Source of the DNA: Furfurilactobacillus milii | GTDB lineage: Bacteria; Bacillota; Bacilli; Lactobacillales; Lactobacillaceae | Assembly (NCBI RefSeq): GCF_021654115.1 | Contig: NZ_JAIWJF010000006.1 | Location: 1-64,000, forward strand | Length of the DNA: 64,000 nucleotides | Reading direction: 5' to 3' | Part shown: one piece after another, positions 1-64,000 of the stretch | Layout of the letters: each line of letters opens with the position of its first letter | Numbering within the stretch: position 1 is the first letter of the stretch | Position numbers and translations under genes: made by a program | Notes under the pieces: generated by a model | Databases searched by the model: none | Seen by the model: the letters and a program-made list of their open reading frames with translations, nothing else | What the model was told of the DNA's origin: nothing

Positions 1-240
1 ACCAGTATCCGTTATAGTATTGCCAACCGGTAAACATTGATCCATATCTATTGAATAAATACCATTTACCGTTGATGTATTGCCAACCAGTTAACATTGC
101 ACCATTACCATCAAGGTAGTACCAGTATCCGTTATAGTATTGCCAACCGGTAAACATTGATCCATATCTATTGAATAAATACCATTTACCGTTGATGTAT
201 TGCCAACCAGTTAACATTGCACCATTACCATCAAGGTAGT
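1..240. repeat. Two perfect copies of a 120-bp tandem repeat
   Basis: Bases 1-120 and 121-240 are identical at every position, and a third, diverged partial copy begins at 241. Each 120-bp unit holds two related 60-bp half units, each coding for a 20-residue wall-binding repeat in the gene at 1-493. Exact identity points to recent duplication or gene conversion, or to ongoing copy-number change. The array continues past the left edge. Confidence 0.95.
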
Positions 241-493
241 ACCAGTACCCGTTATAGTATTGCCAACCGATTTGCATTTGACCGTTTGATTGCATGTAAT
301 ACCAATTATTATTGTTCCATTGCCAGCCAGTCTTCCAATAATTCCCAGAATCAGACCATAGATACCATCCTGATGGATAATTCCACCAGCTGTCAGCTTG
401 AACTTTAGTAAAATTAGCGTTAAAAAATGTAAAAGTAAAAGCTATAGTAGTTATAATAAGCAATTGCTTAATAGTCTTTTTTCGGTTTTGCAT
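1..493 (-). CDS. Secreted cell-wall-binding repeat protein, C-terminus cut by window edge
   Basis: The reading frame starts at the ATG complementary to 491-493, seven bases after an AAAGGAG site, and runs off the left edge (164 codons seen). Residues 1-34 are a signal peptide: basic MQNRKK start, a hydrophobic core of I, T, A and F, and a VQA cleavage site. The rest is tandem aromatic repeats of the choline/glucan-binding type (WYYLDGNGAMLTGWQ, then WYLFNRYGSMFTGWQ). No catalytic domain is seen in this part. It probably acts at the cell surface by binding wall glycans. It lies just left of the phage repressor module, where lysogenic-conversion genes are common, and its repeats resemble those of the endolysin at 37389-38657. 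Whether it belongs to the prophage is inference. Secretion is fairly certain; the ligand is not known. Confidence 0.8.
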   Translation of the reverse strand, partial: MQNRKKTIKQLLIITTIAFTFTFFNANFTKVQADSWWNYPSGWYLWSDSGNYWKTGWQWNNNNWYYMQSNGQMQIGWQYYNGYWYYLDGNGAMLTGWQYINGKWYLFNRYGSMFTGWQYYNGYWYYLDGNGAMLTGWQYINGKWYLFNRYGSMFTGWQYYNGYW

Positions 494-523
494 GAGAACT
501 CCTTTAAGTATTTGGACAGAGTA

Positions 524-934
524 TCATTTGTTGTAAAAGTGTTTAATGCAGTTTTCGGTATATGGTTCCATGTAAGATGGTATTGCTAGTTGCTTAACGA
601 ACGTGTTTAAATTAGCATCACCTGCAGGAACGTCCTTAAAGTACAAATTGACTAGAATATTAATGCCGGTTTGGCTAGCGGCGTATTCAATAGAATTGTG
701 AGAAGCAGTGGTGGAATAATACAGAACGCCTTCATCTTCGTTTAAAACGTGACCAATTTCGTGAGCTATCTGCAAAGGTAGCTCTTTTTTTGTATGCCAA
801 TTAGTATTGATAATAATAGTGTGCTTGCTGGGATCGGCCGCACAGGGAGTTTTTGGTGAAAGACTAGCTGTGTGTACAGCAATATGTTTGTTGAACAGGG
901 CATAGTTAAGCAACTGTGTAATTAAATTATCCAT
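524..934 (-). CDS. ImmA/IrrE-type metallopeptidase of the lysogeny module
   Basis: A 136-residue protein with the zinc-protease motif HEIGH at residues 58-62, followed by acidic residues that fit the third zinc ligand region. ImmA/IrrE proteins cleave or inactivate the repressor of their own element after DNA damage or another signal. This gene follows the repressor gene with one base between stop and start, so the two are translated together. The start was chosen at the second in-frame ATG (934) because a GGTGG site lies eight bases upstream of it; the earlier ATG (949) has none. Its likely target is the neighbouring repressor, as in ICEBs1-type systems; that pairing is inferred from gene order. 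Confidence 0.85.
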   Translation of the reverse strand: MDNLITQLLNYALFNKHIAVHTASLSPKTPCAADPSKHTIIINTNWHTKKELPLQIAHEIGHVLNEDEGVLYYSTTASHNSIEYAASQTGINILVNLYFKDVPAGDANLNTFVKQLAIPSYMEPYTENCIKHFYNK

Positions 935-935
935 A

Positions 936-1262
936 CTACTTACCACCATTTAGTATTCGCTTGATATACTCCAAGTCTTCCGGTGGTATCGGTCTTCCTT
1001 CGTAGGTCATGATTACATCGTCATCTGCAATATCGACAGACTTTTTAGTGTCAGGCTTAGTTTGCAGAGCGGTTGATTTGCCGAGCAAGTAATCTACAGA
1101 AACGTTTAATGCATCTGCCACTTTCGTTAATGAAGTGATACTGGGAGTCTGCTTATTCCACTTATAGATGCTGTTGACACCGATTCCAGCTTCCTCCGCC
1201 GTTTTTTGTAGTGACCAGCCTCGCTTTTTTGAGATTTCTTTTATACGTTCTAACGTTGTCAT
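936..1262 (-). CDS. Xre-family prophage repressor (CI-like)
   Basis: A 108-residue protein with an N-terminal helix-turn-helix of the Xre family (about residues 3-57: LERIKEISKKRGWSLQKTAE, then GIGVNSIYKW) and a short, lysine- and acid-rich C-terminal arm without a LexA-type peptidase domain. That fits a repressor inactivated by the adjacent ImmA-like protease rather than by self-cleavage. The start at 1262 has a GGAG site seven bases upstream; a longer frame to 1295 lacks one. It is read leftward from a promoter inside the operator region and faces the Cro-like gene at 1517, the usual lambdoid switch layout. Confidence 0.88.
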   Translation of the reverse strand: MTTLERIKEISKKRGWSLQKTAEEAGIGVNSIYKWNKQTPSITSLTKVADALNVSVDYLLGKSTALQTKPDTKKSVDIADDDVIMTYEGRPIPPEDLEYIKRILNGGK

Positions 1263-1295
1263 ATCAATACTCCAAGTGTGTATTGATGACATCAA

Positions 1296-1324
1296 ATTAT
1301 CTAATTAGATTAAAACCATTGCAA
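1296..1324 (-). promoter_or_regulatory. Leftward promoter of the repressor operon
   Basis: On the minus strand TTGCAA (1324-1319) is followed after exactly 17 bases by GATAAT (1301-1296), 34 bases before the repressor start. The first operator palindrome overlaps the -10 box, which would allow autoregulation. Confidence 0.6.
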
Positions 1325-1343
1325 ATATTATCCAATTAGATTA
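1298..1343. promoter_or_regulatory. Pair of phage operator sites
   Basis: Two 15-base sites differ at one base: TATCTAATTAGATTA (1298-1312) and TATCCAATTAGATTA (1329-1343), with starts 31 bases apart, about three helical turns. The core of the first, ATCTAATTAGAT, is a perfect palindrome. A third, inverted partial match, TTGGATAAT, lies at 1462-1470 beside the Cro-side start. These are the likely repressor and Cro binding sites. Confidence 0.65.
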
Positions 1344-1516
1344 TTATATGTTCATCAAGTAATTGAGCAAAAGAAAACACAGCGGCTTGCAACAAAACTT
1401 TGAAGGGGCGATGTTGTAAACACATTTCTTATGCTATTTGTTATGCACTTATATTATCACTTTGGATAATTATGGTCAACAACTTGATAAATTAATAACA
1501 GAAAGGAGCGACATCG

Positions 1517-1720
1517 ATGACCGAACAGGATTTGGCTGCTGGAGCTGCACAAATTACTGAATCTATCAAGATTGGCTTGTTGAAGAAGCACATGACACAA
1601 GTAGAACTAGCTAACTTAATTGGTGAAAAACCTGTGCAACTCAACCGAGCTATTCATGTTGACATGAGTCCTAAATCAATTGAGATTCGTGCCAAGATTT
1701 ACAAAGTTCTGGATTTATAG
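1517..1720 (+). CDS. Cro-like small DNA-binding protein
   Basis: A 67-residue protein, the first rightward gene after the operators, with a strong AAAGGAG site. Residues 20-60 resemble an Xre-type helix-turn-helix (HMTQVELANLIGEKPVQLNR). Small size and position opposite the repressor indicate the Cro role: shutting off the lysogeny promoter during lytic growth. The HTH is somewhat divergent and has no paired long C-terminal domain. It is followed ten bases after the stop by the antirepressor gene's ribosome binding site, so both are probably on the same early transcript. Confidence 0.7.
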   Translation: MTEQDLAAGAAQITESIKIGLLKKHMTQVELANLIGEKPVQLNRAIHVDMSPKSIEIRAKIYKVLDL

Positions 1721-1736
1721 AAAGGAGTGATTGCAC

Positions 1737-2495
1737 ATGAACGAATTACAAAATTTTGTCTTTGAAGGATTTGATGTCAGAACCTCATTTATAGAGGGAC
1801 AGCCTGTATTTGTTGGTAAAGATGTTGCCACTGTACTTGGTTATTCAAACCCTTCCAAAGCCGTTCGAGATCATGTTGGTTCAGAGGACAAGATGGGGGT
1901 CCAAAACGGAACCCCGTCTGTAACAGATAGTTTGGGACGTCAGCAGACACCAACTTGGGTTAACGAGTCCGGCGTTTATTCATTGGTGTTTGGCAGCAAG
2001 CTTCCATCAGCCAGACGGTTCAAACACTGGGTAACTAGTGTGGTCCTCCCATCCATTCGTGAGCAGGGGATGTATATGGAGCCAGCCAAGGTTGAACAGT
2101 TGCTGAGCAATCCAGACACGATGATTGAGATTTTGACTCGGTACAAGGAATCGCAAGCAGAGGTTCAGCAGTTGAATGAAGAAAAGCGGTTGATGCAGCC
2201 GAAAGTTGATTACTTCGATGACTTGGTTGAACGAAACCTGTTAACTAACTTCCGCGACACGGCCAAGGAATTACACATTGGTCAGAAAGCATTCATTAAT
2301 TGGCTGTTAGAGCACAAATACGTGTACCGAAATAATGGACGCAACAAACAGTTAAAACACTACGCAAAGTATGATCATGACTTGTTTGAATATCGTGAGT
2401 CAGTAAGTGAATGGACGGACAAGACATTTATCCAAACACTTATCACACCTAAAGGCAGAGCAACATTCAAGTTATTGCTGGAGCAAGGTGCCTAA
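1737..2495 (+). CDS. ant: Phage antirepressor with BRO-N and KilA-C-type domains
   Basis: A 252-residue protein. Residues 1-105 form a BRO-N domain (FEGFDVRTSF, GKDVATVLGYSNPSKAVRDH, and the later RRFKHWVTSVVLPSIREQG). Residues about 130-240 match the phage antirepressor C-terminal domain (FRDTAKELHIGQKAFINWLL, YVYRNNGRNKQL). Such proteins bind DNA or interfere with repressor and promote lytic growth. The start at ATG 1737 was preferred over TTG 1731 because the AAAGGAG at 1721-1727 is nine bases from 1737 but only three from 1731. It sits directly after the Cro-like gene in the early operon. Confidence 0.88.
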   Translation: MNELQNFVFEGFDVRTSFIEGQPVFVGKDVATVLGYSNPSKAVRDHVGSEDKMGVQNGTPSVTDSLGRQQTPTWVNESGVYSLVFGSKLPSARRFKHWVTSVVLPSIREQGMYMEPAKVEQLLSNPDTMIEILTRYKESQAEVQQLNEEKRLMQPKVDYFDDLVERNLLTNFRDTAKELHIGQKAFINWLLEHKYVYRNNGRNKQLKHYAKYDHDLFEYRESVSEWTDKTFIQTLITPKGRATFKLLLEQGA

Positions 2496-2536
2496 CTTGA
2501 ACTTAGTCAGTAACAAATATTAAGGCAGTGAACACT

Positions 2537-2824
2537 ATGACAGATTCAGTAGATTCAATTATTGATGCAAAAGTGAAGATTGGTGTTGCTAAAGAAATAG
2601 CGGTCTTTAAGCAACGTATTCCATATCTTCGTGCTTGCATCAGCACCAAACAAGCAATGGAAGTAACTAACTATTCGGACAGCGCCACGTTCTTAAAAAA
2701 GTTCACGACGGATCCAGAAGTAATTCAACTGAAATTATTTAAGAAAGAACCTAACGGGTATCACTGGCTCAATCCTGAATGGTCGCAGTGGTATCACGAT
2801 GTCTACATGAAGCGAGGTATCTAG
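2537..2824 (+). CDS. Small early phage protein, possible DNA-binding (excisionase-like size)
   Basis: About 95 residues. The middle (STKQAMEVTNYSDSATFLKK) resembles a winged-helix or helix-turn-helix start, and the end (YHWLNPEWSQWYHDVYMKRGI) is aromatic-rich. DUF771-type phage proteins have similar size and place, but the match is not firm. ATG 2537 was chosen because AAGG at 2522-2525 is 11 bases upstream; GTG 2528 lies too close to it. The function is not known. Confidence 0.6.
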   Translation: MTDSVDSIIDAKVKIGVAKEIAVFKQRIPYLRACISTKQAMEVTNYSDSATFLKKFTTDPEVIQLKLFKKEPNGYHWLNPEWSQWYHDVYMKRGI

Positions 2825-2825
2825 C

Positions 2826-3038
2826 ATGACAGTCACATACGAGTTAACAGGATTCATCTTGTGGTCAGTAGCAATTTATTTGGCTGGCTACGGCACACGT
2901 TATGTACAAAACAATCGTCGCACGATGTTTGACCACTGGAAGCACATCCATCCGATCCAAACATTGAAGCACGACTTACGAGAGTTACAAGGCAAAAAAA
3001 AGCCAGCACTAAGGCTGACAGGGAGGAAAGAACAATGA
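2826..3038 (+). CDS. Small phage protein with one membrane segment
   Basis: A 70-residue protein that starts one base after the previous stop. Residues 5-25 (YELTGFILWSVAIYLAGYG) form one likely transmembrane helix, and the remaining 45 residues are basic and should face the cytoplasm. No family is recognised. It is translationally linked to both neighbours: its stop overlaps the next start by four bases. Confidence 0.6.
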   Translation: MTVTYELTGFILWSVAIYLAGYGTRYVQNNRRTMFDHWKHIHPIQTLKHDLRELQGKKKPALRLTGRKEQ

Positions 3039-3229
3039 GTAAAGACGTAATTATCACTGAAGTAGACAGTGAAACGGCAATGGAGCATAAACCTAAAATT
3101 TCCTTAGTTCTAGATAATGGGGATGAATTAGTCAGAGAAATAGAAAAAGCCCAGCAAACGATTACTGAGCTTGATCGAACCTTAGACCATATCAAAAATT
3201 TTACTCCACGTTTTCACTATTCAAGATAG
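3035..3229 (+). CDS. Small phage protein, unknown function
   Basis: A 64-residue acidic protein with a GGGAGG site seven to eight bases before the ATG. The second half (ELVREIEKAQQTITELDRTL) is likely helical or coiled coil. Its 3' end overlaps the convergent gene at 3201-3638 by 29 bases, so transcription from the two sides would collide here. Confidence 0.55.
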   Translation: MSKDVIITEVDSETAMEHKPKISLVLDNGDELVREIEKAQQTITELDRTLDHIKNFTPRFHYSR

Positions 3230-3638
3230 CTACTGGCTCGAAACTGGTGTTGCTCCCGAAAAGGTAGAAATCTTTGAAATTAAGATCGTCTTCCAAAAAC
3301 GTAACATTCTGAACTGGCGTGTTGGGCATGCTGATTTTAGGGAGGATCTCGCCGACAAAGGCTTCTAAGCTTGGAAAGAGTTCAGGCAAATGATGTTTCC
3401 AGTAGGTTTTTCTGTCACCAAATTCATCAGATGGTAGGTATTTGTCAATGAAGGCTTTCCTAAAAGAATACTTTTCGGCATCTATTCCAAAGGGGGCATC
3501 GGTATCGTGGCTCTTATCAAAGAAGTCTGCGGTTACGTGTTTGTTACCGGCCTTGAATACAAGATTCTTTTGAACGAATTCGTCTTTGTATATCATTCCA
3601 AGACCGTAAACAAACAATTTAGTCTCGTTTAGATTCAT
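3201..3638 (-). CDS. Leftward gene inside the rightward early operon (moron candidate)
   Basis: A 145-residue protein on the strand opposite to all its early-region neighbours, with a GAGGTG site eight bases before the ATG. It is soluble in character, with alternating acidic and aromatic segments (KAFIDKYLPSDEFGDRKTYW). No catalytic motif or family is recognised. Opposed orientation inside a phage operon is typical of morons, genes expressed from the prophage that alter the host or exclude other phages. That role is inference from orientation only. Confidence 0.6.
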   Translation of the reverse strand: MNLNETKLFVYGLGMIYKDEFVQKNLVFKAGNKHVTADFFDKSHDTDAPFGIDAEKYSFRKAFIDKYLPSDEFGDRKTYWKHHLPELFPSLEAFVGEILPKISMPNTPVQNVTFLEDDLNFKDFYLFGSNTSFEPVAILNSENVE

Positions 3639-3733
3639 GTTTTCTCACCTCGATTAATTGGGATGACTCAAGTATCTCATAGAAGGAAGGTGACACCACG
3701 AACGAAAAGTTAGCTCTAGCAGGTTTGCAGAGC

Positions 3734-3871
3734 ATGCAGCCACACAAAAAGGCCGATCAGCACGGCAATGCCAATCGGTCACTTAGAAATAAATTATTCG
3801 AGAACATTATCTATCAGAAAGGCAGGGAACGCAAATGGACGACGTTGGAACGGTTAGCCCACAAGTGTTAA
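3734..3871 (+). CDS. Possible 45-residue basic phage peptide
   Basis: The frame from ATG 3734 to TAA 3869-3871 codes for a basic peptide (MQPHKKADQHGNANRSLRNK...), and stays open upstream to 3683. A good site (AAGGAAGG, 3684-3690) lies about 40 bases upstream, where no standard start codon is in frame. TTG 3725 is another possible start. It overlaps the next gene. It is listed because the stretch 3639-3834 is otherwise empty. Confidence 0.25.
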   Translation: MQPHKKADQHGNANRSLRNKLFENIIYQKGRERKWTTLERLAHKC

Positions 3872-4137
3872 GGAAAGTAGTCAAACAAGCTGAGAACGGC
3901 ACTTTGGACGATGTACTAACCATCATTGATGAGCAACGTGAGCCACTGCTTAATCTCAAATATTCCAGCGAGATGATGACGGGCAGTTCACTCACAGCGT
4001 TGAACGTTCTCAATGCCTTAAGAATCAAAATTGAAAAATATCGCACAGACAAAATTAACGGAGGCAAAAACAATGTTGGCACAAGTAAAAAACAGAACAG
4101 CTCTACAAGAGTCGTTCGGTTCCCTGATGATGATTAG
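3835..4137 (+). CDS. Small phage protein, unknown function
   Basis: A 100-residue protein. The first 75 residues are likely helical (VLRKVVKQAENGTLDDVLTI, then SSLTALNVLNALRIKIEKYR), and the C-terminus is basic and polar. It overlaps the next gene by 65 bases, the usual tight packing of phage early genes. No family is recognised. Confidence 0.55.
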   Translation: MDDVGTVSPQVLRKVVKQAENGTLDDVLTIIDEQREPLLNLKYSSEMMTGSSLTALNVLNALRIKIEKYRTDKINGGKNNVGTSKKQNSSTRVVRFPDDD

Positions 4138-4288
4138 TGACTCACGTGAGCCATTAATTACTAAGTCACAAAAAGATGGCGAGTGGTTAAGCACAGGTGA
4201 ACAAGCTCAACTAGAACTGCTCACAAATCTTTATGGTCAAGTAACTGACCACATCAAGCTTTTGTTAGGGGATGAATCAAATGACTAA
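4073..4288 (+). CDS. Small phage protein, unknown function
   Basis: A 71-residue protein. ATG 4073 was chosen because a GGAGG lies about eight bases upstream; the frame is open further left inside the previous gene but has no site there. The sequence (MLAQVKNRTALQESFGSLMM...) is mostly helical and ends acidic (LLLGDESND). It overlaps the next gene by eight bases. Confidence 0.55.
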   Translation: MLAQVKNRTALQESFGSLMMISDSREPLITKSQKDGEWLSTGEQAQLELLTNLYGQVTDHIKLLLGDESND

Positions 4289-4613
4289 CCCCCGAGATTT
4301 ACAAAACCATATGGCTGGTGATCCAGTCGATAACCGTGCTGAGTTTGGCACCGACTACAAGGGTGACATGACCTACACCTATCAAAAAGTATGGATGTAC
4401 CACGGAGAGCTTTTTACTGATGAAGACAAGGACAAGTGGCTGTATCTGATGGTCGTTGAGCACAACAAGGTAGCGGACACTGTGGCTGAACTTATTGAGA
4501 ACGTATCGGCTGCTGATGTGTTCGAATGGCTAACCAGCGACAGTTTTATTGGAACTGATACGTTGCTTGAAAACATTGGAGCAACTGTGGCAAACGAAGG
4601 GGATGCGGCTTAA
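4281..4613 (+). CDS. Small acidic phage protein before recT
   Basis: A 110-residue protein rich in Asp and Glu, with several Trp and Tyr. ATG 4281 was chosen: the AGGGG at 4266-4270 abuts the earlier ATG 4272 but is a usable distance from 4281. The stop overlaps the recT start (TAATG). Its place before the recombinase suggests an accessory recombination or anti-nuclease role, but nothing in the sequence proves that. Confidence 0.55.
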   Translation: MTNPRDLQNHMAGDPVDNRAEFGTDYKGDMTYTYQKVWMYHGELFTDEDKDKWLYLMVVEHNKVADTVAELIENVSAADVFEWLTSDSFIGTDTLLENIGATVANEGDAA

Positions 4614-5659
4614 TGGCAGAAAACGAAATTGTAGCAAAGGTTTCAAACCGTATTGAAAAAATGAAGACCGAGCAAGGGCTGACACTACCAGCTAACTACT
4701 CAGTCGGGAACGCATTGAATTCGGCTTACTTAATCCTAGCAGATACATCTAATGGCCCATCCATGATAGACAAGTGTACGCCTGAATCGGTTTATAAGGC
4801 TCTACTAAACATGACAATTCAAGGCTTATCACCTGCCAAAAATCAATGCTATTTCATCCCATATGGTCAGACATGTTCACTGACACGTTCGTACATGGGA
4901 TCTATGGCAGTTGTTAAACGACTTAAGGGTGTTAAAAGCATTGAGGCCTATGTGGTCCGGCAAGGTAATGACTTTGATGTTGCATCTGAAGGGGAGCAAG
5001 TCGTTGTAACTAAATGGCAAATGCATGTTGATGATCTGGATAAGCCAATCACGTATGCCGTCTGTGTCATCGAAAAGGACGACGGTACAAAGTCATTCAC
5101 CATCATGACAAAGAAACAGATTGATGTCTCATGGTCACACGCTAAAACAACGAAGGTTCAGAGAGAGTATCCGGATGAGATGGCTAAGCGGACGGTAATC
5201 AATCGTGCAGCCAAGTTGTTTATCAACACGAGTGACGACAGTGACCTGTTTGTTCAGGCAGTCAATGACACGACTTCTGATGAATACGGCAATGACAATC
5301 GTAGGGACGCTACACCGGCGGCAGAATCCAAAGGCACACAAGACTTATTGGACGGTTTCCAATCAAGCAACCAGTCACAAGAACCATCGGCCGCTAGTCA
5401 ATCATCAGAACCAGTAAGCACAGCAAAGTCGGCTGAAAAGTCAGCCAACCCTAGCGCTAAGTCAGCAGTGACTAGCAAGGCTGCTAAGCCATCATCAACC
5501 GCTAAGGACATTATCGACGGTTACGAAAATAGTCAATCATCAAAGGGGGCTGAGACAGTTGACGAAGACGGACACAACGTTGTCATCGACCACGAAGACG
5601 AAGAACCAGTCACACATCAAGGCGACATCTTTAACCAGCATGATAACCCTCAATCATAA
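4613..5659 (+). CDS. recT: RecT-family single-strand annealing protein
   Basis: A 348-residue protein. Residues 10-215 match the RecT core: SVYKALLNMTIQGLSPAKNQ, CYFIPYGQTCSLTRSYMGSM, YPDEMAKRTVINRAAKLFIN. RecT binds single-stranded DNA left by a partner exonuclease and anneals it to complementary DNA. Residues about 225-348 are a low-complexity Ser/Ala/Lys/Gln tail ending in an acidic segment, longer than in Rac RecT (269 residues). Its start overlaps the previous stop, and the RecE-like nuclease gene begins inside its last 20 bases, so the recombinase and nuclease are made together. Confidence 0.92.
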   Translation: MAENEIVAKVSNRIEKMKTEQGLTLPANYSVGNALNSAYLILADTSNGPSMIDKCTPESVYKALLNMTIQGLSPAKNQCYFIPYGQTCSLTRSYMGSMAVVKRLKGVKSIEAYVVRQGNDFDVASEGEQVVVTKWQMHVDDLDKPITYAVCVIEKDDGTKSFTIMTKKQIDVSWSHAKTTKVQREYPDEMAKRTVINRAAKLFINTSDDSDLFVQAVNDTTSDEYGNDNRRDATPAAESKGTQDLLDGFQSSNQSQEPSAASQSSEPVSTAKSAEKSANPSAKSAVTSKAAKPSSTAKDIIDGYENSQSSKGAETVDEDGHNVVIDHEDEEPVTHQGDIFNQHDNPQS

Positions 5660-6446
5660 GAACTATTACGACCACGACACTGACTTTCAGTACATGTCAC
5701 CATCAGTGTTCAAGCAAATGATGGCGTGTGAGGCTGCTGAACTAGCTTTGTTGAAAGGCGACTACGAACAGTCAAACAAGGACGCATTGTTAGTTGGTAA
5801 CTTCGTTCATTCGTTTTTTGAGAGTGACGAGGCACACCGAAAGTTCATCGACGAGCATCCAAAAATTATCAGTACACGGGGTGCCAGCAAAGGCCATCTA
5901 AAAGCTAACTTCAAGATTGGCGAGCAGATGATTGACCGTTTATGTGACGAGCAGTTGTTCACCAACATGGATAACACCTGTGAGCACGAGGTTATCGTAA
6001 CCGGCAAACTATTCGGTTACGACTGGAAGGGCAAGATTGACGCACTAAACGTTGAACAAGGATTCTTCATGGACTACAAGACTGTGGATGATATTCGCAA
6101 ACGTTCATGGTCTGACAAGTATCGTGGCATGGTTGATTTTGTTAGAGCACGTGACTACTTGCCACAAATGTGGGTTTACAGCCAACTGCTTGAACAAAAG
6201 TATGGCAAGCCGTTCAAGTGCTTCATCTGGGCCGTTAGTAAGCAAACACCGAGTGACGTTCAACTGATTAGTCCAAGTTCTTACTGGCTAGAACCAGAAG
6301 AGCTCTGGATCAAGGAACACATTGACCATATTGAACAAGTCATGACCGGTGAAGTTTCACCAAAAGCTTGCGAACACTGTGAGTATTGTCGTGAGCACAA
6401 AACGATTACGTCAGCGATTGATGTTGGCGAGATTCTAGCTGAATAG
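5640..6446 (+). CDS. RecE-like PD-(D/E)XK exonuclease (DUF3799 type)
   Basis: From ATG 5640 the protein has 268 residues. The nuclease core is visible as GKIDAL (Asp134) and MDYKTV (Asp145, Lys147). Near the C-terminus is a cysteine cluster, CEHCEYC (about 248-254), typical of phage nucleases of the DUF3799 group. It probably degrades one strand of double-stranded DNA ends to load RecT. The frame extends left to 5559 inside recT, but the protein resembles the family only from MITLNHKNYY onward, and overlap by 20 bases is normal here. Confidence 0.82.
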   Translation: MITLNHKNYYDHDTDFQYMSPSVFKQMMACEAAELALLKGDYEQSNKDALLVGNFVHSFFESDEAHRKFIDEHPKIISTRGASKGHLKANFKIGEQMIDRLCDEQLFTNMDNTCEHEVIVTGKLFGYDWKGKIDALNVEQGFFMDYKTVDDIRKRSWSDKYRGMVDFVRARDYLPQMWVYSQLLEQKYGKPFKCFIWAVSKQTPSDVQLISPSSYWLEPEELWIKEHIDHIEQVMTGEVSPKACEHCEYCREHKTITSAIDVGEILAE

Positions 6447-6458
6447 GAGGTCAGAGCA

Positions 6459-7235
6459 TTGGCTAACGAAGGCTGGATAAAACTATATCGCAAAGTTCAA
6501 AACTCTTTTGTTTGGTCGGATGCCAATCTCTACAAATTGTGGACGCTCTGTTTAATGAAAGCATCACATGCCGGAAATCGAATGATTTTTAACGGTCAGG
6601 AGATCACCGTGCACAGCGGAGAATTCGTCACAGGCCGCAACGCACTAACGATTGAGATGAACCGAGGTGCCAAACCTGCACAGCTAGTGCACAGCGATTT
6701 TGTATGGAGAAGCTTAAAAAAATTAGAAAACGCAGAAATGTTGCACATCAAATCGAACAACAGATACAGCGTCATATCAGTAGTTCACTGGGACGAGTAT
6801 CAGCAAAGTGCACAGCCAGCCGACAACCAACCGACATCTAACCGACAGCCAACCGACACAATCAATAATGCAGAGAATGCCAATAATGCACAAGAAGGAA
6901 CAACTACTACGGATAGGCAGAAAGTTTTCAACTTTTTCGAGCAAGGCGGTTTCGGTCAATTAGGTGGTTTTCAGATTCAAAACATTGATGAGGAAATTAA
7001 GGATTTTACGACGGCTGGTTCGCCTGAACCAGAGCACATGGTTGTTCTTGGTTTACAAGAAGCGTTGAACAACAACGTCCGTAAATGGTCATATGCACGC
7101 GCAGTTATGCATAGCTGGCAGGATAACAAGGTTCTATCTGCCAAGGATGTTGAAGCTTACAAAGCTTCACATCGCCCACAGGATGGTGCATTTAGCCAAC
7201 CACAAGGCGATGAATCAGACGACTTACCATTCTAG
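6459..7235 (+). CDS. DnaD-like phage replication initiator
   Basis: A 258-residue protein starting at TTG, with GGAGG eight bases upstream. Residues 1-115 form a winged-helix replisome-organiser-like N-terminal domain (GWIKLYRKVQNSFVWSDANL, KLWTLCLMKA, SVVHWDEYQ). After a Gln/Asn/Thr/Pro-rich linker, residues 150-235 resemble a DnaD domain (KVFNFFEQGGFGQLG, VVLGLQEALNNNVRKWSYAR). Such proteins bind the phage origin and recruit the helicase loader encoded next. An origin inside this gene or nearby is likely, but no clear iteron set was found by eye. Confidence 0.85.
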   Translation: MANEGWIKLYRKVQNSFVWSDANLYKLWTLCLMKASHAGNRMIFNGQEITVHSGEFVTGRNALTIEMNRGAKPAQLVHSDFVWRSLKKLENAEMLHIKSNNRYSVISVVHWDEYQQSAQPADNQPTSNRQPTDTINNAENANNAQEGTTTTDRQKVFNFFEQGGFGQLGGFQIQNIDEEIKDFTTAGSPEPEHMVVLGLQEALNNNVRKWSYARAVMHSWQDNKVLSAKDVEAYKASHRPQDGAFSQPQGDESDDLPF

Positions 7236-7246
7236 GAGGTGGTAGC

Positions 7247-8110
7247 ATGTCAGACTTTAAAGATTTACAGACTGCAGCAGGTGGCTTTGATTACAACAAG
7301 GCGGTTGCGGTATTAAAAGCCAAAGGAATTACAGCGCCTACTGATGATTTGGCAATGACAATGTTGCCAAAAGATAGCGACGACTATAAAAAGTGGTGGG
7401 CTGAGCATCAACAACGTGCTGATATGGCTGTGACAAATGACTGGTTTAAACGTAGCAAAGCCGACTTTTTACATCGTGGGTCTATCTATTCTGAAAAAGG
7501 TGTACTGGATCATAACTTTGACCAGCACAAAACAGGCTTGACTGTCGAGGAAAACAAAGTTCGAAATGCAGCAGTAGCAATGGCGTATCGGATTGCGATC
7601 AAGCATGAAAAGTTTAATGCGACACTTACTGGCTTGCCTGGTCGTGGCAAAACGTTCATGGCTGTTTCGATTCTTAACTACATTCATGACAACGCAAAAC
7701 CAGCATTAAGCTGCATGTTTGTTTCAATCGCCAAAATGAGTCAGTGGGAGTTACAGGCTTCAACATCTGATGACCAAACAAAAAAAGACCAAGTCACAAA
7801 GTTGGAGCAACGCTGTGAAATGGTGGATGTGCTTGTTCTTGATGACTTTGGGTCAGAGTCAGTGTTTAACACAAGTGATAAGAGAAAAACGGCCAGTGAA
7901 TTCACACAAAAATGGATGTTTCGAATGATTGATGCACGTGCCGGTAAAACCACAATTGTGACGACCAATCTAAGCGGTGAACGTCTAAAGATGGCTTACG
8001 ATGGCAAACTGATCAGTCGATTAATCTCAAAGGATCCTAACAATACCATTGATTTTACAGGTATTAAGGATCATCGAAACAGACCAACGCAAACCGGATT
8101 GGAAGTGTAG
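7247..8110 (+). CDS. DnaC-like helicase loader ATPase
   Basis: A 287-residue AAA+ protein. Walker A is GLPGRGKT at 129-136 and Walker B is LVLDDFG at 196-202; a sensor-like TTNLSGERL follows at about 250, with an arginine-rich ISRLIS segment after it. The family (DnaC/IstB) loads the replicative helicase on DNA opened by the initiator. It lies 11 bases after the DnaD-like gene, behind a strong GGAGGTGG site, so the two form the replication pair. Confidence 0.9.
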   Translation: MSDFKDLQTAAGGFDYNKAVAVLKAKGITAPTDDLAMTMLPKDSDDYKKWWAEHQQRADMAVTNDWFKRSKADFLHRGSIYSEKGVLDHNFDQHKTGLTVEENKVRNAAVAMAYRIAIKHEKFNATLTGLPGRGKTFMAVSILNYIHDNAKPALSCMFVSIAKMSQWELQASTSDDQTKKDQVTKLEQRCEMVDVLVLDDFGSESVFNTSDKRKTASEFTQKWMFRMIDARAGKTTIVTTNLSGERLKMAYDGKLISRLISKDPNNTIDFTGIKDHRNRPTQTGLEV

Positions 8111-8112
8111 CA

Positions 8113-8337
8113 ATGACCACGACGCAGTTTGACAAGGAGATAAGCCGTTTCTTTCGAATCGTACAAGAAAGCGGAGTTAATCCTGAAAGGGAAACGATTG
8201 CACTAGAGCTGTTCATGAACCTGATTACTTACGAGTTCGGCTACCTACAAGATGCTGTTTTCACTCACGAAGTACAGGCAACCAGCGACAGCACGTTTGA
8301 TAGTTTCACGATGCGGATTCAACGAAAGGACGAATGA
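8113..8337 (+). CDS. Small phage protein, unknown function
   Basis: A 74-residue protein that begins two bases after the helicase-loader stop. The sequence is amphipathic, with a helical start (DKEISRFFRIVQESGVNPER) and a beta-like end (FDSFTMRIQRKDE). No family is recognised. Confidence 0.55.
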   Translation: MTTTQFDKEISRFFRIVQESGVNPERETIALELFMNLITYEFGYLQDAVFTHEVQATSDSTFDSFTMRIQRKDE

Positions 8338-8437
8338 ACCTGAACAATAGAGAGTAGTAGATAGGCACGGTAGTTTAAAGATGGTTAGAGGATGGCCGCA
8401 AAGATGAATAGATTTGTTAAAAATGTGGGAGTAGTTC

Positions 8438-9079
8438 ATGAAAGAAATCTCAAAGCAAAAACAGTTTTTAAACCTAAAGGCTGAGCTGTCAACGGCTTCA
8501 TTCTGGGATGACTTTGCCATCATGGCATCAACTTCAATCAGTAATGCATGCGTCTTCGATAAGAGTCAGGAGGCATCTTATTTAGAAGTTGTACGGAAAT
8601 ACTCAGCCATTGAGTTAGAAAAGTTTATTCAATGCTTGGCAATTACAGGAAAAGCGTTAGCAGAAAACCCCCATGACTTTTTGGGGGAGGTAATTCAAAA
8701 GGATCAGTCGAATAAAAATGACATGGATCAATTCTTTACTCCGTCTTACGTTTCGTCACTCATGGCAGGGTTAATCGATGAAGATTCAGATACGTTAACA
8801 GTATGTGATCCAACTTGTGGTACCGGGTCGTTAGTAATTGGCGAAATAGCTTATTTAAAAGAAAAAGGTGTCGATTACGAAAAGAGATTACAAATTTCGT
8901 GCAGCGACTTAGACAAGACTGTTCTACGCCTTTGTTATGTGCAGCTCTCTTTGCTTAACGTTAAGGCACGTTGTGAGGTCAAAGATTTTTTCAAAGGCAA
9001 AGCTATCCAGACGTTGTATACACCTGCGTGCTACAACCCGGAAAATAAAATTAACGAACAAATGGAACTTTTAGGATAA
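8438..9079 (+). CDS. N6-adenine methyltransferase-like protein lacking the catalytic tetrapeptide
   Basis: A 213-residue protein with the HsdM/N6-methylase SAM-binding region: DQFFTP at 97-102 and DPTCGTGSL at 124-132, then a second Rossmann strand (LQISCSDLD). The catalytic (N/D)PP(Y/F) motif that should follow is not found before the stop; the C-terminal part is only PACYNPENKINEQMELLG. It could be a truncated enzyme, a SAM-binding decoy against restriction systems, or one half of a split enzyme. It has a GGGAG site eight bases from the ATG. Confidence 0.72.
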   Translation: MKEISKQKQFLNLKAELSTASFWDDFAIMASTSISNACVFDKSQEASYLEVVRKYSAIELEKFIQCLAITGKALAENPHDFLGEVIQKDQSNKNDMDQFFTPSYVSSLMAGLIDEDSDTLTVCDPTCGTGSLVIGEIAYLKEKGVDYEKRLQISCSDLDKTVLRLCYVQLSLLNVKARCEVKDFFKGKAIQTLYTPACYNPENKINEQMELLG

Positions 9080-9091
9080 GGGGTGGCAAAG

Positions 9092-9259
9092 ATGAATAAC
9101 GAAAATAAGTGGCGGGCTCAATTTTATGGTGAAGGTGAAACTTGGAATCAAGATTTCCTGACTTATGAAGAAGCCATTGAAATTCAGAAAAATAAGCCAG
9201 TCGGATATGAAGTGCTGATTGTGCCGATGATTGAAGATGGAAAGGGTGGCTACTTTTGA
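9092..9259 (+). CDS. Small phage protein, 55 residues
   Basis: The frame from ATG 9092 to TGA 9257-9259 has a GGGGTGG site nine bases upstream. The product (MNNENKWRAQFYGEGETWNQ...) has an aromatic N-terminus and an acidic helix, and resembles small phage host-takeover proteins only in size. The next gene starts at TTG 9256 inside its stop, showing translational coupling, which supports this short gene being real. Confidence 0.55.
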   Translation: MNNENKWRAQFYGEGETWNQDFLTYEEAIEIQKNKPVGYEVLIVPMIEDGKGGYF

Positions 9260-9507
9260 CTGAAACGAAAGCGCAACGTGAGTTGACACCGATTCTTGAT
9301 GTAACAGGTACAAGTCAACGAAGTTTGTTGCGTGAACATTTTGACCCATCGGACTCTATATATGCAATGGGGGCTGGTCTATCTCTAGACTACAATGGCG
9401 TGCCCACTTTAGACATTTGGGCAAATGCGCCAGATATGGGGTATCAAAGCGGATGCGATATTCGTTATTGCCCAATGTGCGGCAGAAAGCTGGTGCCAAA
9501 TGATTAA
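9256..9507 (+). CDS. Small phage protein with C-terminal zinc-ribbon-like cysteines
   Basis: An 83-residue protein from a TTG start that overlaps the previous stop. Near the end, CDIRYCPMCGRKL holds a CPMCG knuckle plus an upstream Cys, common at the end of small Lactobacillales phage proteins; with three cysteines the metal site may need a partner or another ligand. The function is unknown. Confidence 0.6.
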   Translation: MTETKAQRELTPILDVTGTSQRSLLREHFDPSDSIYAMGAGLSLDYNGVPTLDIWANAPDMGYQSGCDIRYCPMCGRKLVPND

Positions 9508-9643
9508 TAGATATTTCATCAGAGTGGGGATGACCATGCGACACAAACTGCATGAATCGTTGAAACAGACAATTTGTCCAACAGCAAGGCAGTTTGCGAT
9601 GGCCGATTTGATAGGTGGATTGATGGATGGTGACGAGAAATGA
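9500..9643 (+). CDS. Small phage protein, start uncertain
   Basis: From ATG 9500 the product has 47 residues (MINRYFIRVGMTMRHKLHES...). An alternative ATG at 9537, eight bases after AGTGGGG, gives 35 residues. Both overlap or follow the upstream gene closely, and the stop overlaps the next ATG by four bases. Nothing further can be said. Confidence 0.4.
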   Translation: MINRYFIRVGMTMRHKLHESLKQTICPTARQFAMADLIGGLMDGDEK

Positions 9644-9843
9644 AACCTAAATATTTATCGATGTTTACATGGACAGATGATGACACCGACGGTAATCACG
9701 ATCTGAATATTGGCAAAACAAACAATATTGGTGAACTGGATTTGTCAGACGATGAAGCCAAGAACCTTGTTAGAAATCTCGTGGATGCATTATTTCTGGG
9801 CAAACACGTAACTCTGAGAATCAGAAAGGAATATGACTCATGA
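9640..9843 (+). CDS. Small acidic phage protein
   Basis: A 67-residue protein with start and stop both in four-base overlaps with neighbours (ATGA). The N-terminal half is very rich in Asp (WTDDDTDGNHDLNIG), and the C-terminal half is helical and basic. A DNA-mimic role is conceivable but not shown. Confidence 0.5.
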   Translation: MKPKYLSMFTWTDDDTDGNHDLNIGKTNNIGELDLSDDEAKNLVRNLVDALFLGKHVTLRIRKEYDS

Positions 9844-10298
9844 AAACGAGTGAATTTGGTAAAAAGATGATCGAAGAGGGCTTCACGTTCGATTTAAATA
9901 GAACGGCTGTAACTTTTAGTAAAGACGGTTTAGTCATCGATATTGGATTATTCGACGAAAAGCCTAGTGTGGCGTTTGATTTAACAAGTCTTGGATATAA
10001 GACCCTAACAGCCAAGCAATGGTCATTGATCAACAGTTACCTGCAAACCAAGCCTGAGAATCGCAAGGACGAACGCAAATGGGTTATCCCGTGGGGCAAT
10101 CGTGTTGATGGATCTGAAACAATTTCAGCTTGGCGTAGAGCAACGGGACCATACATTTCAACAATGTCAGATCACCGTTGGCGTAGTGACAAATCGTATT
10201 GGTTCACAGATTCAGAAATCGAAATGTTGAAAGACGTTCAGTCGCCTGCTATCGCGCAGGCAATCGACATGGCTAAGGAGCTGGTGAGTGATGAATAA
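9840..10298 (+). CDS. Phage protein, unknown function
   Basis: A 152-residue protein in the same coupled operon. It has mixed alpha/beta character, with a Trp-rich middle (RKWVIPWGNRVDGSETISAW, HRWRSDKSYWF) and a helical C-terminus. It lies among the single-gene accessory proteins before RusA. No known domain is recognised. Confidence 0.55.
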   Translation: MKTSEFGKKMIEEGFTFDLNRTAVTFSKDGLVIDIGLFDEKPSVAFDLTSLGYKTLTAKQWSLINSYLQTKPENRKDERKWVIPWGNRVDGSETISAWRRATGPYISTMSDHRWRSDKSYWFTDSEIEMLKDVQSPAIAQAIDMAKELVSDE

Positions 10299-10518
10299 AA
10301 ATCTAAATCATACGAGTATTAGCAGCATGGTAGATGATCACGGACAAGCAATTAGCTTTGAAATGCATTATCGGATTGTCACACCAGTAAACTGGGCGGC
10401 AAAGTTCGAACTCTGGTGTCAACAGAAGCGAATCAGTTTTGTGGGTAGTTTAGTAAGGCACTGGTCAAAATGGCACGAAGAACCGTTGGGTCCAATAAAA
10501 GACATTAAGGATTTGTAG
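10291..10518 (+). CDS. Small phage protein, unknown function
   Basis: A 75-residue basic protein with several Trp (NWAAKFELWCQQKRISFVG, HWSKWHEEPLG). ATG 10291 was preferred to GTG 10288, based on the GGAG ten bases upstream. It overlaps the previous gene by eight bases. No family is recognised. Confidence 0.5.
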   Translation: MNKNLNHTSISSMVDDHGQAISFEMHYRIVTPVNWAAKFELWCQQKRISFVGSLVRHWSKWHEEPLGPIKDIKDL

Positions 10519-10521
10519 CTT

Positions 10522-10920
10522 ATGGACATTAGTTATTACGTCACCATCGCACTAGCAATCGGAGTGTTATGTGGAATGTTAATTGGTGACATTTACAGAG
10601 AAAGGACAAAGAAAATGAGTGGAAGAGCTGACCCACTTCATGCCATGACGCATGAGTTAAAGATTGACCACGATTATCTACGCAAGATTCAAATGGGCAT
10701 CAAAACATGGGAGTGTCGCAAAGATGATCGTGATTATCAAAAGGGCGACTATCTGTTGTTGCAGGACTATGACCGCAACAAGGGTTACTACGTCAATAAC
10801 GGCAGTCGTGACAAGAATCAAGTAATGGTCAAAGTGTTAGATGTTTTCGGACGAACGGACAGTGAGAAAGAATTCTGTAAGTCAGGCTACGTCACGATGA
10901 GCATTAAGGTGGTGGAATGA
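10522..10920 (+). CDS. DUF3850 (ASCH-like) protein with N-terminal membrane segment
   Basis: The long frame has 132 residues. Residues 3-24 are a hydrophobic helix (SYYVTIALAIGVLCGMLIG). Residues about 43-130 match DUF3850, an ASCH/PUA-like RNA-binding fold (HELKIDHDYLRKIQMGIKTW, YQKGDYLLLQDYD). A second start, ATG 10615, has its own AAAGGAC site and would give a soluble 101-residue protein that starts just before the domain. Either two products are made from one frame, or a small membrane peptide gene has fused to the DUF3850 gene. The four-base overlap with rusA shows coupling. Confidence 0.7.
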   Translation: MDISYYVTIALAIGVLCGMLIGDIYRERTKKMSGRADPLHAMTHELKIDHDYLRKIQMGIKTWECRKDDRDYQKGDYLLLQDYDRNKGYYVNNGSRDKNQVMVKVLDVFGRTDSEKEFCKSGYVTMSIKVVE

Positions 10921-11348
10921 TGGAAGCCACAATCATTGTGAAAGGTACGCCAGTGCCACAGGGTCGACCAAAGTTTGCACGACGAGGTAACTTCGTCACT
11001 GCTTATGATCCGAAGACCAGTAAGCAGTACAAAAAAATGGTGGCCACGGCTGCTAAGATGCAGTTTGCAGGCACACCAATGGATGGCGCTATCAAAGTTA
11101 ATTTGAGCGTGTATCGACCAGTTCAAACATCAGTATCAAAGGTTGAACGTCAACGACGCTTGAATGGTGACCATCGACCAGTTGTAAAAGGTGACATTGA
11201 TAATTACTACAAGGCAGTCACAGATGCCTGCACAGGAATTGTTTGGGTCGATGATGCACAAATTGTTGAGATGACGTGCAACAAGTATTACAGCGACAAT
11301 CCGAGAGTTGAAATGACGGTCAGCACATTGGACGGTGAACTGGTATGA
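10917..11348 (+). CDS. rusA: RusA-type Holliday junction resolvase
   Basis: A 143-residue protein of typical RusA size. Conserved acidic residues are in KGDIDN (Asp93, Asp95) and WVDDAQIV (Asp112, Asp113), and the N-terminal PVPQGRPKFARRG is the family signature. RusA cuts four-way junctions as symmetric dimers, resolving branches before DNA packaging. It sits at the end of the replication region, as in many Lactobacillales phages, with four-base overlaps on both sides. ATG 10920 is an alternative start. Confidence 0.9.
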   Translation: MMEATIIVKGTPVPQGRPKFARRGNFVTAYDPKTSKQYKKMVATAAKMQFAGTPMDGAIKVNLSVYRPVQTSVSKVERQRRLNGDHRPVVKGDIDNYYKAVTDACTGIVWVDDAQIVEMTCNKYYSDNPRVEMTVSTLDGELV

Positions 11349-11599
11349 GACCGATAGATCATGAGCGTTATCGAACAGCTTTGTTCAATTTCTTGGCCGA
11401 TGGTTTGCAGGATCATAACGGTGATATGTTCAGAACGATTACATGGGCCAATAACAAGCTTTGGAAAATAAACTCTGGGCATGTACGCGATGAAGATTAT
11501 TACCTGGCTACAGCATTCAGAATATTAACGGCTGACGAAAAGAACCAAATCATTCACGAATTAACGATGGGAGGTGTGGTCAATGGCACTCAACATTAA
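11345..11599 (+). CDS. Small phage protein, unknown function
   Basis: An 84-residue, mostly helical protein (YRTALFNFLADGLQDHNGDM, YYLATAFRILTADEKNQIIH) that begins in the rusA stop. No family is recognised. The next gene's ribosome binding site (GGGAGGTG) lies inside its end. Confidence 0.5.
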   Translation: MRPIDHERYRTALFNFLADGLQDHNGDMFRTITWANNKLWKINSGHVRDEDYYLATAFRILTADEKNQIIHELTMGGVVNGTQH

Positions 11600-11858
11600 G
11601 ATTGACGATACTTACAGTATTACAAACGACGCTTACAACATCATTTTGAATAAAAAGAGTCGTGGCAAAAAGGGTTCATCTACTCAAACTTACTATCCGA
11701 ATGTTCGAATGGCTTTGATGGAGTACAGGAGACGTTCAGCGACCGGTGGAAGCATTCTAGTGGATACTTTGGATAAATACTTGGAAGAACTACAAAATAG
11801 CGAGAATCGTATTTCAAAGATATTAGATGGATTTAAAACTAAAGAGGATATTTTCTAG
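11583..11858 (+). CDS. Small phage protein of a common Lactobacillales phage type
   Basis: A 91-residue protein (MALNIKIDDTYSITNDAYNI...). The opening beta-hairpin pattern, I-K-I-D-D-x-Y-S-I-T-x-D, is seen in many small LAB-phage proteins placed before the late regulator; the function is unknown. ATG 11583 has GGGAGGTG eight bases upstream; the frame further left is not needed. Confidence 0.6.
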   Translation: MALNIKIDDTYSITNDAYNIILNKKSRGKKGSSTQTYYPNVRMALMEYRRRSATGGSILVDTLDKYLEELQNSENRISKILDGFKTKEDIF

Positions 11859-11870
11859 GAGGAAATAATC

Positions 11871-12134
11871 ATGGCTAAAGAATTAAAGGACAACAGTTTC
11901 TCATTCAAAGGTGAATTAGCAAACGTGCAATTCAAGACACGAAAAGATGGCAAGATTGCTGTGCTACGTGTGGAAGCACCAACACAGGATTTATCTGGTG
12001 AAGTAGCCTCACTCGTTCAAGCACAAGGCTCATAAGTTGGTATTACGATGATGCCTGCTCAGACTGAACTAGATACTGATGATGGCGAAGCTGACGGTCA
12101 GACTGAACTTGATGGAATGGATGAAGAGGTTTAG
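11871..12134 (+). pseudogene. Phage gene interrupted by an in-frame TAA
   Basis: ATG 11871 follows a strong GGAGG site. The frame runs 54 codons to TAA at 12033-12035, then continues open in the same frame for 33 more codons to TAG at 12132-12134. The downstream part (VGITMMPAQTELDTDDGEAD...) is a plausible continuation: related phage proteins as recalled have VASLVGKPVGIT-like sequence crossing this point and an acidic tail. One base change (for example CAA or AAA to TAA) explains the break. The 54-residue product may still be made. Confidence 0.65.
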
Positions 12135-12154
12135 CTTTTTCAAAACGCTAAACC
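12128..12154. repeat. Inverted repeat at the end of the broken gene
   Basis: GGTTTAGC (12128-12135) and GCTAAACC (12147-12154) are perfect 8-base arms around an 11-base loop, overlapping the final TAG. No T-run follows on the plus strand (AAACAAAAAAAGC), so a standard terminator is doubtful. It may be a weak attenuator or an mRNA-end hairpin. Confidence 0.5.
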
Positions 12155-12231
12155 AAACAAAAAAAGCTGCATCCCCAATCACGGGAACACAGCCATCGCT
12201 ATATGAACTCAACAACTCATTATAGCAAAGG

Positions 12232-12651
12232 ATGGCGGGGAATGTGAATGAGGATGCGGTGATTCAAGCGGCTAAGCACGAACTAAGTAAGTGCGGCAAG
12301 CTGATGCGTGCAGCAGGTAAACGAATGTCAGAACTAAAGTCACCAGTATTCGATGCACAGCCTAAGCCGCCATCGTACAGCAATCATGTAGAAGAGCGAA
12401 TGGCTAAGAGGTTAGATGCAGAGAATGAGTTACGAGACATTCTGTTGGCCATCCAACTGTGCGACAACAAGAGTAAGCAAGTGTTATTCGATTTGTATGT
12501 TGATCCAGCCGAGTATTCTGATGTGGAAGTGATGGCTCATCTTGGCTATCAATCTTCACGGTATGCCTTTTACAAACGACGAGCGTTGCTCAGGTTCGCA
12601 GAAGGTTACAAACAAGGTGAGATTTACGAGCAACTGAAAACATTGGCATAA
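12232..12651 (+). CDS. ArpU/RinA-like late transcription regulator
   Basis: A 139-residue protein. The C-terminal half resembles sigma-70 region 4 (KSKQVLFDLYVDPAEYSDVE, then AHLGYQSSRYAFYKRRALLR), the ArpU family pattern including the FAEGYKQGE end. These proteins activate the phage late operon from a promoter between early and packaging genes, and the position here fits. The start is uncertain: ATG 12232 abuts an AAGG, and GTG 12244 lies close to GGGG. A target late promoter was not identified by eye. Confidence 0.8.
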   Translation: MAGNVNEDAVIQAAKHELSKCGKLMRAAGKRMSELKSPVFDAQPKPPSYSNHVEERMAKRLDAENELRDILLAIQLCDNKSKQVLFDLYVDPAEYSDVEVMAHLGYQSSRYAFYKRRALLRFAEGYKQGEIYEQLKTLA

Positions 12652-12730
12652 AATCGGAAGGTTATTGGCATACTGTCGTAATCACAGACCGTTTACAGGG
12701 GTTATATTGGTAACATCAAATAGCTAATGG

Positions 12731-12757
12731 AAGCCGCCCACTTATGGGGGGCTTTTA
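12731..12757 (+). terminator. Rho-independent terminator after the ArpU-like gene
   Basis: AAGCCGCCC (12731-12739) pairs with GGGGGGCTT (12746-12754), with one mismatch, around a six-base loop, followed by TTTTAT. It closes the early transcript before the toxin-antitoxin cassette. Confidence 0.7.
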
Positions 12758-12771
12758 TAGTGATTTAATAA

Positions 12772-12800
12772 TTGACCGAGAGTGTAGATGCTGGTAGTAT
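12772..12800 (+). promoter_or_regulatory. Promoter of the higBA-like cassette
   Basis: TTGACC (12772-12777), a 17-base spacer and TAGTAT (12795-12800), 42 bases before the toxin start. The adjacent palindrome at 12801 would overlap the transcription start. Confidence 0.65.
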
Positions 12801-12823
12801 GAAATTACCGAATAGGTAATTTC
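12801..12823. promoter_or_regulatory. Palindromic operator of the higBA-like cassette
   Basis: GAAATTACC (12801-12809) and GGTAATTTC (12815-12823) are perfect 9-base arms with a five-base centre. The site starts directly after the -10 box, the expected place for autorepression by the HTH antitoxin. No T-run follows, so it is not a terminator. Confidence 0.7.
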
Positions 12824-12841
12824 GCGATGGCGGTGCGTTGA

Positions 12842-13177
12842 ATGGACATCAATTATAGAAACGAAAAGCTTAAAAAACAATGTACCTCTTTGAAAGACGC
12901 TAAAAGAGCTTTTGATGCAATCACTGCTAAAAATCTTTTTAGGAAAATAAACTTCATCGAAGCTGCTGATAATTTACAATCTGTTATTAATTATCCACCA
13001 TTTCATTTCCATGATTTAAAAGGAGAACGTAGCGGTACATACGCTATGGATGTGAATGGTCGAAATAACTCCTACCGGATTATTTGTAGTTTTGATGCTC
13101 CTAAAACGCATGTTTTTTCGGAAGCAAGTACCATCACGATAATGGAGATTGAGGAGGTTAGTAATCACTATGAGTAA
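12842..13177 (+). CDS. higB: HigB/RelE-superfamily toxin
   Basis: A 111-residue protein. The segment FHDLKGERSGTYAMDVNGRN followed by NSYRIICSFD matches the HigB pattern (PLKG-dr-G-ysi-i-n-qyRi-f) of ribosome-dependent mRNA interferases; length and basic N-terminus fit. The antitoxin gene overlaps its end by eight bases. Toxin-first order is typical of higBA. Base composition is more AT-rich than neighbouring phage genes, suggesting separate acquisition. The RBS is weak (GGTG), which may keep toxin yield low. Activity is inferred from similarity only. Confidence 0.8.
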   Translation: MDINYRNEKLKKQCTSLKDAKRAFDAITAKNLFRKINFIEAADNLQSVINYPPFHFHDLKGERSGTYAMDVNGRNNSYRIICSFDAPKTHVFSEASTITIMEIEEVSNHYE

Positions 13178-14258
13178 AGACTTAGTGTATAAAGATTTAA
13201 TTAGTTTTCACCCTGGAAATTACGTCTCTGAAATCGTAGATGATTTAAACATTACTCAAGATGAGTTTGCACGTCGAATTGGAATTTCCAGTAAAACTAT
13301 TAGCAGAATAATTAATCATGAGGATGGTATTAGTCCAGGAACCGCCAGCAAATTAGCCACTGTTACTGGTGTTTCTGTTCAAACTTGGCTAAATCTACAA
13401 GCAAGATATGATGCAAAAGTGCAAGAAATAGAAAATGCTCAGACTAATGATGAAATAGCTGTAGCAAATGACATAGATACGGCTTATTTAAAGAAGTGTA
13501 AAATTTTTGAAGATAGACGATATACAATTAATGAAAAAATTCAAAAGTTACGACAAGTTTTGAAAGTGTCCAATTTATCAAAGTTAGCTGAATTTAATCC
13601 AGCGGTTAGTTATCGACGCGTAAAGACGGATCATGATGATAAGTCTATTGTGGTTTCTAATACAATGTTAGAACTGGCTACGAATGAGGCTAGAAATAAA
13701 TCTAATATTAAATATAGTAAAGAAAAATTAGAGCAAAAACTTTCTTATATAAAAAAATTAAATTTAGAATCACCGGGATCTTTTTTCCCCAAGTTAGAAA
13801 ATGTTTTATTAGAGTGTGGCATTGTGCTAGTAGCTATACCAAACATGCCGGGTGCTCGACTTAATGGGGCAACAAAGAGATTCAAAAATGGTAGTGTCCT
13901 TTTGTTATTTACTGACAGAAATAAATGGGCAGATGCCATCTGGTTCTCAATTGTTCATGAGCTTGGTCATATTTATTATGAAGACTTTTTTTCTGACTAC
14001 GATGATCAAGAGGGATATAAGAAAAAAGAGAAAAAGGCAGACGAATTTGCTGCCAATTTTTTCATTGCACCAAATGCTTATAGTTCTTTTATTGGTCGTG
14101 GAATATTTACGGAAGAGTCTATTATAAATTTTGCAAATGAAATGGGTGTAATTCCAAGCATTGTGGTTGGACGACTGCAATCAGATGAAATTATCGATTA
14201 TTCAACATTTAATGAATTGAAAACAAAGTACAAAGTTTTGAAGAACTTTGCTTGCTGA
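13170..14258 (+). CDS. higA: HigA-type antitoxin fused to an ImmA/IrrE metallopeptidase
   Basis: From ATG 13170 (GAGGAGG site upstream) the protein has 362 residues. Residues 17-80 are a HigA/VapI-like helix-turn-helix (LNITQDEFARRIGISSKTIS). Residues about 205-345 carry an IrrE-type protease domain: HELGH at 263-267 and DEFAANFFIAP near 292. Ordinary HigA is about 100 residues, so this is a two-domain fusion found in some LAB and proteobacterial loci. It should bind the palindrome at 12801 and neutralise the toxin; the protease domain may sense a signal or cleave a target. It is the second ImmA-like domain in this prophage. Confidence 0.85.
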   Translation: MSKDLVYKDLISFHPGNYVSEIVDDLNITQDEFARRIGISSKTISRIINHEDGISPGTASKLATVTGVSVQTWLNLQARYDAKVQEIENAQTNDEIAVANDIDTAYLKKCKIFEDRRYTINEKIQKLRQVLKVSNLSKLAEFNPAVSYRRVKTDHDDKSIVVSNTMLELATNEARNKSNIKYSKEKLEQKLSYIKKLNLESPGSFFPKLENVLLECGIVLVAIPNMPGARLNGATKRFKNGSVLLLFTDRNKWADAIWFSIVHELGHIYYEDFFSDYDDQEGYKKKEKKADEFAANFFIAPNAYSSFIGRGIFTEESIINFANEMGVIPSIVVGRLQSDEIIDYSTFNELKTKYKVLKNFAC

Positions 14259-14345
14259 TATGGAATATCAATACAGTTAATGCCTGTTAGTTTTTTTACT
14301 TTGAATGTTCATTAAAAGTCGTTAAAAACAAATTGTTGGACAAAG

Positions 14346-14374
14346 CGGTTAGCCATTGTGACTAGCCGTTTTTG
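14346..14374 (+). terminator. Terminator after the higBA-like cassette
   Basis: CGGTTAG (14346-14352) pairs with CTAGCCG (14362-14368), with one G-U pair, followed by TTTTTG and more T. It insulates the cassette from the packaging operon. Confidence 0.7.
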
Positions 14375-14394
14375 TTTTGGAAAGGATGATAGTT

Positions 14395-14529
14395 ATGCTC
14401 AGTAAACTCATTTGCTTAGTGTTTGGTCACAACATGGAAGACATGGGTATTATGCATTCATATGGTCAACGCTACCAATGCTGGCAGTGTAGACGGTGCG
14501 GTCTGCAAAAGATTACGGAGGACAGGTAA
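14395..14529 (+). CDS. DUF1660-like small zinc-finger phage protein
   Basis: A 44-residue protein with AAAGGATG upstream of its ATG. It opens MLSKLICLVFGHNME and ends with CWQCRRCGLQ, the short two-knuckle pattern of DUF1660 prophage proteins. The 136 bases from its stop to terS have no convincing gene; a frame there (to 14647) looks like non-coding or decayed sequence. Confidence 0.6.
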   Translation: MLSKLICLVFGHNMEDMGIMHSYGQRYQCWQCRRCGLQKITEDR

Positions 14530-14665
14530 TGAAAAGCAGCCCACTGTTTTGACTGCACAAGCTAAACTATTTTTAAGCAAGGCGAAGTTAATGCAAGTGC
14601 AACGCCTGAATACAAAGCCCTATCATTTTGAGAAATTTTATTTATAGAAAGTGTGGTGAGATATT

Positions 14666-15157
14666 ATGGCAAAATTAACAGAAAAGCAGCAAAAATTTGC
14701 GGATGAGTATTTGCAAACATTGAATGCAGCGGACGCTTATCGTAAGGCTGGATATGCGGCAAAAACGAATGCAACACAGCGTGCGGCTGCAAGTCGTCTG
14801 TTAACCAATGTTAACGTGTCGGCATATCTCGCCACACGCCTCAGTGAACTCAAACTGAACGAAAAAATGAGCCAAGAAGAGGTCATTGAACGTTTGACTA
14901 ACATTGCTCGTGGCACACCGACCACAACGGCGTTTAAGCGCATTGATAAAACGAAACGTGATGATAATGGCAACCCTGTGATTGAGTATGATACCGAGAC
15001 CACAGTAGCCCCTGATACTGGCTCACAGTTGCAGGCGTTAGAGGACTTGGGTAAGTATTACAAGTTGTTCACGGAGCGTCAGGAGATTAATGCACGTGTT
15101 GGTCCAGTAACGATAACTGATGACATTCCAGATAAAGGTGTTGATGAGGATGGCTAA
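14666..15157 (+). CDS. terS: Terminase small subunit (Terminase_2 family)
   Basis: A 163-residue protein. The N-terminal DNA-binding helix-turn-helix region reads LTEKQQKFADEYLQTLNAAD, then AYRKAGYAAKTNATQRAAAS, characteristic of Terminase_2. Residues 60-160 are the helical oligomerisation part. It recognises the packaging site and delivers DNA to the large subunit, encoded with a 14-base overlap. A coupled start and a GTGGTGAG site support the ATG used. Confidence 0.93.
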   Translation: MAKLTEKQQKFADEYLQTLNAADAYRKAGYAAKTNATQRAAASRLLTNVNVSAYLATRLSELKLNEKMSQEEVIERLTNIARGTPTTTAFKRIDKTKRDDNGNPVIEYDTETTVAPDTGSQLQALEDLGKYYKLFTERQEINARVGPVTITDDIPDKGVDEDG

Positions 15158-16433
15158 ACTAAGCCAGCTTATCGCGCCTTCTTTTTATGGACTGCATCAA
15201 GACGTTAAACACCACAAACACTCGAATTATTGGTTGAAAGGTGGCCGTGGCTCTACTAAGTCATCATTTGTTTCACTGGAGATTGTACTCGGCTTAATGG
15301 TTGATCCAGATGCCAACGCCGTTGTGCTACGTAAGGTATTCGGTACCATGCGTGAGTCTGTCTATGACCAGTATTTATGGGCCATCGACGCATTAGAAGT
15401 TAGTCACTTGTGGGCGACGTCAACTAGTCCATTGCAACTGACGTACATCCCCACCGGTCAGCAAATACGTTTCAAGGGTGCTGATAAGCCTAAGAAAATT
15501 AAGTCACAGAAGTTTCGCCATGGATTTACCAAGTACAAACATTATGAAGAGGCTGACGAGTTTGTAGGAACCTCTGAAATTCGGAGTATTAACCAATCAC
15601 TCAACCGTGGTGGTTCAGGAATCATTACATTTTATACGTACAACCCGCCGGCAAGTCAAAACAACTGGGTTAATCAGGCTGTAACCCATGAGAAGTTTCG
15701 TAAGGATACGCTGGTGCATAGTTCAGACTACTTGTCCGTGAATCCTAAGTGGTTGGGTAAAGAGTTCATAGCGGATGCTGAACAGCTTAAAAAGGACAAT
15801 CCAAAGGCTTATGACCATGAATACTTGGGCGAAGTCACGGGTACTGGTGCCGAAGTATTTACTAATCTTGACTTACGCGAAATATCTGATGATGAGATTG
15901 CCAACTTTGACCACGTTAAACAAGGTCTTGACTATGGTTTCGCACATGACCCAATTGCCTATATGTTGGAGAATTATGACCCAACACGTAGAGTTTTGTA
16001 TATCTACAATGAGATTTATCAGGTGGGGATGACGAACCGTGAAGCGGTTGCCGCCATTCAGAAGTTGAATCCGATGAACGACCAGATTATCTCTGACCGT
16101 GAACCAAGAACAATTGCAGAGTTTAACGACTTGGGTTTGAACATTGTCGGTGCAATCAAAGGCCCGGGTTCGCGTGACCATAACTACAAGTGGTTACAGG
16201 ATTTACGACAAATCGTGATTGACCCGATTCGTTGTCCGAATGCCGCACGGGAGTTCAGTGGTTACGAACTGGCACGTGACGGTAATGGCAACTTTAAGGC
16301 TGGTTATCCGGATGGTAACGACCACACGATTGATTCAACGGCTTATGCATTGAACAACGATATTGACCGAATCAAGACCAACACGGTTAGCCACGCACAA
16401 CAGGCAGCCGCGTTGAGAAATTTAGGAATCTAG
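15144..16433 (+). CDS. terL: Terminase large subunit (PBSX/Terminase_3 family)
   Basis: About 430 residues. The ATPase Walker A is GGRGSTKS (about 33-40) and the Walker B region is HYEEADEF. The C-terminal nuclease domain starts near GLDYGFAHDPIAY, with a later ISDREPRTI acid cluster. It powers DNA entry into the procapsid and cuts the concatemer. ATG 15144 is five bases from AAAGGTG; ATG 15150 is an alternative. Together with the SPP1-like portal and gp7 it suggests headful packaging. Confidence 0.93.
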   Translation: MRMAKLSQLIAPSFYGLHQDVKHHKHSNYWLKGGRGSTKSSFVSLEIVLGLMVDPDANAVVLRKVFGTMRESVYDQYLWAIDALEVSHLWATSTSPLQLTYIPTGQQIRFKGADKPKKIKSQKFRHGFTKYKHYEEADEFVGTSEIRSINQSLNRGGSGIITFYTYNPPASQNNWVNQAVTHEKFRKDTLVHSSDYLSVNPKWLGKEFIADAEQLKKDNPKAYDHEYLGEVTGTGAEVFTNLDLREISDDEIANFDHVKQGLDYGFAHDPIAYMLENYDPTRRVLYIYNEIYQVGMTNREAVAAIQKLNPMNDQIISDREPRTIAEFNDLGLNIVGAIKGPGSRDHNYKWLQDLRQIVIDPIRCPNAAREFSGYELARDGNGNFKAGYPDGNDHTIDSTAYALNNDIDRIKTNTVSHAQQAAALRNLGI

Positions 16434-16440
16434 GTGAATT

Positions 16441-18180
16441 ATGGCAAATGATACGAATGCACCATCAACAATGCATCCCTGGTCATTTTATCCAGGCGAA
16501 CGGGATGTAAAGATGCTAAATGGTCCACGTTTTGACCAAGACGCCAATCGAACGTTTAAGATAGATGCCAATAAGTTTGCACAAGTAAAAGATGATCCAG
16601 ACGCTTTAGGGGATGTCGTGAGTCGATTTATTAATCGGCATTACACACATCAACTAAAGCGTATTTTGGCTATGCAACGTTATTACATTGGTGCTAACGA
16701 CATTAAATTTTGGAATTCTGGTAAGGCCGTTAACCGAGCTGATAATCGGATTGCTAACGAGATGCCAAAATATATTACGAATATGCGGGTTGGGTATACC
16801 TTTGGTAATCCAATCCGTTTTCAGTACAACGACGATTCCAATCAGAATGATGCTGACAGGAATGTCGTTAATGAGGTTGTCGATGACTTTGATAAACGGA
16901 CTAATGAGGCCTATCACGAAAAGGTCATGAAGAAGAATCTATCCGTGACTGGACGTGCGTATGAGTTGAATTACGTCAATAAGGATACTAACGACCCTTA
17001 CGTCATGGCATTAGATCCTAGTGAAGCATTTGTTGTCTATGACACGGACCCTGAACAGCATTCACTGTTTGCAGTGCATTATTACTATGTAGAAGACGAT
17101 GAGACGCCATTGTGGTATGTCGATGTCTATACGGCTGACCACATCATTCACTATCAACCAACCGGTTATCCAAACTCGCAATTAACCTTTGACCCACAAC
17201 AAAAAGATAGCTTTGAGGAACATTACTTTGGAGCTGTGCCAGTGACCGAGTACGTCAATAATGACGAACGACTGGGCGACTGGGAAGGTGAGATGGACAA
17301 CTTCGACGCCTACGACAAAGCAATCTCTGAGATGGCGAACAGCGAAGAAGATTTTAGCAACGCAACGTTAGTTATTTCAGGGGAATTCGACTTTGGCACT
17401 GATGAAAATGGAAAGCCAAAAGTACATCCTGATGTTGATTCATTGAGCAGATACATGTGGCTGAAACCGGCGCAGGTTCAAAATGGAACAGGTGGTAACA
17501 CTGTTGTTCCACCTAAAGCTGAGTACTTGACTAAAGAGTTACCGATTGACGCTTGGAACGCTTATGTAAAAACACTGTCTGATAACATGCACAAGTTCAC
17601 CAATTCGCCGAATGTCGCTGACGAAAACTTTGCCAGCAACGCATCTGGTGTGGCCATGTCATACAAACTGTGGGGTAGCGATCAGGAGCGGGCAACCCAA
17701 CAGGAGCTGTATGCCCGTGGCCTAATGCGACGTTTACGGCTGTTAGGTAACTATTGGTACACACTGGGAAAAATTAAGAGTGCTGACCTAATTGAGAACA
17801 TCACCCCAATCTTCACGCCGAACTTACCTAAGAATGATTCAGAAATTGTTGGCAATGTCCAAAAACTGTCACAAACTGGTGACTTTAGTCAGCAAACACT
17901 GTGGGAGATGGCACAGCCAGTTACTGGTATTGACCCTGATGAAGAACAATCACGAATGGACGCACAAGCTGATTCTGAACCGAGAGTCACAATGCCGGGT
18001 GATTATCCTGACAGCTTTGATAAGTCGTCAGATTCGGACAGCACGGCGCCAGAACAAGACAGTAACGGGGATGATACCAATCCTGAACCAACGGGTGTGC
18101 AATCTGTCGAACAGGATAAACAGACAGCCATTTTGCAAGCTATCGCCAATCAACGAAAGCAGCAGGGTGGTGGTAATTAA
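16441..18180 (+). CDS. Portal protein (SPP1 gp6-like)
   Basis: A 579-residue protein of the SPP1-type portal family: LKRILAMQRYYIGANDIKFW near the N-terminus, RIANEMPKYITNMRVGYTFG, then FDAYDKAISEMANSEEDFSN, the clip/stem region. The C-terminal 90 residues are acidic and Ser/Asn-rich (SDSDSTAPEQDSNGDDTNPE). It forms the dodecameric DNA channel at one capsid vertex. Its stop overlaps the next ATG (TAATGG). Confidence 0.93.
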   Translation: MANDTNAPSTMHPWSFYPGERDVKMLNGPRFDQDANRTFKIDANKFAQVKDDPDALGDVVSRFINRHYTHQLKRILAMQRYYIGANDIKFWNSGKAVNRADNRIANEMPKYITNMRVGYTFGNPIRFQYNDDSNQNDADRNVVNEVVDDFDKRTNEAYHEKVMKKNLSVTGRAYELNYVNKDTNDPYVMALDPSEAFVVYDTDPEQHSLFAVHYYYVEDDETPLWYVDVYTADHIIHYQPTGYPNSQLTFDPQQKDSFEEHYFGAVPVTEYVNNDERLGDWEGEMDNFDAYDKAISEMANSEEDFSNATLVISGEFDFGTDENGKPKVHPDVDSLSRYMWLKPAQVQNGTGGNTVVPPKAEYLTKELPIDAWNAYVKTLSDNMHKFTNSPNVADENFASNASGVAMSYKLWGSDQERATQQELYARGLMRRLRLLGNYWYTLGKIKSADLIENITPIFTPNLPKNDSEIVGNVQKLSQTGDFSQQTLWEMAQPVTGIDPDEEQSRMDAQADSEPRVTMPGDYPDSFDKSSDSDSTAPEQDSNGDDTNPEPTGVQSVEQDKQTAILQAIANQRKQQGGGN

Positions 18181-19091
18181 TGGAACGCAAGGACGTTTTG
18201 AAACTTGCCAAGCAAGTCTATGGCGAAAACGACAAACGTGTCACGGAACTTGCTGATTTATTCAGCACTGCCAGTAACGACATAACGAATGCGTTGAGCG
18301 AGTTTATTGCTGATGAGGTTAATTGGTCATCACCTGCGCCAAAGTCTCAGATACAAGAGCTGATGGACGATATTGCTAAGGTAGCTGTGAATGCGGCCAT
18401 GGATGAACGACCCTTTGTAAATCAAACATTCCGTGATGAACGTATGAAGACATACGGGGATGTTGCCAAACAGAAAGTTAACTTGATCTTGGTTCAGTTG
18501 GCACTTGGCGAAAAGCAAATTGTTCAAGATAACTTAGACCATGTTGACCGAGCACCAGAAGTTAACCCACAACCAAATAAGCCCGTTTACTCACGGGCTA
18601 AAACTGAACATGCCGTGCGTAAGATCGTGGGTGACCATCACCCAGGGTGGCAGGGCACTTCATGGCAAGATCGTATCTATAAAGAAAAGGCAGCCCTAAT
18701 GCGACAGTTAGACGATCAAGTTGATGACGTCCTAAAGAACCATTACAAGCCACAGGACTTTCGTAAAGAAATTGCGACTAAACTTGATTCATCCGAGAAG
18801 CGGTCTGAACGCATTCTACGAACCGAATCTAGTGGTGAATTCTCGCGGCGACTGGTTGATGATTTCACACAACACAACGTTAAGCGATACAAGATTGAAG
18901 CCGCCTTATCAGCCAATACTTGTGAAGAGTGTGAAGGATTAGATGGCAAAGAGTTCAGCATGGATGAAGCGACAGAAGGTGTGACACTACCACCGTTTCA
19001 CCCGAATTGTCAGTGCACGATTATTGAAGTGACTGATGACGATTACAGTGTCGATTTTAGTAAGATGCCAAAATATTATGGATTGAATTAA
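18180..19091 (+). CDS. Minor head protein, SPP1 gp7 family
   Basis: A 303-residue protein. The C-terminal 110 residues hold the phage head morphogenesis domain: RILRTESSGEFSRRLVDDFT, KIEAALSANTCEECEGLDGK, and PPFHPNCQCTIIEV with its HPNCxC motif. In SPP1 gp7 binds the portal and helps DNA retention or ejection. The N-terminal half is helical and family-variable. A terminator follows directly. Confidence 0.9.
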   Translation: MERKDVLKLAKQVYGENDKRVTELADLFSTASNDITNALSEFIADEVNWSSPAPKSQIQELMDDIAKVAVNAAMDERPFVNQTFRDERMKTYGDVAKQKVNLILVQLALGEKQIVQDNLDHVDRAPEVNPQPNKPVYSRAKTEHAVRKIVGDHHPGWQGTSWQDRIYKEKAALMRQLDDQVDDVLKNHYKPQDFRKEIATKLDSSEKRSERILRTESSGEFSRRLVDDFTQHNVKRYKIEAALSANTCEECEGLDGKEFSMDEATEGVTLPPFHPNCQCTIIEVTDDDYSVDFSKMPKYYGLN

Positions 19092-19118
19092 GACTGTTCA
19101 GTGATTGAACGGTCTTTT
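19092..19118 (+). terminator. Terminator after the gp7-like gene
   Basis: GACTGTTCA (19092-19100) pairs with TGAACGGTC (19106-19114), with one G-U pair, around GTGAT, then TTTTATT. It probably lowers read-through from the packaging genes into the scaffold and capsid genes, which may have their own promoter in 19119-19185. Confidence 0.75.
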
Positions 19119-19199
19119 ATTATGCCCTTTCTTCGGCGGCGGGCGTAAAAGAACAGCTGATAGTTATACCACTTAGAAAGTATTCGGGAGGAATTTATT

Positions 19200-19856
19200 A
19201 TGTTTACACGATTATTACCAATGAATTTACAGTACTTTGCTGAACCAGAACCGGCTGGTAACGGTGAGGGCAGCAACGCCAATGCGTCGAACACTCAATC
19301 AAACAATAATGACGGTGAGCATGAAGATGGCAATGGTGGGGATGACTCCGACGGTGCGGACAAGACCTTTAGCCGTAAAGATGTTCGTGGCTTGATTTCT
19401 AGTGCAATGGATGACTTCAAAAACAAGTCATTGCCAGGGTTACTGGAGCAAGCTCGTAAAGACGGTGAGAGCCGTGCCAAGATGACCGAAGAGCAACGTG
19501 AATCAGCCGACCAAAAGGCACACCAAGCCGAACTGGATAAGCGTGAAGCTGAATTGAATCGCCGTGAATCAGTCAGTGCAACACGTGACTTATTGGCTAA
19601 GAACAGTTTGCCAGAAGACTTTGCAGATATCTTGACTGATAACGACGCTGACAAACGTTCACAACGTGTGGAAAACTTTGGTAAAGCATTTAATAAAGCG
19701 GTTCAAGCTGGCGTTGAAGAACGTTTAAAGGGCAATCGTAATCCTGGTCAATCCGTAAATAATGGTAGTAGTCATGATGACACTGAATTCGCCCAAAAAT
19801 TAGCGAAAGCAACCCATCCGAAGAAGACAGCAAATGACTTCTTTGGTAACAAATAA
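19200..19856 (+). CDS. Capsid scaffold protein (DUF4355), with Prp-site-like N-terminus
   Basis: A 218-residue, highly charged protein. The N-terminus MFTRLLPMNLQYFAEPEP is followed by an Asn/Gly/Asp linker, a long coiled-coil region (about 95-140: EEQRESADQKAHQAELDKRE), and a C-terminal capsid-binding segment (TEFAQKLAKATHPKKTANDF). It guides capsid assembly and leaves before maturation. NLQYFAE closely resembles NLQFFAH of the L27 encoded at 42536, where Prp cuts. The RBS GGGAGGAA precedes the ATG used. Confidence 0.88.
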   Translation: MFTRLLPMNLQYFAEPEPAGNGEGSNANASNTQSNNNDGEHEDGNGGDDSDGADKTFSRKDVRGLISSAMDDFKNKSLPGLLEQARKDGESRAKMTEEQRESADQKAHQAELDKREAELNRRESVSATRDLLAKNSLPEDFADILTDNDADKRSQRVENFGKAFNKAVQAGVEERLKGNRNPGQSVNNGSSHDDTEFAQKLAKATHPKKTANDFFGNK

Positions 19857-19869
19857 GGAGGTTTAACTC

Positions 19870-20241
19870 ATGACAGTTAAACATGATTTCATCTCAGAAA
19901 ATCAAGTTCTGGGAAACGTACAACACAAAGTAGCCTTGCCTGCTTTGATTGGTTCAACTGGTGTAACGGCTGACAACTTTGGTCGCAAGGTGATTCCCGC
20001 TGGCACAGTGGTTGGTGGCTCAACATCATTCTTAGATGACTCACAAGCTGTGTTATCAGCTGGTCAAGATGCTAACGCACAGGGTGTCTTAGAACATGAT
20101 GTTGATGTCACTGCTGGTAATGCGACTGGCACTGTCATCATCTTTGGCTTTGTGAATACAGCCCGTATTCCAAATGTCACTGTGTCAGATGCCGCTAAAA
20201 AGTCACTTGCTGGTAAAGTTACGTTCTTTAACCGGCAATAG
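19870..20241 (+). CDS. Head decoration-like protein
   Basis: A 123-residue, beta-rich protein between scaffold and major capsid genes (GRKVIPAGTVVGGSTSFLDD, VIIFGFVNTARIP). Such a position and size fit capsid decoration or stabilisation proteins of LAB phages. GGAGG lies ten bases from the ATG. It could instead be an N-terminal capsid accessory; no lysogenic role is suggested. Confidence 0.7.
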   Translation: MTVKHDFISENQVLGNVQHKVALPALIGSTGVTADNFGRKVIPAGTVVGGSTSFLDDSQAVLSAGQDANAQGVLEHDVDVTAGNATGTVIIFGFVNTARIPNVTVSDAAKKSLAGKVTFFNRQ

Positions 20242-20255
20242 GAGGATAAAAAACG

Positions 20256-21359
20256 ATGAATATTTTTGATTTAGTCAACGCTACAAACATTGCGGCATAC
20301 TGGGAAATGATTGCCCAAGAACAACAACCCTTTTTAGGTGAAACTTTATTCCCTAATGTTCGTCAAGTGGGGATGGAAATGGATTGGTTGAAGGGTGCTT
20401 CTGGTGCACCAGTTGCTTTAGCACCATCAGCCTTTGATTCAAACGTTGTACCACGTGGTCGTAAAGGATTGACCAAGCTAACCCAAGACTTGGCATTCTT
20501 CAAAGAATCTAAGTACGTGGATGAAAAGTTACGTCAACAATTACTGATGTTGGGTAACAGTGCTGATCAAACCTTGCGTGATACGATTATCGCCCACATC
20601 TTCGACGACGATGTTGAATTGATCCAAGGTGCTGCATTACGTCGTGAAATGATTCGTATGGAAGCACTGACTACTGGTTTTGCACACGTTTCTGGTAATG
20701 GTGTGGACATGACGATTGATTATGACATGCCAAAGGAAAACATCGGTGCTTCAAAAGTTGCTTGGGGTGATGCAAAGGGTAATCCGTTTGATGATTTCAC
20801 TCGTATTACTGACCAGATTGCTAACAAGACCGGCGCTACGATTACACGTGTCTTGATGAACCGTGCAACATGGAACACTTTGGCAAGTAATGACGCAATC
20901 AAGTCTACCTTGTTAGCCAATGCTGCAAGTAAGACAAACGTTGTGTTACCTAAGTCCGCTATTATGAGCTACATCTCAGATGAATATGGTTTGGACTTTG
21001 CTATCTACGACAAGGGTTACGTTGGTACTGATGGTAAGTTCACGAAGTTTATCCCAGACGGTAAGGCAATCTTCATGCCAGCTGTTGACCTCGGTGAAAC
21101 CCATTTTGGGACAACACCAGAAGAAGCTGACTTATTGGCTTCATCCGCTGCCCAAGTTCGTATTGTGGACACCGGTGTTGCGGTTACGACCATGACAAAA
21201 ACTGATCCAGTTAATGTTGAGACTAAAGTTTCTATGATGTCATTACCATCATTTGAACAGGCTGATTCTGTCTTTATCTTGGACACGACTGCCGGTGCAA
21301 CACCAGCAGCTAGCACAACTAGTTCAACAAGTACCACAACTTCAGGTTCAAGCAAGTAA
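20256..21359 (+). CDS. Major capsid protein (phage capsid E family)
   Basis: A 367-residue protein with the capsid E pattern: AYWEMIAQEQQPFLGETLFP, GRKGLTKLTQDLAFFKESKY, and GTDGKFTKFIPDGKAIFMPA. It forms the icosahedral shell on the scaffold. The last 20 residues are an almost pure Ser/Thr tail (STTSSTSTTTSGSSK), absent from typical members, and a similar tail ends the major tail protein. These are probably exposed and may be modified. The RBS is AGGAGG. Confidence 0.93.
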   Translation: MNIFDLVNATNIAAYWEMIAQEQQPFLGETLFPNVRQVGMEMDWLKGASGAPVALAPSAFDSNVVPRGRKGLTKLTQDLAFFKESKYVDEKLRQQLLMLGNSADQTLRDTIIAHIFDDDVELIQGAALRREMIRMEALTTGFAHVSGNGVDMTIDYDMPKENIGASKVAWGDAKGNPFDDFTRITDQIANKTGATITRVLMNRATWNTLASNDAIKSTLLANAASKTNVVLPKSAIMSYISDEYGLDFAIYDKGYVGTDGKFTKFIPDGKAIFMPAVDLGETHFGTTPEEADLLASSAAQVRIVDTGVAVTTMTKTDPVNVETKVSMMSLPSFEQADSVFILDTTAGATPAASTTSSTSTTTSGSSK

Positions 21360-21375
21360 TTAGCGGAGGTGCGCT

Positions 21376-21744
21376 ATGACCGATGATGAACGTGCTACAC
21401 GGATTAAGAGCTTGCTGACTGGCGTGAAGTTGATGCGTGACTTGAAGGATAATGACACTGCCCTTGATGCAAAACTAACGTTGTACATCGGGGATGCGCT
21501 GGACGCTATCGGTATCTTCATCAACAACGTGGATGTGCCTAAACAACTCGATGGTGTTATTCGTAAGATGGCCGCTGCCAAGTTTGTTCAGGAAGGTGCC
21601 GAGGGCACGACCGCCACATCAGAAGAAGGTTTGTCCTTCACGTTCTCAGATGACGACATGAAGCCTTTTACCACATTGTTGAACAAGTATGTGGACAATC
21701 AGTCTGGTGCAAATCGTCTTGGATCGGTGGTGACTTGGGATTGA
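21376..21744 (+). CDS. Head-tail connector (gp6/gp15-like)
   Basis: A 122-residue, helical protein (DDERATRIKSLLTGVKLMRD, ALDAIGIFINNVDVPKQLDG) in the first connector position after the capsid gene. The family binds the portal and begins the neck. An RBS of GGAGG is present. Overlap of ten bases with the next gene indicates coupled translation. Confidence 0.8.
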   Translation: MTDDERATRIKSLLTGVKLMRDLKDNDTALDAKLTLYIGDALDAIGIFINNVDVPKQLDGVIRKMAAAKFVQEGAEGTTATSEEGLSFTFSDDDMKPFTTLLNKYVDNQSGANRLGSVVTWD

Positions 21745-22085
21745 GGATTGAAAAAGTTTATCTACTCAGCAACCAGTCATCAACGCCAGCAGGTTCCTTG
21801 AATCGCAAAAAGAAACTAGAATTGATTGAAACCATTGCTGATGCACGTATTAATCAAATGGGCGACCAACGACAGATGACAGCATTCGGTAAAGTTTATG
21901 CTGACGCACGCATTGTCCGAGTGTCTGGTGAACACTTAGCAGAACGAATCGGTCTGTCAGGAATGGACAGTAAGTCGTTTGAACCTAACTACGCCATTAC
22001 TAAAATCGCTCATCATCAACACAAGACTGACTTTTATATCGTCGTCGATAAGCAAATAGTCGGAGGTGATCTAAGTGGCAACTAA
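21735..22085 (+). CDS. Head-tail adaptor / head closure protein
   Basis: A 116-residue, beta-rich protein in the second connector position (GDQRQMTAFGKVYADARIVR, HQHKTDFYIVVDKQIVGG), consistent with stopper proteins of the SPP1 gp16/HK97 type. The start is a TTG: 21735 or 21741, both near GGTGG at 21726-21730. Assigned mainly by order and pattern. Confidence 0.72.
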   Translation: MGLRIEKVYLLSNQSSTPAGSLNRKKKLELIETIADARINQMGDQRQMTAFGKVYADARIVRVSGEHLAERIGLSGMDSKSFEPNYAITKIAHHQHKTDFYIVVDKQIVGGDLSGN

Positions 22086-22560
22086 CAATAAACACATTCC
22101 GACAGTTCGCTATCGCATGACCGATGACTGGTCGGGTCCGATTAAGAACCTGATGCATACGATGGCGTTAGTTGGTTCTGGTGAAGGGGTTGCACATCTT
22201 CAACGATTGCAGTTTGCTATGGATACCAATGCTAAGAAGGTCATTCATGACGCGGGTGTTGCCACTCAAGGTAAAGCACGCGAGATTGAACGAGCCAACG
22301 TTGGCGGTAAGAAGTCCGGTTATGTACCAACTGGGAACTTAATGCGTAGTATCGAAGCACACGACAGATCAGGCGGTATGCAGACTGAAATTGCACCACA
22401 AGCCATGTCAAAGAAAGACTATGAATACGGTCAGGCTGTCGAATTCGGCACGAAGAAGATGGCTGCTGAACCCTTTATGAAACCTGCTGGGGATGCAATC
22501 GGGAATAGTCTAAATGAAACTGCCCGCAAGGCGCTCAAACAGGCGAGTGAGGAGGCTTAA
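22075..22560 (+). CDS. HK97 gp10-like neck/tail completion protein
   Basis: A 161-residue protein starting at GTG after GGAGGTGATCTAA. It shows the gp10 pattern: KKVIHDAGVATQGKAREIER, then GNLMRSIEAH and QAVEFGTKKMAAEPFMKPAG. The family completes the neck between head and tail. It overlaps the previous gene by 11 bases. Confidence 0.85.
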   Translation: MATNNKHIPTVRYRMTDDWSGPIKNLMHTMALVGSGEGVAHLQRLQFAMDTNAKKVIHDAGVATQGKAREIERANVGGKKSGYVPTGNLMRSIEAHDRSGGMQTEIAPQAMSKKDYEYGQAVEFGTKKMAAEPFMKPAGDAIGNSLNETARKALKQASEEA

Positions 22561-22561
22561 C

Positions 22562-22957
22562 ATGGAATCCATCTATCCAGCAGTAGACTTGATATTGAGT
22601 GCACAGCAAGCGTTAAAAGGCGTTGATGTGCTGGTCCTATTACCCAGTGACGATGATGACAATCTACATTTTCCGCAGGTTGATTTAAGCCTTGCCGATA
22701 GCGTGGACATCAGTCGGCAAAAGTATGGCAGTCAAGACCAAATTACACTGACTGCTGACTTATACGTTGACCATGATTCTTACGGTGATGCACTCAACTT
22801 GCAACAGATTGTCACTGGCCGTTTAAAGTTACTCACTGGGTTGAACTATCCATTCAAGGCTACACATTACTCAAGTCGCATTATTACCGATAATTCACTA
22901 GAAGACCGGACACTTTTTCATGTGCCGATACTAGTGGACTATCAAGTTAGCTATTAA
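22562..22957 (+). CDS. Tail terminator / tail completion protein (DUF3168-like position)
   Basis: A 131-residue protein from ATG 22562, one base after the previous stop, with GAGGAGG upstream; the frame further left is a chance extension. Pattern (DLILSAQQALKGVDVLVLLP, then ITLTADLYVDHDSYGDALNL) and order fit the tail-end capping protein. A terminator follows directly. Confidence 0.72.
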   Translation: MESIYPAVDLILSAQQALKGVDVLVLLPSDDDDNLHFPQVDLSLADSVDISRQKYGSQDQITLTADLYVDHDSYGDALNLQQIVTGRLKLLTGLNYPFKATHYSSRIITDNSLEDRTLFHVPILVDYQVSY

Positions 22958-22960
22958 CTG

Positions 22961-22984
22961 AGACGCTTAGGCGTCTTTTTATTT
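22961..22984 (+). terminator. Terminator between neck and tail genes
   Basis: AGACGC (22961-22966) and GCGTCT (22971-22976) are perfect arms around TTAG, followed by TTTTATTTT. It sits just before the major tail protein, which is needed at high level. Confidence 0.8.
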
Positions 22985-23001
22985 TGGAAAGGGGCAGAAA
23001 T

Positions 23002-23670
23002 ATGCCATCAGGAATTGGAGCACCGACTGAAGTTATCAGTCCTAAATTTGCGGATAAGATTATTTACTTTTACAAGCGTGATAGTTGGCCGAAGTCACGT
23101 AAACCAGAAGTTTTAGGGTTACAAGGTGCCAGTTCTGGTACTAACACACGGACGGCCACTAACGTGCAGACTAAGACGGTCACTCTGAAAGCCGTTGGTG
23201 CTAAGACCCAACAGAGAGTCGTGAACTTGGTCTACACACAAAATGATGGACTATATCACGAATTGAATGATGCTTGGTCTAAAGGTGAAGTTATCCATCT
23301 CTGGAAGGTGGACTTTAACACGCTGCAGGGAACAACGCCTAACCGCACAGCAGAGGCTGAATACTCACAGTGCTTAGTACCACAGTTGCCAATTACAGAA
23401 GGTGTTGGTGCGATTACGCAATCCAACACGACATTTGAAGTTCAGGGCGAAGCTGTAGACACGGAAGGCGATAACAGTACACCCGCACGAATTAAAGAAA
23501 GTGATTTAGCTGACGGTTCATTTGACGTCATGAGTCAGGCACTTTACGCATTTAGTCATGGTCAAGATGTTGGTGATAACAGTGCGACAACTCAATTGCC
23601 AGATGAATCACAACCAGCTGGTAATACATCAAGCACTGGCTCAACAAGCTCGACAACAACTGGTAAGTAA
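23002..23670 (+). CDS. Major tail tube protein
   Basis: A 222-residue protein from ATG 23002 (AAAGGGG upstream). Pattern (TATNVQTKTVTLKAVGAKTQ, YHELNDAWSKGEVIHLWKVD, TNTTFEVQGEA-type ending of the core) and position between terminator protein and tail chaperones identify the tube. The last 20 residues (TSSTGSTSSTTTGK) are a Ser/Thr-rich tail like that of the capsid protein. Confidence 0.88.
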   Translation: MPSGIGAPTEVISPKFADKIIYFYKRDSWPKSRKPEVLGLQGASSGTNTRTATNVQTKTVTLKAVGAKTQQRVVNLVYTQNDGLYHELNDAWSKGEVIHLWKVDFNTLQGTTPNRTAEAEYSQCLVPQLPITEGVGAITQSNTTFEVQGEAVDTEGDNSTPARIKESDLADGSFDVMSQALYAFSHGQDVGDNSATTQLPDESQPAGNTSSTGSTSSTTTGK

Positions 23671-23698
23671 CTTCTAAACAAGAAAGGATTCTTAAATC

Positions 23699-24226
23699 AT
23701 GCAAGCACTAAACATTAACGGTAAATCACTCACACCACGGATTAATTTCCGCTTTCGGTCAGTCTTAGGCAAAAAGCTTGGGGATGACAACGATAAATCA
23801 GGCTTTAGCAACTTGATTACAGGTTTAGTTCAGTCAGACCCAGACGCTTTGCTGTCATTTTATGAAGCTGCCTTAGCTGGGGACCACCCAAGTGACGATG
23901 ACTTATTCGATGCGCTGGACGACCAAGTATTTAAAGACGACGACTCGGAGGATGCGGCTTTCCGTGATGCAGTTAGCGCCTTAAACAACAGTGGTTTTTT
24001 CAAGATCAAGGCCAAAGCCTGGAAGAAACGCAACGAACAATTGCGAACCATCTTGCAAGCACAGTTAGACGCATTGGCCGACAACGACACAGCCGCAGCA
24101 GCCAACCAGAAGACGGGTTATCAAGTCGGTCTGGATCAAATCAACGACAGCGAGAACGCCTTCGACAAGATGACGGCACCTCAGGAAGCACCGGCAGCAG
24201 AGACGACGACCTCTCAAATTGGCTAG
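23699..24226 (+). CDS. Tail assembly chaperone, first frame (gpG-like)
   Basis: A 175-residue acidic protein (NINGKSLTPRINFRFRSVLG, DDLFDALDDQVFKDDDSEDA) between the tube and tape-measure genes, the fixed place of tail chaperones. Its C-terminus is a Gln/Ala/Glu/Thr-rich tail. The -1 frame is open from 24001 through 24555, so a fusion with the next frame by programmed frameshift is expected as in lambda G/GT. Confidence 0.85.
   Translation: MQALNINGKSLTPRINFRFRSVLGKKLGDDNDKSGFSNLITGLVQSDPDALLSFYEAALAGDHPSDDDLFDALDDQVFKDDDSEDAAFRDAVSALNNSGFFKIKAKAWKKRNEQLRTILQAQLDALADNDTAAAANQKTGYQVGLDQINDSENAFDKMTAPQEAPAAETTTSQIG
23995..24001 (+). other. Canonical -1 slippery heptamer in the chaperone gene
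   Basis: In the gpG-like frame the codons read GGT TTT TTC, so bases 23995-24001 are T TTT TTC, a textbook X-XXY-YYZ site. After a -1 slip the frame is open from 24001 to the end of the second chaperone frame. The part of the -1 frame from 24001 to about 24195 does not look like natural protein, so slippage nearer to 24200-24226 at a non-canonical site is also possible. Confidence 0.4.
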
Positions 24227-24249
24227 AAGGTGCTCGTCGTTATATCGGA

Positions 24250-24555
24250 GTGACAGACATTAATGTCTTTTACGATATGACAGTTCACGAATACAACACT
24301 ATGTTGAAAGGTGCGTTACTGGCTCGTATTGATGATTTGTATGCACAAAAGCAAGCTGCTAGTTTTACTCGGCCTGTCCTGCTAGCGGACGGTGAGAAGA
24401 ACCAAGATTACGAACAACAAATTACAGAGAATTTGAAGCGGCAGGAAACCAAGATTAAACAGCAGTTTGACCCATACTTTATCAAGCAACAGCAAGCTCG
24501 TAACGACCAAAACATGATGTTATATCAGTTAATGCACGGAGGTGACAGCAAGTGA
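24250..24555 (+). CDS. Tail assembly chaperone, second frame (gpT-like extension)
   Basis: The -1 frame relative to the gpG-like gene. From GTG 24250 it gives 101 residues, but no good ribosome binding site precedes that codon, and the coding pattern clearly begins before it (DDLSNWLEGARRYIGVTDIN, about 24202-24261), crossing the stop of the first frame. Hence it is most likely expressed as a fusion by -1 frameshifting. It is helical and Gln/Lys-rich, and would bind the tape-measure protein. It overlaps that gene by four bases. Confidence 0.75.
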   Translation: MTDINVFYDMTVHEYNTMLKGALLARIDDLYAQKQAASFTRPVLLADGEKNQDYEQQITENLKRQETKIKQQFDPYFIKQQQARNDQNMMLYQLMHGGDSK

Positions 24556-27500
24556 GTGCCGATTATGTAGTTGACCAAAAGGTCCGGTGGTCATTCGTTG
24601 ATGATGTCACCAGTCCATTAACTCGTGTCAAACAATTATTAGCCGACACGACCAACCTAGTTAATGGGTCAGTGAGCCCAACTAAGGTGTTAGAAGATGC
24701 CATGCGTATGCTGGGGACTTCTGGGTCGGAGTCTATCAACAAAGTCGTGACAGATGCTAAAGCCTTGCAATCTGAAATGACCAGTATTCCTAAAGATACA
24801 AAACTCGATATCACGGCTAATGCCGGTGAAGCAATTGACCATGCTAAGCAGCTCGGAACAAATATTAAAGAGTTGCCGAAAGACACTTTAGTTAAGGTCA
24901 ATGCCACTACTGAAGCTAATAAGATTCTAGATTTCAAGAAAAACATCGGAGATGTTCCAACTAGTCACAACACTAATCTAAAAGTTACCGACGAGGTGAC
25001 TGAACCACTAACACACGTTCGTTCAGCGGCTGATGAGACCACTAAGTCCAGTAGCAAACTGCATGATGTGTTGATGGGCACGTTCGCTGGTTCAGTGATT
25101 GCCAGTGGAACGGCTGCGTTACTAAGCGGTTTACATGAAGCAACAAGGGCTGGTATGGAATACAACATCCAGCAAGATACCATGCGTATCAACTGGCATA
25201 ACTTAACTACTGAAGCCCCACAAGACGGGAAACAGTTAGTCGGTTTCATCAATGACATGTCACAGCATTCTATCTATTCATCAGAAGCGCTGGATAAGAT
25301 GGCGCAGTCGTTTTACCATGTTCATTCAAATGCACAGGAAACTAAAAAGTGGACGCAAGACTTCGTTAATCTTGGGTCCACTTTGCATGTTAGTAATGAT
25401 GCCCTAGCTGAAGCCGGTGAACAATTTGCAAAGATTGACGCCGGTGGTAAGGCCAATGCCGAAGATATGTCAGTTATGATCAATCGATTCCCAATGTTTG
25501 GTGAAGCCTTACAAAAGGCCACAGGGAAGTCGATGGATCAACTTTATCAAATGTCCGCACAAGGCAAACTGACCGGTAAGGTCTTTGAAGAAGCACTAGA
25601 TGAATTAGGTAACAAGTACAAGAGCAGTCAAGCCGAGGCATTAACGTCGTTTCAAGGGATGTCGATGTACCTTCAAAGTCGAACCAGTATGTTGTTTGGG
25701 GATATTGAAAAGTCTTCATTCAACATGTCGAAGTCCGCTTTGAAAGACTTACAAAGTCTGACATCAGATAAGTCTATGGAACAATACGCCAACTTGATAT
25801 CTGGTGGATTGTCTAAAGTTATGGAAGGTACGACTAACGTACTGTCTTACATTGCTGCCCATCGAAAAGATATTCTAGCTGTTATCAGTGACATCAGTGA
25901 AATCATTGGTATTCTGGCAAAATCAATCTGGTCAACGGTCAGTGGCATCGTTAAAGATATTGCCAGTGCGTTTGGATTGGTCAGTGATAGTGCCAAGAAG
26001 TCTGGTGACCCACTTAAACAGATTGAGTCCGCCTTAGACGCAATTTTGAAACACAAGAGTGCCATTCAAGAATTTGGCAAGATTTTAGTAGCTGCATTTG
26101 CGGTGAAGAAAATTACGGGATTTATAAGCGGCTTTCAAGACTTGCAGAAGGCTTTTGAAAAAACGGCTGCATTCTCTACCGCACAGAAGTCAATTGCAGC
26201 GTTTGGCGACACATTAAACTCAACAGGTAAAATCTTTCCAGCTTTTGGGTCCGCATTAAAGGCTGTTCCATTTACGATTTGGATTACAGCTATTTCAACT
26301 ATTGTGATTGCCTTGGTCGAGCTGTATAAACACAATGCTAAATTCAGAAATTTTGTGAATGGGATTGTGGATTCAATTAAACAGTTCTACAAAGATGCAG
26401 TTAAGTGGTTGGGGGATGCGATTAGCTGGGTTCGAAAGACCTTTGGTCCATTCTTCAACGAAGCGGTCAAAGCAGTTCAAAGTGTTTGGAAACAGATTCA
26501 ACCAATTGTTACCGCCGGTATGAAAGTTGTTAGTTCAGCTATTCAATTAGGCATCGACTTGGTTGTTGACGTGTGGAAAATTGGCTGGGGTCTATTATCG
26601 ACCGTTCTTAAAGTTGCTTGGGCAGTAATCAAACCTATTGTTGACCTAGGGATGGCCGCTATAAGCGCAACGATATCCGCTGTGCTGAAGTTTATTCAAG
26701 GTACATGGCAATCAGTTTGGAATGCTATTGCATCAATACTAAGGTTGGCTTGGGATGTCATGAAGCCATTAGTTATCGGGGCTATGAATGCTATTGCTGA
26801 TGTAATTAAATTGGTTTCCGATATCATCCATGGTCGCTGGAGTGCGGTATGGGGTGATATTAAGGATTATTTCACGGATATCTGGAATGGTATTTCTGGC
26901 GCTATTGGCGGTTACATGAAGGATATTCAGAGTGTGATTAGCAACATACTAAGTGCTATTAGCTCTGTTTGGAATTCAATGTGGTCAGCCATGGGTGACT
27001 TCTTCGGTGGTATTTGGAAAGGCATTAAGGGTGCCGCTCAAGACGGTATTAATGGCGTATTGAACGTCATTAATGCTGGCGTTGACGCGATTGATACGGT
27101 TTGGCAATTCTTTACCGATCATAAAACTAGCATTCCACACATGAAGCCAGTTAAGTTCGAACAAGGTGGTGTGGTTCATACTCGCTTGTCCATGATTAAC
27201 GACGGTGCAGGTCCGAACTGGAAAGAGCTATTACAATTGCCGTCCGGTGAGTTGAAAATGTCTCATCAACGTAACGCTGTTATGCCATTGCCAGTCGGTA
27301 CTCGTGTCTACAATGGGGATGAAACTGCTAATATCATGCATTCGGCTGGTGTCCAACGCTATGCCGATGGTGGGATTGTTGGTGATGCCATAGACTGGAC
27401 AAAGGGTAAGCTGTCTGACATTGGTTCGTGGATTGGCGACAAAGCGGATGCGGTTGAGAAGTTTATGAAAGACCCGTTAGGGAACATCTCGAAAGTTCTG

Positions 27501-28370
27501 CATAAAGCGACTGATGGCTTGTTTAAAGGTGCCGCTAGTTTTGGTGATTTGGCGACCGGAACTGTGAACAAGATTGCTTCAATTGCCGTCAACAAGTTTA
27601 AGGACATGCTGAGCCAAACTCAGAAAAAAATTGAGTCCGAGAATACTAATGGACCATCAGGGCCAGCAGTTGATCGTTGGCGTTCAGTTATTGGCCAAGC
27701 AACTGATATTTTGCATCATGCACCGCTTTCTGGTTCGCAGATTGGTCATTTGCTGTCTCAAATCGCTACTGAATCTGGTGGGGATAACAATATTGTTCAA
27801 AAAGTTTGGGATGTAAATATGGCGAACGGTAATCCTGCACAAGGGTTACTGCAATTCATACCCCAGACATTCGGACAGTGGGCTATCGGTGGTCACACCA
27901 ACATCAAGAGCGGACTTGATCAGATCATTGCCGCCATTCGTCGTTTGGATGCAATGGGGACATGGAATTATATCGGCCAAGGTCACGGTTGGTGGACTGG
28001 TGGCCATCCAACGACACCTCAATTAGCGCCAATCGCTGAACACGGGGATGAGTTTGTAGTTAACCCTCGTATGGGTAATGCGATGCAACTCATTAACGAA
28101 GCCTATGAACGGACAGTACAGGAACAGCCACAACTACGTGATGCAACGACGCCATCGGCAACAGGGATGCATGTTAATACTGCTAACGCTCAATCAGATG
28201 AAAGCCGTTCAGATATTTCTACGAAACTTTTTGATACCATCATTGAAAGGCTGACGGAGATTCGGGATAAGGACGATGACACATACCTAGATGGTGAAAA
28301 GGTCACTAAGACAACTGAACGTGTAAGTGCTGGTCGCTATCGTATGGCCGAAGCGCAAGGTCAAGCATAA
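24552..28370 (+). CDS. Tape measure protein with C-terminal lytic transglycosylase domain
   Basis: A 1272-residue protein starting at GTG. Residues about 160-420 resemble the TP901-type tape-measure core (ALLSGLHEATRAGMEYNIQQ, FEEALDELGNKYKSS). Residues 560-860 have hydrophobic and Trp-rich helical repeats (VWKIGWGLLSTVLKVAWAVI) that may insert in the membrane at DNA entry. Residues about 1040-1155 are an SLT-like domain: QIATESGGDNN (catalytic Glu), NPAQGLLQFIPQTF, and GHGWWTGGH. It sets tail length and opens peptidoglycan during infection. At about 1.5 angstrom per residue the tail would be near 190 nm; that is an estimate. Confidence 0.92.
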   Translation: MSADYVVDQKVRWSFVDDVTSPLTRVKQLLADTTNLVNGSVSPTKVLEDAMRMLGTSGSESINKVVTDAKALQSEMTSIPKDTKLDITANAGEAIDHAKQLGTNIKELPKDTLVKVNATTEANKILDFKKNIGDVPTSHNTNLKVTDEVTEPLTHVRSAADETTKSSSKLHDVLMGTFAGSVIASGTAALLSGLHEATRAGMEYNIQQDTMRINWHNLTTEAPQDGKQLVGFINDMSQHSIYSSEALDKMAQSFYHVHSNAQETKKWTQDFVNLGSTLHVSNDALAEAGEQFAKIDAGGKANAEDMSVMINRFPMFGEALQKATGKSMDQLYQMSAQGKLTGKVFEEALDELGNKYKSSQAEALTSFQGMSMYLQSRTSMLFGDIEKSSFNMSKSALKDLQSLTSDKSMEQYANLISGGLSKVMEGTTNVLSYIAAHRKDILAVISDISEIIGILAKSIWSTVSGIVKDIASAFGLVSDSAKKSGDPLKQIESALDAILKHKSAIQEFGKILVAAFAVKKITGFISGFQDLQKAFEKTAAFSTAQKSIAAFGDTLNSTGKIFPAFGSALKAVPFTIWITAISTIVIALVELYKHNAKFRNFVNGIVDSIKQFYKDAVKWLGDAISWVRKTFGPFFNEAVKAVQSVWKQIQPIVTAGMKVVSSAIQLGIDLVVDVWKIGWGLLSTVLKVAWAVIKPIVDLGMAAISATISAVLKFIQGTWQSVWNAIASILRLAWDVMKPLVIGAMNAIADVIKLVSDIIHGRWSAVWGDIKDYFTDIWNGISGAIGGYMKDIQSVISNILSAISSVWNSMWSAMGDFFGGIWKGIKGAAQDGINGVLNVINAGVDAIDTVWQFFTDHKTSIPHMKPVKFEQGGVVHTRLSMINDGAGPNWKELLQLPSGELKMSHQRNAVMPLPVGTRVYNGDETANIMHSAGVQRYADGGIVGDAIDWTKGKLSDIGSWIGDKADAVEKFMKDPLGNISKVLHKATDGLFKGAASFGDLATGTVNKIASIAVNKFKDMLSQTQKKIESENTNGPSGPAVDRWRSVIGQATDILHHAPLSGSQIGHLLSQIATESGGDNNIVQKVWDVNMANGNPAQGLLQFIPQTFGQWAIGGHTNIKSGLDQIIAAIRRLDAMGTWNYIGQGHGWWTGGHPTTPQLAPIAEHGDEFVVNPRMGNAMQLINEAYERTVQEQPQLRDATTPSATGMHVNTANAQSDESRSDISTKLFDTIIERLTEIRDKDDDTYLDGEKVTKTTERVSAGRYRMAEAQGQA

Positions 28371-28371
28371 T

Positions 28372-28396
28372 AAAAAGGCACCCAATGGGTGTCTTT
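28372..28396. terminator. Bidirectional terminator between tape measure and convergent moron
   Basis: AAAAGGCACCC and GGGTGTCTTT form a stem of ten or more pairs (one G-U) with an AAT loop. A run of A on the left and of T on the right lets it serve both the rightward tape-measure gene and the leftward gene that ends at 28395. Confidence 0.7.
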
Positions 28397-28673
28397 AATT
28401 TTGTTTGATACCATCTGCATAGCCAAAAACGGTTATTTTTGCTCCTGTTTCGGCTCCGGCGGCAGTGAATTTCAAATTTGCGTAGCCGTCCAAATTTCTT
28501 TCTCGGCATTTACTTTGCAAGTCTTTTAGAACTTTTAACTGTGCTCCAATGCCGGAAGCAGTTATTTCTTCTGAAATTAGTATACTTTCAGAATGATATC
28601 CTTCTGGTACTGGTCCAACGGTTTCAATTAGTTTAGGCTTGTCGTCATTTTTACCGAATAATGGCATCATCAT
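28395..28673 (-). CDS. Leftward small gene inside the tail operon (YbjQ-like fold possible)
   Basis: A protein of about 90-92 residues on the strand opposite the late operon; three ATG codons in a row follow GAGGTA, the third being best spaced. The C-terminal part (GYANLKFTAAGAETGAKITV, then FGYADGIK) recalls the YbjQ/heavy-metal-binding domain with its final G-x-A pattern, but the match is weak. A TAAAAT box lies upstream on the minus strand. Opposed orientation and a private terminator make it a moron candidate expressed in the lysogen. Confidence 0.6.
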   Translation of the reverse strand: MMMPLFGKNDDKPKLIETVGPVPEGYHSESILISEEITASGIGAQLKVLKDLQSKCRERNLDGYANLKFTAAGAETGAKITVFGYADGIKQN

Positions 28674-28739
28674 TACCTCGCTTTGTTTGATGTCCTAATT
28701 TTAAGCCAACAAAATCATAAAAGAAAGGAGGCGCGTATC

Positions 28740-29651
28740 GTGCAAGTGTTTTCGCAAAGTACCAATAAACCACATGCGTATCGGTTCAGTGAGATCGACA
28801 ACAAGTTACCATTCAACCCGGTTGAGTACGCCATCAGTACGGACGGTGTGAACTGGGTATCCTGCTTTGATGTTCCTGATTTGAAGAACGTTTATATGTA
28901 TGACGCTGTGTTACCCGACCTAACACCAGCTGAAACGTATCAAGTGATTGGTCAACAAGACGGTCAAACGCTGATGGCTTCGCGTTATGATCAACGAGAC
29001 ATCGTGACGCAGTTCTATGCTTTTGGCGAAGATGAAAACGACCAGTCGCTAGGTTATCAAGCACTAGAACGTTTTCTATATGCTCGTGATGAGTATTGGA
29101 TTACGTTTGCTAACCATGCTGGTTTGAAATTTAAGGTGAAAGCCAAGACGTTCAAGCCAACGTATCCCAACGACAAGGATTTCTATGCCACTGTGACGTT
29201 CAACAACTCTGCTGGGGTTGGTCAAACGTTGGGAACGACGCAACAGATAAATGACTTTGATTCACCAATCTGGGCGTTAGGCCAAGGCATTGAGATGACT
29301 GGTAGTGTGCCACAATATACGTTCAACACAGACAGTTTTACCGTGATGAACTTCGGTGACATTATGATCGAACCCGACATCAAGCAGCACCCGTTAGTGA
29401 TTACGATCCATGCGAACGGCAAGCCGTCACTGACCAATCAGACGACAGGGCAAACGTTCACGTGTAATCGTCAAGTAAGTGCTGGGGATGAACTGAAATT
29501 GGCTGGCGTTAATCCGTTTATCAACGGCCAACAATGCGGCATTGATACGAATCACGGCATCATCTCATTACAACGTGGTGCTAATCAGTTCACACTGACC
29601 GACTGTACCGATGCCACTGTCAGTTTCGATACGCCGTTCTATTATGTTTAG
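28740..29651 (+). CDS. Distal tail protein (Dit)
   Basis: A 303-residue protein starting at GTG 28740, ten bases after a strong AAAGGAGG; the frame open from 28683 overlaps the upstream moron and lacks a site. Its order (tape measure, Dit, Tal) and pattern (DIVTQFYAFGEDENDQSLGY, RDEYWITFANHAGLKFKVKA) identify the hub of the baseplate. The C-terminal half is an extra beta-rich domain of about 130 residues (from TFNTDSFTVMNFGDIMIEPD), perhaps a carbohydrate-binding insertion as in evolved Dit proteins. Confidence 0.82.
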   Translation: MQVFSQSTNKPHAYRFSEIDNKLPFNPVEYAISTDGVNWVSCFDVPDLKNVYMYDAVLPDLTPAETYQVIGQQDGQTLMASRYDQRDIVTQFYAFGEDENDQSLGYQALERFLYARDEYWITFANHAGLKFKVKAKTFKPTYPNDKDFYATVTFNNSAGVGQTLGTTQQINDFDSPIWALGQGIEMTGSVPQYTFNTDSFTVMNFGDIMIEPDIKQHPLVITIHANGKPSLTNQTTGQTFTCNRQVSAGDELKLAGVNPFINGQQCGIDTNHGIISLQRGANQFTLTDCTDATVSFDTPFYYV

Positions 29652-30831
29652 TTATCCGTCATTGGTGGTGCGTGAACGTAATGGTAATAGCGAGGAACGA
29701 TTGAACATCAATGATGCGCACGATTCGTTTCAAGATGCGTGGTCGCTGAACCAGTCGATGGAACTGTCGTTGACAGCACGACTGTTGCCAGGGTACACGT
29801 CTGCTTTCAATCTGTTACAAACACAGAACATGATTGTGTATGGTGGACAACAGTATGTCATTAAGCAGGCTAGTCCAGCCGTTGATGCTGGTATTTTGAC
29901 TAATCAGGTCAAGGCTGTTCATATTATGTATGACGTGTTAAAGAATGTTCGTAAAGAGGATATTAATGCTGGTACGCTGACCTATTCGTTTCAAGATGCT
30001 TGCAGTCAATTTGTGAATGGCAACGATCAGGGTGTGACGGTTGATTATAATGGCAACTTTCAGTCAGTACAAATTGAAAACTTGGGAAACACGTCGTTTC
30101 TTGAATTCTTGACGAGCTATCTAGATAAGTTTGGTGCTGTCATGATACCGGATAACCTGCATATTCACTTTTATTCGCGTGACACGTTTCGTCATGAGAC
30201 CAACAATATGTTTGTTTATGGTGGCAATACGGACACGGTTCATTTATCGACGGATTCGAGTAATTTGATTAACCAGTGCTGGTGCTATGGTAAGCCAGTT
30301 GATAACGAGAATAGTTCTTCAAACAATGACTTAACTAAGGGTAACTACCAGGTTAAGTTTTTGTTTTCCGATCAAGACAGTATCAACAAGTATGGTCTGC
30401 ATCGTGGACCAGCTGTTTCCGATGAACGATTTACTGATCAAGGATCAATGCAACAGTACGTTCAATCAACTTTACAGACCGAACCAACGTTGCAACTGAC
30501 GATGCAGTATCTCAGTCGAACCGTAATCAACAAAGGGGATGGCTGGTACTTACGTGCCCCTAGTGTTGGATTGGAACGTGAGGTCACAGTGACAGGCATT
30601 ACTCAGAATCCGTATAATCCAGCATCAATGCCGACAATTACGTTAGACAACACGTCAGCAGCGCTCCGCAGTATCTCGTTAACATTGAGTAATCGAGTAC
30701 GTGATCACGATAATCAAATAACTAATCTGACTGCGATTGCGAATAATATTCGCGTTAATGAAGAACATTTCCCGGGTTTAAAAACGATTGATGGAGGTGT
30801 GAGCGATGTCCAGTATCGACCAAACTCATAA
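29644..30831 (+). CDS. Tail-associated baseplate protein (Tal, short form)
   Basis: A 395-residue protein from ATG 29644, overlapping the Dit stop. Pattern and order fit the prophage endopeptidase tail/Tal N-terminal hub (SLVVRERNGNSEERLNINDA, DRDHDNQITNLTA-like end). At 395 residues it is only the structural gp27-like part, with no peptidase or other lytic domain, so wall degradation would rest on the tape-measure SLT domain and perhaps on the glycosidase-like protein at 32442. It overlaps the next gene by 26 bases. Confidence 0.8.
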   Translation: MFSYPSLVVRERNGNSEERLNINDAHDSFQDAWSLNQSMELSLTARLLPGYTSAFNLLQTQNMIVYGGQQYVIKQASPAVDAGILTNQVKAVHIMYDVLKNVRKEDINAGTLTYSFQDACSQFVNGNDQGVTVDYNGNFQSVQIENLGNTSFLEFLTSYLDKFGAVMIPDNLHIHFYSRDTFRHETNNMFVYGGNTDTVHLSTDSSNLINQCWCYGKPVDNENSSSNNDLTKGNYQVKFLFSDQDSINKYGLHRGPAVSDERFTDQGSMQQYVQSTLQTEPTLQLTMQYLSRTVINKGDGWYLRAPSVGLEREVTVTGITQNPYNPASMPTITLDNTSAALRSISLTLSNRVRDHDNQITNLTAIANNIRVNEEHFPGLKTIDGGVSDVQYRPNS

Positions 30832-32449
30832 AGAGTATCTTGCTCATCAAAATGGTACTGTGTACTGGCCTTTTACCGCTTGGGACGCTATTCTTGGGAT
30901 ACCGGATGGTTTGGTTGATAAGGACGAACTAGCTGCTGCCATCGCTAAGATTCCACAGCCAGACATGAGTGCCTACCTAACAAAGGATGCACTTAACGGC
31001 TATGTCGTAAAAGGTGAGTTGCCAGACTTTAGTAAGTTTGCGGCAAAAGCCGATATTCCAGATGTTAGCGGAATGGCAAAGCAGGCTGATTTAAGCCAGG
31101 TTGAGAACTATGCAATGTTTCGTAACCATTGGGTTCAAAAGTACCAAACAGTTGGCTATTCGCTAGACTCGAATGGCGAGGCAACAGTGCTAAGCCCCGA
31201 TTCAAAAACGACCACTCTAATTGACTATGATCCGGCTGCACATCTTGTGTTTGTTGGCTGGGGAGCGGCAGTTGGTAAACAGGTGACCGTGGGATTTTTT
31301 GATAAGGATAAAAAGTACCTATCGTCAACTATCTGGACGATTACCAGTAAAGGTGCTGGTGATAATCCACGTTCAATAATCGAATTTTATAAGAACACAC
31401 CAACTAACACAGCATTTATCAAAGTAAGCTGTAATTTCATGTCGAGTGCTGATTTGATGATTGTCAGCTCTGTATTTGATGATGCTGCGTGGATGGCCGC
31501 ACCAGAAGATGTCCCTAATTTGGATGGCACGGTTGCTAAGCTATCGGATGGCAGAGGCGAGTATGGCAATAATGGTGATTTAAGATTAGATGGCACTGTC
31601 TATGCTGACGATATTAAGTTGAGCGGTAGTAGTGATCCGTTATCTGCAGTCATGAAACGAATTCAGGCAACAACGGGATCAGGTGCTTACTTGCCGGTTA
31701 ACCAATGGAAGCCAGAGACACTGTATGATGTTTCTGGTCATAACGCTGTTGGTGCAGGGATGAAGTTGAGCCTTAACGATGTGAGTGCTAGTTTTAACAC
31801 TATCCTGCATGTATTTGATGGCGCGGCAAACGACAAGTTAACATTGTCGTATGGTGGAGTTGGGTGGACTCAAAACATCGATGTGAATGAGAATCTAATT
31901 AATGGATCGAATAAATTTGACATAGATGCCTTAGAGCCAAAAACAAGTTATCCAAGCGGTGCTACTACTGTAACGATTCAGTATTCAAAAGGTATGGCGG
32001 GTGCGGTAGCGCTGTATCAACGCGATGTGGATGTGAATTACTACATTCCGCGATCTACGGACTGGATTAAGCCCGGCGTGGAGACACACTCCGTGACATT
32101 TACTCCACTAAACGGTTTTACACTAGGCGTTCCATTCACGTATGAGACAGTAAAATTTGGTCCAAACGCACAGTTGATTACCCTACATGGGAGCATACTG
32201 GTTGGTGGGACGATGGAGGCTTTTTCTTCAAGTACAATTGGCGTGTTTACAAATCTACCCAAACCAGCGACTAACCAATATGGAACCGTAGTTGGTAGCT
32301 CGACTGCTAGTGGTTGGGGCAAAGGATTCGTGGTCAACTTCGATTCTACTGGTACACAGCTTATTGCTGGGACACCTAGCGGAACTGGTAAAGGTGATGA
32401 AATCTATATCAACATATCATTTTGGAGTGAGGAGGCAGTAAATGATTAA
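30806..32449 (+). CDS. Baseplate / receptor-binding-type protein
   Basis: A 547-residue protein with GGAGGTG upstream. The N-terminal 110 residues have a short repeat pattern (ITKDALNGYVVKGELPDFSK-like, FAAKADIPDVSGMAKQADLS), suggesting trimeric fibre. A beta domain (about 120-240) precedes NGDLRLDGTVYADDIKLSGS and ends with a head-like beta domain (430-547: TFTPLNGFTLGVPFTYETVK). This fits a tail fibre or receptor-binding protein; no chaperone gene follows. The exact receptor is unknown. It overlaps the next start by eight bases. Confidence 0.7.
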   Translation: MSSIDQTHKEYLAHQNGTVYWPFTAWDAILGIPDGLVDKDELAAAIAKIPQPDMSAYLTKDALNGYVVKGELPDFSKFAAKADIPDVSGMAKQADLSQVENYAMFRNHWVQKYQTVGYSLDSNGEATVLSPDSKTTTLIDYDPAAHLVFVGWGAAVGKQVTVGFFDKDKKYLSSTIWTITSKGAGDNPRSIIEFYKNTPTNTAFIKVSCNFMSSADLMIVSSVFDDAAWMAAPEDVPNLDGTVAKLSDGRGEYGNNGDLRLDGTVYADDIKLSGSSDPLSAVMKRIQATTGSGAYLPVNQWKPETLYDVSGHNAVGAGMKLSLNDVSASFNTILHVFDGAANDKLTLSYGGVGWTQNIDVNENLINGSNKFDIDALEPKTSYPSGATTVTIQYSKGMAGAVALYQRDVDVNYYIPRSTDWIKPGVETHSVTFTPLNGFTLGVPFTYETVKFGPNAQLITLHGSILVGGTMEAFSSSTIGVFTNLPKPATNQYGTVVGSSTASGWGKGFVVNFDSTGTQLIAGTPSGTGKGDEIYINISFWSEEAVND

Positions 32450-33947
32450 TCAATCTTATGTATTGGCTCGTCGCAAACCTTTCAATGAACGATTCGGTAT
32501 GTTCTTGTGGCCATACGATCATTCTGGTTATAACGCTGTTTTCTTTAAAAAACAGCTGGATGCGGCCTTAGATTTAGGCGTTGGCCTAATCTCAATCGGT
32601 TCACGTCCAGATAATGCTAATGATGACGTTGGTGCTATTGATGGTGCGTTTGACATGGCACAGAACGCAGGCATGGCAGTCCGTACAACATTAGGTGCTG
32701 GTGCAGCACTGAATGGTGATGCAGTCGATTATCCTAATCATATCCACGATATGGACGATTGGAATAAGCGTTATGTGCAACATTTAGCCGGTCGCAACCT
32801 GATTTGGGATGCCTCTAACGAAGCAAATAACCCAGGATTTTGGTATGGTAAGTCATCGTACTATGATCATTCCTTGATTAAGGATTGGCTGAGTGTCGAC
32901 AAGGTTTTGTATAACTACGTTCGTCAATACGACCCTGGTTCAATATTCTTAAACGGGGATTTGTACCGTGGCCCTTATGATTTGCAAAAGGGTCAATGGG
33001 CAGACGAATGGGATGTGATGGTTCAAGATGGCTTGATGAGTTTTGGCGAGGCAGTTTCTGTGCATCCGTACCTTGAGGATTCCAAGACTGGCTACCCCCA
33101 TTCACCTGAATCGCTGTTGCAATACATGGCAACGCCAGATAACGCAACGCTGCCGCTAGTTGTCACGGAGTTTAGTTACAACCGTTCGACAATGGACGTT
33201 AACCAGCAGGCCAATTGGCTTGCACGGGCGTGGTTCATTTTTGACTATATGCAAGTACCATTTGTACTACATTACGGTTTTTGGGATGAATACCAGGACG
33301 ATAATGGTGGTTACACAATTTTCGATCATGATTGGAACGCTTACCCAGCCGCAACTTCTCTGAAGTATTGGCTGCACGAGTTAAAAGGCTACTATTTCAA
33401 TCAGCGAATCAGCGTTGGCAATGATGCTGCTGACTTTGTTTTCGATTACATTGAAGACACTGAACACAAGCTAATTGGTTGGACTAGCGGTGCTGATCAT
33501 CAAGTCACGGTAAATGGCAATACGTATACGATTACGAATGCACCAAAATTGCTGGCAACGTATACTGCACCAATCAAACTGGCAACGGTTGATAATATCT
33601 GGCACTTGAAAGACACACTCAACACTGACTTCGGTCAGGTTGCACAGTTCACAACTGACTGCTTAACAAAGCTCAAAAGGATTTATCCTGATTTGGATGT
33701 CAGTGCTGATGTGGATTCAATTACTGCAACTACTTTGGGACGTGAGTTTCGTCTGCAAGTGATTCAGAGTTCACAGCAGTCAATTGAACTGCTAGAACAA
33801 GTCGCGACTGTAATTCGCAGAGTTGGTCATCAACTTCAACTAGTCAATGTGCCAATACCGCGAGCTTTGCTGCTACGTAAAGAAGACTACAATTCAATGA
33901 TTGCAGCCCTCACACAAAACATTAACTTAATTGAACAATTCGTATAG
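32442..33947 (+). CDS. Tail-module clan GH-A-like glycosidase
   Basis: A 501-residue protein. Residues 15-345 read as a TIM-barrel glycoside hydrolase: FGMFLWPYDHSGYNAVFFKK (first strand), WDASNEAN with Asn126-Glu127 (acid/base after strand 4), SVHPYL with His208 and Tyr210, and LVVTEFSY with Glu243 (nucleophile at strand 7). That Asn-Glu, His-x-Tyr, Glu set is the GH5/GH39-type clan GH-A signature. Residues 346-395 look like a small beta domain and 396-501 are helical, perhaps for attachment or trimer formation. In a baseplate module it could cleave host surface polysaccharide. No signal peptide. The substrate is unknown. Confidence 0.75.
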   Translation: MINQSYVLARRKPFNERFGMFLWPYDHSGYNAVFFKKQLDAALDLGVGLISIGSRPDNANDDVGAIDGAFDMAQNAGMAVRTTLGAGAALNGDAVDYPNHIHDMDDWNKRYVQHLAGRNLIWDASNEANNPGFWYGKSSYYDHSLIKDWLSVDKVLYNYVRQYDPGSIFLNGDLYRGPYDLQKGQWADEWDVMVQDGLMSFGEAVSVHPYLEDSKTGYPHSPESLLQYMATPDNATLPLVVTEFSYNRSTMDVNQQANWLARAWFIFDYMQVPFVLHYGFWDEYQDDNGGYTIFDHDWNAYPAATSLKYWLHELKGYYFNQRISVGNDAADFVFDYIEDTEHKLIGWTSGADHQVTVNGNTYTITNAPKLLATYTAPIKLATVDNIWHLKDTLNTDFGQVAQFTTDCLTKLKRIYPDLDVSADVDSITATTLGREFRLQVIQSSQQSIELLEQVATVIRRVGHQLQLVNVPIPRALLLRKEDYNSMIAALTQNINLIEQFV

Positions 33948-33970
33948 TCCTCATTGAGGGCTATTTTTTA
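33945..33970 (+). terminator. Terminator after the glycosidase-like gene
   Basis: TAGTCCTC (33945-33952, including the stop codon) pairs with GAGGGCTA (33956-33963), with one G-U pair, followed by TTTTTT. It may reduce expression of the downstream baseplate and lysis genes. Confidence 0.75.
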
Positions 33971-33990
33971 TGGAGAAAAGGAGGAAACAA

Positions 33991-35109
33991 ATGATTCCAA
34001 AAATTGATCCGACTAATCAAAAAAATGTCGTGGATGCTGCTTGGAACGGAATCTATGAGCAGGTCAATCTTAACCTGAACGGATCTGATCAAGAAGTGGC
34101 CATCAAGCAACTGAACGGTCGGCAAGGGGATAATCATCGGCCGGTGAACCTTCAGTTAGTCAAGAGCGATGGCAATAATGCGAACAACGTTATTCCATAT
34201 AATTACGGTGCTCTATATCCACAAATTGTCGGTAAAGATGCTGAGGACAACACGCTTGAGTTCGGTGATGACTGGAACGCACAAGATCCTCAGTCTGGTT
34301 TTCTGAACATCAGTGTGCCAACACAAGCGTATGCAGCAGTTGGTCTGAGTAAGAATATGTATCTGCGCATGATTGACGAGAATGGTACCGTAGTTAGTTC
34401 AGTGCCAATCGTCTATGAGACTGAACAGGATTCTGCCATGTTGAGTAATCCCGAGGCTCAAACGTATATGCAGAAGGTCGACCAAATGATTGACCTGGTC
34501 AGTAACCGAATTGGTCCACTGTTGACGGCACTCGCAACTACTAAGCAATCAGCCGATATTACAGACGCTGACGTAAAAGACCTCGTTAAAAAGATTGCTG
34601 ACAATATGGTTGGTGTTCTGTCTCGCGACCAAACGTGGACAGGTCATAATCAGTTTGAAGGTCTATTGACTGCTAAGATTTTGGATGCCGTTGGCACGAT
34701 TCACATTAACGGGTTCGACATGCAGCAGCTCATCGACTTTTACAAGACGTTCAGTGACACCGGTTGGACGCATGACGCGACAGCTTGGTTGAATGGTGCT
34801 TACGCATGGAAAGGCACAAATGGCTTTTGGATGCGCAAAATTACCTTTATGGGCGTGCATCTAATTTTCATCTCGCTCGCCTGCTGGTTGCCAGATGGCT
34901 CGAATGGTGACATCCCCGTTGTGGCCATGCCACTTGATTGGGTCGGTGATGTGACTAACAACAACTACTTTGCTGTTCCAATCTGGGGTGTTGCCAACGG
35001 TTCAGCGGCTGCGTTTGGGGCTAGCATTAATCCGTCTGCACAGTTGGTCATTACGGCAAATGGCGGCAAGAACATCGGTGTTAACAGCACCATGCTGTAC
35101 GTCAACTAA
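33991..35109 (+). CDS. Upper baseplate protein, BppU N-terminal domain with receptor-binding-like C-terminus
   Basis: A 372-residue protein from ATG 33991 (GGAGG upstream). Residues 15-160 match the BppU N-terminal domain: VNLNLNGSDQEVAIKQLNGR, RQGDNHRPVNLQLVKSDGNN, and LYPQIVGKDAEDNTLEFGDD. A helical linker follows (MQKVDQMIDLVSNRIGPLLT), then a C-terminal beta domain of about 110 residues (from AWLNGAYAWKGTNGFWMRKI). It anchors to the Dit ring and likely presents a saccharide-binding head. Confidence 0.85.
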   Translation: MIPKIDPTNQKNVVDAAWNGIYEQVNLNLNGSDQEVAIKQLNGRQGDNHRPVNLQLVKSDGNNANNVIPYNYGALYPQIVGKDAEDNTLEFGDDWNAQDPQSGFLNISVPTQAYAAVGLSKNMYLRMIDENGTVVSSVPIVYETEQDSAMLSNPEAQTYMQKVDQMIDLVSNRIGPLLTALATTKQSADITDADVKDLVKKIADNMVGVLSRDQTWTGHNQFEGLLTAKILDAVGTIHINGFDMQQLIDFYKTFSDTGWTHDATAWLNGAYAWKGTNGFWMRKITFMGVHLIFISLACWLPDGSNGDIPVVAMPLDWVGDVTNNNYFAVPIWGVANGSAAAFGASINPSAQLVITANGGKNIGVNSTMLYVN

Positions 35110-35120
35110 GGAGGTCAAAT

Positions 35121-35501
35121 ATGGATAACGCACAAACTCAAAAAGTTCCACAAGTACCGATGTATTTTGCTGACAATCATGGTCACTTGCGGTCAAAACT
35201 TGTTCCGCAGGATTACGTTTGCCAAGCCTATGAAACACTGGAAACACCGGCAAATTCACCGTATGAACCAGTTACAGTTGCTAATGGTCACGTTACCGGT
35301 GTAACGCAAGAGGAACACGAGGCATGGCAAAAGCAGCAACCTGATTATGTTGAACCAACGCCACCTGAACCGACTGACGAACAAAAAGGCCTAACGGCAC
35401 TGGCTGTGGAAAATGCTCAGCTCAAACAGCAGCTAGGCCAATTACAACAGTCGGTTACAGCATTGGCGCAGACAGCACCAATAACAGGAGGTAGCAAATA
35501 A
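35121..35501 (+). CDS. Small tail/baseplate accessory protein
   Basis: A 126-residue protein of the type that precedes XkdX in LAB phages. The N-terminal half is beta-like, with a Pro/Glu-rich linker (VEPTPPEPTDEQ) and a C-terminal Gln-rich coiled coil (AQLKQQLGQLQQSVTALAQT). RBS is GGAGG, and its stop overlaps the XkdX start by one base. Confidence 0.65.
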   Translation: MDNAQTQKVPQVPMYFADNHGHLRSKLVPQDYVCQAYETLETPANSPYEPVTVANGHVTGVTQEEHEAWQKQQPDYVEPTPPEPTDEQKGLTALAVENAQLKQQLGQLQQSVTALAQTAPITGGSK

Positions 35502-35635
35502 TGTTTATTGTATTCAATTTTGCATTTAATTCTTGGCACACCATCGACACGGACGGCTTGAAACAGCAAGTACAACGTGGCGCAATCACGGCTGATGAAT
35601 TTAAACAGATTACTAATATTGACTACGTGGCGTAG
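35501..35635 (+). CDS. XkdX-family protein
   Basis: A 44-residue protein after an AGGAGG site. The ending GAITADEFKQITNIDYVA is the XkdX signature (helix then Gly-x-I-T-xx-E-f-xx-I-tg-xy). The family is a near-constant marker of the end of the tail module in Gram-positive phages; its role is unknown. Confidence 0.85.
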   Translation: MFIVFNFAFNSWHTIDTDGLKQQVQRGAITADEFKQITNIDYVA

Positions 35636-35664
35636 GTTGAAGTCCGAAATAGGGAGATGAAGTA

Positions 35665-35757
35665 ATGATTACAGAAAAGGAATACCTTGTGGTTGGATCA
35701 GTGTTTACCGTCTCTTTTTTAGCTGCTTCGTTAGTTATATTCTCTTTGCTCTTTTAG
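35665..35757 (+). CDS. 30-residue membrane peptide
   Basis: ATG 35665 with GGGAGATGA upstream gives MITEKEYLVVGSVFTVSFLA followed by ASLVIFSLLF, almost entirely one transmembrane helix. Its place between the tail and lysis modules is where small membrane effectors of lysis (pinholin- or antiholin-like) are found. This role is a guess. Confidence 0.45.
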   Translation: MITEKEYLVVGSVFTVSFLAASLVIFSLLF

Positions 35758-35764
35758 TGAATTT

Positions 35765-36019
35765 GTGCTGATAATAGAACAAATGGGTGTCCTGAACCGT
35801 ATAAACGAATTTACCGTTGAATTGAGACTGGCATCCAATGTCAATGACATGGTGTTAATGGGTATTGTGTCAATCGCACAGGGCCTTCGCGTTTTGACAA
35901 AGCTAGACAAGGCTAGCATTCAAGGCGCACTGAATAGACTCAAGGAAGTCTATGATATACACTCGACTGAAAGTACGATGCCACCTGATACGGATACGGA
36001 AAAAATATTTAATTTATAA
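35765..36019 (+). CDS. Small phage protein, unknown function
   Basis: An 84-residue helical protein starting at GTG 35765, or at ATG 35783 (MGVLNRINEFTVEL...). No clear ribosome binding site is seen for either, so expression may depend on coupling with the upstream peptide gene. The C-terminus is acidic and polar. Confidence 0.45.
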   Translation: MLIIEQMGVLNRINEFTVELRLASNVNDMVLMGIVSIAQGLRVLTKLDKASIQGALNRLKEVYDIHSTESTMPPDTDTEKIFNL

Positions 36020-36080
36020 CGATTTAAGCATTCAATAAGTGCTTTTTATTTTACCCAAAATTAGAGAGAGGTGAGGCCAT

Positions 36081-36524
36081 GTGCTAGTCAGATTTTTCAA
36101 GAATCATTTTTGGGTTGAACAAGGCACCGAAACCTTGTGGATGGCCTGGTACCTAGAATACTTTCAAAACTCTTTTGCAGCACATGATCATCTGTGGATT
36201 GACAGCATGTTCGGCCACCTAGATGATCCGTGGGTACCGATGATTCTAACGGCAATTGGAATTTTCGCACTGATTGTCGGTATCTGGGATTTGCACAGAT
36301 TCTACGCTCGCCAAATTATGGCTGGCAGCCTTCAATTCGTGTGGACACTGTTTGCTGTGGCTTTCGTTTGGCATGACCTTCACACGGGTATGTTAGGTTG
36401 GATGACTGGTATCAGCGTCATTGTCTGCATCAGAATATTTGTGAATTACATCAAGCCAACGTTTCATGGCAAGATGTTAGAAAATGAAATTAAATTGGTA
36501 AACGGCGGTGATAAGCGTGAATGA
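36081..36524 (+). CDS. Phage membrane protein of the lysis region
   Basis: A 147-residue protein from GTG 36081 with a strong GAGAGGTGAGG site. It has at least three likely membrane helices: about 54-72 (MILTAIGIFALIVGIWDL), 83-98 (LQFVWTLFAVAFVWHD) and 105-120 (GWMTGISVIVCIRIFV). It may be part of the holin system together with the next two genes, but the family is not recognised. Confidence 0.6.
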   Translation: MLVRFFKNHFWVEQGTETLWMAWYLEYFQNSFAAHDHLWIDSMFGHLDDPWVPMILTAIGIFALIVGIWDLHRFYARQIMAGSLQFVWTLFAVAFVWHDLHTGMLGWMTGISVIVCIRIFVNYIKPTFHGKMLENEIKLVNGGDKRE

Positions 36525-36867
36525 AATTACTATTGCGCTGATTACTGCTGTTGTAACCGCAATTGCAACGATTGGTGCTCAATGGCTAGTGAACAAGAGC
36601 AACGTTAAAGTGGCCAACATCGAATCATACCCAGACATGGCAGAACAATTAAGTAAGGCGATTGAACAGAACCTTGCCATAAATGCAAAACTGACTGAAG
36701 CAACTGAAAGACTTAGTGATGCGACTGCTCAAACGAAACAATCAAATGAAAACTTGGTCAAGGCTACTGCCGTCATTCGTGAAATGGTCGACGAGGTCAA
36801 ACGCATTGGTGGTGACGCCTCTGTTGGCATTGCATACCTAAAGGAGAGAAATAATAATGAACAGTAA
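36517..36867 (+). CDS. Membrane-anchored coiled-coil phage protein
   Basis: From GTG 36517 (GGCGGTGA upstream) the product has 116 residues: one N-terminal membrane helix (EITIALITAVVTAIATIGAQ) and then about 85 residues of coiled coil (AEQLSKAIEQNLAINAKLTE). Such proteins occur before LL-H-type holins and may modulate lysis timing. It overlaps both neighbours. Confidence 0.6.
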   Translation: MNEITIALITAVVTAIATIGAQWLVNKSNVKVANIESYPDMAEQLSKAIEQNLAINAKLTEATERLSDATAQTKQSNENLVKATAVIREMVDEVKRIGGDASVGIAYLKERNNNEQ

Positions 36868-37408
36868 TTTTTGGAATGATTTATTGACGCTCGGTGTAGT
36901 CACTGGGCTTTTTTCATGGTTTTATTTTGGCTTGCTGTCACCAGCAGTCCATCAGTGGATTGCGACGCAAAATGCTTCTAAGGCCAAACAAGTTGAGGAG
37001 TTGTTGATTACTCTAGCAGACACCGCTGTACGTGGCCTATCAGTCAATCTGGCTGCTACTGGTGCTGACAAGAAAGCCGAAGCTGTTAAGCGAGTTAACT
37101 CTGCATTACTGGCTAAGGGTATCAACGTTGATACACAAAGAATTGCTGACACGGTTGAACGGTCATTTCAAGGCTTTGCACAAACAAATGCGCCGGCACT
37201 TGCCAATGCCCAGTCAGCCTACGAACGGCAATCAGCTTCTGCAGCTGCACAATTGTCAGCTGCTCAAAGCGCTGATAGTGTTGCGACTAGTGCGCCAACT
37301 GGTCTGAATCCGACAATGGGAGCGACTGCACCATCATCGACAGCTAGTCCATTAACTTCGAATGCACCTGAAAGTGGGGCGACAACTAATGGCCAATCTG
37401 TTCAATGA
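36857..37408 (+). CDS. Holin, LL-H family
   Basis: A 183-residue protein with one N-terminal membrane helix (LLTLGVVTGLFSWFYFGLLS), a middle part matching LL-H-type holins (VEELLITLADTAVRGLSVNL, then KKAEAVKRVNSALLAKGINV), and a C-terminal 60-residue Ser/Ala/Thr-rich tail. It should form the membrane lesion that frees the endolysin, whose gene starts 20 bases before its stop. Confidence 0.85.
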   Translation: MNSNFWNDLLTLGVVTGLFSWFYFGLLSPAVHQWIATQNASKAKQVEELLITLADTAVRGLSVNLAATGADKKAEAVKRVNSALLAKGINVDTQRIADTVERSFQGFAQTNAPALANAQSAYERQSASAAAQLSAAQSADSVATSAPTGLNPTMGATAPSSTASPLTSNAPESGATTNGQSVQ

Positions 37409-38657
37409 TGTAGCCGTTTTTCAACGCGACGACTTGGCATTTTTTCAAGAATTAGCAGCCAAGGGTTCTAAAGCCGTAATCATCAAATTGACGCAAGGCA
37501 ACTGGTACGTTAATCCTAAGTTCGTTAACCAATACAACAATGCACAGGCAGCTGGTTTGCGGGTGCACGTCTACCATTACTTTACCGGCCAACCGAATGA
37601 AGCACAGTGGTTGATTGCCAACATCAAATCTATGGGAATTAGTGGTGATCCTATCAATATCTTGAATGACGTTGAAGATCCTTCACTGATTTGGAATCCA
37701 ATGTTTGCGGTTAATCTGTTCACACAACAGATGATCGACGCTGGTTATGGAGCTGACATCAACTGGACGTATGGCCCCGCTTCGTGGTTTAAAGAAGGCC
37801 GTTTAGTGAAGAGCCAGCTGACCGCTAAGCATATCTGGCCGGCTTCTTATGGCACATCGCAACCCGGCGTTGATGATGCCGAAGCGTGGCAGTACACAGA
37901 TAACTTCGGTGGCATATCAGTTGACGCTTCGTATGACTTTAGCGGTCTACTTACTTCTGGTCAGACACAGACAACAGGTAAGTGGGTTAATGGATCACGA
38001 GGCTGGTGGTATCAAAACGCTGACGGTTCATACCCTACAGGATGGTCACAGATTGACGGCCAATGGTTCTACTTTGATAGTAATGGTTGGATGCAGATTG
38101 GTTGGCAGCTAATCAATGGTTCCTGGTATCTACTGGATAGTAGCATTGACGGCCATCAGGGTCAGATGTTGACAGGCTGGCAATTCGTTAACGGTCACTG
38201 GTACTACCTGAACGACCAAGGGCAGTTGCAAGCTGGTTGGCTTAGCATTGATGGTAACTGGTATTACAGCGACCCTTCATCTGGTGCTATGCTGTCTTGG
38301 TGGCAATTGATCAACGGCAACTGGTACTTCCTAGACAGCCATGGTGTCATGGCCACTGGATGGTACCAAGTTAGTGATAAGTGGTATCTGTTTGATGATC
38401 AAGGTCATTTGTTGAGTAATTGGCAAGCCGTTGATGGCAAGTGGTACTATCTTGACCCAACCGACGGTCATATGGTTACTGGCTGGCTGCAGTATCAGAA
38501 TCAGTGGTACTTGTTAAACAACGATGGATCAATGGCAACTGGTTGGGCGTCACAGCCAACGTGGTATCACATGGACGACAATGGTGTGATGCAAACCGGT
38601 ACGCAAACCATTGACGGTAAGCAATATGAGCTTGATGACAATGGAAAAATGAAATAA
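37389..38657 (+). CDS. Endolysin: GH25 muramidase with C-terminal wall-binding repeats
   Basis: A 422-residue protein from ATG 37389 inside the holin gene. Residues 1-195 are a GH25 domain: NDVAVFQ at the start with Asp7, KLTQG, and ILNDVEDP with Asp94 and Glu96 as catalytic acids. Residues 205-422 hold about ten aromatic repeats (WFYFDSNGWMQIGWQ, WYYLNDQGQLQAGW) of the choline/glucan-binding type. It hydrolyses the MurNAc-GlcNAc bond of the host wall. No signal peptide is present, so release depends on the holin. The repeats resemble those of the gene at 1-493. Confidence 0.92.
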   Translation: MANLFNDVAVFQRDDLAFFQELAAKGSKAVIIKLTQGNWYVNPKFVNQYNNAQAAGLRVHVYHYFTGQPNEAQWLIANIKSMGISGDPINILNDVEDPSLIWNPMFAVNLFTQQMIDAGYGADINWTYGPASWFKEGRLVKSQLTAKHIWPASYGTSQPGVDDAEAWQYTDNFGGISVDASYDFSGLLTSGQTQTTGKWVNGSRGWWYQNADGSYPTGWSQIDGQWFYFDSNGWMQIGWQLINGSWYLLDSSIDGHQGQMLTGWQFVNGHWYYLNDQGQLQAGWLSIDGNWYYSDPSSGAMLSWWQLINGNWYFLDSHGVMATGWYQVSDKWYLFDDQGHLLSNWQAVDGKWYYLDPTDGHMVTGWLQYQNQWYLLNNDGSMATGWASQPTWYHMDDNGVMQTGTQTIDGKQYELDDNGKMK

Positions 38658-38684
38658 CTGAATAATAGTTTTGCTTATAATTTA

Positions 38685-38720
38685 GGCGCTCATTCCGTAA
38701 TTGGAGTGAGCGCCTTTTTT
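38685..38720 (+). terminator. Strong terminator after the endolysin
   Basis: GGCGCTCATTCC (38685-38696) pairs with GGAGTGAGCGCC (38703-38714), with one G-U pair, followed by TTTTTT. It marks the end of the late operon. Confidence 0.9.
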
Positions 38721-38941
38721 AAATTGGTATATCTTTATTATCTCCTGTGAAACATTTCTATATAACATGTGCCAATACTTATTTGTAAATGGCAAATGAA
38801 AGTAATAAAAAATATAAAGTCGATTGATATAGGATTAGTGTGTGAAACAATTCTAAGTATTCAAATAAAAAATACTATTGGTATCGTTAATTATACGGTA
38901 CACTGTAGGCGTAGGTAATTTACACATGGGAGGCTATTAGA
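38721..38941 (+). promoter_or_regulatory. AT-rich leader and probable promoter of the Panacea cassette
   Basis: This 221-base AT-rich stretch has no gene. Near the end TTGGTA (38879-38884) and TACACT (38900-38905) could be a promoter with a short 15-base spacer, and GTATCG...CGGTAC flanking it is an imperfect inverted repeat that might be an operator. GGGAGG lies just before the GTG start at 38942. Confidence 0.35.
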
Positions 38942-39397
38942 GTGAACAATGACAGCTTAACAATTGATACAGTTGCAAATTGGATGTTATCACAGGATTC
39001 TATGACGCCCAAGAAACTTCAAAAACTTGCTTACTACTTCGAAGCCTGGGGATGGGCTTTACTTCATAGATCCGTTATTTCTGATACACATTTTGAGGCT
39101 TGGGCTCATGGTCCAGTTTCACCGGAATTATGGCGTGAATACCATGCTTATGGTTGGAATAAAATAGATAAAGAAGAAACGGCACCTGGGATAGATAATC
39201 AGGATTTAAACGATTTGTTAGAAGCAGTATGGGTTACGTATGGAGATAAGTCGGCCAATGAATTAGAAGCATTAACACATACTGAAACACCTTGGATTAG
39301 AGCCCGTGGTGGGTTAAAAGATGGTGATCGATGCAGTACACCTATCTCTGATGGGGATATGGAACGTTATTATGCATCAATCTACAATGGTGACTAA
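38942..39397 (+). CDS. Panacea-domain (DUF4065/SocA-like) protein, probable antitoxin
   Basis: A 151-residue protein starting at GTG. The DUF4065 pattern is clear: MTPKKLQKLAYYFEAWGWAL, FEAWAHGPVSPELWREYHAY, and SANELEALTHTETPWIRARG. Panacea proteins act as antitoxins to many unrelated toxins (PanAT systems), or as SocA-like adaptors. The next gene overlaps by one base, the typical layout of such pairs. It lies between the lysin and the host chromosome, where prophages keep conversion and exclusion genes. Confidence 0.85.
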   Translation: MNNDSLTIDTVANWMLSQDSMTPKKLQKLAYYFEAWGWALLHRSVISDTHFEAWAHGPVSPELWREYHAYGWNKIDKEETAPGIDNQDLNDLLEAVWVTYGDKSANELEALTHTETPWIRARGGLKDGDRCSTPISDGDMERYYASIYNGD

Positions 39398-39810
39398 TGT
39401 CACACAAGAGTCTCAAAAAGTTAACTGATAAAGACCAGGCTCCGACTACTGGAATCGTAAGCAAGTTAACAGACAAAGATCATAGTAGTGTTAAATTCAA
39501 ACTTTCGATTGAGGGCACGCTCGATTCAAGTTATGGCTTTAAAAATCTAAGAACAACTGATGCCAAGGCATTCTCTCAGTTTCTTATAAAGACAGTTGGA
39601 AGAGAGTTAACCATTACGCAAGCGGAAGATTTGTTTTTAAGAACTGATGGGCCACATGGGCCAAAAAATGAAGAAGAATTTTACGGTGAGACTAGGAAAA
39701 TGATGCATTTTGATAATGGTTCTCGTGATTTCAGAATTCATGGGTATTACAACGATGACTCATATTTTGTAATTTGCAGAATAGATCCTCATCATAAATT
39801 CAAATATTGA
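39397..39810 (+). CDS. Partner of the Panacea protein, probable toxin
   Basis: A 137-residue protein overlapping the Panacea gene by one base. The first 60 residues include FKLSIEGTLDSSYGFKNLRT. The end (FRIHGYYNDDSYFVICRIDP followed by HHKFKY) has the arrangement of many RelE-like or related nucleases (basic R, then a beta strand ending D-P-x-H-K). Length and position fit a toxin. The family is not certainly recognised, and no membrane segment is present, unlike many PanAT toxins. Confidence 0.6.
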   Translation: MSHKSLKKLTDKDQAPTTGIVSKLTDKDHSSVKFKLSIEGTLDSSYGFKNLRTTDAKAFSQFLIKTVGRELTITQAEDLFLRTDGPHGPKNEEEFYGETRKMMHFDNGSRDFRIHGYYNDDSYFVICRIDPHHKFKY

Positions 39811-39815
39811 AATGA

Positions 39816-39854
39816 GCCCTAACTTCCATTATCGGAGGTTAGGGCCTATTTTTG
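39816..39854. terminator. Terminator after the Panacea cassette
   Basis: GCCCTAACTTCC (39816-39827) pairs with GGAGGTTAGGGC (39834-39845), with one G-U pair, followed by CTATTTTT. A 12-pair stem insulates the cassette from the convergent gene at 39926. Confidence 0.85.
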
Positions 39855-39925
39855 TGCGCTCAGAGAGCACATGTTCATTCAATAGACGGATAAAGTTGGT
39901 AACGAACGAACGTTACGATGCGTCG

Positions 39926-40246
39926 CTATTCGTCCCATCTGCGCTTCTTTTGAATCTCTCGTTGTGACTCCGGCCAAACTTGACCTGTAAAGCCAGTGTA
40001 TTCGATAGTTAATTGAATCTTATTCTGGATAGCATTAACAACTTCTTCAAGATATCCCAGATCATGAACCTTAATACTGTGTAAAGGAATAGAGTGCTGA
40101 CGCTTTCCTTTTGGCAGTGTAATAAAGAAGAAGTTATATTCCTTGTCGTAGATATTATCAACGATGTTAATTCTGTATTGTGTATGTGGTAAACGCTTGA
40201 ATAACGGTTCAATTCTTTCCAGAATAAGGTCTGCTTCATTATTCAT
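39926..40246 (-). CDS. Small SOS-controlled gene of unknown function at the prophage right end
   Basis: A 106-residue protein read leftward, with AAGGAAG upstream of the ATG. It is rich in Ile, Arg, Lys and aromatic residues (RINIVDNIYDKEYNFFFITL, VVNAIQNKIQLTIEYTGFTG) and ends with a basic tail. No family is recognised. Its promoter carries a near-consensus LexA box, so it should be induced by DNA damage, together with the prophage. Whether it is phage or host is open, since the attachment site was not found. Confidence 0.6.
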   Translation of the reverse strand: MNNEADLILERIEPLFKRLPHTQYRINIVDNIYDKEYNFFFITLPKGKRQHSIPLHSIKVHDLGYLEEVVNAIQNKIQLTIEYTGFTGQVWPESQREIQKKRRWDE

Positions 40247-40279
40247 TTGATTACTTCCTTTTTTAATATTGATGGGTTA

Positions 40280-40308
40280 ATTATACGAACGGATGTTCTG
40301 ACATTCAA
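40280..40308 (-). promoter_or_regulatory. LexA-controlled promoter of the gene at 39926-40246
   Basis: On the minus strand TTGAAT (40308-40303), exactly 17 bases, then TATAAT (40285-40280). The spacer contains CGAACGGATGTTCT when read on the plus strand (40286-40299), which fits the Bacillus-type LexA consensus CGAAC-N4-GTTC with one mismatch at the last base. Confidence 0.75.
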
Positions 40309-40783
40309 GAATAAAAATGACGAACTTAATTATCAAGTTCGCCGTTTTATCGCTATGTATGTCGACCTGTCTTTTTTATTTTCGTGACCAGTTCGTGACT
40401 TTTCACATTTCATATGCCTTGAATTCGCCAGTATCAAGGTGTTTGGAGTACGGTTGTGTGCCCACCTGTTGCATTTTTGTATCATCGGTTTATTGCCAGC
40501 TGATAAGCGGCGAATGTATAAGTATAGTTTTTCGTTTTAAAATAAGCTGATAAATTTGGCTAAAGTACAAACAGGGATTGCTCCCAACAGCAATTCTTTT
40601 TTATTTTGGCCTCGTATTCAAGAAAACAATTGTTTTTAATTTCTGGGACATAGGTCAGCATTTTTCTTAATTTCTATTTTGAGCTCTAAAGGAACTTTAA
40701 AAATAAGTCGCTGAGTTCCGGTCAAGGCGTCTTTTTTGGTACAATAAGTCTAGTTTGAAGTTCGCTTATTGAGGAGTGTTCAC
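40309..40783. other. Intergenic junction between prophage end and host chromosome
   Basis: About 475 bases without a convincing gene. An open frame at 40317-40550 has no ribosome binding site and unlikely composition. There is a terminator at 40574 and a TACAAT box at 40740-40745 before the lipoprotein. The right attachment site may lie here or between 38721 and 38941, but attL is outside the window, so it cannot be identified. Confidence 0.4.
40573..40604 (+). terminator. Terminator in the junction region
   Basis: GGGATTGCT (40574-40582) pairs with AGCAATTCT (40589-40597), with G-U pairs, followed by a T-run. No gene directly upstream on this strand is known, so it may end a transcript of a lost or short gene. 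Confidence 0.6.
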
Positions 40784-41293
40784 ATGTGGAAGAAGATTGT
40801 GGCAACATTTGCCGTTTTGGGGTTATTGATTACACTAGCGGCTTGTGGTCAGAAAAGTTATGCAGGCGTTCAGGTTTCGGAGAAAAAGTATGAACGGGTT
40901 CAATCGGAAAATGACGACATCAAAACATTGGTAACGGCGCTACAAAAATTTCGGTATGATGATGATAAAAGCGTCGATACTGTGTATAAGGCTGCTGACA
41001 AGCTGAATCAGGAGTTGCGCCCTGGACTTAGTGAAGCACAGAAAAACCAATTAGGGGTTGCTCTAGGGGATGGTGCAACAGGTGTGAAGGGCATTGTCAA
41101 AGCAGCGGTTAGCAAGCAATACAATTTTGACGATGAGGTTGCATCTCAATTTCATGCTAATTTCCGTATTGTGTTCGACTTAGCCTCATTTTCAATCGGT
41201 AACTCAGTTCAACAACGTAGCAAGATTGAAACACAGATGCGAAAAGACACCAACGCGGACACAGAACTCTATAAAATCGGTACACAGGAGTAA
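40784..41293 (+). CDS. Surface lipoprotein, unknown function
   Basis: From ATG 40784 (GAGGAG upstream) a 169-residue protein. The N-terminal MWKKIVATFAVLGLLITLAA followed by CGQ is a lipoprotein signal with lipobox L-A-A-C. The mature part is helical and charged (VQSENDDIKTLVTALQKFRY), with no recognised domain. It should be anchored to the outer face of the membrane. It is the first clear host gene right of the prophage. Confidence 0.8.
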   Translation: MWKKIVATFAVLGLLITLAACGQKSYAGVQVSEKKYERVQSENDDIKTLVTALQKFRYDDDKSVDTVYKAADKLNQELRPGLSEAQKNQLGVALGDGATGVKGIVKAAVSKQYNFDDEVASQFHANFRIVFDLASFSIGNSVQQRSKIETQMRKDTNADTELYKIGTQE

Positions 41294-41417
41294 CCGTTTA
41301 TTAACGATTTGGTAAAAGATGACATAAATCTCTTAAGAAGGCTTAAAAATTGAATATGAGCATCTGTGATTGATAAACTGGAAACAGTTACTTAATCAAG
41401 TTAAGGGAGGTTTTTAG

Positions 41418-41546
41418 ATGGTTGCCGTATTGATTTTATCCATTGTTTTGATCGGAAGTGGCGTGTGGGAATTGATGGGTCGTTCGTCAGCATCGCATCT
41501 GTCAACTAACCGTACAACCGCTCAACCAGATCATCGTCAGCATTAG
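41418..41546 (+). CDS. 42-residue membrane peptide
   Basis: ATG 41418 follows a strong GGGAGG site (41405-41410). The product has one hydrophobic helix (VAVLILSIVLIGSGVWELMG) and a polar Ser/Thr/His tail. Small membrane peptides of this kind are common in lactobacilli; the function is unknown. Confidence 0.5.
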   Translation: MVAVLILSIVLIGSGVWELMGRSSASHLSTNRTTAQPDHRQH

Positions 41547-41617
41547 TTTGTTTGAAAAATCGACTATTAGCTCCTTAATGTAGTGTGAAACCAGTGTGTT
41601 TCCACTGCGTTTTTTGT

Positions 41618-41623
41618 TACAAT
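41618..41623 (+). promoter_or_regulatory. Probable -10 box of the L21 operon promoter
   Basis: TACAAT preceded by TTTTTTGT, about 200 bases before rplU, with no good -35 hexamer but a long transcribed leader downstream. It is the best promoter candidate in the interval 41547-41821. Confidence 0.4.
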
Positions 41624-41734
41624 TAAAAACGGCTGAGATGTTTTGCCAGAAAAAGGACTTGAAGCATTTGACGCACCGGGTCTTCTCTGGTAAACTCTTA
41701 CTGTTGTATTTGTGGACTTCCCACACTGCAACCG

Positions 41735-41816
41735 CGCAAAATAAGTTTTAAGTTTTCTCTGTTTAGGCAGTGAAACGCTTATCTTTGGCGAGTCTAAGAA
41801 ACTTTTAAGGAGGTGC
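41735..41816 (+). ncRNA. Probable L21 leader RNA (ribosomal protein autoregulation)
   Basis: The 80 bases before rplU are non-coding and lie where Firmicutes carry the L21 leader, an mRNA structure bound by L21 to regulate rplU-prp-rpmA. Pairing segments such as GTTTTAAGTTTTCTC and the GGCAGTGAAACGC region are visible, but the consensus fold could not be checked by eye. The call rests mainly on position. Confidence 0.45.
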
Positions 41817-41821
41817 ACAAC

Positions 41822-42163
41822 GTGTACGCAATTATTAAAACTGGTGGTAAGCAATACAAGGTTGAAAAGGGTTCACCTATCTTTGTTGAAAAGCTTGATG
41901 CAAAGGAAGGCGACAAAGTTACCTTTGACGAAGTTGTGTTAGTTGCTAGCCGTTCCATTAAGATCGGAACACCATATGTTGATGGTGCTTCAGTTACTGG
42001 AACTGTTGAAAAGCAAGGCAAGGAAAAGAAAGTTGTTACTTTCAAGTACAAGCCTAAGAAGAACCAACACACTAAGACAGGTCACCGTCAACCCTATACG
42101 CGTGTCATGATTGATGAAATTGCTGGCGCAACTTCATCAAAGAGCGCTGACGCAGACAAGTAA
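41822..42163 (+). CDS. rplU: Ribosomal protein L21
   Basis: A 113-residue L21: [14 protein letters not shown] at the start, then [20 protein letters not shown] and [20 protein letters not shown], the rRNA-binding signature. The GTG at 41822 is the true start, because the GTG at 41813 lies within the AAGGAGGTG ribosome binding site. The C-terminus has a short Ser/Ala/Asp extension. First gene of the rplU-prp-rpmA operon of the large ribosomal subunit. Confidence 0.97.
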
Positions 42164-42190
42164 ACAACTACGAAACCACGCTAAGCTATT

Positions 42191-42520
42191 ATGATTAAAG
42201 TTGATATTTCGAGAAATGCTAAGCGCCAACCGGTTCGGTTTGTTATGACTGGCCATGCAGGTGCTGGTGATTATGGTGAAGATATTGTTTGTGCGGCAGC
42301 CTCTGTGCTGGCGATTACCACTGTTAACGCATTGGATGAAATTGCTGGGGTCCACCCGACAGTTTCATCAGATGATGACAATGGTGGCTTCTTGGAAGTG
42401 GTTATCAATGATCGCAATCAAGCAGTTGAAACAATTTTAGCCACATTTATTTTAGGCATGACGCAAGTTGCACAGAAATACACTCAATTCGTTACGATTA
42501 GTGATGGTCACATTAACTAA
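42191..42520 (+). CDS. prp: Prp cysteine protease for L27 maturation
   Basis: A 109-residue protein of the YsxB/Prp family. The catalytic pair is visible: His22 in TGHAGAGDYG and Cys34 in DIVCAAAS. Prp removes the N-terminal extension of L27 in Firmicutes and is essential in S. aureus. The gene lies between rplU and rpmA, as is usual. In staphylococcal phage 80alpha, host Prp also cuts phage capsid-assembly proteins, which is relevant to the scaffold at 19200. Confidence 0.95.
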   Translation: MIKVDISRNAKRQPVRFVMTGHAGAGDYGEDIVCAAASVLAITTVNALDEIAGVHPTVSSDDDNGGFLEVVINDRNQAVETILATFILGMTQVAQKYTQFVTISDGHIN

Positions 42521-42535
42521 TGGAGGTGTAACCAC

Positions 42536-42832
42536 ATGTTATTGGATATGAACTTACAATTTTTCGCTCACCATAAGGGAGGCGGATCTACTGCCAACGG
42601 TCGTGACTCTGCTGGTCGTCGTTTAGGTACTAAACGTGCCGACGGTCAAAAGATCAACGCTGGTTCCATAATCTACCGTCAACGCGGAACTCACATTCTG
42701 CCAGGTATGAATGTTGGTCGTGGTGGTGATGACACACTGTTTGCTTTGACAGATGGTGTTGTTAAGTTTGAACGTAAAGGTAAGGATCGCCGTCAGGTGT
42801 CCGTTTACCCTGCCGCTGAAGCAGCAGAATAA
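42536..42832 (+). CDS. rpmA: Ribosomal protein L27 with Prp-cleaved N-terminal extension
   Basis: A 98-residue L27. The start [19 protein letters not shown] carries the Firmicute extension ending NLQFF; Prp cuts after the second Phe to leave AHHKGGGST at the peptidyl-transferase centre. The core ([40 protein letters not shown]) is typical. GGAGG precedes the ATG and a terminator follows. Confidence 0.97.
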
Positions 42833-42845
42833 CAATCGATCAATA

Positions 42846-42882
42846 AACGGGCATAATGTTAAGGCATTGTGGCCGTTTTTTG
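42846..42882 (+). terminator. Terminator of the rplU-prp-rpmA operon
   Basis: AACGGGCATAATG (42846-42858) pairs imperfectly with CATTGTGGCCGTT (42865-42877), followed by TTTTT. Two imperfect pairs lie in the stem. Confidence 0.7.
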
Positions 42883-42913
42883 TTTGATTTAATTAGTGAT
42901 GAGGAGCGATAGC

Positions 42914-43987
42914 ATGGGACAAAAACGGATTGCTAAGGTTCAAGGTATTTTGGATCAATTACATTTAGATGCTTTTTTGGTCACGGATGAGTTTAATCTA
43001 CACTATTTAACAGGTTTTGCTAATGTTGGTGGTGACGGATGTTTATTAATTACTGGCGATCAGTCTTTTATGATTACCGATGCTCGGTATGAAACCGAAA
43101 TGAAGGCTGAATTAGATCCACAAATCACATTAATGATTACGCGTGACTATTATGGAACAGTTGTTAAGCTAGCTGCAGACCAAAATCTTAGTGTGATTGG
43201 GTTTGAAGACACATTACCATACGTTATTTGGTCTATGTTAGATGAGCAACTTGCCGCTGATTTTGTTGGACTACATGCAGTGGTTGATCATTTGCGAGAA
43301 ATTAAAGATGCCGACGAGATTGCTAAGTTACGTCGTGCGATTCGGTTGTCATGTGAAGGTTATGATGCGCTGTTGCCGAATGTTCACGTTGGCATGACAG
43401 AAATTGAAGTGGCCAATAAGTTGGATGCTTGGATGCGCGCGCATGGTTCGACCGGGCCTTCGTTTGATACAATTGTTGCCAGTGGCTATCGTTCTGCAGA
43501 ACCGCACGGGTCAGCTACGACAAAGAAACTCGCTAAGGGCGAATTGGTCACTGTTGATTTTGGCTTCTACTTCGACGACTATACGTCTGACATCACTCGC
43601 ACATTTGCGTTAGGGCAACCAGATCCCGAGTTAGTGGATATTTATAATCTAACTAAGACGGCTAACCAGGCAGTTATTGATGCAATCAAGCCTGGCGCAA
43701 CCGGCGCTCAATTGGATGCTGCAGGTCGTGATTTGATTAAGGCGGCCGGATATGGCGCCGAGTTTAATCACGGCATGGGACATGGCATTGGTTTGAATAT
43801 TCATGAAGAACCTCAAGTTTACGGACCAAGAATTCCTTATGCCATTCAAGCTAACCAGATAATCACTGTTGAACCAGGGATTTATCTGCCAAACCTTGGT
43901 GGCGTCAGGTTGGAAGATGATGTTCTGGTGACGGAAAATGGTGCTGAGGTGTTAACAACCTCCTCTAAGGACTTAAAGATTTTGTAG
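42914..43987 (+). CDS. pepP: Xaa-Pro aminopeptidase, M24 family
   Basis: A 357-residue protein from ATG 42914 (GAGGAG upstream). The N-terminal creatinase-like domain spans 1-125, and the pita-bread metallopeptidase domain follows. Metal ligands are visible: VDFGFYFDDYTSDITR (two Asp), GHGMGHGIGLNIHEEP (His), VEPGIYLP (Glu) and GGVRLEDDV (Glu). It removes the N-terminal residue before Pro, helping in peptide use. It lies upstream of efp, the standard order in Firmicutes (yqhT-efp); EF-P in turn assists Pro-rich translation. Confidence 0.92.
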   Translation: MGQKRIAKVQGILDQLHLDAFLVTDEFNLHYLTGFANVGGDGCLLITGDQSFMITDARYETEMKAELDPQITLMITRDYYGTVVKLAADQNLSVIGFEDTLPYVIWSMLDEQLAADFVGLHAVVDHLREIKDADEIAKLRRAIRLSCEGYDALLPNVHVGMTEIEVANKLDAWMRAHGSTGPSFDTIVASGYRSAEPHGSATTKKLAKGELVTVDFGFYFDDYTSDITRTFALGQPDPELVDIYNLTKTANQAVIDAIKPGATGAQLDAAGRDLIKAAGYGAEFNHGMGHGIGLNIHEEPQVYGPRIPYAIQANQIITVEPGIYLPNLGGVRLEDDVLVTENGAEVLTTSSKDLKIL

Positions 43988-44007
43988 TCGTTTAAAATTG
44001 CCAACTA

Positions 44008-44037
44008 TTGCAACGACGGGATGCGTTACTGTATACT
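44008..44037 (+). promoter_or_regulatory. Probable promoter of efp
   Basis: TTGCAA (44008-44013), an 18-base spacer and TATACT (44032-44037), about 75 bases before the efp start. The good -10 box suggests that efp, yqhY and nusB form a unit starting here. Confidence 0.55.
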
Positions 44038-44111
44038 GAACAAGAATGAATTTTAACAAGTGTCATATTTGGGCGTTTTGTGTGCCCAATATGCCTTTAG
44101 GAGGAACAATT

Positions 44112-44672
44112 ATGTCAATCTCTACTGCAGACTTTAAAAATGGTCTGACGATTGAAGTTGATCACGCTATTTGGCGGATCGTTGAATTTCAGCATGTTAA
44201 GCCCGGTAAGGGTGGCGCCTTTGTGCGTTCAAAGTTGAAGAACTTACGGACAGGTGCCGTTCAAGAAAAGACTTTCCGTGCCGGTGCAAAGATGGAATTG
44301 GCTGAAATCAGCCAAGCTACCATGCAATATTTGTACAACGATGGTTCGAACTACGTCTTCATGAACACTGAAACTTATGACCAAGTTTCAATTCCAAACG
44401 AACAGATGAAAAATGCTGCTAAGTACCTGTTGGAAAACATGGAAGTTAGCGTAACCTCATTTGGTAACGAAATCTTGGGTGTTGAAGTACCAAACACGGT
44501 TACTTTAACGGTTAAGGAAACTGAACCCGGCATTCGTGGCGATACTGCTACTGGTGGCTCAAAGCCAGCAACAATGGAAACTGGTTTAGTTGTTCAAGTG
44601 CCATTCTTCGTGAATGCAGATGATAAATTGATTATCAACACACAAGACGGTTCTTACGTTTCAAGAGCTTAG
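44112..44672 (+). CDS. efp: Elongation factor P
   Basis: A 186-residue EF-P from ATG 44112 (TAGGAGGAA upstream); the longer frame to 44046 is a chance extension. N-terminal domain: [20 protein letters not shown] and [20 protein letters not shown], where the loop residue normally modified is Lys in PGKGGA. C-terminal ends with the signature [20 protein letters not shown]. It relieves ribosome stalling at poly-Pro. Confidence 0.97.
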
Positions 44673-44690
44673 TTTGGATTGGAGGCCATT

Positions 44691-45158
44691 ATGCCTGAAG
44701 TCAATAACATTACCTTAAATCAACCAGCTGATGCACTAGGTAGCATTGAAATTGCATCGGATGTTCTGGAGATTATCGTTGGTGTTGCGGCTAGCCAAGT
44801 AGACGGTGTTAACCGGATGCGTGGTACGATTGCGAATAATGTTTCGGAGTTGTTTGGCCGTACTGAACACAGCAAGGGTGTCAAGCTGAGCGTTAATGAT
44901 GGCGAGATTTCTGCTGACGTCTTTGTCTACCTAGACTATGGTGTTAATGTGCCTAAGGTAGCCTTGGAAATGCAGGATAAGGTCAAACAACAAGTTACTT
45001 TGATGACGGAATTGCCAATGGGTGAGGTTAATGTTCACATTGTTGGTATCGTTCCGGAAAAAAATGATTCTGATATTGATCCAGATGACATTTTTGGTGA
45101 CCGCGCCGCTGCCACTGGCGACGACGAACAAACGACCAGCAAAGATGGTGACTTGTAG
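44691..45158 (+). CDS. yqhY: Asp23/YqhY family protein
   Basis: A 155-residue protein from ATG 44691 (GGAGG upstream). The Asp23 pattern is present: LGSIEIASDVLEIIVGVAAS, then VDGVNRMRG and DGEISADVFVYLDYGVNVPK. Asp23-like proteins associate with membrane/envelope stress and, in B. subtilis, YqhY links to acetyl-CoA carboxylase. It lies between efp and nusB, the usual place. The C-terminal 25 residues are acidic. Confidence 0.9.
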   Translation: MPEVNNITLNQPADALGSIEIASDVLEIIVGVAASQVDGVNRMRGTIANNVSELFGRTEHSKGVKLSVNDGEISADVFVYLDYGVNVPKVALEMQDKVKQQVTLMTELPMGEVNVHIVGIVPEKNDSDIDPDDIFGDRAAATGDDEQTTSKDGDL

Positions 45159-45589
45159 TGAGCTTAAATAGACATCAGATTAGAAAAATTGCATTTCAAG
45201 TGTTGTTTGCAAAACATATGAATGCAGATGCAAATGTGGAAGATCTGTATCGTCAATTAATTCCGAGTCAATCAGATCAACCCACTGTGGTGCCTGAGTA
45301 TTTAGTCACATTGGTAAATGGTGTGACTGAAAAGGAAGCTGAACTTGACGAACAGATTAGTCCGTTGTTAGCAAACAAGTGGTCCATTTCTCGATTAGCC
45401 AATCCTGATTTAATTATTTTAAGATTGGGTCTGTATGAGATGGAGTACTCTGCTGAAGTTCCCACACGTGTCGCTCTTAATGAAGCCTTGGAGTTGGCAA
45501 AAGAATTTTCTGATGACAATTCACGACGATTCATTAACGGGGTTTTATCAAAGCTTTTTGATAAAGCAGATGCTTCTTCTGCGGAATAA
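45158..45589 (+). CDS. nusB: Transcription antitermination factor NusB
   Basis: A 143-residue protein from GTG 45158, one base overlap with yqhY. NusB pattern: SLNRHQIRKIAFQVLFAKHM, and SRLANPDLIILRLGLYEMEY with PTRVALNEALELAKEFSDDN then RFINGVLSKL. It binds boxA RNA and supports rRNA transcription. A long hairpin terminator follows. Confidence 0.95.
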   Translation: MSLNRHQIRKIAFQVLFAKHMNADANVEDLYRQLIPSQSDQPTVVPEYLVTLVNGVTEKEAELDEQISPLLANKWSISRLANPDLIILRLGLYEMEYSAEVPTRVALNEALELAKEFSDDNSRRFINGVLSKLFDKADASSAE

Positions 45590-45600
45590 AGTTGAATAAC

Positions 45601-45650
45601 GATGTCATTAATTGGGACCATGAGGTCTGAATTAATGGCATCTTTTTTTT
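45601..45650 (+). terminator. Terminator after nusB
   Basis: GATGTCATTAATT (45601-45613) pairs with AATTAATGGCATC (45630-45642), with one G-U pair, and the loop holds an inner GGACC/GGTCT stem; eight T follow. A strong end of the efp-yqhY-nusB unit. Confidence 0.9.
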
Positions 45651-45775
45651 GCAACTTCGCTAATTTCTCAATGAAAATGCGTATGTAATGAGTATCTAAA
45701 ACACACAGTGAATGTGTTAAAATTATTCAGTATGAACGAATAAAAGTGTGAATTTAAAAAGTTAGGGGCAGTTTT

Positions 45776-46642
45776 ATGACAGCAATAAAAATTGATGGTC
45801 GTGCGACCGCTAAAAAAATAAATGCGCAGTCTGCTGAGAAAACACGGAAGTTGACGCAAAAAGGTGTCATTCCGGGATTAGCTGTCATTATGGTGGGAGA
45901 TGATCCTGCTAGTGCCATTTACGTTCGAAATAAGGAACGCAAGGCTGCCAAGTTGCAGTTTAATTCTGTTGTGAAGCATTTGCCGGCCGATGCCTCACAA
46001 GCCGAGGTCATTGCCCTAGTCCAGCGCTACAATGAGGATCCGCAAATTCATGCGATCTTGGTACAATCACCATTGCCTAGCCATCTTGATGAGGAAGCAG
46101 TGGTGATGGCGATTGATCCACGCAAAGATGTTGACGGTCTGCATCCCGAAAACTTGGGTCAATTGTTTGCTCAAGTTGGTGAGAACTTTCCTGTTGCGTG
46201 CACGCCGAAGGGTATCATGACGCTACTTTCTCAGTATCAGATTTCACTACCAGGTAAACGCGTCGTGATGGTTGGGCGTAGCCGATTAGTTGGCAAACCA
46301 TTATTAGCGTTGCTTAATAACGCTAATGCGACGGTAACATTGGCTCATCGGCATACGACAGATTTAGCGGGGCTAACCCGTTCTGCGGATATTGTCATTG
46401 TGGCGGTTGGACAGGCTGATTTAATCACTCGTGAAATGATTAAGCCAGGCGCTGTCGTCATTGATGTGGGCATGAATCGTGACGAAAATGGTCAACTCAC
46501 TGGTGATGTTGCAAAGGATGTTGAGGACGTTGCTGGTTATTTGACACCTGTACCTGGTGGCGTTGGTCCGATGACGATTGCGACGTTAATGCAACAAACG
46601 ATTCAGTTAGCAGCATGGCAAACCGGACAAGTGGTGGATTAA
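45776..46642 (+). CDS. folD: Methylenetetrahydrofolate dehydrogenase/cyclohydrolase FolD
   Basis: A 288-residue bifunctional enzyme of one-carbon metabolism, converting methylene-THF to formyl-THF with NADP. Signatures: SAIYVRNKERKAAKLQF (Lys of the catalytic site), QSPLPSHLDEEAVVMAIDPR, KDVDGLHPENLG, CTPKGIMTLL, VVMVGRSRLVGKP for nucleotide binding, and PVPGGVGPMTIATLM. Formyl-THF also feeds the formyltransferase encoded at 62089. xseA follows immediately. Confidence 0.97.
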   Translation: MTAIKIDGRATAKKINAQSAEKTRKLTQKGVIPGLAVIMVGDDPASAIYVRNKERKAAKLQFNSVVKHLPADASQAEVIALVQRYNEDPQIHAILVQSPLPSHLDEEAVVMAIDPRKDVDGLHPENLGQLFAQVGENFPVACTPKGIMTLLSQYQISLPGKRVVMVGRSRLVGKPLLALLNNANATVTLAHRHTTDLAGLTRSADIVIVAVGQADLITREMIKPGAVVIDVGMNRDENGQLTGDVAKDVEDVAGYLTPVPGGVGPMTIATLMQQTIQLAAWQTGQVVD

Positions 46643-47989
46643 ATGACAGATCGTGAAGATTATCTATCCGTTACAACGTTGACACGTTACCTTAAACGAA
46701 AATTTGATGCTGATCCTTACCTTGGTCGTGTGTATCTAACAGGAGAAATTTCCAATTTTCGTCCGCGACCAAATGCCCATCAGTATTTCAGTTTGAAAGA
46801 TGACCATGCCAAAATTAACGCAATTATGTTTAAATCTGCCTTTGCAAAGGTGAAATTTCAACCTGAAGAAGGTATGAAAGTTCTTGTGACTGGCCGGATT
46901 TCGTTGTACGAGCCATCCGGTAGTTATCAAATTTATGTTGAGCGGATGGAACCAGATGGTGTCGGTGCCTTGTATCAAGCTTATGAGCAATTAAAGCGTA
47001 AGCTAGCTAGTGAGGGTTTGTTCGAGCGTCGTCAACGGCCATTGGTTAAGTACCCAAAACGAATTGCGGTTATCACGAGTCCATCTGGGGCTGTTATTCG
47101 TGATATTATTACAACTACCCGTCGACGTTATCCCATTGCCCAGCTAGTGTTATTTCCAGCACTAGTTCAAGGTGATGCAGCGGCTGATGATATTGTCCAG
47201 CGCATTCAACAGGTGAATGAACTTGGCACATTTGACACCCTGATTATTGGTCGTGGTGGTGGTTCTATAGAAGATTTGTGGCCATTTAATGAGGAGCGTG
47301 TGGCGCGCGCAATTGCGGCTAGCGAAATTCCCGTCATCTCGTCAGTGGGTCATGAAACGGACACGACAATTGCCGATTTAGTGGCGGATGTGCGAGCGGC
47401 CACGCCTACTGCGGCTGCTGAGTTAGCTACACCTGTGCTGTCAGAAACATTGTTGGCCATTTCACAATTACAAGGTCGATTATTTCAAGCGATGACTAGC
47501 CAAATCCAGTTAGATCGTCAGCGGTTGGAACAAGTTCGCCAATCTTACGTATTCACGCAACCACAGCGTCTGTACGAAGGTTATACGCAGCGTGTGGCAC
47601 AACTTACCGATCAGTTAATTAATGATCAACGACAGTTATTGAATGCTAAACAACAGCAGGTGGCAACCGTTCGGGCCCGCTTGAGCGCGCATTTATTAAC
47701 GGCCCGTGTGAAAAACGGTCGTCAACAGGCAGATGCGTTAAACCACGAGCTTCTGAGCGTAAGTGTTAACATGATCAGAACGAAAAAAACGCAGTTACAT
47801 GCTCTGATTAATCAATTGGATTTATTGAGTCCACTAAAAATTATGACGCGCGGATATAGTTATGTAACGGTTGAAGGTCAAGTTGTTAAAACAGTTGATC
47901 AGCTGTCTGAAAAGCAGGCCGTTACGTTACACTTAGCAGATGGTCAAGCAGCGGCCACAATAAATAGTGTGGATAAGGAGAAAGACTAA
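46643..47989 (+). CDS. xseA: Exonuclease VII large subunit
   Basis: A 448-residue protein starting one base after folD. N-terminal OB fold: [40 protein letters not shown]. Catalytic core: [60 protein letters not shown] with PTPTAAAE-like follow-up. A long coiled coil ends with the ILTRGYS-type segment ([13 protein letters not shown]). It degrades single-stranded DNA with XseB. Confidence 0.97.
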
Positions 47990-47990
47990 C

Positions 47991-48245
47991 ATGGCAGAGG
48001 GAAAAAAGACACAACCAACGTTTGAAGAAAACCTTACAGCGCTTCAAGCAATCGTAACAAAATTGGAGCAAGGTGACGTACCGCTAGAAACAGCGCTAAC
48101 TCAATTTCAACAAGGGGTTACGTTGAGTAAGCAGTTACAAGATACTTTGGACAATGCAGAAAAAACGTTGACTAAGATGATGAATGATAATGGTCAAGAG
48201 GTTGATTTTGAGGCTGCTCCCGATTCGGCAACAAATCATGAATAA
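47991..48245 (+). CDS. xseB: Exonuclease VII small subunit
   Basis: An 84-residue protein from ATG 47991 (AAGGAGAAAG upstream), with the XseB pattern: [40 protein letters not shown]. It packs on the XseA coiled coil. Its stop overlaps the ispA start by eight bases. Confidence 0.95.
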
Positions 48246-49122
48246 AAAATTACGTAGTTTCGAACAAGAATATGTGCCAAAAATCAATCGGTTATTGGAT
48301 GAAAAATTAGCAACCAGTGCTAATCAGTCGTTGCTAGGTCAATCAATGGCTTATTCCGTTAAGGCCGGTGGCAAACGGTTACGACCATTACTGACGCTGG
48401 CAACAATAGTGAGTTTGAATAAAGAAATTACGGCAGCTGAAATGCAAGCAGCGGTGGCTGTCGAATTGTTACACACGTATTCGTTAATTCACGACGATTT
48501 GCCCGCGATGGATAATGATGATTTACGTCGTGGTCAAGCAACAAATCATAAAGTGTTTGGCGAAGACATTGCTATTTTGGCCGGTGACGGACTTCAAGCG
48601 TTGGCCTTTGACTGGCTAGCGACAGCACAGTTAGATGCCTCAATCACAATTCGTTTGGTGCAAAAGCTAGCTGTCGCAGCGGGGCCTAAAGGAATGGTTG
48701 CAGGCCAAGTAGAAGATGTTTCGACTACTGGCAAGCGGATTCCACTGGCTCAATTACAAGCGTTGCACAAAAGTAAAACGGGTGCACTCTTGGAGTACGC
48801 GGTTATGGCGGGCGCCGTCATGGGTCACGCAACCGCTGAACAATGTCAACATTTTGCTCGTTTCGGCGCAGCGTTTGGGTTGGCATTTCAAATTTATGAT
48901 GATATTTTAGATGAAACTGCAACGGCTGAGCAGCTAGGCAAGACGCCCAATAAGGATGAGGTTGAGGGCAAAAACACCTATCCACGGTTGATTGGGTTGC
49001 CTGCTGCACGGCAAGCGTTAAACGCCAGTATTGAGGATGCTCGGCAGGCTTGTGATGGGCTGTCAGACAGTGGAGCCGATGGAAACATCCTTAGCGCGTT
49101 CTTGAGCTATTTTGAGGGTTAG
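48238..49122 (+). CDS. ispA: Polyprenyl (farnesyl) diphosphate synthase
   Basis: A 294-residue protein from ATG 48238. First aspartate motif: [15 protein letters not shown]; second: [20 protein letters not shown], with [16 protein letters not shown]. It makes farnesyl or geranyl diphosphate for the undecaprenyl and quinone routes. The xseAB-ispA-tlyA order is standard in Firmicutes. Confidence 0.95.
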
Positions 49123-49137
49123 AAAGGGAAAAAACAC

Positions 49138-49956
49138 ATGGAAAAACAACGTGTCGACATCCTGCTTGTTGAGCAGGGAGTATTCACGTCTCGTGAGCAG
49201 GCCAAGCGGGCGGTAATGGCCGGTGAGGTGCTAGGAAAAAATGAAGAACGATTAGATAAACCGGGTGAGCGAATTCCAACAGATACGGAATTGCATATTA
49301 AAGGCGATCCGATGCCGTACGTGAGCCGAGGCGGTTTTAAACTAGCCAAGGCACTTAAAGTGTTTAACATTGATGTAACTGGCAAAACAGTGCTAGACAT
49401 CGGCTCTTCCACGGGCGGTTTCACCGATGTTATGTTGCAAAATGGTGCTGTCCGCTCATATGCGCTAGACGTTGGCAGCAATCAGTTGGTGTGGAAGTTA
49501 CGCGAAGATCCGCGTGTCGTTGTTATGGAACATACGAATTTCCGTTATTCGAAACCTGCGGACTTTACCTTTGGTCGGCCAACATTTGCTAGTATTGACG
49601 TATCCTTTATTTCATTACATCTCATCTTGCCTAACTTGAAAACAATTTTGCAGCCTCAAGGCGAAGTGGTTGCGTTGATTAAACCACAATTCGAGGCAGG
49701 TAAAAATAATGTTGGTAAGCACGGCATTGTTAAAGACCCAAATGTGCATGAATCTGTTCTGAATGATATTGTCTCCTTTTCATTGGCAACAGGTTATTCT
49801 GTTACAGGACTGGATTTTTCACCAATTAAGGGTGGCGAAGGAAACATCGAGTTTTTAATCCATCTTGTGAATACAGACGGAGAGGGACAACTGTCGCCAA
49901 ATGTGTCCGTGAAGGAAACGTTGACGTCAGCTTATGCCCAACTGAATCAAAAGTAG
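49138..49956 (+). CDS. tlyA: TlyA-family rRNA methyltransferase (YqxC-like)
   Basis: A 272-residue protein. Residues 4-65 form an S4 RNA-binding domain (KQRVDILLVEQGVFTSREQA); residues 85-245 an FtsJ-like methyltransferase (KTVLDIGSSTGGFTDVMLQN, then IDVSFISLHLILPNLKTILQ). Family members 2'-O-methylate 16S/23S rRNA; the hemolysin name is historical. It lies upstream of argR and recN, as usual. Confidence 0.93.
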   Translation: MEKQRVDILLVEQGVFTSREQAKRAVMAGEVLGKNEERLDKPGERIPTDTELHIKGDPMPYVSRGGFKLAKALKVFNIDVTGKTVLDIGSSTGGFTDVMLQNGAVRSYALDVGSNQLVWKLREDPRVVVMEHTNFRYSKPADFTFGRPTFASIDVSFISLHLILPNLKTILQPQGEVVALIKPQFEAGKNNVGKHGIVKDPNVHESVLNDIVSFSLATGYSVTGLDFSPIKGGEGNIEFLIHLVNTDGEGQLSPNVSVKETLTSAYAQLNQK

Positions 49957-49970
49957 AGGGTGGATCGTTC

Positions 49971-50426
49971 ATGAAAAAACGGGAACGGCAGGCAATCATT
50001 CGGCGCGTTATCGTTAATAATGCTGTTCATACGCAGACAGAATTGGTGCTTTTGTTAGACCGAGAGGGACTTGATGTTACACAAGCGACAATCTCGCGAG
50101 ATATTACTGAGATGCAATTGATTAAGGTGCCTGACGAAAATGGGCGCACGTATTACACGTTTTCTACTGACCGACCAATCGATGGTGAGAGTAAGTTGCG
50201 GCGAAACTTAAATGGCAATGTTATTGATATGACCATTAATAATCAATTTTGTTTGCTTAATGTACTGCCAGGAAACGGCCCGGTTATTGCTAGTTTAATC
50301 AAACAGATGAATTATGATGAGGTTTTTGGTGTGTTAAGCGATGACAGTACCGTTTTGATTATTGCCTCAACGATTGATCATGCTGTGCAAGTTCGTTCAA
50401 GACTGGCCGAGTTGGGTGCGGAATAA
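49971..50426 (+). CDS. argR: Arginine repressor family regulator
   Basis: A 151-residue protein. N-terminal winged helix: KKRERQAIIRRVIVNNAVHT, TQATISRDITEMQLIKVP. C-terminal hexamer domain: VLPGNGPVIASLIKQMNYDE, VFGVLSDDSTVLIIA. The usual arginine-binding GT-x-x-GDDT is here GVLSDDST, keeping the Asp pair but losing the Gly, so ligand binding may differ. It lies before recN as in most Firmicutes. Confidence 0.92.
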   Translation: MKKRERQAIIRRVIVNNAVHTQTELVLLLDREGLDVTQATISRDITEMQLIKVPDENGRTYYTFSTDRPIDGESKLRRNLNGNVIDMTINNQFCLLNVLPGNGPVIASLIKQMNYDEVFGVLSDDSTVLIIASTIDHAVQVRSRLAELGAE

Positions 50427-50483
50427 GTTAAGTTTTAGACATACCACGATAGGGTCCCTAAACGAGGGCTTAAGGAGCAAGGA

Positions 50484-52190
50484 ATGCTACAGGAATTATC
50501 CATTAAGAACTTTGCAATTATTGAAAAATTGAATATTGCCTTTGATGATGGAATGAGTGTTCTGACTGGTGAAACAGGTGCGGGTAAATCCATCATTATT
50601 GACGCTGTTGGTTTACTGGCCGGTGGCCGGGCTTCCGTTGACTTTATTCGTAAAGGGGCAACCAAAGCGTCGATACAGGGATTATTCGTGCTACCAAAGT
50701 CTTCTGTCACTTTTGAAGTGTTGTCAGACCTTGGTATTGATCATGCTGATCAACAGGTGGTTATCGATCGAGAACTGAATAAAAACGGGCATAATACTAG
50801 TCGTGTTAATGGCACATTAGTTAATACCACCACTCTCAAACGCATTGGGGAGACAATGGTCGATATTCATGGTCAGAACGAACATCAAGAATTGATGCAG
50901 CCAGAAAAGCACTTACAGTTGTTAGATGAGTACAGGCCTAACGCTTTAGCTAAGTTGAAGCAAACGTATACAGATAAATATGATGAATACCGGCGCTTGC
51001 GTAAGCTGGCAATTGACAAACGTGACCACGCCCAAGAATGGGCGCAGCGAGTCGATATGTTGACATTTCAGGTGCAAGAAATTCAAGATGCCAATCTGTC
51101 ACCCGATGAAGAGGACACGTTGATTACAGAAAGAGACCGTTTGGCCAATTATCAAAAAATTGTGACAGCCTTAGAAAGCAGTCATGAAGCCATTGATGGT
51201 GGTGAAGATGGTTCAGCCTTGGATCGTATTGGTGTCGCAATGGCAGCTATGCAAGAAATCGCCACATTAGATCCTGAATATCAGGCATTGTCTGACACAA
51301 TTGCGAGTGCCTACTATGGGCTTCAGGATGCAACTAATGGTCTTTCTTCACAACTTGATAATCAGGAGTTTGATGAAGGACGTTTAGATGAAATCGAAGC
51401 ACGTCTGGAGGTTATTCACCAATTAAAGCGTAAGTACGGAGATTCTGTACCCAAGGTGTTGGCCTATTTTGATAAAATCAAAGTTGAATTGGATCGTATG
51501 CAGGGTGATCAGGATGATGATCAGACATTGATGACCCAGTTGAACAAGGCTAAGACTGCGGTGCAAAAAGCAGGCAATGAGCTTAGTGAAATGCGACAAA
51601 AATTGGCTAAGCAACTAGAGGAAGATGTTCACGAACAATTGAAAGCTCTCTATATGGAGAAGGCCGTTTTTAGTGTACGGTTTTTGAAACATGAAGAAAC
51701 GCCATTCTTTACGACTGGGATTGATAATGTTGAATTCTATATTCAAACAAACCCTGGTGAAGATCCCAAGCCATTGGCCAAAACCGCCTCTGGCGGAGAA
51801 CTTTCGCGGATGATGCTGGCATTGAAGACGATTTTTTCTGAAAACCAAGGTGTGACAAGTATTATTTTTGATGAAGTAGATACTGGTGTTTCAGGGCGGG
51901 TTGCTCAGGCCATTGCAGAGAAAATTATGGTAATTGGTCGCCACTCTCAAGTTTTGTGCATCACTCACTTACCGCAAGTTGCCGCGATTGCGGATCATCA
52001 ATTTTATATTCAGAAGCAGATCAATAAAGGACGCACTAAGACTAGTGTTGATAAGTTGACAACTGCTAAACGGGTAACTGAACTAGCACGGATGTTGGCC
52101 GGTACGACTGTGACAAAATTGACAACTGAACACGCCTCAGAGTTGTTGAAAATGGCAGACGCAGAAAAAAAGCAGTTAGCTGAATCATAA
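50484..52190 (+). CDS. recN: DNA repair protein RecN
   Basis: A 568-residue SMC-like ATPase. Walker A: GETGAGKSIIIDA at about 29-41; signature KTASGGELSRMMLA and Walker B SIIFDEVDTGVSG in the C-terminal lobe; a coiled coil between. It helps gather broken DNA ends in recombinational repair. A good RBS (AAGGAG) lies upstream. The 26-pair hairpin at 52236 ends the transcript. Confidence 0.96.
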   Translation: MLQELSIKNFAIIEKLNIAFDDGMSVLTGETGAGKSIIIDAVGLLAGGRASVDFIRKGATKASIQGLFVLPKSSVTFEVLSDLGIDHADQQVVIDRELNKNGHNTSRVNGTLVNTTTLKRIGETMVDIHGQNEHQELMQPEKHLQLLDEYRPNALAKLKQTYTDKYDEYRRLRKLAIDKRDHAQEWAQRVDMLTFQVQEIQDANLSPDEEDTLITERDRLANYQKIVTALESSHEAIDGGEDGSALDRIGVAMAAMQEIATLDPEYQALSDTIASAYYGLQDATNGLSSQLDNQEFDEGRLDEIEARLEVIHQLKRKYGDSVPKVLAYFDKIKVELDRMQGDQDDDQTLMTQLNKAKTAVQKAGNELSEMRQKLAKQLEEDVHEQLKALYMEKAVFSVRFLKHEETPFFTTGIDNVEFYIQTNPGEDPKPLAKTASGGELSRMMLALKTIFSENQGVTSIIFDEVDTGVSGRVAQAIAEKIMVIGRHSQVLCITHLPQVAAIADHQFYIQKQINKGRTKTSVDKLTTAKRVTELARMLAGTTVTKLTTEHASELLKMADAEKKQLAES

Positions 52191-52235
52191 GGTATAGTAG
52201 TTGGGCTGACGATATTTAAAATTAAACGAAAACAA

Positions 52236-52295
52236 AAAGCACTTGCGTTAATAGTTCCTGATCAGATACTCAGGAACTATTAACGCAAGTGCTTT
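52236..52295. terminator. 26-pair perfect hairpin, bidirectional terminator between recN and the convergent gene
   Basis: The left arm (52236-52261, AAAGCACTTGCG...TTCCTGA) is the perfect reverse complement of the right arm (52270-52295, TCAGGAACTA...GTGCTTT) around an eight-base loop. A-rich sequence precedes and TTTGTTTTAT follows, so it can act in both directions. The stem is unusually long. Confidence 0.85.
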
Positions 52296-52353
52296 GTTTT
52301 ATACAACTGGGGTAATGTTATTCTTCAAATCCGCAATCAATAGTCACTAAGGC

Positions 52354-52758
52354 TTAAGCAACCATCAAGCCGAAACAGATTTGACGAATTTGTTCTGGCA
52401 AAACTAAATAAGTTTTGTCAGTTGCGTGATTGGTAATCGTCAGAATGTCTTGGTCCTGCCTAAGAGTACCAGTAACTGTCGTGAGTTTCTTGGCAAACGG
52501 GTTTGATGGTTGGTTTAACATGATTGAGACAACCGCATGCTGTTTAAGCGCACAATCAAGGTGGGTAATAATCACGTCAGACGAAAACTGTGGATGACGT
52601 AGTGTATCGCCACGTTCTGCGGTGAAGAAGCTTCTAATACGCTGACCAAAAGAAAGACGACTATGGTGTGAAAGAACCGATGAATGGCGAATACTATGAT
52701 GAAGTGTTGATTTTGTCATCACAGGGTTGATATAAGTATTTGGCATTAATTGTTCCAT
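52354..52758 (-). CDS. SOS-controlled small protein, YolD-like C-terminal half
   Basis: A 134-residue protein read leftward, with GGAGG upstream of the ATG. The N-terminal 55 residues are basic and rich in His and Ser. The C-terminal half (ALKQHAVVSIMLNQPSNPFA, TTVTGTLRQDQDILTITNHA, YLVLPEQIRQI) has the beta-strand order of YolD-like proteins, which usually accompany SOS-regulated Y-family polymerases. No polymerase gene is adjacent. The promoter contains a LexA box, supporting a damage-response role. The family call is tentative. Confidence 0.6.
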   Translation of the reverse strand: MEQLMPNTYINPVMTKSTLHHSIRHSSVLSHHSRLSFGQRIRSFFTAERGDTLRHPQFSSDVIITHLDCALKQHAVVSIMLNQPSNPFAKKLTTVTGTLRQDQDILTITNHATDKTYLVLPEQIRQICFGLMVA

Positions 52759-52877
52759 AGTCGTGGCCTCCGAAATTTCGTATCGTTCGTCATTAAGAAA
52801 ATGATGAAAACAGTTGAATTGTTTTTCTAACGTTCGACAATCCGTTCGTGATAGCGAACGTTTGTTTGACTATTTAT

Positions 52878-52906
52878 ATTATACGAACACGCGTTCAAAA
52901 ATGCAA
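52878..52906 (-). promoter_or_regulatory. LexA-controlled promoter of the gene at 52354-52758
   Basis: On the minus strand TTGCAT (52906-52901), 17 bases, TATAAT (52883-52878). The spacer holds CGAACACGCGTTCA on the plus strand (52884-52897), matching the CGAAC-N4-GTTC LexA consensus except the last base. The layout is the same as at 40280-40308. A further CGTTCG-N6-CGAACG inverted repeat lies at 52843-52860. Confidence 0.75.
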
Positions 52907-53007
52907 ACATAAATTTCAATTCTGTTAAAAAGCTTTTGTAAAGGGACACTTTTCACGCAAAAGTTTCTAAAACGGCGTATTTAGCGGCAAATGTCGTAGT
53001 TGAACGC

Positions 53008-53036
53008 TTGAAATCGACGCCAAAAAAGTGCAAAAT
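53008..53036 (+). promoter_or_regulatory. Probable gmk promoter
   Basis: TTGAAA (53008-53013), a 17-base spacer and CAAAAT (53031-53036), 50 bases before the gmk start. The remaining part of the interval 52759-53085 holds the divergent SOS promoter and nothing else clear. Confidence 0.5.
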
Positions 53037-53064
53037 AATTGTTAAATTCTTTTTTAGGTTATAG

Positions 53065-53733
<669 letters not shown>

Positions 53734-53736
53734 ATT

Positions 53737-53982
53737 ATGATTTTATATCCATCAGTAGATAAGCTTTTAAAGAAGGTTGACTCACGTTACTCACTGATTA
53801 TGTTGGCTTCCAAACGTGCACATGAGTTAGACGCTGGCGCACAGGAATTATTGCCACATTATCAATCAGTTAAGTCTGTCGGCAAGGCGCTTGAAGAGGT
53901 TGAGGCTGGTGAAGTCACAATTGATCCTGACCACGAAGAAGACTTGGGTACTTCAACACCTAAACCAACTGTTCAACAATAG
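53737..53982 (+). CDS. rpoZ: RNA polymerase omega subunit
   Basis: An 81-residue omega subunit: [34 protein letters not shown], then [15 protein letters not shown] with the family's GKAL-EE-AGK-like end, followed by an acidic tail. It stabilises beta-prime. gmk-rpoZ is a conserved pair. Normally priA follows (with or without coaBC); here five genes' worth of other DNA intervenes. Confidence 0.95.
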
Positions 53983-54044
53983 CGTTCTTTAAAAAGAGAG
54001 TTAAGCAACAAGTTCAGTTTAAAAATTAATCTTTATCACACGAT

Positions 54045-54076
54045 GATTCTATTCCTAAATTGTAGGAATAGGGTCA
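54045..54076 (+). terminator. Terminator after rpoZ
   Basis: CTATTCCTA (54049-54057) and TAGGAATAG (54063-54071) are perfect arms, extended by GATT/GGTC with G-U pairs, followed by ATTTTAG. It ends gmk-rpoZ. Confidence 0.7.
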
Positions 54077-54311
54077 TTTTAGTTTCGGCTTCTATTAAAT
54101 GATTGTTAGTGCTGTCTGGTCCTTGCGAATTGGCGCTACTGCCGTTTGAAACCTAATAAATAATAATCCAAGGGTAAGACTTCGGCTTTCACTCACTGAC
54201 AATTCACAAATAAGAGACTTCAAAAAATCTTGACTGGAGGGAGTCAAACAATGCCTTTTTTTCCAGAATGCGCTATGCTTAAAGGGTAGTGAAAACGAGG
54301 GGGTTGTTCTC
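54077..54311 (+). promoter_or_regulatory. Leader of the HAD hydrolase gene with an inverted repeat
   Basis: No gene is seen. TTGACT-GGAGGG-AGTCAA (54230-54247) is a perfect six-base inverted repeat that may be an operator, and TATGCT (54282-54287) could be a -10 box. GAGGGGG precedes the ATG at 54312. Confidence 0.35.
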
Positions 54312-55097
54312 ATGAACACGGAAATTAAAGCAGTTGTTTTTTTTGATTTAGATGGAACACTGTTTGATGATCAAAAAAATGTCCTGCCTGAAAGCATTGC
54401 CGCGATAAAGGAAATGCAGCAACACGATATTTTGCCAGTGATTGCAACAGGCCGTAACATCTTTGAGATTCAGGACGTATTGGACGAAACGGGCATTGAC
54501 ACGGTGGTTAGCGCCAATGGGTCGTACGTTCAGTATCGTGGTAAAGAGTTATTCCGCGAAGCAATTGATCAATCGCTTATCGAATCATTCACAGCGTTTG
54601 CAAATGAACAGGGTGACGCGGTCGCTTATTACAACAATGAAGGCTTTGCACTGACCAAGACAACGGATGATATCGTTAACAACTATAAGGCGCTGCGTTT
54701 ATCGATTACGGTGGATCCGGAATACTACCTTAAGCATCCCATTAACTTTTTAAATGTTTTCAACCGTGACAAGGAAGATCTCTATAACGAGCATTTTGCC
54801 GGTCAATTAACCTTGGTGCGAAATAATCCGGTCTGTTTGGATACCATGAAGAGCGGTGTTACCAAACGAAGCGGATTAGAAAAATTGCTTCAACAGGCTC
54901 ATTTGGAAGGTATTCATACTTATGCTTTTGGGGATGAATTAAACGACCTTGAGATGTTTGCTAGCGTTGATACAGCCATTGTTATGGGAAACGGTAATCC
55001 CCGTGATAAAAAGGTCGCCGATTACATTACTACGACGAACACAACGGATGGAATTGTTAACGGCTTAAGGCACTATCAACTCATCGCGAGTAAATGA
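54312..55097 (+). CDS. Cof-type HAD-IIB sugar phosphatase
   Basis: A 261-residue protein with HAD motifs: FFDLDGTLFDD (nucleophile Asp and acid Asp), VIATGRN, a Lys in the KRSGLEKLL segment, and AFGDELNDLEMF for Mg. The C2B cap lies between. Family members dephosphorylate sugar phosphates or flavin nucleotides in the cytoplasm. The substrate cannot be told. Confidence 0.88.
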   Translation: MNTEIKAVVFFDLDGTLFDDQKNVLPESIAAIKEMQQHDILPVIATGRNIFEIQDVLDETGIDTVVSANGSYVQYRGKELFREAIDQSLIESFTAFANEQGDAVAYYNNEGFALTKTTDDIVNNYKALRLSITVDPEYYLKHPINFLNVFNRDKEDLYNEHFAGQLTLVRNNPVCLDTMKSGVTKRSGLEKLLQQAHLEGIHTYAFGDELNDLEMFASVDTAIVMGNGNPRDKKVADYITTTNTTDGIVNGLRHYQLIASK

Positions 55098-55135
55098 TGC
55101 CGATAAAAAACATTCAGAAAGGGAGCAGCAGATTC

Positions 55136-55645
55136 ATGAAGATTAAAATTCCAACTGAAAATGGGTACATTGGTGACCGTTATAGTCGTCATGCCCAACC
55201 GGATGAAATGTACGCAGGCCAACCGGTGATTTCATTTCCGATGACGTTCACTGATTTACCAGCAGGTACAAAAACCGTTGCATGGACACTGTTAGATGAT
55301 GACGCGATTCCCGTTTCAGGATTTACGTACATTCATTGGATTGGGGCTAATCTGTCTGCTGAGCACGCTGAACTTAAAGAGGATGCCAGCCGCCGTGAAG
55401 GTGAAGCCTTTGTTCAAGGCAATAACAGTACGGCAGGTGGCCTGATTCATCAAACGGATCCGGCAATTACACGGCATTACGTTGGTCCAACGCCGCCAAA
55501 CGGTGATCATGTCTATACGGTCACGGGGTACGCTTTAGATACCACATTGCCACTGCAAAACGGTTATTGGTTAAATGAGTTTTATCGGGCAATTAAGGGG
55601 CATGTTTTAGAGACTACCAAGACAACATTTCTTGGGCGTTCTTAA
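55136..55645 (+). CDS. YbhB/YbcL (PEBP) family protein
   Basis: A 169-residue protein from ATG 55136 (GGGAG upstream). The phosphatidylethanolamine-binding-like pattern is clear: ISFPMTFTDLPAGTKTVAWT, DDDAIPVSGFTYIHWIGANL, and YVGPTPPNGDHVYTVTGYAL. It is a cytoplasmic ligand-binding protein of unclear role. It follows the HAD gene with 38 bases between. Confidence 0.9.
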   Translation: MKIKIPTENGYIGDRYSRHAQPDEMYAGQPVISFPMTFTDLPAGTKTVAWTLLDDDAIPVSGFTYIHWIGANLSAEHAELKEDASRREGEAFVQGNNSTAGGLIHQTDPAITRHYVGPTPPNGDHVYTVTGYALDTTLPLQNGYWLNEFYRAIKGHVLETTKTTFLGRS

Positions 55646-55680
55646 TAAGTGCATCTTTTGTTCTATGTTCTAATGACAAT

Positions 55681-55722
55681 CAAAAACGACTTATCGATTA
55701 TGAAATCGGTAAGTCGTTTTTG
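55681..55722. terminator. Bidirectional terminator between convergent units
   Basis: A 19-pair stem with one G-U pair: CAAAAACGACTTATCGATT (55681-55699) and AATCGGTAAGTCGTTTTTG (55704-55722), loop ATGA. It serves both the rightward YbhB-like gene and the leftward pgmB unit. Confidence 0.9.
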
Positions 55723-55754
55723 AAACTTATTTATGTGAATCAGTTATGAGTCGA

Positions 55755-56429
55755 TTAATTGTCCATTTGCGCTTTGATATTATCAAGGGTTAACGCACTA
55801 GTGTCAGCAAAAATAACATTAGCAGCGCTTAGTTCTTGCTTATCGCCAATTCCAATCGAGGTTTCGTTAGCGGCGTTGATGCTAGCTACTCCGGCTGCAG
55901 CGTCTTCCACACCAGCACAAACAGATGGATCTAAGCCAAGAATTTCTGCGCCCCGGGTGTAGATTTCTGGATCAGGCTTGCCCTTACTCAAAGTAGCAGG
56001 GTCAACAATTTTGGTAAAGTAGTCGGACAAACCGATATGACCTAAAATTGTTGGTGCATTTTTTGAAGCAGAAGCCAAGGAAATCTGGTAACCGTTGGCG
56101 ATTAAATCATCTAAAAACTCCTTAATACCAGGGAAAACGTCATTAGGTGTCATATTTTTGATGAGTGACAGATAATTGTCGTTTTTCTTTGTTGCATAGG
56201 CAACTTTTTCTTCAGGGGTATAGTCATTTTCTTTACCGCCGGCCTTTAAAATCATTTCCAAGGAATCCATTCGGGAAACGCCTTTTAAGCCATTAGCTAG
56301 TTCTTCGGTCCAGGTTACACCAAGTTCGTCAGCGAGTTGATGCCACGCTTGTCCGTGGTACTTTGCTGTACCGGTAATTACGCCATCCAAATCAAAAATA
56401 AATCCCTTTAAATCCGCAAACTTTGTCAT
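55755..56429 (-). CDS. pgmB: Beta-phosphoglucomutase
   Basis: A 224-residue HAD-superfamily mutase: FIFDLDGVITGTAKYHGQAW (nucleophile Asp and acid/base Asp), GVSRMDSLEMIL in the cap, SLASASKN, and KGKPDPEIYTRGAEILGL with VCAGVEDAAAGVASINAANE. It turns beta-glucose 1-phosphate into glucose 6-phosphate. It is downstream of and co-directional with the GH65 phosphorylase, which makes beta-glucose 1-phosphate. Confidence 0.95.
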   Translation of the reverse strand: MTKFADLKGFIFDLDGVITGTAKYHGQAWHQLADELGVTWTEELANGLKGVSRMDSLEMILKAGGKENDYTPEEKVAYATKKNDNYLSLIKNMTPNDVFPGIKEFLDDLIANGYQISLASASKNAPTILGHIGLSDYFTKIVDPATLSKGKPDPEIYTRGAEILGLDPSVCAGVEDAAAGVASINAANETSIGIGDKQELSAANVIFADTSALTLDNIKAQMDN

Positions 56430-56485
56430 TAATAAAACCTCCGCAAATAATTTTTAATTTTGATGATTCGTTTGAACACCTGCAA

Positions 56486-59197
56486 TTATTTTTTTAATTG
56501 TAAGGGTTTGTCCGGTGTAACTGAGAACTCTTGCCCGCGAACCGTGAGTTTAGCTGGCTTATCTACAGTCACATGAATGCTGGTGTGGGTGAGATCAAAC
56601 TTGTATAGTACACCCTTAAAGCGTTCACTAAACGCGAGACGGTGCCAATCTTCTGGTAAGTGTGGATCAACAGCTAATTCAGATTCGAATTCATTGACAC
56701 CGCCATAGTTACGCAATTCTAGCATTAAGACGGCACCCATAACACCAAGGTGAATACCTTCAGCAGTTGTTCCACCCTGAATGTCATAGTAGTCAGAACG
56801 TAAAGCGGTGTTGAAGAAAGCAAATGACTGATCCATGTTGCCGTCGATCAGACTTAATTCTGAATAGACGATCCTTGATAAGGTTGATCCGTGAGTGGTT
56901 CTTGCCAAGTAGTATTCGATGTTCTTAGTGAGATATTCACCTGGCATTTTATAACCCAAGGTTTTCAGAACATTATCAATCGTGTTAAAGCTTAGGTTGT
57001 AGTAAGCCATTAAGGCATCCGCTTGTTTGGCAACCTGATAGGAATCCGGTGATTTGCCTTCAGCTTTTAACAATCGGTCAACTCGCGAAATGTTACCATA
57101 CTTTTTACGGTATTTTTCAAAATCGAGCGTTGGTAATTTAAAGTAGCCAGCAAACTGACCGATAATTCCATCTTTATTGATGTCCAATGCTAAATGATGA
57201 GCGATGTCATCAAAACGATTGAAATCATCGTCGTTAAGTCCGACTTTGGCTGTGACCGTTGACCAGTCCTTGGCTGGCATTGCCTGATGAATGTTGGCTA
57301 AAGTTGTAAACAGCCAACTTACCATGATATTGGTGTAGGCATTGTCTGTTAGGCCAGGCTCATCGGCATTAGGATAGTTTTCGTGGAACTCATCTGGGCC
57401 CATGACATTTTTAATATCATAATGACCGTTGTCATTTTTAACGGCCTTACTGGACCAGAAGTGGGCAATTTCAAGTAACATTTCCAGACCATATTTGGTC
57501 ATGAACTCGGTGTCATTAGTTGAGTGGTAATAAAGCCAAACGTTGTAGGCAATAGCTAATGAAACATGACGCTGCAAACGACTGTTGTCTGGATCGAATT
57601 TGCCACTGTCGGGATTAAAGTGAAGCAGTTGCGACTGTTCATCCCCGAATTGCGCCGACTGCCAAGGATACATAGCACCGTCATAATGTTCAGCGGCCGC
57701 ATTTTGCTTAGCGGCGTCCAAACGTTTGTAGCGGTACATGAGCAATTGGCGGGTGAGGGATGGCGTGTGCAAGGTGTAGTAAGGCAGGATGAATAATTCG
57801 TCCCAGAATACGTGACCACGGTAAGCTTCCCCATGGAGCCCACGAGCCCCGACAGAGGCGTCTAAATGCGGATTACTGATTGGAGAAGCAGATACGAATA
57901 AGTGATAAATGTTAACCCGTGTTAACTTTTGGGCAGTCAAATCGCCGTCAATCTGAATATCACTGTCTTGCCAAACTTCGTCCCAGAAGCTGGCGTTTTG
58001 TTGCACGATACCGCTAAAGGTGGCACCGTCTAATTCTGATGTAACGGCATTATTTAAATCACCCTTGGTTTCCAAGGATGTGTTGATAGCAACCGCTTTT
58101 TCAATAACATAAGTCGTGCCTGTTTGTGCTTGGAACGAGAAGTTTTGTTCGAGAACGTCATCGGTAACGCTTTCATTTATCTTTGTTGATGGCGTTATTT
58201 CCTGACTTGAAAGGCGACTTCCAATTGAAAAAGCGACCTTGGAAGTTTTGGTTTGACCGCTGAGCATGGCATCTGAGCCATTAATGGTGGTTTCGGTGAC
58301 GTCGAAATGACGACCATCGAACGATTTGTAACGGTCTACATTGGCGTTAGTAACGCTACCATCGATTCTTGAGAAAACGGTGACAGTACCTTCAAAGTTC
58401 ATGGGTGTGATTTCATAACGGATGGCAAAACGGTGCCACTGATTCATATCGGCGACCCGTTGTGCACAGATTTTGAGCAAGTGGCCAGTTGGTAAGGATA
58501 CCAACATTGTTGTGGTGAGCACACCTGTATGTAAATCTAATGAACGGTAAATGTCAGAAATGTTTTCTTTTTTGACGGAAAACGGTTCTTGATGATCGAT
58601 GCTAAAGGACAGGTACTGGGCGTTTGGCAAGTTAACTAAATCTTCGTTCACCACGTCACGACCATTGATTTTGGTGGTTAGCTGATTGTATAAACCTGCA
58701 ACATACATGCCAGGGTAATTGTCAACATCTGCATTAGCTGCCAAGTATGCGCCCCGTAAACCATAATAGCCATTACCGATGGTGAGCATTGCTTCTTGAC
58801 CGTAATTACGTTTGGCTGCATATTCGCCGTAGTAATCAAGGTGCCATTGATTGTATTGACGCTTGTTTTCAATGGCTTCGGCTAAGCCATTACGATTAGC
58901 CGTTTCTTGACTGACAACGGGGATGTTCAGCATGTTGGACAATGCTAGGCCCATGTCGATTCGCTGGTGATTGACCCCAATAATGGTATCTGAAAAATCA
59001 TATTCCAATGGATTTTCAATCAGTGCTGCATCGAAATCGATGCCGGCCAGTTTTTCACGAATCTTTTCAAGATTTTCACCAATGGGCACATCAGGATCGC
59101 ACACAATGGTAATTGTTTTTGTCGCATTTGTTTTTCCGTTTGGTACGTAGGAGAGCTCAAAGGCGTCATCGAGGACGCGGACTGAAAACGTACGCAT
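56486..59197 (-). CDS. GH65 disaccharide phosphorylase with extra N-terminal domain
   Basis: A 903-residue protein. From about residue 115 it follows GH65 phosphorylases: QEAMLTIGNGYYGLRGAYLA, the ARGLHGEAYRGHVFWDELFI barrel segment, GPDEFHENYPNADEPGLTDN (catalytic Glu in GPDE near residue 600), and HGSTLSRIVYSELSLIDGN. Maltose phosphorylase is about 750 residues; the additional N-terminal 110 residues (MRTFSVRVLDDAFELSYVPN...) are a separate alpha/beta part. Maltose, trehalose, kojibiose or nigerose are all possible substrates. pgmB downstream supports a beta-glucose 1-phosphate product. Confidence 0.88.
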   Translation of the reverse strand: MRTFSVRVLDDAFELSYVPNGKTNATKTITIVCDPDVPIGENLEKIREKLAGIDFDAALIENPLEYDFSDTIIGVNHQRIDMGLALSNMLNIPVVSQETANRNGLAEAIENKRQYNQWHLDYYGEYAAKRNYGQEAMLTIGNGYYGLRGAYLAANADVDNYPGMYVAGLYNQLTTKINGRDVVNEDLVNLPNAQYLSFSIDHQEPFSVKKENISDIYRSLDLHTGVLTTTMLVSLPTGHLLKICAQRVADMNQWHRFAIRYEITPMNFEGTVTVFSRIDGSVTNANVDRYKSFDGRHFDVTETTINGSDAMLSGQTKTSKVAFSIGSRLSSQEITPSTKINESVTDDVLEQNFSFQAQTGTTYVIEKAVAINTSLETKGDLNNAVTSELDGATFSGIVQQNASFWDEVWQDSDIQIDGDLTAQKLTRVNIYHLFVSASPISNPHLDASVGARGLHGEAYRGHVFWDELFILPYYTLHTPSLTRQLLMYRYKRLDAAKQNAAAEHYDGAMYPWQSAQFGDEQSQLLHFNPDSGKFDPDNSRLQRHVSLAIAYNVWLYYHSTNDTEFMTKYGLEMLLEIAHFWSSKAVKNDNGHYDIKNVMGPDEFHENYPNADEPGLTDNAYTNIMVSWLFTTLANIHQAMPAKDWSTVTAKVGLNDDDFNRFDDIAHHLALDINKDGIIGQFAGYFKLPTLDFEKYRKKYGNISRVDRLLKAEGKSPDSYQVAKQADALMAYYNLSFNTIDNVLKTLGYKMPGEYLTKNIEYYLARTTHGSTLSRIVYSELSLIDGNMDQSFAFFNTALRSDYYDIQGGTTAEGIHLGVMGAVLMLELRNYGGVNEFESELAVDPHLPEDWHRLAFSERFKGVLYKFDLTHTSIHVTVDKPAKLTVRGQEFSVTPDKPLQLKK

Positions 59198-59601
59198 ATT
59201 GCCTTACCCCCTAAAAAGTATGTGATGTAAATACATCTACTATTATCGTAAATTTAATTTTGCGACTTCTCAACCTTAATGTCTTATTTCATTGAAAAAA
59301 GTGCGTTTATTATGATCAAGTTTGTTTGACGGGTGAAACGTTGATCAAAGTTGTCTGTGTTAAATTTGCAACACAAACTATTTACGCGGTATTTGACCGT
59401 AAAATCCTTGGCTGTACGGCTTTTTGTTAGTGAAATGATCACCCATGACCGCGCCTTATATTATGATGCATTAAATCGGCATCTTGAAACGGCATAGTAC
59501 TTGTCATGTCTGGTACAATTGGAAAAGACAAAAACACATTGGAACTCAAAAATTGAGATTAAGACTAGCAATTACTAGCAATGATCAGAAAGGAACGCGT
59601 G
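59198..59601. promoter_or_regulatory. Divergent promoter region between the GH65 gene and priA
   Basis: About 400 bases with no gene. GATGTA-AA-TACATC (59224-59237) is a perfect inverted repeat 27 bases before the GH65 start, a candidate operator for a sugar regulator. TACAAT (59514-59519) may be the -10 box of priA. No clear catabolite-repression (cre) site was found. Confidence 0.45.
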
Positions 59602-62028
59602 ATGGCAAAAATTGCACAGGTAATTGTGGATGTGCCAACAATGCAAACGAACCGACCTTATTCTTATTTAATTCCAGATTCGCTGACGGATGCGGTTCAG
59701 CCCGGAATGCGCGTTGCCGTTCCGTTTGGACAAGGTCACCGCGAAGTCGGTGGCATGGTTGTTGCCGTGAGCGACACAGACACTCTAGATGAGACTTTCA
59801 GTGGCAAACTTAAACCACTGGGCGCTTTATTAGATTTAGCACCCGTATTAAATGAAGAATTACTATCGTTAAGTGACTGGATGGCTCAACATACGTTTGC
59901 ATTTCGTATCTCAACCATTCAAACGATGCTCCCGGCAGCCTTAAAGACTAAGAGTCATAAGTTTCTCGTTGCTGACGCATCAATTGATGATCCTCAGTTA
60001 GCCTCATTATTTGATGATCAACGGCGGTTGGATTTTACGGCAGCTTCGTTAACTGATGAACAAACAGACGCATTGGCAAAGTTACAACAGCGGCAGATTA
60101 TTCATGCTGAGTATCAGGTTGCTGACCGTGCTCGTGTTAAAACAGCCACATGGGTGAAATCAGCATTATCACCAGCCGAGATTGAAACAGCGCGAAATGA
60201 TGTCCGTCCGAATGCAATTAAGCAATTGCGGGTGTTGACTAGATTAATGGATTTGCAAGAAGCACGTCCTTTACAGGATGTACTCGCAGATGAACGATTA
60301 ACACGTGCTGATTTTACAGCCGCCGCAAAGAAAGGGTGGGCTGAATTAAGTGAACGCGAGGTTTATCGCGATCCATACGCTGATCATCAAATTGCTAAGA
60401 CGGCGCCACTAGCCTTGCAACCTGACCAACAGAGTGCCGTTAATGCCATAACTGACGCGATTGATGCCCATGATCCTAAAACGTTCTTGTTACAAGGTGT
60501 CACTGGTTCTGGAAAAACCGAAGTTTATCTGCAAAGCATCGCAGCCGCATTGGCTCAACACAAAACGGCACTGATGTTAGTTCCAGAAATTGCGCTAACG
60601 CCACAAATGGTAAACCGGGTGAAAGGCCGTTTTGGTCATCAGGTGGCAGTGCTTCATAGTGGTTTAAGCGCTGGCGAAAAGTATGATGAATGGCGCCGTA
60701 TTGAACGACATGAAGCAGCCGTCGTGGTTGGCGCCCGTTCGGCGGCGTTTGCACCATTGACAAATATTGGTTTGATTGTGATGGATGAAGAGCATGAAAC
60801 CAGTTATAAACAAGAAGATAATCCCCGCTATCACGCCCGCGATGTGTTGTTATGGCGCGCTCAGCGTCATCATGCCCCGGTGGTTTTGGGATCAGCGACG
60901 CCATCTCTAGAAAGTCGCGCGCGTGCTGAACGTCACGTATACACCCGATTGGCATTGCCACACCGGATCAACCAACAGCCGTTGCCACCAGTAAAAATCA
61001 TTGACATGCGCGAGCAACTTAAAGCGCATACGGAAAGCAACTTTTCTTCGCCTTTGCTAGAAGCGTTAAAAGTTCGGCTGGAACGACATGAACAAAGTGT
61101 GTTAATGCTAAATCGACGCGGCTTTTCTTCCTTTGTGATGTGTCGCGATTGCGGCTTTGTTTTAAAATGTCCAAACTGTGATATCTCGCTAGTATTGCAC
61201 ATGGATAGTCACACAATGAAATGTCATTACTGTGGTCATGAGGAGCCAATCCCGCGAATTTGTCCAAATTGTCACAGCAAACGCATCAGCTACTATGGCT
61301 CTGGTACCGAAAAAGTTGCTGCGGAGTTAAATAGTTTGCTACCAGATGCACGGATTATTCGGATGGACGTTGATACAACGCGTCGCAAGGGGATGCATGA
61401 AAAGCTTCTCAATTCATTTGGGCAACACAAAGCAGATATCTTGCTGGGTACGCAAATGATTGCCAAGGGACTAGACTACCCGGATGTGACACTGGTGGGC
61501 GTACTCAATGCGGATACTGCGTTGGGACTGCCAGATTTCCGTTCAAGCGAACGGACCTTTCAATTGTTAACACAGGTCAGCGGTCGTGCCGGTCGGGCTG
61601 ACAAGCCGGGCGAAGTCTTGATTCAAACGTTTAATCCGGATCATTACGCCATTCAACTGGCTAAAACACAGGATTACGAACGATTCTTTCGGGTGGAAAT
61701 GGGGATTCGCCATATGGGTAATTATCCACCATACTTTTTCACGGCCTTGATAACCGCCAGTGACAAAGACGAGGGTGTTGCCGCTAAGAAAATGTTTGAA
61801 TTGAGCGATCAGCTTAAACAGACCTTGTCACCAGATACAATTATCTTAGGACCAACCCCACGACCAATTGCCCGCATCAAAAATCGTTATTACTATCAAA
61901 TTGTTTTAAAATATAAGCGAGAGCCTAAACTGCAGTCAGTTTTGGATGGCATTTTGGACGATGCGCAGCGTGAGCAACGTAATGGTCTGCAGGTTGCTAT
62001 CGATATGGAACCGCAGAGCTTTATTTAA
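59602..62028 (+). CDS. priA: Primosomal protein N' (replication restart helicase PriA)
   Basis: An 808-residue protein from ATG 59602 (AAAGGAACGCGTG upstream); the ATG at 59581 has no site. N-terminal 3'BD: IAQVIVDVPTMQTNRPYSYL. Helicase: TGSGKTEVYLQ (Walker A), IVMDEEHETSYKQE, VLGSATPSLESR. Zinc-binding cysteines: CRDCGFVLKCPNC and CHYCGHEEPIPRICPNC. Then QMIAKGLDYPDVTLVGVLNA and the restart motif. It reloads the replisome at stalled forks. Confidence 0.97.
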   Translation: MAKIAQVIVDVPTMQTNRPYSYLIPDSLTDAVQPGMRVAVPFGQGHREVGGMVVAVSDTDTLDETFSGKLKPLGALLDLAPVLNEELLSLSDWMAQHTFAFRISTIQTMLPAALKTKSHKFLVADASIDDPQLASLFDDQRRLDFTAASLTDEQTDALAKLQQRQIIHAEYQVADRARVKTATWVKSALSPAEIETARNDVRPNAIKQLRVLTRLMDLQEARPLQDVLADERLTRADFTAAAKKGWAELSEREVYRDPYADHQIAKTAPLALQPDQQSAVNAITDAIDAHDPKTFLLQGVTGSGKTEVYLQSIAAALAQHKTALMLVPEIALTPQMVNRVKGRFGHQVAVLHSGLSAGEKYDEWRRIERHEAAVVVGARSAAFAPLTNIGLIVMDEEHETSYKQEDNPRYHARDVLLWRAQRHHAPVVLGSATPSLESRARAERHVYTRLALPHRINQQPLPPVKIIDMREQLKAHTESNFSSPLLEALKVRLERHEQSVLMLNRRGFSSFVMCRDCGFVLKCPNCDISLVLHMDSHTMKCHYCGHEEPIPRICPNCHSKRISYYGSGTEKVAAELNSLLPDARIIRMDVDTTRRKGMHEKLLNSFGQHKADILLGTQMIAKGLDYPDVTLVGVLNADTALGLPDFRSSERTFQLLTQVSGRAGRADKPGEVLIQTFNPDHYAIQLAKTQDYERFFRVEMGIRHMGNYPPYFFTALITASDKDEGVAAKKMFELSDQLKQTLSPDTIILGPTPRPIARIKNRYYYQIVLKYKREPKLQSVLDGILDDAQREQRNGLQVAIDMEPQSFI

Positions 62029-62088
62029 AGGGCGTGCCCAAGATTGGGTAATTTCGAATAATAAAGATGAGGTATAAGGAGCAAATTC

Positions 62089-63054
62089 ATGACAAAAATT
62101 GTATTTATGGGAACACCGGCGTTTTCTACACCAATTTTGGAATCATTGATTGAAAAATATGATGTTGTTGCAGTGATGACACAGCCAGATCGGCCAGTTG
62201 GTCGGAAACATGTTTTAACACCATCACCGGTTAAAAAAGTGGCTTTGGACCACAATATTGAAGTCCTTCAGCCGGAGAAAGTAAGTAAGTCACCGGAAAT
62301 GCAACGGGTGATTGACATTGCGCCTGATTTTATCGTCACGGCCGCATTCGGTCAGTTCCTGCCGACAAAACTATTGAAGGCGGCTAAGATAGCGGCTGTC
62401 AACGTCCATGCTTCATTGCTGCCGCTTTATCGTGGTGGCGCCCCAGTCCACTATGCCATCATGAACGGTGATGAAGAAACAGGTGTGTCCATTATGTATA
62501 TGATTCGTCAGATGGATGCTGGTAACGTCATTTCACAAGTTAAGTGTCCAATTACTCAAGCAGATGATACAGGGTCGATGTTTGACAAACTGAGTCTGGC
62601 GGGCCGGGATTTGTTATTAAAAACGTTGCCGACGTTAATCGATGGTCCAGTTGAGGGGATTAAACAAGACGAGCGAGCAGTTACATTTTCACCTAACATT
62701 TCACGTGCTCAAGAAGAAATTGACTGGACGCATACGGCCAGTGAAATTGATTGGCAAGTTCGTGGCTTGCGGCCGTTTCCGACTGCCTATGTAGTCATGG
62801 ATAATGTTCGAACAAAGATCTTGGATGTCACAGTATTAGCTGATCAACAGACGACTCAGATGCCAGGAACGGTCGTGAACCGAACCAAGCACGAATTAGA
62901 CGTTGCTGCTGGTCAAGGGACGGTTCTAAGAATCAATCGCTTGCAACCAGCGGGCCATCCGCAAATGGCGATTACTGATTTTCTGAACGGTGTGGACACG
63001 CAGTTTGAGGTTGGCAAACAAATCATGAAAATGAAGTTTGGAGCGACAAATTAA
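62089..63054 (+). CDS. fmt: Methionyl-tRNA formyltransferase
   Basis: A 321-residue protein. N-terminal Rossmann: KIVFMGTPAFSTPILESLIE; active site: AAVNVHASLLPLYRGGAPVH with Asn, His and later DTGSMFDKLS (Asp), C-terminal OB-like domain from about 205 (WQVRGLRPFPTAYVV). It adds formyl to Met-tRNAi using formyl-THF (see folD). AAGGAG precedes the ATG; the stop overlaps the rsmB start. Confidence 0.97.
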   Translation: MTKIVFMGTPAFSTPILESLIEKYDVVAVMTQPDRPVGRKHVLTPSPVKKVALDHNIEVLQPEKVSKSPEMQRVIDIAPDFIVTAAFGQFLPTKLLKAAKIAAVNVHASLLPLYRGGAPVHYAIMNGDEETGVSIMYMIRQMDAGNVISQVKCPITQADDTGSMFDKLSLAGRDLLLKTLPTLIDGPVEGIKQDERAVTFSPNISRAQEEIDWTHTASEIDWQVRGLRPFPTAYVVMDNVRTKILDVTVLADQQTTQMPGTVVNRTKHELDVAAGQGTVLRINRLQPAGHPQMAITDFLNGVDTQFEVGKQIMKMKFGATN

Positions 63055-64000
63055 TGGCAACAAAGCTTAAAAGTCAGTCTGATCACGTTAGCAAACAGGT
63101 GAATGCAGAAACAAATCCACGTTTTGTCGCTGTTTCAGTTCTCGAAAACGTAGCTAAGGGCGGTTACTCAAATCTAAGCTTAAATGCCTCATTGGACGAT
63201 GCCCAGTTATCGGCAGTGGATGCAGGTTTATGTACAGAAATCGTCTATGGCGTTTTACAGCACCAAATGACACTGGATTTTTGGCTAAAGCCGTTTATTA
63301 AACAACCAGCCAAGGTTAAACCGTGGGTTCTTATCTTACTTAGAACAGCCCTGTTTCAAATGCAATATTTGGACAAAGTGCCAACCCGTGCTGTTTTTGA
63401 TGAAACAATTCAGATTGCTAAACAACGTGGGCATGAAGGTATTCGTCGGTTTGTGACGGGTGTTTTGCACGCGGTTGATCGACATGGCTTTGCAGATTTA
63501 GCAACAATTAAGGACCCATTGACACGCTTGAGTACGACTTATAGCGTGCCAATGCCATGGGTCCAGCAGATGCGCAAAACAGTTGGTGACGATAAGACAA
63601 AACAGATTTTAGCCAGTATTAATCAGCCAGCGTTTCAGTCCGTTAGATTAAATCCAGCGCTTGGAGAGCGACAGGCACTTTTGCCACAGCTTACTGCGGC
63701 GGGTTTAAAATGGACGGACAGTGAAGTCAGCGGAGAAGGGTTAAGAATCAACGCTGGTCATCCCGCAGGTACACCACCCTTTAATGAGGGACTCATTACA
63801 ATTCAAGACGAAAGTGCGATGCTGCCTGTTGAGGCTTTGGCTCCGCAACCTGGCGATGCTGTCTTGGACGCATGCGCTGCCCCAGGCGGAAAGACAACGC
63901 AAATTGCCGCTCGCCTGAACCCATCGCAGGGTGGGCATGTCACGGCACTGGATTTACACGCGCATAAAGTGGCACTGATTGAAGCAAATGCGCGTCGTAT
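63054..64000 (+). CDS. rsmB: 16S rRNA m5C967 methyltransferase RsmB, cut by the right edge
   Basis: The frame from ATG 63054 is open to the window end (315 codons). N-terminal NusB-like RNA-binding domain (NPRFVAVSVLENVAKGGYSN, RTALFQMQYLDKVPTRAVFD); catalytic domain begins with ITIQDESAMLPVEALAPQPG and the SAM motif VLDACAAPGGKTTQ. It methylates C967 of 16S rRNA. The catalytic cysteines lie beyond the edge. Overlap with fmt is the standard arrangement. Confidence 0.96.
   Translation, partial: MATKLKSQSDHVSKQVNAETNPRFVAVSVLENVAKGGYSNLSLNASLDDAQLSAVDAGLCTEIVYGVLQHQMTLDFWLKPFIKQPAKVKPWVLILLRTALFQMQYLDKVPTRAVFDETIQIAKQRGHEGIRRFVTGVLHAVDRHGFADLATIKDPLTRLSTTYSVPMPWVQQMRKTVGDDKTKQILASINQPAFQSVRLNPALGERQALLPQLTAAGLKWTDSEVSGEGLRINAGHPAGTPPFNEGLITIQDESAMLPVEALAPQPGDAVLDACAAPGGKTTQIAARLNPSQGGHVTALDLHAHKVALIEANARR

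Follow-up and report, generated by a model that had tools for sequence, protein, structure and literature searches.

An L27-like leader on a Furfurilactobacillus prophage scaffolding protein, a likely substrate of the host protease Prp

Introduction

In the staphylococcal phage 80alpha, the scaffolding and capsid proteins are both cut by the host protease Prp, as the first-pass annotation of the DNA studied here had stated; the cut is at F↓A (the arrow marks the bond cut), and 14 and 13 residues are removed from the scaffold and the capsid protein, respectively (PMC5744158). The same source describes that an uncleavable 80alpha scaffold gives normal phage, whereas a pre-cleaved (leaderless) scaffold gives none (section 3.1); thus, in 80alpha the leader is needed but the cut is not. 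The motif also occurs on non-homologous proteins elsewhere, namely the capsid protein of phage 80 and the major tail protein of phi13 (PMC5744158).

The prp gene is usually found between rplU and rpmA (PMC9405229, section 3.1). Prps are reported to be species-specific, in that an L27 peptide of S. aureus was not cleaved by the C. difficile enzyme (PMC9405229, section 1.3). The capsid protease of phage Cp-1, which trims the N-terminus of the capsid protein, is likened to Prp by clan (clan CR) in the same source (section 3.1). No link of phage-borne Prp to LQxF sites was found in searches of open-access literature. Krappator X27 gp4 is called a 'putative maturation head protease' in PMC12403621, and the available parts of PMC6893505, PMC12323379 and PMC4493119 contain nothing further on phage-borne Prp and LQxF sites.

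Results

The prophage and its scaffold gene

The window, i.e., the whole stretch of DNA analyzed, comprises the first 64 kb of a 184-kb contig in a genome of 2,649,270 bases. A prophage occupies roughly positions 500 to 39,800, with genes for a repressor, an antirepressor, RecT, terminase, portal, minor head, scaffold, capsid, tail and lysis proteins, and is followed by the rplU-prp-rpmA operon at 41,813-42,832. The head genes and the predicted site are as follows.

16441-18180, forward strand: portal protein, SPP1 type (PF05133), overlapping at 18180 with the following gene; in contrast to phages with their own Prp, there is no Prp gene after it
18180-19091, forward strand: minor head protein, Mu F-like, 303 aa (PF04233)
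19200-19856, forward strand: head scaffolding protein of the DUF4355/Gp46 family, 218 aa (PF14265, E 1.8e-22; phrog_172, E 3.5e-38)
19200-19238, forward strand: leader MFTRLLPMNLQYF, 13 residues, predicted to be removed (translation; GGGAGG at 19186-19191)
19224-19241, forward strand: Prp-like site NLQYF↓A (P5-P1'), one of two copies of the motif in the genome (comparison with L27 and relatives)
Between codons 19236-19238 and 19239-19241, forward strand: predicted scissile bond
19870-20241, forward strand: small head protein without the site (phrog_909, a major head protein by name; phrog_49, head decoration; sequence)
20256-21359, forward strand: major capsid protein, Phage_cap_E, without the site (PF03864, E 1.4e-43; sequence)

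The scaffold matched PF14265 ('Capsid assembly scaffolding protein Gp46' in Pfam) with 80.3 bits against a gathering score of 25.4, and its gene sits between those for the minor head and capsid proteins, as expected of a Gp46-type scaffold. In a sequence search against solved structures, the scaffold gave one weak, near-full-length match, to the scaffold chain of 6b0x (E 0.0035, residues 6-203 to 6-196), the entry of the 80alpha/SaPI1 procapsid.

The N-terminus of the scaffold reads MFTRLLPMNLQYFAEPEP when 19200-19856 is translated. In the first-pass annotation, the protein had been given the N-terminus MNLQYFAEPEP. The site itself was read correctly (NLQYFA is present), but the methionine is the internal M8 and the start lies seven codons upstream, where GGGAGG stands 8 nt 5' of the ATG at 19200; no Shine-Dalgarno sequence was seen before M8. 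With this start, the predicted leader is MFTRLLPMNLQYF and an LQxF↓A/S motif falls within about 10-30 residues of the N-terminus, the site starting at residue 9. In a sister scaffold from another Furfurilactobacillus genome and species (94% identical), residues 1-16 are unchanged and several changes occur in the adjoining linker. The capsid protein begins with MNIFDLVNATNIAAYWE and no Prp-like site was seen in this N-terminus, which upholds the earlier remark that the capsid protein lacks the motif, unlike that of 80alpha.

The Mu F-like protein matches a PHROG of head maturation proteases but was rejected as a protease, being of 303 aa with PF04233 as its only Pfam match. Elsewhere in the window, a gene for a SocA/Panacea antitoxin-like protein (PF13274; 38942-39397) lies between the lysin gene and the right end of the prophage, direct repeats with a 60-base spacing occupy positions 1-360 at the contig start (stops were met in the one frame translated), and no tRNA gene was found in the 64 kb.

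Host Prp and L27

The operon downstream of the prophage comprises three genes.

41813-42163, forward strand: rplU, ribosomal protein L21 (PF00829, E 3.1e-39)
42191-42520, forward strand: host Prp, cysteine protease with H22, D31 and C34 present (PF04327, E 6.5e-25; matches the Prp chains 4peo/7kld and 7jvs)
42536-42832, forward strand: rpmA, long L27 with an NLQ-aromatic-F↓A site (PF01016, E 1.5e-34)

Of the S. aureus enzyme, the host Prp retains both catalytic residues (H22 and C34) and the essential Asp (D31; numbering of PMC9405229). It is 100% identical to the Prp of a Furfurilactobacillus milii strain and 98% identical to that of F. rossiae, which places the host in Furfurilactobacillus. 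It is also the one PF04327 match in the whole 2.65-Mb genome, and a Prp encoded by the prophage was therefore rejected. Thus, the host has both Prp and a long L27 with a site like that of the scaffold, as the first-pass annotation stated; the two sites differ at P2 (Y in the scaffold, F in L27), and after the cut the scaffold has acidic residues (AE) in place of the A(S/H)KK of long L27s of Firmicutes. The annotation further pointed to protease, host substrate and likely phage substrate lying in one window. The co-location is real, but we assign no functional weight to the closeness of prp and rpmA, because prp between rplU and rpmA is the usual order. The nearness of the prophage to this operon was likewise rejected as meaningful, as the contig starts at base 1 of the window and the left end of the prophage is out of sight.

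Rarity and N-terminal placement of the site

A degenerate 17-mer for NLQ(F/Y)FA matched the genome (2,649,270 bases) exactly twice, namely in the scaffold and L27 genes, and its reversed control had no match. A scan of the N-terminal 45 residues of all forward-strand window ORFs that reach 80 aa yielded LQxFA in these two alone, and a second site on another such protein was rejected accordingly. In the sampled phage loci described below, a looser site pattern was found in 331 of 3170 N-terminal 45-aa stretches vs. 20 of 13,472 internal ones, the 3170 ORFs being called mechanically (at least 100 aa, forward strand, near-duplicates included). This pattern passed over PYKLQFFAE in locus L540, which the pattern used for the P2 tally let in. 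Given the 17-mer count with its reversed control and the N-terminal excess, we reject a mere chance resemblance of the scaffold site to that of L27, to which we give next to no probability.

A search for NLQ(F/Y)FA(D/E) in the 398 genomes sampled from the class, regardless of protein family, recovered 27 sites in 26 genomes vs. 7 matches of the reversed control. Fourteen of the 27 were at a plausible N-terminus, while the other 13 were internal, in tiny ORFs or without a good start. The 14 comprised seven scaffolds (five DUF4355 matches and two recognized by eye), three FlhB proteins (by eye; one a short ORF), one capsid protein (phrog_29), two tail-like proteins of a single genome and one ORF of 83 aa that immediately follows a scaffold. 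The three FlhB-like proteins (L034, L035 and L037) start with NLQ(F/Y)FAE-type sites, matching the published proposal of FlhB as a further Prp substrate (PMC9405229). The two tail-like proteins (L039, phrog_365, and L059, both of genome G215) start with ...IPMNLQYFAD or ...IPLNLQYFAD and are possible Prp clients.

DUF4355 scaffolds and the L27 of their hosts

We read 178 DUF4355 proteins from 158 genomes, a survey suggested by the first-pass annotation, together with the L27 N-terminus of each host. The genomes came from partly overlapping samples of the class (398 genomes, 43 with matches), the order (395, 110) and the phylum (378, 19). Four of the 178 rows had no readable N-terminus and were left out, leaving 174; two overlapping interrupted fragments of genome G113 were also left out. 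An N-terminal site was present in 69 of the 138 DUF4355 proteins from hosts with a canonical long L27 and in none of the 33 from hosts with a divergent (0/29) or short (0/4) L27, in which the divergent class was set after the L27s had been seen, the short class rests on the choice of start codon and the L27 of genome G007 was entered by hand. Three unclassed rows, of which the L27 start was read as GTG and the L27 looks canonical, had no scaffold site (69/141 if included). By genus, the site was found in 33 of 67 canonical vs. none of eight divergent or short cases (Fisher p 0.008). Nineteen of the 29 divergent rows belong to one genus (g4), the L27 leaders of which match the streptococcal ones in Table 2 of PMC9405229; NLQLF↓A is still the ending of most of these leaders. 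As examples of site-bearing pairs, host G418 has L27 MLLKLNIQYFAHKK and scaffold MEQDNLLKLNIQYFAEE, and host G155 has L27 MMKLLLTLDLQFFA and one scaffold with ...PKLLLTLNIQYFAD. The scaffolds L148 and L149 of G767 and G850 carry KLNLQLH followed by A or G, with His at P1, and fall outside the site pattern; the L27 of these hosts has ELQLF↓A.

Prp genes were counted in 80 of the 158 genomes, namely 60 with a site-bearing scaffold and 20 site-less ones hand-picked from canonical-L27 hosts. Among the 60, 50 (including that of the window) had a single Prp, nine had two and one was ambiguous, and the second Prp in the nine genomes lay 1.8-4.5 kb upstream of the scaffold match. No second Prp was found in any of the 20 site-less genomes.

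Phages carrying their own Prp

A tblastn search of named phages with the host Prp as query returned 21 records, several of which were annotated as 'peptidase' beside 'portal protein'; a lactococcal phage Prp as query returned 25. We read seven of these phages, namely Oenococcus Krappator27 and phiS13, Lactococcus PLgT-1 and TP712, Latilactobacillus TMW 1.1365 P3, Brochothrix BL3 and Enterococcus phiFL3A. As TP712 lacks gene annotation, its genes were assigned from their resemblance to those of PLgT-1. All seven encode Prp between portal and minor head, two of them with one small ORF separating Prp from the portal gene, and the scaffold and the major capsid protein both start with a site in all seven. 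For instance, phiS13 has ...SLLNLQRF↓AEGG on the scaffold and MLKTVNLQRF↓ADIA on the capsid protein, and BL3 has MLKNLKMNLQLF↓AE on the scaffold, MIKKLRMNLQKF↓AA on the capsid protein and MNKIKMDLQKF↓AG on a tail protein; the site on the tail protein of phiFL3A is LQLL↓A. All four Prps scanned from these phages passed the PF04327 cut-off, and the other three were identified by tblastn. The three capsid proteins scanned belong to three Pfam families, and thus the Prp-like site recurs on non-homologous proteins.

Viral contigs were sampled in three ways, i.e., by a Prp peptide pattern (80 of 126 Prp relatives taken in), by related capsids (the best 80 of 138) and by related scaffolds (the best 80 of 359), and the three samples share some contigs. 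They contained 143 loci with their own Prp, 133 of which had at least 4 kb downstream. Within 6 kb downstream of Prp, 130 of these 133 loci carried between one and three site-bearing ORFs (minimum 100 aa), and so did 32 of the 33 Prp clusters; where identified, they were scaffold, capsid and tail proteins, with LQxF↓A sites. No site-bearing ORF was found in the cluster of L395 and L397, where no more than two ORFs of 100 aa or longer follow Prp within 4.5 kb, nor at locus L434, though other members of the cluster of L434 have sites. No head genes were recognized by eye in L395 and L397. In loci L372-L376, L638 and L639, Prp stands between portal and minor head, and sites are on the scaffold, the capsid protein and, in some, the major tail protein.

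In the capsid-anchored sample (74 loci with enough upstream DNA), all 62 loci with an own Prp also had a scaffold site (11 of 11 clusters), whereas all 12 Prp-less loci were without the site; as the latter form two clusters, the contrast is strong by locus and thin by lineage. The capsid protein itself bore a site in 21 of the 62 own-Prp loci (6 of 11 clusters). In the scaffold-anchored sample, one of the 60 loci with more than 4 kb upstream had both Prp and site, and 29 of the other 59 had the site (30 including L540). Phage loci that lack a phage Prp and span at least 12 kb numbered 63; a single site-bearing ORF was present in 23 of them, two in one and none in 39. Single-site loci are thus common in Prp-less phages, for which a site-free capsid protein like that of the window phage is ordinary, and we do not regard a capsid site as a defining criterion.

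In a tree of 35 phage and 83 host Prp representatives, the phage/host label changed twice vs. 30.6 times in shuffles, albeit on a short alignment with few columns, many weak forks and an arbitrary root. The sampled phage Prps therefore do not look like recent captures from hosts.

Association of the P2 residue with the Prp present

The P2 residue goes with which Prp is present. In own-Prp loci, the 64 site clusters had R (23), L (17), M (13), K (4), F (2), Q (2), H (1), N (1) and A (1) at P2, while the 24 clusters from loci without Prp had L (11), F (10), M (2) and Y (1). R or K was found in 27 of 64 own-Prp vs. 0 of 24 Prp-less clusters (p 4e-5), and F or Y in 2 of 64 vs. 11 of 24 (p 4e-6). 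With Y at P2, F in the L27 of its host and no Prp in the phage, the scaffold of the window falls into the class presumably read by host Prp.

Within genomes holding a single Prp, the 51 distinct scaffolds (near-identical sites within a genus counted once) point in the same direction. Y was at P2 in 11 of 31 scaffolds from hosts with an F/Y-type L27 vs. 0 of 20 from L-type hosts (p 0.0035), and L or M in 8 of 20 L-type vs. 0 of 31 F/Y-type (p 0.0002), both groupings having been picked after the data were seen. The code is loose, since F occurs at P2 in 10 of the 20 scaffolds of L-type hosts. With genus-level shuffling, the scaffold and the host L27 shared the P2 residue in 25 of 51 cases against 16.5 expected (p 0.03, a modest excess), P5 in 28 of 51 against 24.3 (p 0.06) and P4 in 50 of 51 against 47.4 (p 0.035). 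Before removal of own-Prp cases, P2 identity was 28 of 61 distinct site-bearing scaffolds against 20.7 (p 0.06), and P1' did not track the host L27 (38/61 vs. 40.2 expected). Genome G572 was left out of the own-Prp comparison, as short contigs hide which phage holds its two extra Prps. P1 is F in nearly every site.

Two further points count against a reading of the scaffold site by host Prp. The scaffold of the window has Y at P2 instead of the F of its host L27, and Prps are reported to be species-specific; moreover, L at P2 is common in own-Prp phages as well (17 of 64 clusters).

These data also bear on whether the scaffold site simply reflects common descent, that is, a site of an ancestral own-Prp phage kept in the scaffold and no longer cut in the present host. 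Phages of the same capsid family do have their own Prp and sites while the window phage has no Prp, in keeping with this idea. Set against this, the R/K at P2 that is frequent with an own Prp is absent from Prp-less clusters, and residues 1-16 of the scaffold are the same in two species of the genus despite a changed linker. We consider common descent alone quite improbable.

The N-terminal motif could alternatively be a structural or chaperone-binding element common to scaffold and L27 leaders, with cleavage by Prp incidental or absent. That the 80alpha leader is essential while the uncleavable scaffold is viable (PMC5744158) accords with this idea, as does the lack of the motif in half of the DUF4355 proteins from canonical-L27 hosts. 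Against it stand sites on unrelated proteins (scaffolds, capsid proteins of three Pfam families and major tail proteins), the near-fixation of F at P1, the site travelling with a phage-borne Prp and a P2 that differs by the Prp present. Altogether, we regard this explanation as unlikely.

Discussion

We propose that the window encodes a leadered scaffold of the 80alpha type that is cut by host Prp, in which the leader is needed and the cut is a non-essential maturation step, and that the phage belongs to a class relying on host Prp; we put the probability of this reading at roughly 0.8. The Gp46-type scaffold, the sole Prp of the genome and a motif present in two copies make cleavage at F13↓A14 by host Prp likely, and the scaffold site is likely a Prp site with host Prp as its reader. 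The idea of host Prp as the scaffold protease, already put forward in the first-pass annotation, is thus favored by comparison (a sole Prp with intact catalytic residues, a P2 of the host-Prp class and a Gp46-family scaffold), and the cleavage itself is a prediction. The further claim that capsid assembly depends on a ribosome-maturation protease is not borne out, given the viability of 80alpha with an uncleavable scaffold (PMC5744158).

In the mechanism that we envisage, the prophage would make a DUF4355 scaffold of which the 13-residue leader mimics that of the host L27, and host Prp, which normally trims L27, would cut it between F13 and A14. By analogy with 80alpha, newly made scaffold probably requires the leader, for folding or for assembly with the capsid protein, and the cut would belong to maturation without being strictly essential under laboratory conditions. 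Both the role of the leader and the occurrence of cleavage in the window phage are inferred from this analogy. Phages with such sites would then fall into two classes. One carries its own Prp beside the portal gene and sites on one to three structural proteins, often with R, L, M or K at P2, and the other, putatively including the window phage, has no Prp of its own and a scaffold site of which P2 resembles that of L27.

Since scaffold and L27 would share one enzyme, the abundant scaffold might, besides being cut, act as a decoy that saturates Prp, delays L27 maturation and thereby hits ribosome assembly. The 130-320 scaffold copies per 80alpha procapsid (PMC5744158) are in keeping with such an effect, but phages with their own Prp would have no need of it, and we deem the decoy very unlikely.

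Returning to cleavage by host Prp as a maturation step, we lean slightly towards a broader view, in which Prp is more than a ribosome enzyme borrowed by staphylococcal phages. Phages of Firmicutes would have a separate and old Prp lineage of their own, dedicated to the maturation of scaffold, capsid and tail proteins and with its own P2 preference (R/K/M besides L). The site of Prp-less phages such as that of the window would have been retuned to the L27 code of the host, and the match between scaffold site and host Prp could help to determine the productive host range. In 80alpha, cleavage by a host ribosome-maturation protease appeared dispensable and its purpose was left open. The presence of the site in half of the DUF4355 scaffolds surveyed from canonical-L27 hosts (69/138) and the own-Prp phages with sites on up to three proteins, among which are the cultured phages Lactococcus TP712 and Brochothrix BL3, suggest that cleavage is under natural selection; that phages keep a dedicated Prp together with its sites likewise suggests that the cut matters in nature. 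Prp would then have non-ribosomal clients, which bears on its use as a drug target.

Comparison with known systems

The Furfurilactobacillus prophage of the window probably uses the same system as 80alpha. Like gp46/gp47 of 80alpha, it combines a Gp46-family scaffold, a leader of 13-14 residues ending in LQxF↓A and the lack of a phage Prp, with host Prp as the predicted reader. Unlike in 80alpha, the site is on the scaffold only, the capsid protein is of the Phage_cap_E family, the host is Furfurilactobacillus, P2 is Y and cleavage is predicted. With the long L27 leader and Prp of Firmicutes (MEROPS C108), the prophage shares the NLQ-aromatic-F↓A site and would share the enzyme, but the substrate is a phage scaffold with AE after the cut instead of A(S/H)KK. 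Finally, the seven phages with their own Prp (phiS13, Krappator27, PLgT-1, TP712, TMW 1.1365 P3, BL3 and phiFL3A) have the same order of portal, minor head, scaffold and capsid genes and a scaffold site, and differ from the window phage in that they encode Prp, bear sites on both scaffold and capsid proteins (in BL3 and phiFL3A also on a tail protein) and often have R, K, L or H at P2.
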